DNA of 32,424 nucleotides. Source: Candidatus Fermentibacterota bacterium (lineage in GTDB: Bacteria; Fermentibacterota; Fermentibacteria; Fermentibacterales; JCC-6). The notes beneath the pieces were generated by a model. That model made no database searches and had not been told where the DNA came from. It saw nothing but the letters and a program-made list of their open reading frames with translations. The DNA is taken from contig WJMA01000002.1 of the NCBI GenBank assembly GCA_014728175.1, forward strand, positions 1 through 32,424. Reading direction: 5' to 3'. Below, one piece after another: positions 1 to 32,424 of the stretch. How positions within the stretch are numbered: position 1 is the stretch's first letter; every line of letters starts with the position of its first letter. The position numbers were made by a program, and so were the translations under genes.

Positions 1-2
1 AT

Positions 3-385
3 TACGTCGTTCCCGATACGGACCAAACCCTCTGTTTCGACACGACCACGGCGATCGACCCTCCGGATCCCGGGCAGGCCTTCTACGGCCAGGATGCTCA
101 GTTCTACGGACCGGCGCCGCCTCCTCGACCTACCTTGAGGTAGCAGGTTCCAATCCCTTCGAAAGCTCGGCCCTGATCGAGTACGGCCTGACCTCCCGGG
201 GATGCGTCGATATCTCCGTGTACGACATCTGCGGCAGAAGAACAGCCACTCTTGCAAGCGGGGTGCGGTCGGCGGGAATCGGCTCTGTCGGATGGGACGC
301 AAGCGATCAGCCACCGGGGGTTTAGGTTTGCGTTCTGCGCTGGTCGGGTGGAACTCTCAGCGAAAGGCTTACGCTGGCCCGCTGA
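3..385 (+). pseudogene. Decayed secreted protein: DUF1566-like start plus C-terminal sorting domain
   Basis: Two frames carry pieces of one recognisable secreted protein. Frame 3 (3-143) reads YVVPDTDQTLCF...GQAFYGQDAQFYG, the typical entry into a DUF1566 (Lcl C-terminal) domain, and ends at TAG 141-143. Frame 2, from about 128, reads STYLEVAGSNPFESSALIEY and then a FlgD-like/type IX-style sorting domain (VYDICGRRTATL, GIGSVGWDASDQPPGV). That frame hits TAG at 323-325, where the family normally has the Tyr of GVYxxxL, then continues sensibly (VCVLRWSGGTLSERLTLAR) to TGA 383-385. So there are at least two lesions: a frame change near 100-130 and a Tyr-to-amber change. The missing body of the DUF1566 domain suggests a deletion as well. 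The upstream end lies outside the window. It converges on the gene ending at 398, 12 bases away. A sequencing error could explain one lesion but hardly all of them. Confidence 0.7.
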
Positions 386-397
386 CCCTTCGGAGTC

Positions 398-1858
398 CTA
401 CTCGCCGATGTCCTCGCTTATGCACCAGTTGGGCTTGCCCGTCAGGTTGAGGAGGTAACGCATACCGTCTATCCTCAACGCCGGGGGGGGGAACCTGGGC
501 CCGAAGGGCGCCAGGCAAAGGAAGTGTCGGGGGTCGGGCAGCTCTCGCAGCGTAAGGTCTATGTGGGGCCTCGGCACGGGTCTGGCAGGGAACTCGGCCA
601 TGTGGGAGATAAGCAGGTCGCGGAGCTCCGGCCACTCGCCGCCGTTCTTGCTGAAGCCAGCGGCCATGGCGTGTCCGCCGGCGCTGGTGAGACGGTCCTT
701 CAGAGATACCAGGAACCGGGCCATGTCCCAGTCGCCCATGGAGCGGGCCTCGCCGGTGAAGGTGCCGTCGCTGCGGCGGGCCACTACGATCGCTCCCCGG
801 CGGCAGATCTTGCACAGCTTGCTGGCCAGGGTACCGCCCATCCCCGAGGGCATCTCGTCCATCTTGACCAGCACCATCCCGTAGGCGTCGGCCTGCGGGT
901 CCTTCAACTCCATGGCCCGCCTGACTATCTTCGAGAGCACTCCCCCCCTGTTCATGCTGCGCTTGCTCATCTCGGCCCAGCTGCGGCGACAGGAATCCTC
1001 GTCGTTGCTGAACATGAAGTTGAGCATCCGGTCTATCCCCGAGCCGGAGCCCTTGCCCACGGTGGATGTTATGTCGTGGCGGACCATGCTGGCCGACCAG
1101 GCGTTGCCCTCGCCGGGCCAGGAGTCCATCAGCACCTTCAGCCCAGCGGTCAGGTTGTCCCGGCGGATCAGCGACCAGCGGTGCAGAAGGTAACGGTTCC
1201 ATCCGATCAACGGAACCCGGTCGGACACCGTCCCCAGGGCCACGGCGGCCAGCAGCTGGTCGTCGTCCTCCCACCGGGGATACACCGCGGTCAGGGCGCA
1301 GTACAGCACGCCGCATCCGGCCAGTACCGTCCCTTCGGAGTCGTTCTTCTGGGGGTTCACCATGCCGTGAACTGCCGGCAGGGGGTCGTTGAGGGTGTGA
1401 TGGTCGGTCACCACCACCCGGGCGCCTCGCTTCCGGGCCCAGTCGACGCCCCTTACCGCCGTACATCCGTAGTCGACGGTCATCAGGAGGTCTCCCTCCC
1501 GCAGGTGGGGCTCCATACGCTCCGGCTGAAGCCCGTAGTCCTCCGACTCCCGGCGGGGAACTATGGGAATGACGTGGAAGCCTTCCCCCCGCAGCACCCG
1601 CAGACCCACGAACAGGCCGGTTATGCCGTCCATGTCGTCGTGGCCGTAGAGGACTATCTTGCCGCCGCGGAGGCGTACTCCCAGCAGCTCCTTGCGCAGT
1701 ACCTCCACGTCGGAAAGCTCGGTCCCCCAGGGGGGCCGGTCGGGAAGCCAGACCACCGCCGGGGCGCTGGCGCTGGGGTAACGGTTACGGAGAAGGTCCA
1801 GGGCATACCCCCGTATCCTCCGCCGCCTGGCTTTGGCGGACAACCCCTCCTTCTGCAT
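398..1858 (-). CDS. RecJ-like DHH/DHHA1 phosphoesterase (single-strand DNA or oligonucleotide nuclease)
   Basis: A 486-residue cytoplasmic protein of the DHH superfamily, which hydrolyses phosphodiester bonds with two metal ions (RecJ, NrnA and archaeal RecJ-like nucleases). The motifs appear in order: GHDDMDG (72-78), DYG (129-131), TDHH (151-154), GTVSD (209-213), and the C-terminal DHHA1 substrate motif SAGGH (392-396). It is shorter than Escherichia coli RecJ (about 577), and motif I has His where RecJ usually has Asp (GDYDVDG), as in archaeal or NrnA-like members. RecJ proper is therefore not certain. ATG at 1858 follows TAAGGAC at a good distance. The gene is transcribed away from the barrel-HhH gene at 1997 and converges on the pseudogene. 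Likely role: single-strand DNA end processing in repair or recombination, or clearing short oligonucleotides. Confidence 0.85.
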   Translation of the reverse strand: MQKEGLSAKARRRRIRGYALDLLRNRYPSASAPAVVWLPDRPPWGTELSDVEVLRKELLGVRLRGGKIVLYGHDDMDGITGLFVGLRVLRGEGFHVIPIVPRRESEDYGLQPERMEPHLREGDLLMTVDYGCTAVRGVDWARKRGARVVVTDHHTLNDPLPAVHGMVNPQKNDSEGTVLAGCGVLYCALTAVYPRWEDDDQLLAAVALGTVSDRVPLIGWNRYLLHRWSLIRRDNLTAGLKVLMDSWPGEGNAWSASMVRHDITSTVGKGSGSGIDRMLNFMFSNDEDSCRRSWAEMSKRSMNRGGVLSKIVRRAMELKDPQADAYGMVLVKMDEMPSGMGGTLASKLCKICRRGAIVVARRSDGTFTGEARSMGDWDMARFLVSLKDRLTSAGGHAMAAGFSKNGGEWPELRDLLISHMAEFPARPVPRPHIDLTLRELPDPRHFLCLAPFGPRFPPPALRIDGMRYLLNLTGKPNWCISEDIGE

Positions 1859-1933
1859 GTGCAGTCCTTAGACGTGTGGTGCCAAATCAAATTCTACAGC
1901 GCAACCATACACCGTCTAGCAAGCGGGGGCCAC

Positions 1934-1956
1934 TGTCAAGCTCCACTTTTTGTCAA
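1934..1956 (-). promoter_or_regulatory. Two TTGACA boxes in tandem, divergent intergenic region
   Basis: The 138-base gap between the divergent genes at 1858 and 1997 holds two perfect TTGACA hexamers on the minus strand (1951-1956 and 1934-1939), repeating every 17 bases. They look like -35 boxes for the RecJ-like gene, but neither has a convincing -10 box at 16-18 bases, so the promoter assignment is weak. On the plus strand a purine-rich GAGAGAGG about 11 bases before ATG 1997 could be a ribosome site. Confidence 0.3.
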
Positions 1957-1996
1957 CCCCTTGAAATTTCTGCCCGGAGAGAGGAAAATAGGTTAA

Positions 1997-3052
1997 ATGA
2001 AGGGTATCGCTCCCCTCGTCGTTGCTGCGGCGACGGCGGTGGCGGCTTTTGAGCAGGTAGTTCCGTCCCCGTGGCTTGGTGGAGGTGCCTCATCGGCACT
2101 CTTCACGCACTCACCGCTGGCCATTGCCTCCAACCCGGCCACGCTGGGGCTGCTAGAATCCTCCTCCTTTGCAGCCTCCGCCTGCAGGCCCTACGGTCTG
2201 CAGCCGCTGGACAGGCTCGCGGCCGCGGGTTCCTGGACCGGCCGCTCGGTGGCCGCCGGGGGAGCGATCACCCTCTCCGGCGACTCCGATTACAGCGAGG
2301 TCTCGCTTCTGGGCGGGGCCTCGTTTCGTCTGGCCCGGGGCCTGCTGCTGGGAGGCTCCGCCGCGGCCCGGAGGCTGCAGATCTCCGGCTACGGCACGGC
2401 CAGCGGTTACTCCGCCGATGCCGGGCTGGTCTACTCCCCCCTCCCGGGAGTTTACGGAACCACCTGCATCAGAGGGCTGGTGCGAACCGGTCTGGGCGAG
2501 TCGGGCGACCCGGCCTGCCCCCGCAGCCTGGACGTCGCGGTGGGGGTTTGTCCGGCGGAGAGGGTAACCGCGGCGGTCGGCCTTCGAAGGCGGGAGGGCT
2601 TCGGTCCGGAGGTGTCTCTGTTCTCCGGCTTCAGCCCGGTGCCGGCGGTCCGGCTGGGGGGGGCGATGCTCACCGATCCCCTGCGGTTCACCGTCTCGCT
2701 CTCCCTCAGCGTTTCAAGCGCGGAGATCTCCTACGGCCTCTCCCACCACTCCACCCTTCCTGCCACCCATCTGGTGTCGCTCTGCTGGGGCGGGGGTGCC
2801 TTCCGGCCGGAGCCGATCCCGGCCGGCGATCACCAGGAGGGGCCGACGGAGGTCTCCTTCCCCCTGGACGTAAACGCCGCCACCGAGGAGCAGCTGCAGG
2901 CCATACCCGGGGTGGGCCCGGTCAAGGCGTCCGCCATCCGGGCCTTCGTACTCCGCAACGGCCCCGTGGCCAGCGTGGACGAGCTGATAGACGCCCCGGG
3001 GGTGGGCCCTTCCCTGCTGGAGGTTCTGCGGCAGTACCTGGTGGTTCCTTGA
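1997..3052 (+). CDS. PorV-like outer-membrane barrel protein with C-terminal ComEA-type helix-hairpin-helix domain
   Basis: 351 residues. The N-terminus is a short signal peptide (MKGIAPLVVAAATAVAAF). The next 270 or so residues look like a PorV/UPF0164-type beta barrel: a Gly-rich start, the SNPATLGLL motif (compare YNPAGLA in that family) and alternating strands. After a polar linker, residues 292-351 are a ComEA-like double helix-hairpin-helix: VNAATEEQLQAIPGVGPVKA, then a second hairpin APGVGPSLLEVL at about 333-344. ComEA is the DNA receptor of natural transformation, and such domains bind double-stranded DNA without sequence preference. Since the protein is exported, the HhH part should sit in the periplasm or at the surface. 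It shares TTGA with the next gene, so the two are translationally coupled. Fusing a barrel to a ComEA module is unusual; a DNA-uptake role is an inference. Confidence 0.75.
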   Translation: MKGIAPLVVAAATAVAAFEQVVPSPWLGGGASSALFTHSPLAIASNPATLGLLESSSFAASACRPYGLQPLDRLAAAGSWTGRSVAAGGAITLSGDSDYSEVSLLGGASFRLARGLLLGGSAAARRLQISGYGTASGYSADAGLVYSPLPGVYGTTCIRGLVRTGLGESGDPACPRSLDVAVGVCPAERVTAAVGLRRREGFGPEVSLFSGFSPVPAVRLGGAMLTDPLRFTVSLSLSVSSAEISYGLSHHSTLPATHLVSLCWGGGAFRPEPIPAGDHQEGPTEVSFPLDVNAATEEQLQAIPGVGPVKASAIRAFVLRNGPVASVDELIDAPGVGPSLLEVLRQYLVVP

Positions 3053-4539
3053 GATTACTGCTGGTCCTGGCCCTTTTCGGACTGGCCGCGGGTGGCGACC
3101 TGCGGATTCGTCTGCAGCGACGGTTCCCCTCTTGCCGAGGGGTACTGGAGGGCGCCTACGCCGGCGACGGCTACAGTTATTTGCAAAGGCTGAGGTTCTC
3201 GGCGGCCGGAATGGACCTTTCGGTGCTGTCGGAGAAGGACCGGGGCGAGGAATGGGATGATCTGATCTGCGGAGGGCTGGGGTACTCCCCGGGCAAGGGC
3301 GGCCTTCTGCGATCGGTCTCGGCCGGCTGGCTGAGAACCCGGCTGGGATCCGGCCTGGTCCTGGCCCACCCGGGGGGATGGTCGGGCTCCAGCTTCTCCG
3401 GCGCCAGCAAGTCCCCTTCCATCGACGCCAGGCTGCGGCCGGCCAGGGGCAGCTGGGCCTGCGACGGCCAGGGGCTCACCGGCGCCGGGGCCGAGCTGTT
3501 CGTGGGGGGCGTGGACCTCTGGCTGCTGCAGGGCGTTTCCCGGGTCGACCCCTCGGAGGGGGGCTACCACCGGACCAGCGGCGAGCGGGAGTCCAGGGGC
3601 TCGCTTCTGGAGGTTCTGAGCGCCCTGAGGGCGGAGTGGAGGTTCCTGGGGTTATCGGCGGCCTCCTCTTGGCCGGCCGAAGACGACTCCCCTTCCTGGA
3701 AGCGGGCCGGGGTGGACTGCCGCTGGGCCCGGGAGAGCTTCGTGCTGGCCGGCGAGCTGGCCGTGGGGCAGGACTCCTCTGGAACCACCACCGCCTTCTG
3801 GGTGGCGCCGGCGCAGGAGCTGGAGCGCTTTCGGCACTGTTTCGCGCTGTTCGGCCGTCCGGAGGCCTTCCCCGACCGCCGGGGGAACGTACCGGTGGGA
3901 GAGGACTGCGACCTGGGGGCCAGGTACGGCCTGCGGTGCCGCCCGGTGGACGGGGTTCGGGTTGCGGGAAGGCTGGAGGGCCTGGCCCGGGAGGGCGACG
4001 ACGAGACTGAGGCCTCCGGGGAGGTGTCAATGCGCCCCGCCCCCCGGATGCAGGCAGTGGCCGGGTTGAGGTACGGCTGGGAGGGCGCCGGCAGGTCCTG
4101 GAGGTCCCTTCTCAAGCTGAGCTGGGAGCCCCACGCCATGGTTGGCCTGTCCACCAGGCTTCAGCTTACCGGTTACGCCGACTCCGGGGAGGACACCACC
4201 GAGAGCGGCTCGGCGGCCGAGCTTCGGTTGAGCTACCGCCCGGCCAGGCGGCTGCGGTTCCGGGTGGGGACGGTGGCCTTCGACACCGACGGCTACGACT
4301 CCCGGGTCTACGCCGCGGAGCTGGCCTTTCCCGGGCAGTTCGGCTCGGCGGCCCTGTACGGAGGGGGATTCCTGCTGCAGGGCTCGGTATCCCTGGAGGC
4401 TGCCCCGGGGATGTTCGTAAGGGCCCGGGGGCTGTGGGAGCGAAGGGAGAACGTGGAGACGATGGGCTCGGGATGGGAGGAGACCGAGGGCGACGGCAGG
4501 ACCACCGTCGGCCTGCAGCTGGACTACGCTTTTCCCTAG
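3049..4539 (+). CDS. Exported outer-membrane beta-barrel-like protein, coupled to the barrel-HhH gene
   Basis: 496 residues if it starts at TTG 3049, whose last two bases belong to the previous gene's stop codon (TTGA overlap). This start gives a clean signal peptide, MRLLLVLALFGLAAGG, at the very N-terminus; any earlier start lies inside the preceding gene. The rest is rich in Gly, Ser, Trp, Tyr and alternating hydrophobic strands, with no cytoplasmic-type domain. It ends in LQLDYAFP, a C-terminal beta-strand with an aromatic near-final residue as in many outer-membrane barrels. No named family was recognised. Overlap with the barrel-HhH gene suggests a two-part outer-membrane complex. A candidate promoter for the next gene lies just downstream, so the operon may end here. 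Confidence 0.7.
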   Translation: MRLLLVLALFGLAAGGDLRIRLQRRFPSCRGVLEGAYAGDGYSYLQRLRFSAAGMDLSVLSEKDRGEEWDDLICGGLGYSPGKGGLLRSVSAGWLRTRLGSGLVLAHPGGWSGSSFSGASKSPSIDARLRPARGSWACDGQGLTGAGAELFVGGVDLWLLQGVSRVDPSEGGYHRTSGERESRGSLLEVLSALRAEWRFLGLSAASSWPAEDDSPSWKRAGVDCRWARESFVLAGELAVGQDSSGTTTAFWVAPAQELERFRHCFALFGRPEAFPDRRGNVPVGEDCDLGARYGLRCRPVDGVRVAGRLEGLAREGDDETEASGEVSMRPAPRMQAVAGLRYGWEGAGRSWRSLLKLSWEPHAMVGLSTRLQLTGYADSGEDTTESGSAAELRLSYRPARRLRFRVGTVAFDTDGYDSRVYAAELAFPGQFGSAALYGGGFLLQGSVSLEAAPGMFVRARGLWERRENVETMGSGWEETEGDGRTTVGLQLDYAFP

Positions 4540-4552
4540 GGGGCCGGGACGC

Positions 4553-4580
4553 TTGCGGCGGGCGGGGAGTCTGCTATCTT
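4553..4580 (+). promoter_or_regulatory. Candidate promoter of the dCMP deaminase gene
   Basis: TTGCGG (4553-4558), a 16-base spacer, then TATCTT (4575-4580), in the 80-base gap before TTG 4620. The same -10 hexamer, TATCTT, appears in the candidate valS promoter. Prediction by eye only. Confidence 0.4.
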
Positions 4581-4619
4581 AAGCTCTCGACTTCGGCTCT
4601 AGGATGGAGAGGAAACCGC

Positions 4620-5123
4620 TTGAGACCTTCCTGGGACGAGTACTTCCTCAAGCTGGCGATGCTGGCCAGCGAGAGGGCCACCTGCCCCAGAATGCACTGC
4701 GGCTGCGTAATCGTTAAGAACAAGTACGTCCTCTCCACCGGGTACAACGGCTCTCTTCCCGGAGCCGCCCACTGTGATGAAGAGGGCTGCCTGATAGTCG
4801 ACGACCACTGCGTGAGGACCAACCACGCCGAGATGAACGCCATCTGCCAGGCGGCCCGGCAAGGGGTGTCCCTGGACGGGGCGACCGCGTACGTTACGAA
4901 CATGCCCTGCACCACATGCGCGAAAGCCCTGGCCATAGCGGGGATACGGAGGGTGGTGGTTTTCTCCGACTACCACGATTCGCTGGCGGAGCGCTTCTTC
5001 GAGAAGGCGGGAGTTCAACTGGACCGGGTGGCCGCTCCCGGCCGGGAGATAAACTACGATCTGGAAAGCTACAGCTCCGCCCGCCCGTTCGACGAGCAGA
5101 AGCCCGAAAGCACGAAGGGCTGA
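4620..5123 (+). CDS. Deoxycytidylate (dCMP) deaminase, ComEB family
   Basis: 167 residues. It converts dCMP to dUMP in the cytoplasm, feeding thymidylate synthesis. The zinc site is complete: His-Ala-Glu in TNHAEMNA (HAE 69-71), with Cys ligands in MPCTTC (PCTTC 96-100). The family signature GYNGSLPG (41-48) and the extra Cys cluster HCDEEGC (51-57) separate it from cytidine and tRNA deaminases. TTG 4620 is chosen because GGAGAGG lies 7 bases upstream and the protein then begins MRPSWDEYF, as in homologues; a longer reading would run into the previous gene. ComEB is encoded beside comEA in Bacillus subtilis. Here it follows the gene carrying a ComEA-like domain by one gene, which may be chance. 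Length is typical. Confidence 0.92.
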   Translation: MRPSWDEYFLKLAMLASERATCPRMHCGCVIVKNKYVLSTGYNGSLPGAAHCDEEGCLIVDDHCVRTNHAEMNAICQAARQGVSLDGATAYVTNMPCTTCAKALAIAGIRRVVVFSDYHDSLAERFFEKAGVQLDRVAAPGREINYDLESYSSARPFDEQKPESTKG

Positions 5124-5141
5124 GAGGCCTTCTTCAGCCTT
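5115..5141. terminator. Hairpin shared by two converging genes
   Basis: GGCTGA (5118-5123) pairs with TCAGCC (5134-5139) across a 10-base loop, and an AAG/CTT extension is possible with one bulge. The stem contains the stop codons of both converging genes (TGA ending at 5123, and 5134-5136 on the minus strand). There is no clear T-run, so this is only a possible bidirectional terminator. Confidence 0.35.
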
Positions 5142-5805
5142 CCAGCTGTTTGCGAAGGAGCTTTACAAGAAGGCCGTACAGCTCCGGCTCCGAGCCGGGA
5201 TCTACCTCGATCTGAAGAGCCAGCTTTATCGGCGCTCCTCCCTGCAAGGACATGGCCCGCTTCAGAACGTCGGCCGCCTCTTTGTCCGGGGTGGCCTCCT
5301 CGGGCTCCTTCTTCTCCTCCTTTTTCTCCTCTTCCTGTCCCTCCTCGGCCTCCGGCTTGGCGGGCTTCAGCGGCTCGTCCACCGCCGCGTCGAAGTCCGA
5401 CAGGTCGCAGAGAACCTTGAAGGTGAGGATCATGTAGGCGGCCTCCTGGTCGGAGGCGTCGGTCTCCTCCTTGAAGAACGACATCAGGGAGGCGCCGTCG
5501 GTGGCCGTCGCCGCTGCCGGTATCTTCTCGAACAGCTTCCAGTAGCCGGTCATCACCGCGCTTCCCAGAAGGCCGGGAGCCCGGTTGCGGTCGCGGCTCC
5601 TCTTCCAGATCTCCGTAGGCTTGCCCTTGTCGTCCACGTAACCGAGGAACTCGAGAAGCTCCAGGAGCTTGGCGTCCGTGCCCCTTCTGAAGCCTTCCTT
5701 CTCCAGGTACTTGGCGTCCACCTTACCCGGCGGCTCCTTGCTCTTTATCAGGTTGAAAAGCTTCTCTACTATCCCCGGATCGTGTAGGGCGGGGAATGCG
5801 ACCAC
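5134..5805 (-). CDS. DUF5343 family protein
   Basis: 223 residues, soluble and without a signal peptide. The first 130 or so residues match the pattern of DUF5343: FPALHDPGIVEKLFNLIKS, the block KYLEKEGFRRGTDAKLLELL, a following FLGYVDDKGKPTEIWKR, and later SFFKEETDASDQEAAYMILT with KVLCDLSDF. These look like a winged-helix-type unit followed by a helical unit. A very acidic and basic low-complexity stretch (EEGQEEEKKEEKKEPEEA) then leads to an amphipathic C-terminal region. Molecular function is unknown for the family. The start is GTG 5805 because AGGAGG lies 5 bases before it. It has its own candidate promoter and converges on the dCMP deaminase gene. Nothing nearby resembles a defence or toxin system. 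Confidence 0.75.
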   Translation of the reverse strand: MVAFPALHDPGIVEKLFNLIKSKEPPGKVDAKYLEKEGFRRGTDAKLLELLEFLGYVDDKGKPTEIWKRSRDRNRAPGLLGSAVMTGYWKLFEKIPAAATATDGASLMSFFKEETDASDQEAAYMILTFKVLCDLSDFDAAVDEPLKPAKPEAEEGQEEEKKEEKKEPEEATPDKEAADVLKRAMSLQGGAPIKLALQIEVDPGSEPELYGLLVKLLRKQLEG

Positions 5806-5850
5806 TCCACCCTCCTTTCGAAGAACCCCTGCATTGAGGTCACCTGCCTA

Positions 5851-5878
5851 TTCTTACACAACGCCGCCCGGCTGCCAA
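5851..5878 (-). promoter_or_regulatory. Candidate promoter of the DUF5343 gene
   Basis: On the minus strand TTGGCA (5873-5878), a 16-base spacer and TAAGAA (5851-5856). It would leave a leader of roughly 40 bases before GTG 5805. By eye only. Confidence 0.4.
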
Positions 5879-5889
5879 GACTCTCCGCC

Positions 5890-5903
5890 GGCCCTTCGGG
5901 GCC
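5890..5903 (-). terminator. Compact GC hairpin after valS
   Basis: A perfect inverted repeat GGCCC-TTCG-GGGCC on the plus strand (loop CGAA on the minus strand) lies 4 bases past the valS stop codon. No T-run follows, so it may instead be an RNA-stabilising 3' hairpin or a Rho-dependent end. Confidence 0.4.
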
Positions 5904-5907
5904 ACGA

Positions 5908-8316
5908 TCAGCCGTGACCTTCCACGGACACGGAGAGCTCCGGGCCCTCGGCCCACTCGATCCTCTCCGCCCGAGTGACGTTGAGCAGGTCCGGCTCGAA
6001 GTTCCGGTAACCTTCCAGGTCGTCCGCCGGGGCCTCGACCCTCAACGCGGTAAGGGGTGTGGCCATGCTCAGACTGTTCTCACTCTTGTATCTGCGTGCC
6101 TCCTCTACGATCTCCAGGCAGTCGTTGCCGTAGCGCAGAGCCCGCTCGAACATGTAATCGGTCTCCGGCCAGGGGCCTACGTGGATGCTGACATGCCCCT
6201 CGTAGTCGCGGAAAACGGCCTGGTACAGCTCCTCGGTAACGTGCACCAGCACCGGGGCCATCAGCCTCATCACCCCGTACAGGGCCCGGTAGAGAGCGTG
6301 CTGGGCCGCCGACCGCCCCCGGTGGTCGCCCTCGTCGTAAAGCCTGCCCTTGGCTATCTCCAGATAGTTGTCGCACAGATCGTGCCAGAAGAAGTCCTCG
6401 CTCTCCCGCATGCACACGGAGTACTCGTAGCGGTCGAACCCTTCGGTCGCGGCCCGCACCGTCTCGGTTAGCCTGCTCAGTATCCACCTGTCGAAGGGAG
6501 CCAGGTCCGGGTCGGCCTCCGGGTCGTAGCCGTCCAGCCGGGACGAGGCGAACCTGGTGGCGTTGAATAATTTGGTAACCAGCCTTCTGCCGTCGCCCAG
6601 GATGTCCTCGCTGAACATCACGTCGCTGCCCAGCTTGCTGCGGCAGGCCCAGTACCTCAGCTCGTCCGCGGAGTACTGCTGCAGGGCTACCAGGGGGTCT
6701 CCCGCCACGTTGCCCTTGCTCTTGGACATCTTCTCCCGGGAGGGGTTCAGGGCGTGACCGCTTATCATCAGGTCCCTCCAGGGCACCGATTCGGTATGCA
6801 GGTGGGACTTGGTCACCGTGTAGAAGGCCCAGGTGCGGATTATGTCGTGTGCCTGGGGGCGCATGGACATGGGTACGAAGCCCTCCCGCTGGTCCTTCTC
6901 CCCCCACCGGGCGTTGATGAGCGGGGTGAGCGAGCTGGTCATCCAGGTGTCCATCACGTCCGCCTCCGGCCGCAGCTCCTTCGAGCCGCAGGAGGGGCAT
7001 CCCCGGGGGGGCTGGCCGTCCAGAGGGTCCACCGGGAGGTCTTCCGCGCCGGCCAGAACCACCTGGTCGCACTGGTCGCAGAACCAGACGGGGAAGGGCA
7101 CCCCGAAGTACTTCTGCCTGCTTATGCACCAGTCCCACTTAAGGTTCTCTATCCAATGGGTAAGCCGTACCCGGAAGTGGGGCGGATACCAGTTGACCTC
7201 CCGGCCCCGGCGGATCAGCTCCTCCTTCATGTCCAGCACCCCGATGAACCATTGCCTGTTTACCAGGTACTCCAGGGGGGTGCCGCACCTCTCGTGCACG
7301 TTCACCGGGTGGGCTATCTCCTCGCCGCCCTCCAGGAGGCCTTCCTCCTCCAGCCTGCTCACCGTCTCCCTGCGGCCCTGCATGAGATCCATGCCCTCCA
7401 GGAAGCCGGCCTCGTCGTTCATCCTTCCGTCGCCGTCTATCACTATCCTCAGGTCCAGGTCGAACTCGCGCCACCAGTCGATGTCCGTGGTGTCGCCGAA
7501 GGTGCAGCACATCACGATCCCGCTGCCCTTCTCCATGTCCACCCGGGGGTCCTGGCGAATCTCCACCTCTCGGTCGAACAGGGGAACCAGGGCCCGCTCG
7601 CCCACCAGATGGCCGAACCTCTCGTCGGCCGGGTTGACGAATATCGACACGCAGGCCGGCAGCAGCTCGGGACGGGTGGTGGCTATGGGTATGCTGCCCG
7701 AGCCGTCGGCCAGGGGGAACAGCAGGTCGTAGAACCGGGAGGGCATCTCCCGGTCCTCCGTCTCGGCCTGGGCCACCGCGGTCATGCACTCCGGGCACCA
7801 CAGGGTAGGAGCCTTGGTGCGGTATATCCTTCCCTGATCGTAAAGAAGAAGAAAGGACCGCTGGGCCAGCCTTTGCACCCAGGGGTCTATGGTGGTGTAC
7901 AGGAGGCTCCAGTCGCAGCTGAAGCCCATGCGGGTCCACAGGTCGCGAAAGCTCTTCTCGGCCTCCTTGGTCATCTCCAGGCAGAGCTCCACGAACTCCC
8001 GCCGGGACATCTCCCGGGCCTTCACCCCCTTCTGCTGCTCGGTGAACCGCTCGCTGGGAAGGCCGTTGTCGTCGAAGCAGAACGGGTAGAAGACCTCCTC
8101 GCCCCTCATCCGGTGGTAACGGGCCACCGCCTCCGCCTGCACGTAGCTGAATACGTGGCCCATGTGTATCATGCCCGATACCGTGGGGGGAGGGGTGTCT
8201 ATGGTGTACAGGGGTTTGCCGGACCCGGGCCGGAATCGGAACACGTCCTGCTCCTCCCAGTAATTCTGCCAGCGGGTCTCGGATTGGTCAGCGTCGTAGC
8301 GCTTGGGAAGTGACAA
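5908..8316 (-). CDS. valS: Valyl-tRNA synthetase, short archaeal-like type
   Basis: 802 residues; charges tRNA-Val with valine in the cytoplasm. A class I synthetase with the HIGH-type motif HMGH (51-54) and KMSKS (529-533). The editing (CP1) domain carries ATTRPELLPACVSIFVNP. Two zinc-type knots are visible (WCPEC and the CDQC/CPSC pair). The segment DDNGLPSERF (82-91) replaces the GTDHAGIATQ of ordinary bacterial ValRS. Together with a length of about 800, instead of 880-950 with a C-terminal coiled coil, this marks the archaeal/rickettsial-type ValRS, so the lineage may have gained it by transfer. TTG 8316 is the likely start: GGAGAGG lies about 10 bases upstream and MSLPKRYDADQ matches a normal N-terminus. 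It has its own candidate promoter and is divergent from the giant signalling gene. Confidence 0.95.
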   Translation of the reverse strand: MSLPKRYDADQSETRWQNYWEEQDVFRFRPGSGKPLYTIDTPPPTVSGMIHMGHVFSYVQAEAVARYHRMRGEEVFYPFCFDDNGLPSERFTEQQKGVKAREMSRREFVELCLEMTKEAEKSFRDLWTRMGFSCDWSLLYTTIDPWVQRLAQRSFLLLYDQGRIYRTKAPTLWCPECMTAVAQAETEDREMPSRFYDLLFPLADGSGSIPIATTRPELLPACVSIFVNPADERFGHLVGERALVPLFDREVEIRQDPRVDMEKGSGIVMCCTFGDTTDIDWWREFDLDLRIVIDGDGRMNDEAGFLEGMDLMQGRRETVSRLEEEGLLEGGEEIAHPVNVHERCGTPLEYLVNRQWFIGVLDMKEELIRRGREVNWYPPHFRVRLTHWIENLKWDWCISRQKYFGVPFPVWFCDQCDQVVLAGAEDLPVDPLDGQPPRGCPSCGSKELRPEADVMDTWMTSSLTPLINARWGEKDQREGFVPMSMRPQAHDIIRTWAFYTVTKSHLHTESVPWRDLMISGHALNPSREKMSKSKGNVAGDPLVALQQYSADELRYWACRSKLGSDVMFSEDILGDGRRLVTKLFNATRFASSRLDGYDPEADPDLAPFDRWILSRLTETVRAATEGFDRYEYSVCMRESEDFFWHDLCDNYLEIAKGRLYDEGDHRGRSAAQHALYRALYGVMRLMAPVLVHVTEELYQAVFRDYEGHVSIHVGPWPETDYMFERALRYGNDCLEIVEEARRYKSENSLSMATPLTALRVEAPADDLEGYRNFEPDLLNVTRAERIEWAEGPELSVSVEGHG

Positions 8317-8429
8317 TTACCGTCGTCCTCTCCGGGCAATCCCCGGTGCAGCTAACCTCGGGGCTTCTGGATGCGCCTTTGAAAGCTCCCCACCGCTTGC
8401 AGTTAGGTGGGCAGGGTTTTCGGGCGAGT

Positions 8430-8458
8430 AAGATAACTCCGGCCAGCGGGGCGAACAA
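8430..8458 (-). promoter_or_regulatory. Candidate valS promoter
   Basis: On the minus strand TTGTTC (8453-8458), a 17-base spacer, then TATCTT (8430-8435). It leaves a leader of about 100 bases before TTG 8316. No T-box consensus was seen in that leader. A CCCCG/CGGGG stem can form in it, of unknown meaning. Confidence 0.45.
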
Positions 8459-8477
8459 GTCCGGCCTGCGCTTGCCG

Positions 8478-8491
8478 CAACCGTCCGGTTG
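8478..8491. repeat. Perfect inverted repeat in the divergent valS/signalling-gene gap
   Basis: CAACCG-TC-CGGTTG, six paired bases each side of a two-base centre. It lies 29 bases before the TTG start of the giant protein and upstream of the valS promoter. Its form (14 bases, palindromic) fits a binding site for a dimeric regulator, but no such regulator is known here. Confidence 0.4.
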
Positions 8492-8519
8492 TAGCACTAT
8501 TGTGGAGGGGGTGAGAGCC

Positions 8520-11500
8520 TTGGAGAGGATCAACGACAGGTACGACGTAAGGACCAGCCTGGACGCGGCCGGCCCACGCCGGGACCTGGTGGTGGAGGAC
8601 TCCTGGGCCGACTCCCGCCTCAAGGTGCTCTCGGTCTGGACCGAAGACCCGGGAGCTTCCCTGTCCTTCGGACACTACCGCATACTGCGGTCGGTTCTGT
8701 GCCCCTCCCTTCTGGTACCGGACGAGTTCCACAGGATGTACTCGGTCGACGGCTCGCCCTACCAGGGGGACGGCTGGTGCTACACCCGGCCCTTCGTTGC
8801 CGGGGACGCCGCGACGGAGTCGCTGTCGTCCTTCTCGCCCTCGCTCCTTCTGCAGTACATCGAGACGGAGCTCTACCTGGAGCGGGTGGGAAGGCCCGGC
8901 GCCGCAACCGACCTGGGGCTGTGGGTGCTGAGCAGCGACGACCCCCCCGTGCTCAGTCTGACCGACCTCAGCCCCGACGGGGACCGCCCGCCTCTCTCCG
9001 AGGGCCTGCGGACCATCCTCGAAGGTTCGGGGGAAGACCTGGGGGAGCTCGCCGGTATCCTGGAGGATCCGGGGGCCGGCTCACCACGGCGGCTGGTGGC
9101 CCTGCTCAGCGAGCGGTTCGATACCGTACCCTCGGCCCGGAACCTGCTCTTCGTTCCTCCCAGATACTCCGGCTACCATTCCATTCTCAAAAAGGCCAAC
9201 GCCTTCCTTGGCCGTTGCCGGCGGGACGACCTCCCGGGGGTGGTGATTCTTGAGGGAACGATGCCCCACGGAGCGTTCGAGATACGGGAAGACCTGCTGT
9301 CCCGGACCGAGGTCCAGGGGTGGCTCTGCGTCCGGCTGGCCAGCATGCACGCCGAGGAGCTGGAGAGAGATATCGCGGTGGAGCTTCACCAGAAGTTGCC
9401 GGTTCTTCCCGGCGCCGACTCCCTTCCCGATCCGGAGACCGATCCCCTGGGATTCCTGGTGGAGCTTTCGAAGGTACAGAGCTGCTGCGTCTCGCTGAGC
9501 GTCGAGGAGAAGGGCCTTCGCCGCCTGGCGGAGTTCTCGGGTAAGCTTCTGGCCAGTGGCTGCGGAAGGGGAATGGCCTTCGTGGCCCGAACTCCCGAGC
9601 GGAGGACCGGAAGCGACGAGAAGCGGGAGTGGTGCGAGATCATACATCTGGCCGAGCGGGCCAGACCCGAGCCGGTGGAGTTCCTTTCGGCCGTGCTGGC
9701 CACCGATCAGGTTCCCGAGGGCCTGCTCATGACCCTGGACCGGTACCGGGTATTCGAGCCGACTGACATTCTTACCGTTATCAAATACATGCTGGACAAG
9801 AGGATATTGAGCAGAACCGAATCGGGGTGGAGCTTCAGCCTGAGCCGGGAGCGCATAGACGGCTTGACCGGGCACGGCAGGGTATCGCTGGAGCATGTTC
9901 TGAGGCTGGGGGAGCCGGACCGCTCCGTCCTGGCCCTCCTGATCCACACCGGGCGCTCCCTGGGCAGGCGGTTCATCTCCCATACGGTGGACCGGCCCGT
10001 GGAGGAAGTTTCGGAAGCGCTGGTGAGGCTGGCCGATGCCGGGCTGGCGCACTCCGGCATGGAGCGGGAGGTCACCGTATGGGCCGCCTCGGCCAAGGTG
10101 CCCAAGGAGTTCCTGAAGGTGGACGATTCGATGACCGCCAATTGGAACGACAGGCTGGTGGGGTATGCGCTGGTCCATCCCTCCCCGGCCCTCTCCGAGC
10201 TCCTGGCCGCCATTGACTGCTGCGGCGACGAGCCCAACGCCAGGGCCAACCTGGTGTACTCGGCCCTGCTCTTCTCCATGGAGGAGCTCAAGCCCGAGCT
10301 GACCGACAACCTTCTGGACACCATCGCCACCCTGCCCCGGGAGACGTTGTCCCCGTCGCAACGCAAGACCATCCTCTACTCCCTGAAGCCGAGGAAGCTC
10401 TCCGGCCTGAACACCCGCAGGACCAGGGACGTAATCGAGGAGTGGGTGGATAGCCTCCCCGACGCGGCGTCCAGGGCCCTGGCCCTAATCAGGCTGGCCG
10501 AGCTGGACATCCTCCACCGGGACCGGGCCGGCGCCAGAGCCAGGCTGGGCGAGGCCCTGAGATCCAGCCTGGAGGAATCGTACCAGGGCAGGGAGATATA
10601 CCTGGCCCTGTCCGCCATGGTGGAGGCCGTGGAGGGTGACGAGTCGGAGAAGGCGGTCAACCTGGTGGGCCAGGCACTTCAGAGATGCCCGGTGGACGTC
10701 CCTTCCGAAACCAGGGTGAGGATTTTCTCCTGCGGGGGGGCGGCGCTGGCCAACGCCGGAATGCAGGAGGACGCCGAGAAGGCGCTACAGGGCGCAGGCG
10801 CCCTGGTGAGCACCGCCGACCCCCGAACCAAGATGCTCTTCGAGTGGTGCCGGGGAAGGGTGCTGCTCAAGGGCAACCGGCTGGCCGAAGCCATCCAGGC
10901 CCTGGAGAGGGCCCTGCTTCTGGCCCGTAACTTGGACGACCATACGGCGGTTACCGAGATTCTCAGCCTTACCGTGTCCTGCCAGGAGAGGCTGCCCGGT
11001 TACACCCTCCGCAGCATGACCTCCGACATGGAGGAGGTCCGCAAGATGATGGCGGGAGGAATCGCCAACGCTCACAGCCTCTACGGGCTGGGGCGACTGG
11101 CCGGGCTGTACGCCCGAACCATGAGCTTCTCCAAGTCGTGGGAGGTGATCCGGGAGCTGCAGAGCGTTCCCAAAGGTCCCCTGTCATTCACCTGGATGCC
11201 CTACGTCGAATGGTTCGAGGCCTTCATGGACTACCAGCTGGGCCGCCCGGTGCCCGAGCCGGAGGGGGAGGAGCTTCTGGCCGGGACCCACGCTTTCCTG
11301 GGGGACCTTCGCCGGCGGAACGACCCGATCGACGCCGCCGGCCGGATCGCCGACTCCCTGAAGCGGCAGAAGAGTACCGACCTCGTCCCCCTGGGGATCT
11401 ACCTGGCTCTGGAGGCCGCGGCCAGGGGAAGGGGGGAGGCCGCCCGTACCCTGGCCTCGACGCTGACCGATACCTACAGGCCCAAGATGGCCGAGCTGAT

Positions 11501-13298
11501 ACCCGGATGGCGGCTGTGCATCAACGCCCTGCTGGCGCCACGGGCCTTCGAGACGGAGAAGGCGCTGGTATCCGGCCAGGTGATGGCCCGCCAGCTGGAC
11601 AGGCTGCTTCTGGTCTGGCTCATCCTCCAGGTCAGGCTGTCCCTGGACGTGGGGGAGATGCCGCAGCGGGAGGCCGAGATCAGGCTGATGCTGGAAGAGA
11701 TCGACCGCTACCTGGAAGACTCTGTGGACGAGGAGCTCGGAGCCTCCTTCCGCGGACAGGAGCACGTTCGGCTCCGCAGGGAGCAGCTGTTCTCCCTCAC
11801 CGGTGCTCTGGAGACCTCGGTCCCGGCGCTGAGGGACAGCCTGTTCGATTCCCTGGGCCTGGGCGAGAGCCTGGACCTGTCCTCCCTGCGGGGTCTTCCC
11901 CGGGAGACCACCCGGTCCTCGGGCGTAGGCTGGGGTCTGGAGGCCCTGCGCAGTTTCTCGAAGGCCAGCCGGGTAAGGGTAGTCAAGCTGGACGGGCAGG
12001 AGCTTTCCCTTCTGGAGTCGCGGGGTTACGGATCCAACGTCCCTCCGGACGACTCGGTCGTAGACGCAATGAGAAAGCTGGGGCCCAGGCCTCACAAGAT
12101 CGACAACTTCGGCCGTACTCCCTATGGCAGCAGGCAGATGCACATCGTTCCCCTGGGAAGGCAGCCCGTACCGCTGGGGATTCCCGAGCGCAGGAGCTCG
12201 GAGGACGAGCCGGCCAGGGGCAACTTCCTGATCCTGGAGATGGAGTCCCCCTTCGACCAGACCTCCGGGGTGCTCAACACCGTGTGCAGCTGTTTGATAA
12301 AGCAGATATCCGCCTCCATCGCCCTGCACGAGCTGGAGGAGCAGACCTACTACGACAGCATGACCGGCGCGGTCATACGGGCGGTATGGTTTTCCAAGCT
12401 GGGGGAGATGCTCAAGAGCGAGGTCACTCCCCGCAAGCCCCTGGGCATCCTGATGATAGACCTGGATTTCTTCAAGTCGGTGAACGACGGCTTCGGGCAC
12501 CGGGAGGGCGACCGGGTCCTGAAATCCGTGGTCAGCTCGGTCAAGGGGGCCCTCCGGCCCACCGACGTGGTGGGCAGGCTGGGCGGCGAGGAGTTCGGGG
12601 TCCTGCTGCCCACGGCCTCGGAGAAGAACGCCACCATGGTAGCCGAGCGGGTGAGGAAGAAGGTGGCGAAGGACGTGTTCAGACCCGACCGCCGGGCGGT
12701 GACGGTAAGCATAGGAGTGGCCGTCGCGCCCATCCACGGAGAGGCGCCCGAGCTTCTGGTCAGGCGGGCGGACGTGGCCCTGTACGAGAGCAAGAGCAGG
12801 GGCAGGAACAGAACCACCCTGTGGAAGAGATCCATGAACACCACGGTGATGGACCACGAGCCGGCCTCGCTCATGGATACCGGCGATCCCGGATGGGACC
12901 ACCTGCTAGGCCAGACCATCCTGCAGATACTGGGCACCAGGGAGATGTCCATGGAGCACCTGGCCGATCAGCTCCGAAACGCCCTTCGCTGCGAGTATCT
13001 GGAGCTGCTGACCGGCTCCGGGAAAACCACGGCGATCGGCATGCGGGAGGTGGAGGACTCGCTTCAGAGCGTGGAGCTGGGATCCCCGAAGGCGCCGAAG
13101 GAGAGCATGAGCTCGGATTGGAAGTATTACGCTCTGGGGTCGGAGCTCTCCGACGGCGGCAGGATCGTGGCGGCCTGGAGGGCGGAGGAGAACCGTCCCC
13201 GCAGCATGCCCACGCTGTTCGCGGCATTGGCCAATCTGGCCGATATGCTGTTGCTCTTCCGGGGATCCTCCGTCCCGGCGGAGGACGGCGGAGCATGA
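8520..13298 (+). CDS. Giant PknK-like signalling protein: pseudokinase, dead AAA ATPase, helical repeats, GAF-like, GGEEF diguanylate cyclase
   Basis: 1592 residues, no membrane segments. Residues 1-130 resemble a protein kinase N-lobe and hinge (INDRYDVRTSLD..., K35 in RLKVLSVW), but HxD and DFG are absent. At 230-470 lies an AAA_16/STAND-like ATPase region whose P-loop place reads EGTMPHGAFEI (245-255), with no GxxGxGKS; a winged-helix-like stretch follows. About 540-1010 is TPR-like helical repeats. About 1120-1270 is GAF-like. The GGDEF domain (about 1275-1435) has DSMTG, DLDFFKSVND, GHREGD, the active motif GGEEF (1355-1359; bases 12582-12596) and an inhibitory RPTD (1346-1349) at the right spacing. 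A last GAF-like region ends the chain. Predicted product: c-di-GMP, gated by protein-protein sensing. TTG 8520 is chosen for GGAGGGG about 9 bases upstream. A lipoprotein gene follows. Confidence 0.8.
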   Translation: MERINDRYDVRTSLDAAGPRRDLVVEDSWADSRLKVLSVWTEDPGASLSFGHYRILRSVLCPSLLVPDEFHRMYSVDGSPYQGDGWCYTRPFVAGDAATESLSSFSPSLLLQYIETELYLERVGRPGAATDLGLWVLSSDDPPVLSLTDLSPDGDRPPLSEGLRTILEGSGEDLGELAGILEDPGAGSPRRLVALLSERFDTVPSARNLLFVPPRYSGYHSILKKANAFLGRCRRDDLPGVVILEGTMPHGAFEIREDLLSRTEVQGWLCVRLASMHAEELERDIAVELHQKLPVLPGADSLPDPETDPLGFLVELSKVQSCCVSLSVEEKGLRRLAEFSGKLLASGCGRGMAFVARTPERRTGSDEKREWCEIIHLAERARPEPVEFLSAVLATDQVPEGLLMTLDRYRVFEPTDILTVIKYMLDKRILSRTESGWSFSLSRERIDGLTGHGRVSLEHVLRLGEPDRSVLALLIHTGRSLGRRFISHTVDRPVEEVSEALVRLADAGLAHSGMEREVTVWAASAKVPKEFLKVDDSMTANWNDRLVGYALVHPSPALSELLAAIDCCGDEPNARANLVYSALLFSMEELKPELTDNLLDTIATLPRETLSPSQRKTILYSLKPRKLSGLNTRRTRDVIEEWVDSLPDAASRALALIRLAELDILHRDRAGARARLGEALRSSLEESYQGREIYLALSAMVEAVEGDESEKAVNLVGQALQRCPVDVPSETRVRIFSCGGAALANAGMQEDAEKALQGAGALVSTADPRTKMLFEWCRGRVLLKGNRLAEAIQALERALLLARNLDDHTAVTEILSLTVSCQERLPGYTLRSMTSDMEEVRKMMAGGIANAHSLYGLGRLAGLYARTMSFSKSWEVIRELQSVPKGPLSFTWMPYVEWFEAFMDYQLGRPVPEPEGEELLAGTHAFLGDLRRRNDPIDAAGRIADSLKRQKSTDLVPLGIYLALEAAARGRGEAARTLASTLTDTYRPKMAELIPGWRLCINALLAPRAFETEKALVSGQVMARQLDRLLLVWLILQVRLSLDVGEMPQREAEIRLMLEEIDRYLEDSVDEELGASFRGQEHVRLRREQLFSLTGALETSVPALRDSLFDSLGLGESLDLSSLRGLPRETTRSSGVGWGLEALRSFSKASRVRVVKLDGQELSLLESRGYGSNVPPDDSVVDAMRKLGPRPHKIDNFGRTPYGSRQMHIVPLGRQPVPLGIPERRSSEDEPARGNFLILEMESPFDQTSGVLNTVCSCLIKQISASIALHELEEQTYYDSMTGAVIRAVWFSKLGEMLKSEVTPRKPLGILMIDLDFFKSVNDGFGHREGDRVLKSVVSSVKGALRPTDVVGRLGGEEFGVLLPTASEKNATMVAERVRKKVAKDVFRPDRRAVTVSIGVAVAPIHGEAPELLVRRADVALYESKSRGRNRTTLWKRSMNTTVMDHEPASLMDTGDPGWDHLLGQTILQILGTREMSMEHLADQLRNALRCEYLELLTGSGKTTAIGMREVEDSLQSVELGSPKAPKESMSSDWKYYALGSELSDGGRIVAAWRAEENRPRSMPTLFAALANLADMLLLFRGSSVPAEDGGA

Positions 13299-13324
13299 TT
13301 CCGGTCCGGTGGGGAGGTGAGAGC

Positions 13325-13597
13325 ATGAACCAATGGGCAACCATGATCATTCTGGCGGCCTTGCTGGCCCTTCTGGCCGCCGGTTGCTGCCAGGACGACT
13401 CGCACCAGCCCAGCGATGCGGCGACCAACGTTCTGGACCGGGCCAGGGACGTTAGCGAGCAGGCCGAAGAGAGGGCCCAGCAGATCAACTCCGGCATGGA
13501 GAGGATCACGGGCGACGTCAGGGACAGGATAGGCGACATAGAGCAGGAGAGCGGCCAGGCGGTGGACGACGCGCTGGAAGAGCTGCAGGGAAACTAG
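13325..13597 (+). CDS. Small helical lipoprotein
   Basis: 90 residues. A lipoprotein signal (MNQWATMIILAALLALLAAG) ends in a lipobox, LAAGC, with the modified Cys at 21. The mature part is one long, charged, amphipathic helix with regular hydrophobic spacing (ARDVSEQAEERAQQINSGM, then IGDIEQESGQAVDDALEEL), likely a coiled coil in the periplasm. No family recognised. ATG 13325 is preceded by GGGGAGGTGA at 5 bases. It starts 26 bases after the giant GGEEF gene with no visible promoter or terminator between, so the two are probably one transcript. It converges on glyS, leaving a 37-base gap with no clear hairpin. Confidence 0.75.
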   Translation: MNQWATMIILAALLALLAAGCCQDDSHQPSDAATNVLDRARDVSEQAEERAQQINSGMERITGDVRDRIGDIEQESGQAVDDALEELQGN

Positions 13598-13634
13598 AAC
13601 CGGAACCCGCCACGGACAGAATAGTTCAAAAGGT

Positions 13635-14963
13635 TTAGGAACGTCCCCAGCCGGTGGTCATCAGGCGGTCGATCTCTTCGATGAGGTCGTCTATGGGGAC
13701 CCGGATCTGCTCCAGGCTGTCCCGCTCCCGGATGGTCACGCAGCCGTCGTCGATGGAGTCGAAGTCGTAGGTGACGCAGAACGGGGTTCCCACCTCGTCC
13801 ATCCTCCGGTAGCGCTTCCCTATCGAGCCGGTGACGTCGAAGAACACCGGCCAGTGGGGCCTCAGCAGCTTCTCCACCTCCCGGGCCCTGTCCTGCAGCT
13901 TCCGAGAAAGGGGCAGCACGGCCACCTTTATGGGGGCCAGCTCTCGGGACAGCTTCAGGACCACCCGGGTCCGTCCCTCTATCTCGTCCTCGTGGTAGGC
14001 GTCCAGCAGCAGCGCCAGGACGGTCCTGTCCACCCCTCCGCTGGTCTCCACCACGTGGGGCAGGATCTTCCGATTGCTCAACTTGTCGTCGTATCGGAGG
14101 TCCTTGCCGCTGAGCTCCATCTGGGCCTTCAGGTCGTAATCGGTACGGTTGTGTATTCCCTCCATCTCCCCCCATCCACCGGGGGCGAAGGGGAAGGTGT
14201 ACTCGATATCCACCGCCTGCACCGCGTAGTGGGCCAGCTCGTCGGAGGCGTGCGCGCGGAGCCTCAGATGGTCGGGGTCCATACCCAGCGAGACGTACCA
14301 GGCGATCCGCTGCTCCGCCCAGTACTCCATCCATCGGTCGGTCTCCTCCGGGAGGCAGAAGAACTCCATCTCCATCTGCTCGAACTCCCGGGAGCGAAAT
14401 ACGAAGTTCCTGGCAGTTATCTCGTTGCGGAAGGCCTTGCCTATCTGGGCTATGCCGAACGGCAGGGTCTGCCGGGTAGCGTTCGCCACGTTGCGGAAGT
14501 TGACGAATATCGACTGGCAGGTCTCCGGGCGGACGTACACCACCGCCGAGTCGTCCTCCACCGCTCCGAAGTGGGTCTTGAGCATGAGTCCGAAATCCCG
14601 GGGATCGGTGAGCCTGCCCCCGCAGTTGGGGCACACCTCCGATTCCAGCCCGTCCGCGCGGAACCTCGCCTTGCATTCCAGGCAGTCCACCATGGGGTCG
14701 TGGAAGTGCTCCACGTGGCCCGAGCCCACCCAGACCTCCGGATGAGTTATTATGGCGGAATCCATGCCCACCACGTCCGGCCGGTGGCTGACCATCTCCT
14801 CCCACCACGAGTTCTTGAGGTTACGCTTGAGCTCCACCCCCAGCGGCCCGTAGTCCCAAGCCGACTGCAGGCCCCCGTAGATCTCCCCGGACTGGTAGAC
14901 GAAGCCCAGCCGCTTGCAGAGCGATACTATCTTCTTCATTAGATCGTCCGAGCTCTCAGGCAT
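13635..14963 (-). CDS. glyS: Glycyl-tRNA synthetase, single-chain (alpha2) type
   Basis: 442 residues; charges tRNA-Gly in the cytoplasm. A class II synthetase of the eukaryote/archaea/Thermus-like single-chain kind, not the two-gene GlyQ/GlyS of most Proteobacteria. Evidence: SGEIYGGLQSAWDYGPLG (25-42), a zinc knot CLEC (94-97)/CPNC (111-114), the motif-2 region FRNEITARNFVFRSREFEQM, motif 3 GGVDRTVLALL, and a C-terminal anticodon-binding domain (IKVAVLPLSRKLQD). The normally fixed segment RPETAQGIFVNF reads RPETCQSIFVNF here. ATG 14963 overlaps the end of recO by 8 bases and has GGAGG 9 bases upstream. Last gene of the phoH-pgpH-ybeY-CNNM-recO-glyS run. In Bacillus, recO is likewise followed by glycyl-tRNA synthetase genes. 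Confidence 0.95.
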   Translation of the reverse strand: MPESSDDLMKKIVSLCKRLGFVYQSGEIYGGLQSAWDYGPLGVELKRNLKNSWWEEMVSHRPDVVGMDSAIITHPEVWVGSGHVEHFHDPMVDCLECKARFRADGLESEVCPNCGGRLTDPRDFGLMLKTHFGAVEDDSAVVYVRPETCQSIFVNFRNVANATRQTLPFGIAQIGKAFRNEITARNFVFRSREFEQMEMEFFCLPEETDRWMEYWAEQRIAWYVSLGMDPDHLRLRAHASDELAHYAVQAVDIEYTFPFAPGGWGEMEGIHNRTDYDLKAQMELSGKDLRYDDKLSNRKILPHVVETSGGVDRTVLALLLDAYHEDEIEGRTRVVLKLSRELAPIKVAVLPLSRKLQDRAREVEKLLRPHWPVFFDVTGSIGKRYRRMDEVGTPFCVTYDFDSIDDGCVTIRERDSLEQIRVPIDDLIEEIDRLMTTGWGRS

Positions 14964-15711
14964 TCTCGAGGTCCTCCAGGACTTTGAGTGAGTTGAGTTT
15001 CAGGGCCGTCCCCAGGTGATTCTCGGCGAACTCCCTCAACAGGTCGTGGCACTGCCGGAACCCGCCCGGCCATAACCTCGTCCTGCTTATCCTGTCAAGG
15101 GGCGTCTGCCGCGCCCGCCGCAGAAACCCGACCAGTCCCCTGGGCACCGTTCCTCCCTCCGAGAGGCAGTCCGGGCAGACAACGCCGCCCAGGCCGGGCC
15201 GCCATCCCACCCGCTCCGGGCCCTCCACCTCTTCCCGTCTGCAGCTGCTGCACCTGTCCAGCTGCATGGCCAGCCCGGAGAGCCGCAGCAGCCTCTCCAC
15301 CGCCGCGCACAGGACCGGCCATCCGCTCCCCGATTCCTCCAGGGCATCCAGGGTGTTGTCCACCAGGTGGAAGACCGGCTGGCTAGGCTCGCTGCCCCAA
15401 ACCATCCCCATCATCCACTCCGAAAAGAGGCAGGCGTGGGCGTAAGCCAGGGGATCGGTTCGCAGCTTCTGATGGGACTTGACCGTGCCGGCCCCGGTCA
15501 CGGTGTCTATCTCCCTGCCCTCCTTGCGGGACAGCGAGAGCTCGGTCAGGGAGAGCATCTCCAGCTGACCGTAGAACTTGCTCTTGGGGCGCAGCGCTCC
15601 CTTGGCCATTCCGGATATCCTCCCGAAGTCCAGTGAGTATAGGGTCAGTATCAGCGAGGACTCGCTCCATCTTACCCTTCGCAGAACGAAGGCGGGGGTG
15701 GTCACTCGCAA
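14956..15711 (-). CDS. recO: DNA repair protein RecO
   Basis: 251 residues, the usual length. RecO anneals single strands and helps load RecA at gaps with RecR/RecF. An N-terminal OB-fold stretch (TPAFVLRRVRWSESSLILTL, then DFGRISGMAKGAL) and a central zinc finger with two Cys pairs (CSSC and CPDC) are clear; a helical C-terminus follows. It lies 8 bases after the CNNM/CBS gene and overlaps glyS. The start is uncertain: TTG 15711 gives MRVTTPAF, GTG 15705 gives MTTPAF, and neither has a strong ribosome site, so translation is probably coupled to the upstream gene. Confidence 0.9.
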   Translation of the reverse strand: MRVTTPAFVLRRVRWSESSLILTLYSLDFGRISGMAKGALRPKSKFYGQLEMLSLTELSLSRKEGREIDTVTGAGTVKSHQKLRTDPLAYAHACLFSEWMMGMVWGSEPSQPVFHLVDNTLDALEESGSGWPVLCAAVERLLRLSGLAMQLDRCSSCRREEVEGPERVGWRPGLGGVVCPDCLSEGGTVPRGLVGFLRRARQTPLDRISRTRLWPGGFRQCHDLLREFAENHLGTALKLNSLKVLEDLENA

Positions 15712-15719
15712 GGAAAGGC

Positions 15720-16940
15720 TTATCCGTCCTCGGGCGCAGGGCCGTCGGGGCCCTTCTGGTGGACCTTGACCAGCAGTATCCGCTGGGCTCTCACCTTCTC
15801 CACGGTGAACGTGCAGCCGTCCATAATCACCGACTCCCCGGGCTTGGGAATCCTCTCCAGCTTCTGGTAGAGCATCCCTCCCAGGGTCTCGAAGTCGTCG
15901 TCCTGGAAGTCGGCTCCCAGCAGGTCGTTCAAATCGTCTATGGGCAGCCTGGCGTCCAGCCTGTAGCCCTTCCGTCCCAGCGACTGCACCAGGGGGGCCT
16001 CGGAGTCATGCTCGTCCACTATCTCCCCGAAGACCTCCTCGATTATGTCCTCCATGCTGATCAGCCCGGCGGTGCCGCCGTACTCGTCCACCACCACCGC
16101 CATGTGTATGCGGTGGGATTGGAACTCCTTGAATAGATCGTCTATTCTCTTGTACTCCGGAACGAAGTAGGCTTCCCTGACCAGGTCCGTCATCCGGAAG
16201 TCCGCGTCGGGGTCGGCCAGTACGTCCAGCAGGTCCTTGGCGTAGAGCACGCCCACCACGTTGTCTATCTTTTCCCTGTACACCGGTATACGGGAGTGCC
16301 CGGCCCTTCTTACCAGGTCCACCACCGTCTGCAGGTCATCGCCCTCCTCTATGCAGAACATGTCGATCCGGGGAATCATAACCTCCCGGACTATCTTGTC
16401 CGAGAAGTCCAGAATGGAGTCGATGAGCTCCTGCTCCTGCTCGTACTCCTCCAGGTCGCCCTTCTCCAGCCTCTTCTCCAGCCACATCAGCGAGGGGGGG
16501 GTTATCGCCCACTCGTCGGAGGTGGGGTCGCCGTGCCTGCTTCCTCCCAGAAGCAGCAGGGCCAGAGGCTGGAAGACCACTCTCAGAACGGCCTGCACCG
16601 GCCGAAGGATCCTGGCCGATTCCTCCGGGTGGGCGTGGGCCAGCCTGGCCGGTATCAGCTCACCCAGGAGGGCCAGGCCGACCACGATCGCCGCGGCGGC
16701 CACCCAGGGAGAGACCAGGCCCTGCCCGGTCGACACCAGGGCGATCCCCGCCCCTCCTCCCAGCAGGGCCAGGAAATGGATCATCCATATCACCCGCAGC
16801 CGTTTGGCCGCGGCCTCCCTTCTCTCTGAGGGATCCTTGCCCTCCTGGATGATCAGGGAGGGAAGCGCGGCTCTGGAGGCGGAGCTGAACATGACCAGCA
16901 GAAGCGATACCAGCAGAACGACGGGGCCCAGCAGACTCAT
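15720..16940 (-). CDS. CNNM/CorC-type membrane protein with paired CBS domains
   Basis: 406 residues. Membrane helices at about 4-30, 52-72, 78-98 and 114-132 form a CNNM-like (DUF21) domain. A CBS pair follows (about 185-245 and 255-310, with MIPRIDMFCIEE, HSRIPVYREKIDNVVGVL and VVVDEYGGTAGLISMEDI). A C-terminal CorC_HlyC domain spans 325-395. Relatives (MpfA, YhdP, CorC) are linked to Mg2+ efflux or Co2+ resistance. The membrane part lacks the long stretches usual for the family and is somewhat short, so transport is not proven. ATG 16940 overlaps the ybeY stop (ATGA). Its place between ybeY and recO, downstream of a c-di-AMP phosphodiesterase-like gene, raises the possibility that its CBS pair senses a nucleotide. 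Confidence 0.88.
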   Translation of the reverse strand: MSLLGPVVLLVSLLLVMFSSASRAALPSLIIQEGKDPSERREAAAKRLRVIWMIHFLALLGGGAGIALVSTGQGLVSPWVAAAAIVVGLALLGELIPARLAHAHPEESARILRPVQAVLRVVFQPLALLLLGGSRHGDPTSDEWAITPPSLMWLEKRLEKGDLEEYEQEQELIDSILDFSDKIVREVMIPRIDMFCIEEGDDLQTVVDLVRRAGHSRIPVYREKIDNVVGVLYAKDLLDVLADPDADFRMTDLVREAYFVPEYKRIDDLFKEFQSHRIHMAVVVDEYGGTAGLISMEDIIEEVFGEIVDEHDSEAPLVQSLGRKGYRLDARLPIDDLNDLLGADFQDDDFETLGGMLYQKLERIPKPGESVIMDGCTFTVEKVRAQRILLVKVHQKGPDGPAPEDG

Positions 16941-17326
16941 TCTCCCCCCCCCACCGCCCTGTCCACCAGATGGGCCACCCGCTCCTTCATCCGCGCATAC
17001 CGCCGGGGGTCGTCGTGGGTCCAGCCCAGCAGGTGCAGGTAGCCGTGGAACACCCTCTCCAGGAGCTCCTCCAACGGTGGGTAGAGCCTTCCGTTCACGT
17101 AGATGACTCCCTCCGGCCGTCCGTTGTCGGAAAGGTCGAAGGACAGGACGTCGGTCGGTCGGTCCTGGTGGCGGAAACGGGCGTTCAGAGCCCGCATGTA
17201 GCCGGGGTCGGTGAACACCAGCTCCACCCGGCCCTCCATGATGGGGGCCACCGCCCTCTCCACCTCCCGCTCGGAGAAGGCGGGATCACTCAGAAGAACG
17301 TTGATCAGGGGGTAGGCTTTTTCCAT
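16937..17326 (-). CDS. ybeY: Endoribonuclease YbeY (rRNA maturation)
   Basis: 129 residues. A zinc-dependent single-strand endoribonuclease needed for 16S rRNA 3'-end maturation and ribosome quality control. The three-His signature is complete: HGYLHLLGWTH (94-104), in the usual HGxLHLxGYDH form with Trp-Thr in place of Tyr-Asp. The upstream motif RPTDVLSF (56-63) is also present. It is at the short end of the family. ATG 17326 lies 41 bases inside the end of pgpH, with AAGGA 8 bases before it; no good start lies after the pgpH stop, so the overlap looks real. Order phoH-pgpH-ybeY is conserved in many bacteria. Confidence 0.93.
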   Translation of the reverse strand: MEKAYPLINVLLSDPAFSEREVERAVAPIMEGRVELVFTDPGYMRALNARFRHQDRPTDVLSFDLSDNGRPEGVIYVNGRLYPPLEELLERVFHGYLHLLGWTHDDPRRYARMKERVAHLVDRAVGGGE

Positions 17327-19346
17327 GCGGGTAATCCTTCACCCTCTCGTGATACCTTCCCCGCAGCACCTGGGCAAAGGTCTCCTCTATCTTCCTCAGG
17401 TTGGCCCGGGTAAGGCTGCAGTCGTCCAGCTGCCCGTCGGCCTCCCTCTCCGCCACGATCCGGCGGATGGTCGCTATCAGGGTCTCCGAGCTGGTGTCGC
17501 TGAGCGCCTTGGTGGCCGACTCCACCGAATCGGCCAGCATGACCAGGGCCGCTTCCCTGCTCTGGGGCTTGGGCCCGGGGTACCTGAAAGCGTCTATGTT
17601 GACCGCGTCGGGGGCCGGAGCCTGGCTGCGGGCCTTCTCGTAGAAGTACTTGGAGGCGGTGGTTCCGTGGCTCTGCTTGATTATGTCCACCACCGCGCTG
17701 GGAACCCGGTGCCTGCGGGCCAGCTCCACTCCCTTCTGCACGTGGGAGATGATCTTCTTGGCGCTCTCGTAGGGGTCCATTTCGTCGTGGGGATTGGTGA
17801 CCTCGCCCTCCCCCTCGCTCTGATTCTCTATGAAGTAGCCGGGGTCGTCCAGCTTGCCGATGTCGTGGAAGAGCCCTCCGGCCTGGGCCAGGCTGATGTC
17901 GGCCTCTATGGCCTCCGCCGCCTCGCTGGCCAGATCGGCCACCGCCTGGGAGTGCTGCCAGGAACCCATCGCCTCGTCGCTCAGGCGCTCCAGCAGCGGA
18001 TGGTGCCTGCTGGCCGCCTCGTCTATGGCCAGCACCGTGTAGACGCCGAAAATCTTTTCGAACGTGAACAACAGGGACATGGCCGCACCCACTCCTATGA
18101 TAGGGGAGAACACGATCTCCAGCACCGAGACCCACCACCTGCGGGCCACCAGGCCCACGTCCAGGAGCACCACGGACAGATAGGCCAGCAACCCGCCCAG
18201 CGCGGCGTACACTATGCTCAACGGTACGCTGCTTCGTTTTCTGAGGTCCCATCCCGCCCTGGCGGCCAGGCTGCCGGAGACGAAGGTCACCAGAGCAATG
18301 GAGAAGGGGTACATCTGGGTGGGGGCCAGCATCAGAGCGAAGACCATCACCAGGAAGTAGGCGTCCCGACGGTTGAAGAATATGGCGGTCAGAACGGCTC
18401 CAAAGCTGACCAGGGAGGCCAGGGAGGCGTCGTAGAGGTTGCGCAGAAGCATCCAGGAAACCCCGGTGCCCCCCAGGCTTACAAGCCATATGGTACCCAG
18501 CAGGAGGAACCTGCGGGAGCTTCTCCAGGCCCCGGGCATCTGGTCGTGAACGTATAGGATGGCCAGGGCCAGAAGGCCCAGCACCAGAAGGGCCCTCCCG
18601 GTGGTGTGTATCACCCCGGTGTTGGACTGGATGGCGGTCTCCGACCTGCGGAGGGCGGATATGTACTGTTTGGTCCTGCTGGTGACCACCCCGCCGGGCC
18701 CCACCAGAGTATCGCCGGCGTGTATGACCGTGTCCAGCATGCTTATGCGGGAAGTGACCGAGCTGACCGCCCTGTTCCGGGCTTCGTTGTCTATCACCGC
18801 GTTGGGCCGCAGCTCCACCGGAAGCAGTTCCACCGCGATCGAGGGCATCCCTCCGTCCCTCAGGATCATCTCCAGGGCCGACTTGACCTCTTGTAGCTCG
18901 TTGAGCTCGAACAGCCCGGTCTCGGTCCGCAGGGTGTCCCGGATCACCACCGCCTTGTCCCCCTGGTAGGTATCCCTCACCCTGTCCAGGTCGAACACGC
19001 CCCTCTGGTAGACGCCCTCCACCCGGTCTATCACCCCTTCGGTGAAGGCGGTGTCCCGGGTGGCCTCCATCAGCTTGCTGCGTAGCGTGGAGCGTAGCAC
19101 CGGCCAGACGTTCTCGTCTATGCGGAGATATATGGGCACCCCGGCCGCCACCGAGGAGCGGGCCCTCATGTACTCGCTGTCGGACAGCATCACCTCGAAA
19201 TCGACGGGAGCCACCAGCCCCGAACTTACCGTCTGCCCCACCTGCACGTCGAAATCGACCACCGATCGCTCCGTGGACAGCAGGACGTAGTACAGAGCGG
19301 GGAACATCACCAGGATCAGAATCCCCAGGAACAGGTTCCTGCTCAT
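17286..19346 (-). CDS. pgpH: 7TM-HD phosphohydrolase, PgpH-type cyclic di-AMP phosphodiesterase
   Basis: 686 residues. The order is: one N-terminal membrane helix (about 5-24); a large extracytoplasmic 7TMR-HDED domain (about 25-245); a block of seven or so membrane helices (about 250-440); and a cytoplasmic HD domain. The HD domain shows GSWQHSQAVADLASEAAEAI, then GLFHDIGK with His494-Asp495, and later KQSHGT. In Listeria and Bacillus this family (PgpH/YqfF) hydrolyses c-di-AMP to pApA. ATG 19346 overlaps the phoH stop by 4 bases, with GGAGGAG close upstream. The last 41 bases overlap ybeY. Family membership is firm; the substrate in this organism is inferred, as no c-di-AMP cyclase gene lies in the window. 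Confidence 0.92.
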   Translation of the reverse strand: MSRNLFLGILILVMFPALYYVLLSTERSVVDFDVQVGQTVSSGLVAPVDFEVMLSDSEYMRARSSVAAGVPIYLRIDENVWPVLRSTLRSKLMEATRDTAFTEGVIDRVEGVYQRGVFDLDRVRDTYQGDKAVVIRDTLRTETGLFELNELQEVKSALEMILRDGGMPSIAVELLPVELRPNAVIDNEARNRAVSSVTSRISMLDTVIHAGDTLVGPGGVVTSRTKQYISALRRSETAIQSNTGVIHTTGRALLVLGLLALAILYVHDQMPGAWRSSRRFLLLGTIWLVSLGGTGVSWMLLRNLYDASLASLVSFGAVLTAIFFNRRDAYFLVMVFALMLAPTQMYPFSIALVTFVSGSLAARAGWDLRKRSSVPLSIVYAALGGLLAYLSVVLLDVGLVARRWWVSVLEIVFSPIIGVGAAMSLLFTFEKIFGVYTVLAIDEAASRHHPLLERLSDEAMGSWQHSQAVADLASEAAEAIEADISLAQAGGLFHDIGKLDDPGYFIENQSEGEGEVTNPHDEMDPYESAKKIISHVQKGVELARRHRVPSAVVDIIKQSHGTTASKYFYEKARSQAPAPDAVNIDAFRYPGPKPQSREAALVMLADSVESATKALSDTSSETLIATIRRIVAEREADGQLDDCSLTRANLRKIEETFAQVLRGRYHERVKDYPHGKSLPPDQRSSE

Positions 19347-20287
19347 CTGGTCTCCTCCCGGCTGTTCTTGAAGGCGTCTATAATCCTCTGGACCAGGGGA
19401 TGTCTCACCACGTCTTCGCTTTGCAGGTACACGAACTCCACCCCGAAGACCCCTTGGAGAACGTTCTGAATCCTTATAAGACCCGAGGACGATGAGGGGG
19501 TGAGGTCGACCTGGGTGATGTCCCCGGTGATCACCGCCCGGGATCCGTAGCCCAGCCGGGTGAGAAACATCTTCAACTGGATCAGGGTGGTGTTCTGGGC
19601 CTCGTCCAGCACCACGAAGGAGTTGTTGAGGGTCCTCCCCCTCATGTACGCCAGGGGAGCAACCTCTATGACTCTGTTCTCCAGCGATCTGCGCACCCGG
19701 GCCGGGGAGAGGGTATCGTTCAGGGCATCGTATATGGGCCGGAGGTAGGGATCGATCTTCTGCTGCAGGTCTCCGGGAAGGAACCCCAGGTTCTCGCCGG
19801 CCTCCACCGCCGGCCGGGTGATTATGATTCTCTCCACCGAGCCTTCCCGCAGCTCGGAGACGGCCATCGCCACCGCCAGGAAGGTCTTTCCCGTGCCCGC
19901 CGGGCCTATGCTGAACACCACCTCCGACTCCCTCATGGCGTGCACGTAGCGTTCCTGTCCGGGGGTCTTGGGAATCAGCCTACCGGCCCTCCCCGGCACC
20001 TGGAGCTCCAGAGAGCTGTCGTGCTTGCGGGGAAAGTCCAGCGCCTTGCGCAGGCTCTGCTCGCTGAGCTCCCCGGCGGACTCCAGCTCGTGCCTAAGCC
20101 GGTCCACCGAGGCCAGAGCCTTTTCCACATCGGGTTTGGAGCCGGTGAACACCAGCCTGCCGTCTCTGTAAACCGCGGCCACACCAAAGGCCCGGCATAT
20201 CAACCTCAGATGGGTGTCGCCGGGCCCGAGGAGTTTTCTGGCCTCCTCGAGAGGCACGGATACATTCTTGCTGAGCGATTCATCCAT
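19343..20287 (-). CDS. phoH: PhoH-like ATPase
   Basis: 314 residues, typical for the PhoH/PhoL (YbeZ) family. This is a cytoplasmic P-loop ATPase linked to RNA metabolism and commonly encoded beside YbeY. Residues 25-75 form a KH-like/R3H-type RNA-binding region. The ATPase core shows Walker A GPAGTGKT (128-135), ITRPAVEAGENLGFLPGD (156-173), Walker B VVLDEAQNTT (225-234), and sensor region ITGDITQVDL. It is the first gene of the run ending in glyS and overlaps pgpH by ATGA. ATG 20287 lies 29 bases after a strong hairpin. A TATATT box (20305-20310, minus strand) sits just upstream, but the -35 is poor and no clear ribosome site is seen. A second in-frame ATG is not obvious nearby. Confidence 0.93.
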   Translation of the reverse strand: MDESLSKNVSVPLEEARKLLGPGDTHLRLICRAFGVAAVYRDGRLVFTGSKPDVEKALASVDRLRHELESAGELSEQSLRKALDFPRKHDSSLELQVPGRAGRLIPKTPGQERYVHAMRESEVVFSIGPAGTGKTFLAVAMAVSELREGSVERIIITRPAVEAGENLGFLPGDLQQKIDPYLRPIYDALNDTLSPARVRRSLENRVIEVAPLAYMRGRTLNNSFVVLDEAQNTTLIQLKMFLTRLGYGSRAVITGDITQVDLTPSSSSGLIRIQNVLQGVFGVEFVYLQSEDVVRHPLVQRIIDAFKNSREETR

Positions 20288-20315
20288 GATCAGGTTCTGG
20301 GACGAATATAGTGAA

Positions 20316-20344
20316 GGCTCCCCGGGGAAGAAGCCCGGGGAGCC
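20316..20344 (-). terminator. Strong GC hairpin between the LysM gene and phoH
   Basis: A perfect 11-base stem: GGCTCCCCGGG (20316-20326) pairs with CCCGGGGAGCC (20334-20344) around GAAGAAG. On the minus strand it follows the LysM stop codon by 19 bases and is trailed by a T-rich but broken tract (TTCACTATATT). Likely ends the Lpp-LysM transcript and separates it from the phoH operon. Confidence 0.65.
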
Positions 20345-20363
20345 CTGCGTTTTTGGTAAGGCA

Positions 20364-21041
20364 CTAGTTGCGGCCGTACCTCGAACCGGTTCTGGGTACG
20401 TCGAGAACCTGGCCGGGATAGATCAGGTTGGGATTGCTGATCTTGTTCCGGTTGGCCTCGTATAGCTGCGGCCACATGCCTCTGTCGCCGTAAACAACGT
20501 CGTAACCGGCGATCTTGCCCAGGAAGTCGCCCTCCACCACGGTGTAGCTGTTTACCATGGGGATGGGGACCACGATGGTGTCTCCCGCATAGATCATGTG
20601 GGGATCGCTGATCTTGTCGCGGTTTCTTTCGTAGATCTTAGGCCACTGGGTTCCGTCGCCGTAGTGGTAATGGACCGCCGCGATGCCCCAAAGGGTTTCG
20701 CCATCGCGGATGAGGTGATGCACTCCGGCGTTGCGGAGGCGGTTGATCTCGGCCCGGAGATCGCTGATCTGCCTCTCCAGCTCGGCGATCCTGCGCTCGA
20801 GGTCGTCCACCTGATCCCTGAGCGGCTGGACCTGGCCTTCCCACTCGTCGATCTGGGGCTCTATCTCTGCGAGAACCCATTCCCAATAAGCTATCTGGAG
20901 CTCTATGTTGTCGTCCCCCATAGCTTCGATCTCGTCACGGCTGTACTGCGAAAGCTCGTCGGCGCTCCATTCGTCAGCGAAGGCACTGACGGCAAGGCCG
21001 AGGCAGAACACTACAGCCAACACAAGTATGTTGCGCTTCAT
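20364..21041 (-). CDS. Periplasmic coiled-coil protein with two LysM domains
   Basis: 225 residues. A signal peptide ends at SAFA (cleavage after about 22). Residues 55-105 are a long heptad-rich coiled coil (PLRDQVDDLERRIAELERQI and on). Two LysM domains follow: about 108-160 (IRDGETLWGIAAVHYHYGD ... YAGDTIVVP) and 164-216 (VVEGDFLGKIAGYDVVYGD ... YPGQVLDVP). LysM binds the glycan strands of peptidoglycan, so the protein probably ties something, via its coiled coil, to the cell wall. It has no catalytic domain. AAGGAGAG sits about 7 bases before ATG 21041. It follows the Lpp-like lipoprotein gene by 20 bases, in the same transcript, and both have coiled coils that could pair. Confidence 0.88.
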   Translation of the reverse strand: MKRNILVLAVVFCLGLAVSAFADEWSADELSQYSRDEIEAMGDDNIELQIAYWEWVLAEIEPQIDEWEGQVQPLRDQVDDLERRIAELERQISDLRAEINRLRNAGVHHLIRDGETLWGIAAVHYHYGDGTQWPKIYERNRDKISDPHMIYAGDTIVVPIPMVNSYTVVEGDFLGKIAGYDVVYGDRGMWPQLYEANRNKISNPNLIYPGQVLDVPRTGSRYGRN

Positions 21042-21061
21042 GTCTTACTCTCCTTCCTTGC

Positions 21062-21331
21062 CTATCTTCCGCCGCCGAGGGCCTCGTATTCGGCCTGTAG
21101 CTCGGCGAGCTCTGCTTCTAGCTCCTCGATCCTGGCCTGAAGCTCGGGGATACTGTCCTGGAGCTCCTCGTACTCTTCCTGCAGGTTAGCGAGCCTCTGC
21201 TCTGCTGCAAGAGCGGCGGATCGGGCCTCATCCCGGGCCCGAAGCTGTTCCTGGCTCGGTCCGCAGGCGGTAAACAGAAGAAGCCCGCCTATCAGAGCAA
21301 GGCAGACCCAAACCGTTCCGGCCTTGATCAT
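21062..21331 (-). CDS. Lpp-like coiled-coil lipoprotein
   Basis: 89 residues. A lipoprotein signal peptide with lipobox FTAC; the lipidated Cys is 23. The mature chain is a continuous coiled coil (QEEYEELQDSIPELQARIEE, then a repeat of EELEAELAELQAEYEAL) of about 60 residues. This resembles Braun's lipoprotein in size and plan, but it lacks the C-terminal Lys that links Lpp to peptidoglycan (it ends GGGR). Attachment to the wall may instead come through the LysM protein encoded next. AGGAGG lies 8 bases before ATG 21331, and a good promoter lies about 90 bases upstream. No exact family name can be given. Confidence 0.8.
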   Translation of the reverse strand: MIKAGTVWVCLALIGGLLLFTACGPSQEQLRARDEARSAALAAEQRLANLQEEYEELQDSIPELQARIEELEAELAELQAEYEALGGGR

Positions 21332-21420
21332 ACCTGGAACCTCCTCTCGATGCTTTGTTTTAGGAATGTCTGGAATACCGTTTTACCACAACCCCGTAAT
21401 AAGCGGCTTGCAGGTATTGC

Positions 21421-21449
21421 ACCTTACTTCGAACGCGCTGAACTGTCAA
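21421..21449 (-). promoter_or_regulatory. Strong sigma-70-like promoter for the Lpp-like/LysM pair
   Basis: On the minus strand a consensus TTGACA (21444-21449), a 17-base spacer, then TAAGGT (21421-21426). It gives a leader of about 80 bases to ATG 21331. This is the best-matching promoter in the window, in keeping with an abundant envelope protein. Confidence 0.6.
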
Positions 21450-21521
21450 GCCGAGAGCGTAGACGGACAGCCTAACCCCGCGGCTTATATACTACGATCC
21501 CGGTTTCGGGGCAAAGTCTTT

Positions 21522-21908
21522 TCACCCTTTTCTTCGGCGTTTTCCCACCCACCATCGAAGCAGCAGCACCGAGATCAGGAGACCGGCTACGTCGGCCAGC
21601 ATGTCCTGCACCGAGCAGTCCCTGCCCGGTACGAATGACTGGTGGATCTCGTCGCTCAAGGCGTAAACCGAGCCGGCCGCCAGCATGAAGCCGGTTCCCC
21701 ACCAGGGCCGCAGCCCCCGGTTCGCGTAAAGGGCCACCCCCAGCAGGAAGAACTCCGCGAAATGAAGCGCCTTGTCCTGCCAGGGAAACAGGGGGGGCAC
21801 CAGTTCGATCTGGGGCTGATGGCTGAAGTAGAATATGACCCCGGCCACCGCGGCCAGGAACAGTATCCCGGCCGTTCTGCGCAGCGCGGTCCTACCCTTG
21901 GCCGTCAT
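21522..21908 (-). CDS. VanZ-like membrane protein
   Basis: 128 residues. Helices at about 10-30, 42-62 and 68-85, plus a C-terminal one, surround the VanZ signature SDEIHQSFVPGRDCSVQDML followed by ADVAG. VanZ lowers teicoplanin binding in enterococci; the wider family has no settled function. ATG 21908 overlaps the stop of the upstream GGDEF-like gene (ATGA). A start further upstream would add residues that run through that gene's end and is less likely. Together they form a two-gene transcript. The basic tail (GKRRRKG) should be cytoplasmic. Confidence 0.88.
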   Translation of the reverse strand: MTAKGRTALRRTAGILFLAAVAGVIFYFSHQPQIELVPPLFPWQDKALHFAEFFLLGVALYANRGLRPWWGTGFMLAAGSVYALSDEIHQSFVPGRDCSVQDMLADVAGLLISVLLLRWWVGKRRRKG

Positions 21909-23908
21909 TCCTGCAGCGACACCGCTGGAAGCTCGGAGACCACGCACCTGCCGGCGCCCACGCTGCGGGCCTGCTCCAGAAGATCCCTGGCCTGGCTTCT
22001 GAGCCTGGGTACCCGCCTGTCGGTATGGGTGGCGCAGGCCCCGATGGAAACGGTCAGGCGGACCTCGGTCCCGTCGAACTGCAGCGGCCGGTCGGCGAAA
22101 GAGGAGGAGACGGACTCGGCGATGGCCTCCACCGCCGCCCCGTCGGCCCCCTGGATCAGCACGGAGAAACTGTCGGCCCCGGTCCGGGCGATGTAGGCGT
22201 CGGCTCCGAGCAGGCTCCTCAGGCGGGAGGTGGTCGCCCGCAGGATGCCGTCACCCTTCTCGAACCCCAGCTTCCTGTTCATCTCCCCGAAGCCGTCTAT
22301 GTCCACCACCATCACCGCCACCGACCGGCCGAAGCGCCGGACGTCGGTAATCGACTCCTCGAGCCTCTCCTCGAAATGGGTTATCCTGGGCAGGGCGGTG
22401 ACCCCGTCGGTCCCGGTGGTCTTCCGGCGCCTCTCCTCCAGCACCAGCCGCTCCATGGCCAGCGACAGTAGCGCGGCACATCCCCGCAGGACGTGCTCGT
22501 GGGCCGGTCCGAACCCCTCGCTGCTCTCGCTCTCCATCAGCATCACTCCCACCACCCGGTCGCGCACCAGGAGCGGCGCGGCGGCGCAGCTGCCTATCTC
22601 CCGTTCCGGATCGTCCTCCTCCGAAAGGGACCTGACCCCCTTGTCTCCCAGAGTCATCCTGTTCCTGCGCATGGGCTTTTCGTATCTCATGACCCATCCG
22701 GCCACCCCGCCGGTTGTATCGAACACCCTCCAGCTCCGGCCCTGGGCGAAGTGGCCCATCGACTCGTACACCCTCATCCGGGCACCCTCGTCCTCCCGCA
22801 GGGCCACGGTCACCGTGCGGTCGGGGAACAGCCCGTGCAGGCCCATAACCGACCTGTGCACGGCCTTCTGCAGGTTGGATTCCCTGGCCGTGCCGCTGAG
22901 CACCCGGTCGAACCAGTCCGGGCTGAGACCGGCCGCCTCGGGGGAGGGACCCTCCGTGCTGCTGGCCACCGCGGCCTCGGAGGCGTCCCTCAAATCCTCC
23001 AGCACTTCCATGTCGAACGAGGAGCCGTCCCTGTCCAGGAGGAACACCGCCTCCAGTACTCCTGCCACCTTTACCGGGGCCACCGCGTAATTGGTTGGTA
23101 CGATGGTGGACCGGTACCAGGGCGGGGCGCCTTCGGGCTCGGGCCGGTAGCCGTTAATCAGCGTCGCCCCGTCCGCCGCCCGGGCCAGAAGGGGATGGGT
23201 GGTCCTCACCAGGGCCCTTCCGGCGATCCTTTCCCTTCCCCCTATGTAATCGTCCAGCCGCATCAGGTTATCGTCGTGCCTGCAGAAAAGGCAGCTGGCC
23301 TGGGCGCCGCTGTGCCGGTGCAGCAGCGGAAGCATTCCCCTGGCGGTCTCCATCAGCAGGCTCTGCTTTCGCCGCGGCGATGGTTGAGAGGTCTCCTCCA
23401 ACCCGGGGCGGGTCTTTCTTTCCCTGTCCCTCTCGCTCTCGGAGATCATCTCCGCGAAGATTCCGAAAACCGCGGGAGGAGCGAAGGCGGCCAAGGCCCG
23501 GGGAAGGTTGTCGAACAGAACCTCCAGGATGGTTCCCTGCTCGTTGAGAAGCAGGGAGAGGGCCTCCACCAGGCCTACGGCCAGCCCGAACTCCGCCGCC
23601 GAGCTCCCCACGGAGGGCAGCGCGAACCAGGCCAGCAGGAAGAAGTAGACCGGGTACAGGTAGCCGTCGCTTCCCCCGGTCAGTTGTACCGCGGCGATAA
23701 CCATCAGGGTCATCCAGGTGGAGAGAAGCCTGTCCGTCCGCCTTCCGCTTCGCCAGGAGGTTACGGCTGCGAACAGACACAGGAATAGGATCCCGGCCGC
23801 CACCAGGTAGTAAAGGGGGTCCGCGGACGGCCGCCGGCCGTAACCCAGGGCCAGAGCGAGCATTCCCACCACGGCCGCCACGTATCCCAATACTCTCAGA
23901 GTTCTCAA
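21905..23908 (-). CDS. Membrane GAF protein with inactive GGDEF domain (GADSF)
   Basis: 667 residues from TTG 23908. That start has AGGGAGG 4 bases upstream; the frame is open to TTG 23989, but that codon forms part of the -35 box. About six membrane helices span residues 5-154. Then come a GAF-like region with a CLFC pair (about 190-340), a second GAF (about 370-490) and a GGDEF fold (about 505-660). The fold is recognisable from VMVVDIDGFGEMNRKLGFEKGDG, but the active motif reads GADSF (577-581; bases 22166-22180) instead of GG(D/E)EF, and no RxxD inhibitory site is at the right spacing. Cyclase activity is therefore unlikely; it may bind GTP or c-di-GMP, or act as a partner. Divergent from rho. 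Confidence 0.85.
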   Translation of the reverse strand: MRTLRVLGYVAAVVGMLALALGYGRRPSADPLYYLVAAGILFLCLFAAVTSWRSGRRTDRLLSTWMTLMVIAAVQLTGGSDGYLYPVYFFLLAWFALPSVGSSAAEFGLAVGLVEALSLLLNEQGTILEVLFDNLPRALAAFAPPAVFGIFAEMISESERDRERKTRPGLEETSQPSPRRKQSLLMETARGMLPLLHRHSGAQASCLFCRHDDNLMRLDDYIGGRERIAGRALVRTTHPLLARAADGATLINGYRPEPEGAPPWYRSTIVPTNYAVAPVKVAGVLEAVFLLDRDGSSFDMEVLEDLRDASEAAVASSTEGPSPEAAGLSPDWFDRVLSGTARESNLQKAVHRSVMGLHGLFPDRTVTVALREDEGARMRVYESMGHFAQGRSWRVFDTTGGVAGWVMRYEKPMRRNRMTLGDKGVRSLSEEDDPEREIGSCAAAPLLVRDRVVGVMLMESESSEGFGPAHEHVLRGCAALLSLAMERLVLEERRRKTTGTDGVTALPRITHFEERLEESITDVRRFGRSVAVMVVDIDGFGEMNRKLGFEKGDGILRATTSRLRSLLGADAYIARTGADSFSVLIQGADGAAVEAIAESVSSSFADRPLQFDGTEVRLTVSIGACATHTDRRVPRLRSQARDLLEQARSVGAGRCVVSELPAVSLQE

Positions 23909-23959
23909 ACCGGCCTCCCTGAATCGGCCCACCGAATCTGCGGCGAGAGGGACTCCCGA

Positions 23960-23989
23960 ATTATGGGTGGGCCGGCCCCCGTTTGACAA
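23960..23989 (-). promoter_or_regulatory. Promoter of the inactive-GGDEF/VanZ transcript
   Basis: On the minus strand TTGTCA (23984-23989), an 18-base spacer and CATAAT (23960-23965), about 45 bases before TTG 23908. The TTG start at 23989 would fall inside this -35 box, which is why the shorter start is preferred. Confidence 0.5.
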
Positions 23990-24041
23990 AGGGGCCCCGT
24001 CCCCGCACTTGACGAAAGGCTCCCCAGAGGGAATCTTTCTC

Positions 24042-24172
24042 TTGCTTTCCCGAACCGTCTAGTTGATACCAAAGTACCGAATACCATCGTTGCCGCTGGT
24101 GCGGTAGGGTTATTTGAACTCGTTATTTTTCCGAAACCTGAGCTTACTATCTCCAACCAACTCCAACCATAA
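24042..24172 (+). promoter_or_regulatory. rho leader region: candidate promoter and C-rich tandem repeat
   Basis: A candidate promoter TTGCTT (24042-24047), 16-base spacer, TGATAC (24064-24069) would give a leader of about 105 bases. Just before the ribosome site lies a tandem 10-base repeat, CTCCAACCAA CTCCAACCAT (24151-24170), within a C-rich, G-poor stretch. Such sequence is what Rho itself binds (rut-like), so the leader may let Rho limit its own expression. Confidence 0.35.
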
Positions 24173-24181
24173 AGAGGACAC

Positions 24182-25462
24182 ATGTCTGCACAACCTGCCA
24201 AGGGGCCCTCGCTCTCGGATCTGAAGCAGAAGACTCTGGTCGAGCTCCAGGCCATCGCCAAGACCATGGGTCTGAAGGGCATCTCGGGCCTTCGTAAACG
24301 CGAGCTTATCCAGAAGCTCATCGAGAACAAGACCCAGAAGAACGGCCTGCAGTTCGCCACCGGAGTGCTGGAGGTGCTGCCGGACGGCTACGGCTTCCTG
24401 CGCTCCCCGGAGTTCAACTACCTTCCGGGGTCGGACGACATATACGTCTCGCCCTCCCAGATAAAGCGCTTCGCCATGAGGACCGGCGACACCATCTCCG
24501 GCCAGGTGCGCAACCCCAAGGACGGCGAGAAGTACTACGCGCTCCTCCGGGTGGAATCCATAAACAACGACGGCGCCGAGCTGGCCAGGGAGCGGACCCG
24601 GTTCGACGGCCTTACTCCGTACTTCCCCAACGAGATATTCCGCATGGAGACCGGGGCCGACAACGTATCGGGCCGAATACTGGACCTGCTCACCCCGATG
24701 GGCAAGGGCCAGCGGGCCCTGATAGTCTCCCCACCCCGGGCCGGAAAGACCGTGCTCCTGCAGATAATCGCCAACAGCATCACCACGAACAATCCGGAGG
24801 CCAAGCTGATAATCCTCCTCATAGACGAGCGGCCGGAGGAGGTTACCGACATGAAGTACAACGTCGATGCGGAGGTCATAAGCTCCACGTTCGACGAGGC
24901 CCCCAAACGTCACGTCCAGGTCGCGGACATCGTGCTGGCCAAGGCCAAGAGCCTGGTGGAGAGCGGCTACGACGTGGTCATTCTGCTGGACTCGATAACC
25001 AGGCTGGCCCGGGCCAACAACCAGGTGGTTCCCCACTCGGGCAAGATCCTGTCCGGGGGAGTCGACTCCAACGCCCTGCAGCGGCCCAAGCGCTTCTTCG
25101 GGGCGGCCCGGAACATAGTGGAGGGTGGCAGCCTTACCATAGTGGGCACCGCTCTGGTGGATACCGGCAGCAGGATGGACGAGGTGATCTTCGAGGAGTT
25201 CAAGGGTACCGGCAACTGCGAGATAGTACTCGACCGCCGGCTGGCCGACAGGCGGGTCTACCCGGCGATAGACATAAACAAGTCCGGGACCCGCAAGGAG
25301 GAGCTCCTCCTGGAGGAGGACGCCCTGAGCAGGATCTGGATAATGCGGAAGATACTGGCCGACCTCAACTCCGTGGAGGCCATGGAGCTGTTGAAGAAGC
25401 AGGTCTCCCAGCACGACTCCAACAAAGAGTTCCTTGACGCCATGGCGGCCATGTCCCAATGA
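24182..25462 (+). CDS. rho: Transcription termination factor Rho
   Basis: 426 residues, a typical length. A hexameric RNA helicase that ends transcription. It has the N-terminal Rho_N helical domain ([20 protein letters not shown]), the cold-shock-like RNA-binding domain ([20 protein letters not shown] at 69-88), Walker A SPPRAGKT (183-190), Walker B region [14 protein letters not shown], and Q-loop [20 protein letters not shown]. No large insertion between the RNA-binding part and the ATPase is present, unlike the Rho of several high-GC or Bacteroidetes bacteria. AGAGGA lies about 4 bases before ATG 24182. Followed 64 bases later by rpmE, a common pairing. Confidence 0.97.
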
Positions 25463-25526
25463 TACTCAGTCCGTTGCGGACACGGGGAAGCGAAGAGTAA
25501 ACCGAAAGATTCGCGGAGGAAACGAC

Positions 25527-25760
25527 TTGAAACAGGATACACACCCCGAGTACAGGGAGGTTACCTACACCTGTACCTGCGGATACACCATAAAGACCAG
25601 GTCCACGGGGAAGGACAGGAAGTTCGGCATCTGCTCGAACTGCCATCCGTTCTACACGGGCAAGCAGAAGCTCGTCGACTCCGCGGGCAGGGTGGACAAG
25701 TACATTCGGAAGTACGGAAAGCGCGACACCGGCAAGAAGGGCGGCGGCTCGGGCAGCTAG
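25527..25760 (+). CDS. rpmE: Ribosomal protein bL31, zinc-binding form
   Basis: 77 residues from TTG 25527, with GGAGG 8 bases upstream. The protein begins MKQDTHPEYREV, as bL31 does. The family signature ICSNCHPFYTGKQK (35-48) is exact. Four Cys (16, 18, 36, 39) make the zinc-holding C+ form. A Gly/Lys-rich tail (DTGKKGGGSGS) extends the usual end. bL31 bridges the ribosomal subunits. A TTG start for a ribosomal protein is unusual. It lies between rho and the DUF1385 gene. Confidence 0.95.
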   Translation: MKQDTHPEYREVTYTCTCGYTIKTRSTGKDRKFGICSNCHPFYTGKQKLVDSAGRVDKYIRKYGKRDTGKKGGGSGS

Positions 25761-25838
25761 TAGGCCGATCGTCTGGTCGACGGGGAGCGGAAGGCTCTCC
25801 GTCTTTGTCGTTCGTGGCGGCCGGAAGGAGTGCTGAGC

Positions 25839-26801
25839 ATGCGGTCCCCCGTTCTGCTCCGCTGCCTCTCCGAAGGCCCCCGGGTGGGCGGACAGGCTGT
25901 CATCGAAGGAGTGATGATGCGGTCCCGGCAAAGAGCCGCGGTAGCCGTGCGCGATCCGGAGGGCCGGATAGTAGCCCGGGTGCTCGACAAAAGCCTCATA
26001 GAGCAGAGCTCGCCCATCTGGCGCAAACCCTTCTTCAGGGGGGCTGCCAACCTCCTGGATACCGTAAGGCTGGGAATGGCCGGCTTGAACTGGTCGGCCG
26101 AGGTCGCCGAGGGAGACCAGGGTTCCTCCCGGGGATCGTCGTTCCTGGGAACGGCCCTGGCCGTGATTCTGGCGGTGGTCTTCTTCGCCTGGCTTCCCCT
26201 GAAGGCCGGCATCTGGATACTTCCGGAATCCTCCCAGTTCGCCGTCCATCTTCTGGCGGGGCTGTTCAGGATAACCGCCTTCTTCCTGTACATACTGGCC
26301 ATATCCCTGATCCCGGACATCAGAAGGGTTTTTCAGTACCACGGCGCCGAGCACCAGACCATCCATGCCTTCGAGAGAGACGGCGAATCCCTGGTGGAGG
26401 CCGCCACGGCGGAGAGCCCGCTTCACCAGCGGTGCGGCACATCCTTCCTTCTGTTGGTAATGCTGGGGGCGGTCGTCTTCTACGCGGTGGTTGACTCCCT
26501 GGTGGTGGCCCTGTCCGGGACCAGGCTGGACGCCCACTGGAGGCTTCTCTACCACCTCCCGCTGATACCCCTGGTCCTGGGAGTCAGCTACGAGCTGCTC
26601 AAGCTGGCCGACAGGCACCTGGAGTCCTCGGCCATAGCCAGGGCGGCCACCTACCCGGGAATGCTGCTGCAGAGGCTTACCACCCGCCGGGCCGACCGGT
26701 CCCAGGTGGAGGTGGCCGTGGCCTCCCTCCGCCTGGCCCTACGGGAGGACCCGGGACCGGAGGTCACCGTTCTACGGAAGGAGGAGGAGGAGCCGGAGTG
26801 A
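25839..26801 (+). CDS. DUF1385 (YqhQ-like) membrane protein
   Basis: 320 residues from ATG 25839, chosen because AAGGAG lies 8 bases before it; GTG 25830 in the same frame is too close to that site. The family signatures are [15 protein letters not shown] near the N-terminus and the central [16 protein letters not shown]. There are about four membrane helices (around 105-125, 135-162, 205-230 and 240-262). Function is unknown for the family. The order rho/rpmE, DUF1385, then prfA and prmC is a conserved cluster in several phyla. Shares GTGA with prfA. Confidence 0.9.
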
Positions 26802-27889
26802 GTCTGGCGGACAGAGACAGCATAGAACGGCGGATAGAGGAGATAGATTCCCAGCTGGCCGACCCGGACACCCTGCGGAACCCCCAGCTCATCCGGTCGC
26901 TGCAGGAGGAGAGATCCAACCTGGCCGGGCTGGCCGATACCATGGACGAGATATCCAGGACCGAGTCTCAGATCGCAGAGATGGAGGAGGTGCTGGAAGA
27001 CGAGGACCCCGAGCTGGCCTCCATCGCCCGGGAGGAGCTTCCCCAGCTCCGCCGGGAGCATGAGAGCCTGCAGACCCGGCTGCGCAAGCTGCTCATTCCT
27101 CCGGACCCCAACGACCGGCGCAACGTTATTGTGGAGATCAGGGCCGGCACCGGCGGGGAGGAGGCGGCCCTGTTCGCCGCCGACGTGTACTCCATGTACG
27201 CGTCCTACGCCCAATCCCGGGGATGGAAGCTGGAGAACCTGAGCAGCAGGCCTTCCGAGCGGGGAGGCTTCAAGGAGGTGGTGTTCTCCCTCCAGGGCAA
27301 GAGGGTTTACAGCCGCATGAAGTTCGAGGCCGGAGTGCACAGGGTCCAGAGGGTGCCGGAGACCGAGACCCAGGGCCGCATCCATACCTCTGCCTGTTCG
27401 GTGGCCGTGCTTCCCGAGGCGGAGGAGGTGGAGGTCAAGATAAACGACGAGGACCTCCGGGTGGACGTCTACCGCTCTTCCGGCCCCGGAGGGCAGAGCG
27501 TCAACACCACCGACTCGGCGGTCAGGATAACCCATGCCCCCACCGGGATCGTGGTGGCCTGCCAGGACGAGAAGAGCCAGCACAAGAACAAGAGCAAGGC
27601 CATGAAGGTCCTCCGCTCCCGCCTGCTTGATCACCACAAGCGAGAGCAAGACCGCAAGAGGGCCAGCGCCCGCAAGAGCATGATCGGCTCGGGAGACCGC
27701 AGCGCCAAGATACGGACCTACAACTTCCCTCAGAACAGGGTGACCGACCACCGCATAAACCTGACCACCCACAACCTGGACCAGGTGATGGGGGGCGAGC
27801 TGGACCCGGTCATAGATGCCCTTACGGAAGCAGAGGAGCAGAGACTTCTCTCCGAGTTGTCCGAGGAGGGCGGGCCGGAGGAGCAGTGA
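26798..27889 (+). CDS. prfA: Peptide chain release factor 1
   Basis: 363 residues. Reads UAA and UAG stop codons and triggers peptide release. The catalytic GGQ is at 231-233 ([20 protein letters not shown]). The codon-reading tripeptide of RF1, PxT, is PET at 187-189 ([14 protein letters not shown]) where RF2 has SPF, so the RF1 call is firm. GTG 26798 overlaps the DUF1385 stop (GTGA). It is followed without a gap by prmC, whose product methylates the GGQ glutamine. Use of UAG as a stop in several genes of the window agrees with an active RF1. Confidence 0.97.
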
Positions 27890-28722
27890 CCGTGCTGGAG
27901 GCGGTCCGCTGGGCCGCCCGGGCCCTCTCGGCCTGCGACTCTCCCCGGACCGACGCCGAGCTGCTTATGTGCAGCCTGCTGGGGCTGACCAGGTCCGGCA
28001 TGCTGCTTAGGGGTCGAGCCCGGCTGTCCCCCCCCCAGCTGAAGCGCTACCGGAAAATGGTGGCCGCCCGCCGGGAGAGGATTCCGCTGCAGCACATCAC
28101 TGCCGGCGTGGAGTTCATGGCACACGAGTTCGCGGCCGGGCCGGAGGCCATGGTTCCCAGGCCGGAGACGGAGACCCTCTACCAGATGTTCGTCTCCCTC
28201 CTGCCGCCGAGCCCGGGCGCCCTCCTGGACCTGGGCACCGGCTCGGGGGTTCTGGGCGTAAGTCTGGCCCTCAGGTTCCCCCGGGCCCTGGTGGTGGGAG
28301 TCGAGCTTTCCCGGGAGGCCACCGCCCTGGCCCGAAGCAACGCCCGTTCTCTGGACGCCTCGGGCTTTCGACTGGTAGTCAGCGACTTGACGGGCGGGTT
28401 TAGCCGCCGGCCCCTGTTTGACGGCATAGTCGCCAACCTTCCATATATCCCCTCCGGCGTAATCCCGGGTCTACAGCCCGAGGTCCGAGACGGCGACCCC
28501 CCGGAGGCCCTGGACGGCGGGCCCGATGGGCTGGACCTGGTGAGAAGGGCCCTCGACGAGGTTCCGGACCTTCTGAGGTCCGGAGGCGTTCTGGCTCTGG
28601 AGCTGGGCGAGGGCCAGTGCGACCGGGTGTCGGACCTGATCCGAAGCACGACCGGCTGGGAGACGGGGACCCATCCCGATCTCTCCGGCCGGCCGCGGGT
28701 AGTCACATCCAGGAAGGCTTGA
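27886..28722 (+). CDS. prmC: Release factor glutamine methyltransferase
   Basis: 278 residues. Methylates the GGQ glutamine of release factors using S-adenosylmethionine. The N-terminal helical substrate domain has the usual [17 protein letters not shown] and VPRPETETL. The SAM site DLGTGSG is at 115-121. The catalytic motif, normally NPPY, reads NLPY here (184-187, VANLPYIP): Asn, the second Pro and Tyr stay, the first Pro is Leu. GTG 27886 overlaps the prfA stop by 4 bases; GTG 27892 is an alternative. The partner gene next door supports the call. Confidence 0.93.
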
Positions 28723-28726
28723 TCCG

Positions 28727-29797
28727 GTGAGAACCTCCAGACGGGTTAGCGTGGGCGAGGTACCCCTGGGCGGGGACGCTCCGGTGGTGGTCCAGTCCAT
28801 GACCAACACCCCCACCTCCGATCCCGGGGCCACCCTGGCCCAGATAGAGCGCCTGGCGGCCTTCGGGGCGGAGATAGTCAGGGTGGCGGTCCCGGACGTG
28901 GAGTCGACCGAGGCCCTGCCCTCGATCCTGGCTTCCTCTCCGGTGCCCCTGGTTGCCGACGTCCACTTCGACGCCGACCTCGCTCTACGCTCGCTGCGGG
29001 CCGGCGTCCACAAGCTCAGGCTCAATCCCGGCAATATCGCCCGGGCGGAGGACGTTCGCCGCATAGCCGCAGAGGCCTCCGACCGGGAAGTGCCGATACG
29101 GGTGGGCGTAAACTCCGGCAGCGTACCGGGGAAGCTGCGCAAGCGGTACGGCGGGGTCAACGAGAGGTCGATGTGGGAGGCCGCCAGAAGTCACGTAAGC
29201 CTGCTGGAGGAACTGGGGTTCGAGGACATCGTGGTCTCCCTGAAAGCCAGCGATCCCCGCCTCACGGTACGCGCCAACCTCCTGGCCGCCGAAAACTGCG
29301 ACTACCCGCTACACCTGGGGGTTACCGAGGCCGGACCCGGTCTTACCGGGGCGGTACGCTCCACGGTTGCTATAACCGAGCTTCTTTTGCATGGAATAGG
29401 CGATACGGTAAGAATATCTCTGACCGGTCCCCCGGAGGACGAGCCGGTGGTTGCCTGGGAGATACTGTCTTCCCTCGGCCTCCGGAAGGGTTTCCCCAGG
29501 ATCGTGAGCTGCCCCACCTGCGCCCGGGCGCGCCTGGACGTGGCGGCCATGGCCGGGGAGGTCGCGGCCCATCTGAGGGGGAGGAAGGCCGATATCACGG
29601 TTGCGGTCATGGGCTGCGAGGTAAACGGTCCGGGAGAAGCCAGGGAGGCCGATCTTGCGGTCATCGGCGCTCCGTCCGGCTGCCTCCTTTTCCGGGAGGG
29701 CAGGATGCTCAGAAGGATCGACCCGGGCAACGTCCTCCCCGAGCTGGACAGGGAGATCGACAGGATCGCGCAACGGAACCAGGGAGGTGCGAAGTGA
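28727..29797 (+). CDS. ispG: 4-hydroxy-3-methylbut-2-enyl diphosphate synthase (IspG/GcpE)
   Basis: 356 residues. The penultimate step of the MEP isoprenoid pathway, a 4Fe-4S enzyme. The TIM-barrel part has VVVQSMTNTPT (20-30), VADVHFDADLAL and KLRLNPGNI. The cluster ligands are Cys262 and Cys265 (SCPTCARARLDV), Cys297 and Glu304 (MGCEVNGPGEA). Length is that of the short bacterial type without the insert of plants. GTG 28727 lies 4 bases after prmC with AGGAAGG about 9 bases upstream. Coupled to glnA through GTGA. Linkage to prmC/glnA is not a familiar arrangement, so co-expression may only reflect growth-related genes. Confidence 0.96.
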   Translation: MRTSRRVSVGEVPLGGDAPVVVQSMTNTPTSDPGATLAQIERLAAFGAEIVRVAVPDVESTEALPSILASSPVPLVADVHFDADLALRSLRAGVHKLRLNPGNIARAEDVRRIAAEASDREVPIRVGVNSGSVPGKLRKRYGGVNERSMWEAARSHVSLLEELGFEDIVVSLKASDPRLTVRANLLAAENCDYPLHLGVTEAGPGLTGAVRSTVAITELLLHGIGDTVRISLTGPPEDEPVVAWEILSSLGLRKGFPRIVSCPTCARARLDVAAMAGEVAAHLRGRKADITVAVMGCEVNGPGEAREADLAVIGAPSGCLLFREGRMLRRIDPGNVLPELDREIDRIAQRNQGGAK

Positions 29798-31221
29798 CCT
29801 CGGCCACTATGGTTCAGGCTCTTCTCAAGAAATTGGCAAGCGGTGAGTACGAGGAGGTCGACGTAAGGTTCACTGACGTTCTCGGTCATTGGAGACACGT
29901 GACCTTTCCGGCGGCGAACATAGACAAGAAGATGTTTTCCAACGGTATAGGCTTCGACGGCTCCACTTTGCCGGCAATGACCCCCACCGAGGCGGGCGAC
30001 CTGGCCGTGGTCCCCGACCCCCGGCGGGTATTCGACGACCGGTTCGCAGAGAGGCCCACCCTGGTGATGCTGGGGGACATAATCCATCCCCAGAGCGGCA
30101 GCTCGTTCTCCCGCGATCCCAGAGGCGTGGCCAGGAAGGCGCTGAAGTGCCTCAACTCCTCCGACTTCGCCACGGAGAGCCTGTGGGCTCCGGAGTTCGA
30201 ATTCTACCTTTTCGACGCGGCCTCCTTCTGGAACGAGTCGGTATCGGCCGGCTACAGGTTCGGCAGCATGGAGGACCCCTCCCGCTCCCGGGACACCGAC
30301 AAGATGGGCCTGGTCCATCCCACCGAGAGCGCCTACCACATGATCCATCCCATAGACAGCCTGCACGACGTGCGGGCGGAGATAGCCGCCAATATGCAGA
30401 AGGCCGGGATAAGGGTCCGCTACCACCACCATGAGGTGGGCCAGATGGGCCAGATGGAGGTGGAGATCCAGCTGTCGCCGTTCATGAGCGCGGTAGACAG
30501 CGTGATGATAACCAAGCACATAGTTCGAAGCACTGCGCTAAAGTACAACCTGGCGGCCACCTTCATGCCCCGCCCGATGGCCGGCCAGCCCAGCTCGGGG
30601 ATGCACTACCATGTGGTCCTCCGCAAGGGCAAGGAGCAGATCTTCTACGACGAGAAGGGCTACTGCAATCTCAGCGACACGGCCCTGAGCGCGGTAACCG
30701 GGGTGCTCCACCACGCTCCTGCCCTCTGCGCCTTCACCAACTCCAGCGTAAACTCCTATCGCCGGCTGGTCCCAGGTGGCGAGGCGCCGGTCTACCGCTT
30801 CTTCTCCGGAGCCAACCGCAGCGCCGCGATCAGGATACCGGCCTACGCCCGGGACCCGGAGGGCATCCGCTTCGAGTACAGGGTTCCCGACGGCAGCAGC
30901 AACCCCTACCTCTCCATGTCCGCGGTCCTGATGGCGGCCATCGACGGCATTCGCAACCGGATGGACCCCGAGAAGATGGGTTACGGCCCGGTGGACGAGA
31001 ACGTGTACTCGGACGAATTCGATACCTCGGGGTTGCAGATGCTCCCCAAAACGTTGGACGAGGCCCTGGACGCCCTGGAGGAGGATAACGATTTCCTGCA
31101 GGAGTCCAACGTGTTCCCGCCCGATCTTATCGAGGCCTACGTATTCGAGAAGCGCAAGGAAGCGGCAAGGTTCCGCGCCAGCCCCCATCCCCTGGAGCAC
31201 CTGCTGTACTTCGGGCTGTAG
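29794..31221 (+). CDS. glnA: Glutamine synthetase, type I
   Basis: 475 residues. Makes glutamine from glutamate and ammonia. GTG 29794 overlaps the ispG stop and has GGGAGGT 6 bases upstream. Signatures: GFDGS (53-57), WAPEFEFYLFD (131-141), HHHEVGQMGQMEVEI (211-225), MPRPMAGQPSSGMHYH (258-273), and NSYRRLVPGGEAPV followed by NRSAAIRIP. The C-terminus ends in the family-type PHPLEHLLYFGL. The adenylylation-site block of the beta type (NLYDLPPEE) is not seen. The equivalent place reads ENVYSDEFDTSGLQMLP, so control by GlnE is unlikely or altered. No glnB/ntr genes lie nearby. A short hairpin follows. Confidence 0.95.
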   Translation: MTSATMVQALLKKLASGEYEEVDVRFTDVLGHWRHVTFPAANIDKKMFSNGIGFDGSTLPAMTPTEAGDLAVVPDPRRVFDDRFAERPTLVMLGDIIHPQSGSSFSRDPRGVARKALKCLNSSDFATESLWAPEFEFYLFDAASFWNESVSAGYRFGSMEDPSRSRDTDKMGLVHPTESAYHMIHPIDSLHDVRAEIAANMQKAGIRVRYHHHEVGQMGQMEVEIQLSPFMSAVDSVMITKHIVRSTALKYNLAATFMPRPMAGQPSSGMHYHVVLRKGKEQIFYDEKGYCNLSDTALSAVTGVLHHAPALCAFTNSSVNSYRRLVPGGEAPVYRFFSGANRSAAIRIPAYARDPEGIRFEYRVPDGSSNPYLSMSAVLMAAIDGIRNRMDPEKMGYGPVDENVYSDEFDTSGLQMLPKTLDEALDALEEDNDFLQESNVFPPDLIEAYVFEKRKEAARFRASPHPLEHLLYFGL

Positions 31222-31234
31222 CGGACGAGCAAAC

Positions 31235-31253
31235 CGAGGGCCTTTTTCCCTCG
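31235..31253 (+). terminator. Hairpin between glnA and the propeller lipoprotein
   Basis: CGAGGG (31235-31240) pairs with CCCTCG (31248-31253); the loop is CCTTTTT. No T-run follows the stem. It may be a weak terminator or processing site; the ribosome site of the next gene (GGAGG) follows directly. Confidence 0.35.
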
Positions 31254-31266
31254 ACTGGAGGATACC

Positions 31267-32403
31267 ATGAGCATCGCGAAGCATGCCGCACTCGCCACGG
31301 CTTTTCTGCTGCTGGCCTGCGGCCAGCCATCGGAGCAGCAGGAAGAAAGGGGCGCAGGCGGATCCCAACCGGAGCCGATGGACATCTCGCTTACTTTGGT
31401 GGCGGTAGACAGCATCGGCGTCGAGCTGGGTGACAGCAACTACGTTCTGGGCCAACCGGCGGGGGTCTCCTACTCTCCCTCCGGCGACATCTGGGTGTTG
31501 GACATGCAGCAGAAATCGCTCGGGGTCTACTCGGCCGAGGGAGAGTACGTCCGCAGCATCGGCAGGGAGGGAAGCGGTCCCGGCGAGTTCCTGATGCCCA
31601 TATCCTTCGACTTCTACCCCGACGGTAGCTTCCTGGTGGCCGACGCCATGGGCCGGAGGATAAGCTTCTTCGACAGCACCGGGGAGTTCTCCAGAAACAT
31701 CGAGGGCTTCTTCCCCTCCGCGCCCTTCCTGGTGGAGGCCGTGGACAGCTCCTCCTTCGTGGGGCTCAAGGCGGACTTCGAGCAGTCCGACGAGGGCCCT
31801 CTGATGGGCTACACCCTGGCCCTGTGGGAGGAAGAGGCGGAGCCCGTTCTGAAATACTTCTCCGAGCTCAACCCGTTCGACCCCTCGGACATAATGGGCT
31901 CCATGGGCGAGGAGATCCCCCTCTTCGCCACCACCCCCGACGGAAGGGTCTTCTGCTCCCCGCTCAGCACGGAGCGCTACGTGGTATGGGGCTACAGGCC
32001 AGACGGGACGGAGCTTCTGGAGATTGAGCGGGAGTTCCGCAGGATCAGGAAGACCGAGGAGGAGATCGCCGAGGAGAAGGAGCTGGTAACCCAGCAAATG
32101 ATATCGGGAGGCGCGCCGGAATCAATGGCCGAGTCCTACGAGCCCTCGCCATACAGGCCGGCCACCGCCGGGCTGGGCATTGACGGCGAGGAAAGGCTGT
32201 GGGTCCGGCTGGGGACCTTTATCAATCCCACGTATCACGTTTACGACCTGCAGGGCGAGCATCTGTTCAACGCGGAGGTCGATTACCCGGGCGACGCGGA
32301 GGGCTGGCAGATCTACATCGGCGAGGGCGGCTTCCTGGCGTTCGATCAGAACCCCGAGGATTATCCCAGGGTTTACGTCCTACGAGCCGTAGAGGCGGAC
32401 TGA
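31267..32403 (+). CDS. Lipoprotein with six-bladed beta-propeller (NHL-like) fold
   Basis: 378 residues. A lipoprotein signal with lipobox LLAC (Cys18), then a Gln/Glu/Gly linker. The body has NHL-type repeats: SPSGDIWVLDMQQKSLGVYS, then EYVRSIGREGSGPGEFLMPI (the classic GxGPGEF turn), YPDGSFLVADAMGRRISFFD, and later IDGEERLWVRLG with YHVYDLQGEHL. It resembles the six-bladed beta-propeller proteins common in Bacteroidetes and relatives. Function is unknown; such domains usually bind proteins or ligands in the periplasm or at the surface. A charged helical insertion (RIRKTEEEIAEEKELV) interrupts the later blades. ATG 31267 has CTGGAGGA about 5 bases upstream. Probably part of its own unit after glnA. 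Confidence 0.85.
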   Translation: MSIAKHAALATAFLLLACGQPSEQQEERGAGGSQPEPMDISLTLVAVDSIGVELGDSNYVLGQPAGVSYSPSGDIWVLDMQQKSLGVYSAEGEYVRSIGREGSGPGEFLMPISFDFYPDGSFLVADAMGRRISFFDSTGEFSRNIEGFFPSAPFLVEAVDSSSFVGLKADFEQSDEGPLMGYTLALWEEEAEPVLKYFSELNPFDPSDIMGSMGEEIPLFATTPDGRVFCSPLSTERYVVWGYRPDGTELLEIEREFRRIRKTEEEIAEEKELVTQQMISGGAPESMAESYEPSPYRPATAGLGIDGEERLWVRLGTFINPTYHVYDLQGEHLFNAEVDYPGDAEGWQIYIGEGGFLAFDQNPEDYPRVYVLRAVEAD

Positions 32404-32424
32404 GCTAAAGACGCGGGCCCCCGG

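Follow-up and report, generated by a model that had tools for sequence, protein, structure and literature searches.

The window, by which we mean the whole stretch of 32,424 nucleotides analysed here, makes up an entire contig of a draft genome of Candidatus Fermentibacterota (2.6 Mb), and carries on its forward strand, from 8520 to 13298, the gene of a protein of 1592 residues whose end and product length are those of the original prediction made from the letters of this DNA. The longest frame begins at GTG 8310, a start that we rejected in favour of TTG 8520 because a strong ribosome-binding site (GGAGGGGGTGAG, 8504 to 8515, forward strand) lies just upstream and because the orthologues begin at the same residue. 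The divergent neighbour on the reverse strand is a valS-like tRNA synthetase gene (5908 to 8316), which serves as the locus marker in the orthologues. Plain Pfam and NCBIfam scans of the 1592 residues return nothing beyond GGDEF and weak traces of TPR, the kinase and STAND homologies described below being missed by Pfam as a result of the decay of the sequences. The complete order is pseudokinase, dead STAND domain, winged helix or arm, TPR, linker domain, GGDEF and C-terminal domain, all encoded on the forward strand.

The output of the protein is a diguanylate cyclase domain (12327 to 12830), matched by Pfam GGDEF with an E-value of 1.8e-38 and by TIGR00254 with 5.5e-42. The active-site signature GGEEF (12582 to 12596) is preceded, at five residues, by the RxxD sequence RPTD (12555 to 12566), the spacing of a canonical inhibitory (I) site, and a motif table finds GG(D/E)EF, the metal Asp and the substrate residues all present, so that the intact GGEEF and its RPTD inhibitory site predicted earlier are upheld. 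GGDEF catalysis requires a dimer, and product inhibition through RxxD is established for this family. The domain ahead of the cyclase (residues 1126-1262, 11895 to 12305) is 37-40% conserved in the orthologues and is GAF-like by its position only; neither Pfam nor profile searches give a GAF match in the 1592 residues, and the GAF label it had received is not confirmed. The cyclase is followed by a conserved domain of about 150 residues (residues 1440-1592, 12837 to 13295) with the motif TGDPGWD, which the original prediction did not contain. With about a dozen GGDEF loci, six HD_5 (HD-GYP-type) matches, one EAL and two PilZ in the genome, the other elements of a c-di-GMP system are present, and the host possesses phosphodiesterases and PilZ receptors with which to use the messenger. 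The reverse strand of the window also encodes a second cyclase (21905 to 23989), composed of an MgtC-like N-terminal stretch, GAF and GGDEF, and a 7TMR-HDED/HD protein (17286 to 19346) adjoining PhoH and RecO, which is presumably of the kind called PgpH elsewhere, a c-di-AMP phosphodiesterase.

At the other end of the chain, residues 1-212 (8520 to 9155) are, by fold prediction and profile matches, a pseudokinase made of the N-lobe and half of the C-lobe of a protein kinase. The AF2 model of residues 1-216, built with eight homologues (pLDDT 76.5, pTM 0.73), shows the N-lobe, alpha-C, alpha-E and two strands after the catalytic loop, and the best 50 Foldseek matches listed for this predicted model are all protein kinases, PknB being the first (E 2.7e-7, probability 1.00), which places it in the fold of the eukaryotic-like Ser/Thr kinase superfamily. 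A four-sequence profile of residues 1-177 gave 13 weak matches against the PDB sequences, 11 of them to kinases, all of these in a single register spanning the catalytic loop and DFG. The catalytic motifs of the superfamily have left the DFG Asp as their sole remnant: in the alignments of the orthologues and of the wider family, residues 1-212 have no Gly-loop, beta3 Lys, HxD, Asn or activation segment, and D149, the DFG Asp, is invariant in all four orthologues. The reported absence of HxD is borne out by these alignments; that of DFG holds for the motif but not for the column of its Asp. Only about 50 residues separate D149 from the kinase C-terminal motif, and the activation segment and APE are therefore gone. 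That the kinase would be active in an atypical way, with non-canonical residues taking over the catalysis, might be argued from this invariant Asp and from the relatives that keep HGD..N..D in the alignment; we hold it to be hardly credible, since all the other elements are absent and the orthologues share no conserved substitute for them. A plasmid search returned, as its sole match, a distant cyanobacterial kinase.

The following residues 213-375 (9156 to 9644) are predicted to adopt a STAND/AAA+-like nucleotide-binding fold without Walker A. The model of residues 1-444, which is weaker than that of residues 1-216 (mean pLDDT 55.6), finds its best Foldseek matches in the plant NLR Sr35 and in ORC/Cdc6 ATPases (E 7e-6, probability 1.00; the STAND match is given without coordinates), and would include a STAND/AAA+ core with a winged helix, so that on this low-confidence model the nucleotide-binding domain and winged helix precede the sensor repeats as in STAND proteins. 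The P-loop place is occupied by EGTMPHGAFEI (9252 to 9284), as had been read before, and the letters of the orthologues, GGAAAASRAVV, GRSSQLGSAVL and GGAPAPAGMLI, are equally wrong for a Walker A. The original prediction could have failed on its kinase and AAA homologies; fold and profile searches found both, and both are real. An atypical nucleotide binding without the canonical motif may still occur. The stretch that follows (residues 376-545, 9645 to 10154), missing from the original prediction, is winged-helix- or arm-like by its secondary structure and by weak GntR/MarR matches in the orthologues, and the helical repeat region (residues 546-1125, 10155 to 11894) gives weak matches to TPR and TPR_MalT.

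Among 42 genomes of the phylum searched for relatives, three have full-length forms, namely G036, G040 and G037, whose gene is broken up by contig ends, and the sister genus g2 and a single g3 genome have shorter ones; none was found in g4, g5 and g8. Wherever the contig extends far enough, valS divergently adjoins the long and the short forms, which makes the latter true orthologues minus residues 1-467, a part absent from the valS-locus gene in g2 and g3. In the alignment, the full-length genes of the three other Fermentibacterota genera are likewise dead, both in the kinase and at the P-loop. The motif loss is thus common to the valS-linked genes and the window protein is not one degenerate copy, the outcome on which the original prediction had left its reading to depend. 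The identity between orthologues is 61-67% in GGDEF, 42-44% in the C-terminal domain, 34-38% in TPR, 27-34% in the pseudokinase and 19-23% in the STAND region, which is the least conserved part and may therefore be a mere spacer. The N-terminal domains could be regarded as decaying remnants without a role, only TPR, linker and GGDEF being of importance, with a deletion to follow as in the sister genus, and the absence of residues 1-467 at the same locus in g2 and g3 and the poor conservation of the STAND region both point in this direction. We consider this unlikely, since neutral remnants would be expected to show stops or frameshifts, whereas across four genera in three families the whole N-terminal part is still an open frame that aligns at about 20-34%, and it can be aligned too with a family present in other phyla.

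The fate of the cyclase differs between the genera. Its full signature is intact in the window protein, G036, G037 and G040, and it is their most conserved part, whereas GG(D/E)EF is missing from all 14 g2 copies having the region (KEDLF, REDLF, RGDLF and others). All of these copies keep R-P-x-D and the G-R after it unchanged, and the GGDEF domain evolves with a dN/dS of about 0.2, similar to that of its neighbours. The g2 orthologue is thus probably a c-di-GMP receptor, as far as can be judged from its sequence: by its dead GGEEF and conserved RxxD it resembles the I-site receptors with degenerate GGDEF, of which PssE of Listeria has been tested (PMC4125290) and from which the window protein differs by its intact GGEEF. 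These same facts could be extended to the window protein itself, which would then be mainly a receptor whose RPTD binds the messenger and signals through the scaffold, synthesis being secondary; with a cyclase signature that is intact and the best conserved part in the window genome and in G036, G037 and G040, we think this very improbable.

The same layout exists in at least two other phyla. A first scan of the named genomes for relatives gave no match; searches outside the phylum, first with a profile of residues 1-444 and next with one of the kinase part, brought up frames 1464-1773 residues long, which belong to a lineage of three genomes, with 4-6 copies each, and to a lineage of four genomes, with one copy each. 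The 19 relatives read carry GGDEF at or near the C-terminus, many of them with a C-terminal extension of about 150 residues, and no P-loop is present in these 19 when aligned; the sequences GLHASGKT and GLNASGKT (G155b, G292d), picked up by a Walker A regular expression, were rejected as an intact P-loop, as they align at the Walker B strand. Independent alignments of the Fermentibacterota and of the other phyla match over residues 1-892 with a P-value of 1.8e-18, against 0.54-0.99 for reversed and shuffled controls. The Pfam Pkinase match of the relatives covers only positions 1 to about 143-158 of 263, and the half kinase is therefore the norm of the family, which is marked in most members by an I/V-D-G hairpin insert between beta4 and beta5 (SVDG, 8742 to 8753, in the window protein). 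Members such as L101, L102, L104, L107, L152, L155 and L160 share with the window protein the order of the parts, the lack of a P-loop, TPR and GGDEF, in most cases the IDG hairpin and often the C-terminal domain; the window protein unites, as they do, a half kinase, a STAND domain without P-loop, TPR and GGDEF in one chain.

In their half kinase, most relatives in other phyla keep the Gly-loop, Lys, HxD..N and DFx. Only G155a, G292b and G385d are as dead in the kinase as the window protein, HxD being lost too, and this clade carries MGEEF or MGDEF. As the two dead-kinase groups lie apart in the kinase tree, whose branches are long and support moderate, two separate losses of the kinase are suggested. 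In the GGDEF tree, whose backbone is weak, the window clade does not group with the same-layout cyclases of the other phyla, and the cyclase could have been exchanged. In L103, L104 and L162, from another phylum, a fully dead kinase is combined with an MGEEF or MGDEF cyclase, whose core departs at the usual K and N/D positions, and with a C-terminal domain.

Among known systems, a protein of 1826 residues described in 2005 in Clostridium thermocellum (PMC1262709) unites, like the window protein, an N-terminal kinase, repeats and a C-terminal GGDEF in one giant chain, but was described as a Ser/Thr kinase, in contrast to the window protein with its dead kinase and absent P-loop. The literature search found no description of the pseudokinase, P-loop-less form, which is thus a new variant of a kinase-TPR-GGDEF arrangement known since 2005. 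The PknK-like layout proposed earlier stands for the order kinase, ATPase and TPR; its GAF is unconfirmed, and PknK is an analogue and not the nearest relative. Indeed, receptors of the PknK/HstK type (kinase-STAND-TPR, with or without GAF and histidine kinase; L054 and L105 are examples) have an intact Walker A, a complete kinase match and an output other than GGDEF, for instance a histidine kinase or a sigma-54 activator, while the window protein has neither the active kinase and NTPase nor the HTH or histidine-kinase output of that class. Cyanobacteria commonly have dual kinases that combine GAF with a histidine kinase (PMC2176072). The regulators of the MalT type share the NTPase-winged helix-TPR core and use ADP/ATP exchange, for which the window protein lacks the P-loop. 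In ordinary STAND receptors, a closed ADP-bound form is converted into multimers by the inducer bound to the repeats and by ATP loading, and STAND proteins normally form multimeric hubs (PMC4381067).

The model we propose, to which we give a probability of roughly 0.7, is that of a cytoplasmic receptor in which the pseudokinase and pseudo-STAND domains would act as a sensing and assembly scaffold controlling a product-inhibited cyclase. The loss of phosphotransfer and of nucleotide switching is well supported by the sequences, the orthologues being dead as well and no aligned relative having a P-loop, and the motif loss is common to the orthologues; the folds themselves are those of predicted models. 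The control of c-di-GMP is suggested by an intact GGEEF domain conserved at 61-67%, against 19-34% in the dead domains, and ligand control, oligomerisation and catalytic activity would be properties of the same protein. The ancestor would be a kinase-STAND-TPR-GGDEF protein that lost the STAND P-loop first; the window lineage would later have lost its whole kinase chemistry as well and retained, as a folded scaffold, the helical repeats and both dead domains. Since the nucleotide switch is missing, the repeats and the dead domains most likely respond by a change of shape alone: a ligand or a partner protein, and not ATP turnover, would alter the shape or the oligomeric state of the scaffold, thereby pairing two GGDEF domains and leading to c-di-GMP synthesis, the output of which would be capped by RPTD through product inhibition.

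More tentatively, and with the odds rather against it, the giant receptor-cyclases of the different phyla may together form one family with a STAND core devoid of a nucleotide switch, in which at least two losses of kinase chemistry took place and one genus turned its cyclase into a c-di-GMP receptor. If so, a natural gradation leading from enzyme to scaffold would exist at one valS-linked locus. STAND proteins are thought to act by ADP/ATP exchange, and bacterial pseudokinases have, to our knowledge, been little studied; a family that retains the two folds in several phyla but neither of their chemistries would show that no more than the scaffold is needed to carry a signal, and the series of half kinase with HxD, dead kinase, no kinase and dead cyclase with a kept I site would make the essential part directly testable.

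Related scaffolds are present in other proteins. In the same genome, the protein C7 (L057, about 1300 residues) begins with the same N-terminal domain, with HGDLRPDN, followed by GGDEF; in profile alignments its kinase matches that of the window protein with a P-value of 7.6e-5 and ordinary kinases with 4.7e-6. In G018, G010, G009 and G027, the relatives of C7 share the scaffold but lack GGDEF; these pseudokinase proteins (L066, L067, L068, L165, L166 and L167) measure 1123-1162 residues and show HGN, HGA or nothing at the catalytic loop. Proteins of the HstK type (L053 and L054, in G010 and G009) are built as kinase-AAA-TPR-GAF-PAS, with HKN in the kinase loop and an intact Walker A, L054 carrying a histidine kinase. 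In the window genome, two adjoining proteins (contig C21, L058:4361-9315) each start with GGDEF, which in the first is followed by AAA_16, with the intact Walker A GEPGVGKS, and TPR, an order reverse to that of the window protein. Another likely pseudokinase of this genome, judged by its motifs, is a kinase-PEGA-TonB_C protein (contig C43, L055:3351-6152) in which HGQ and EFG replace HRD and DFG.
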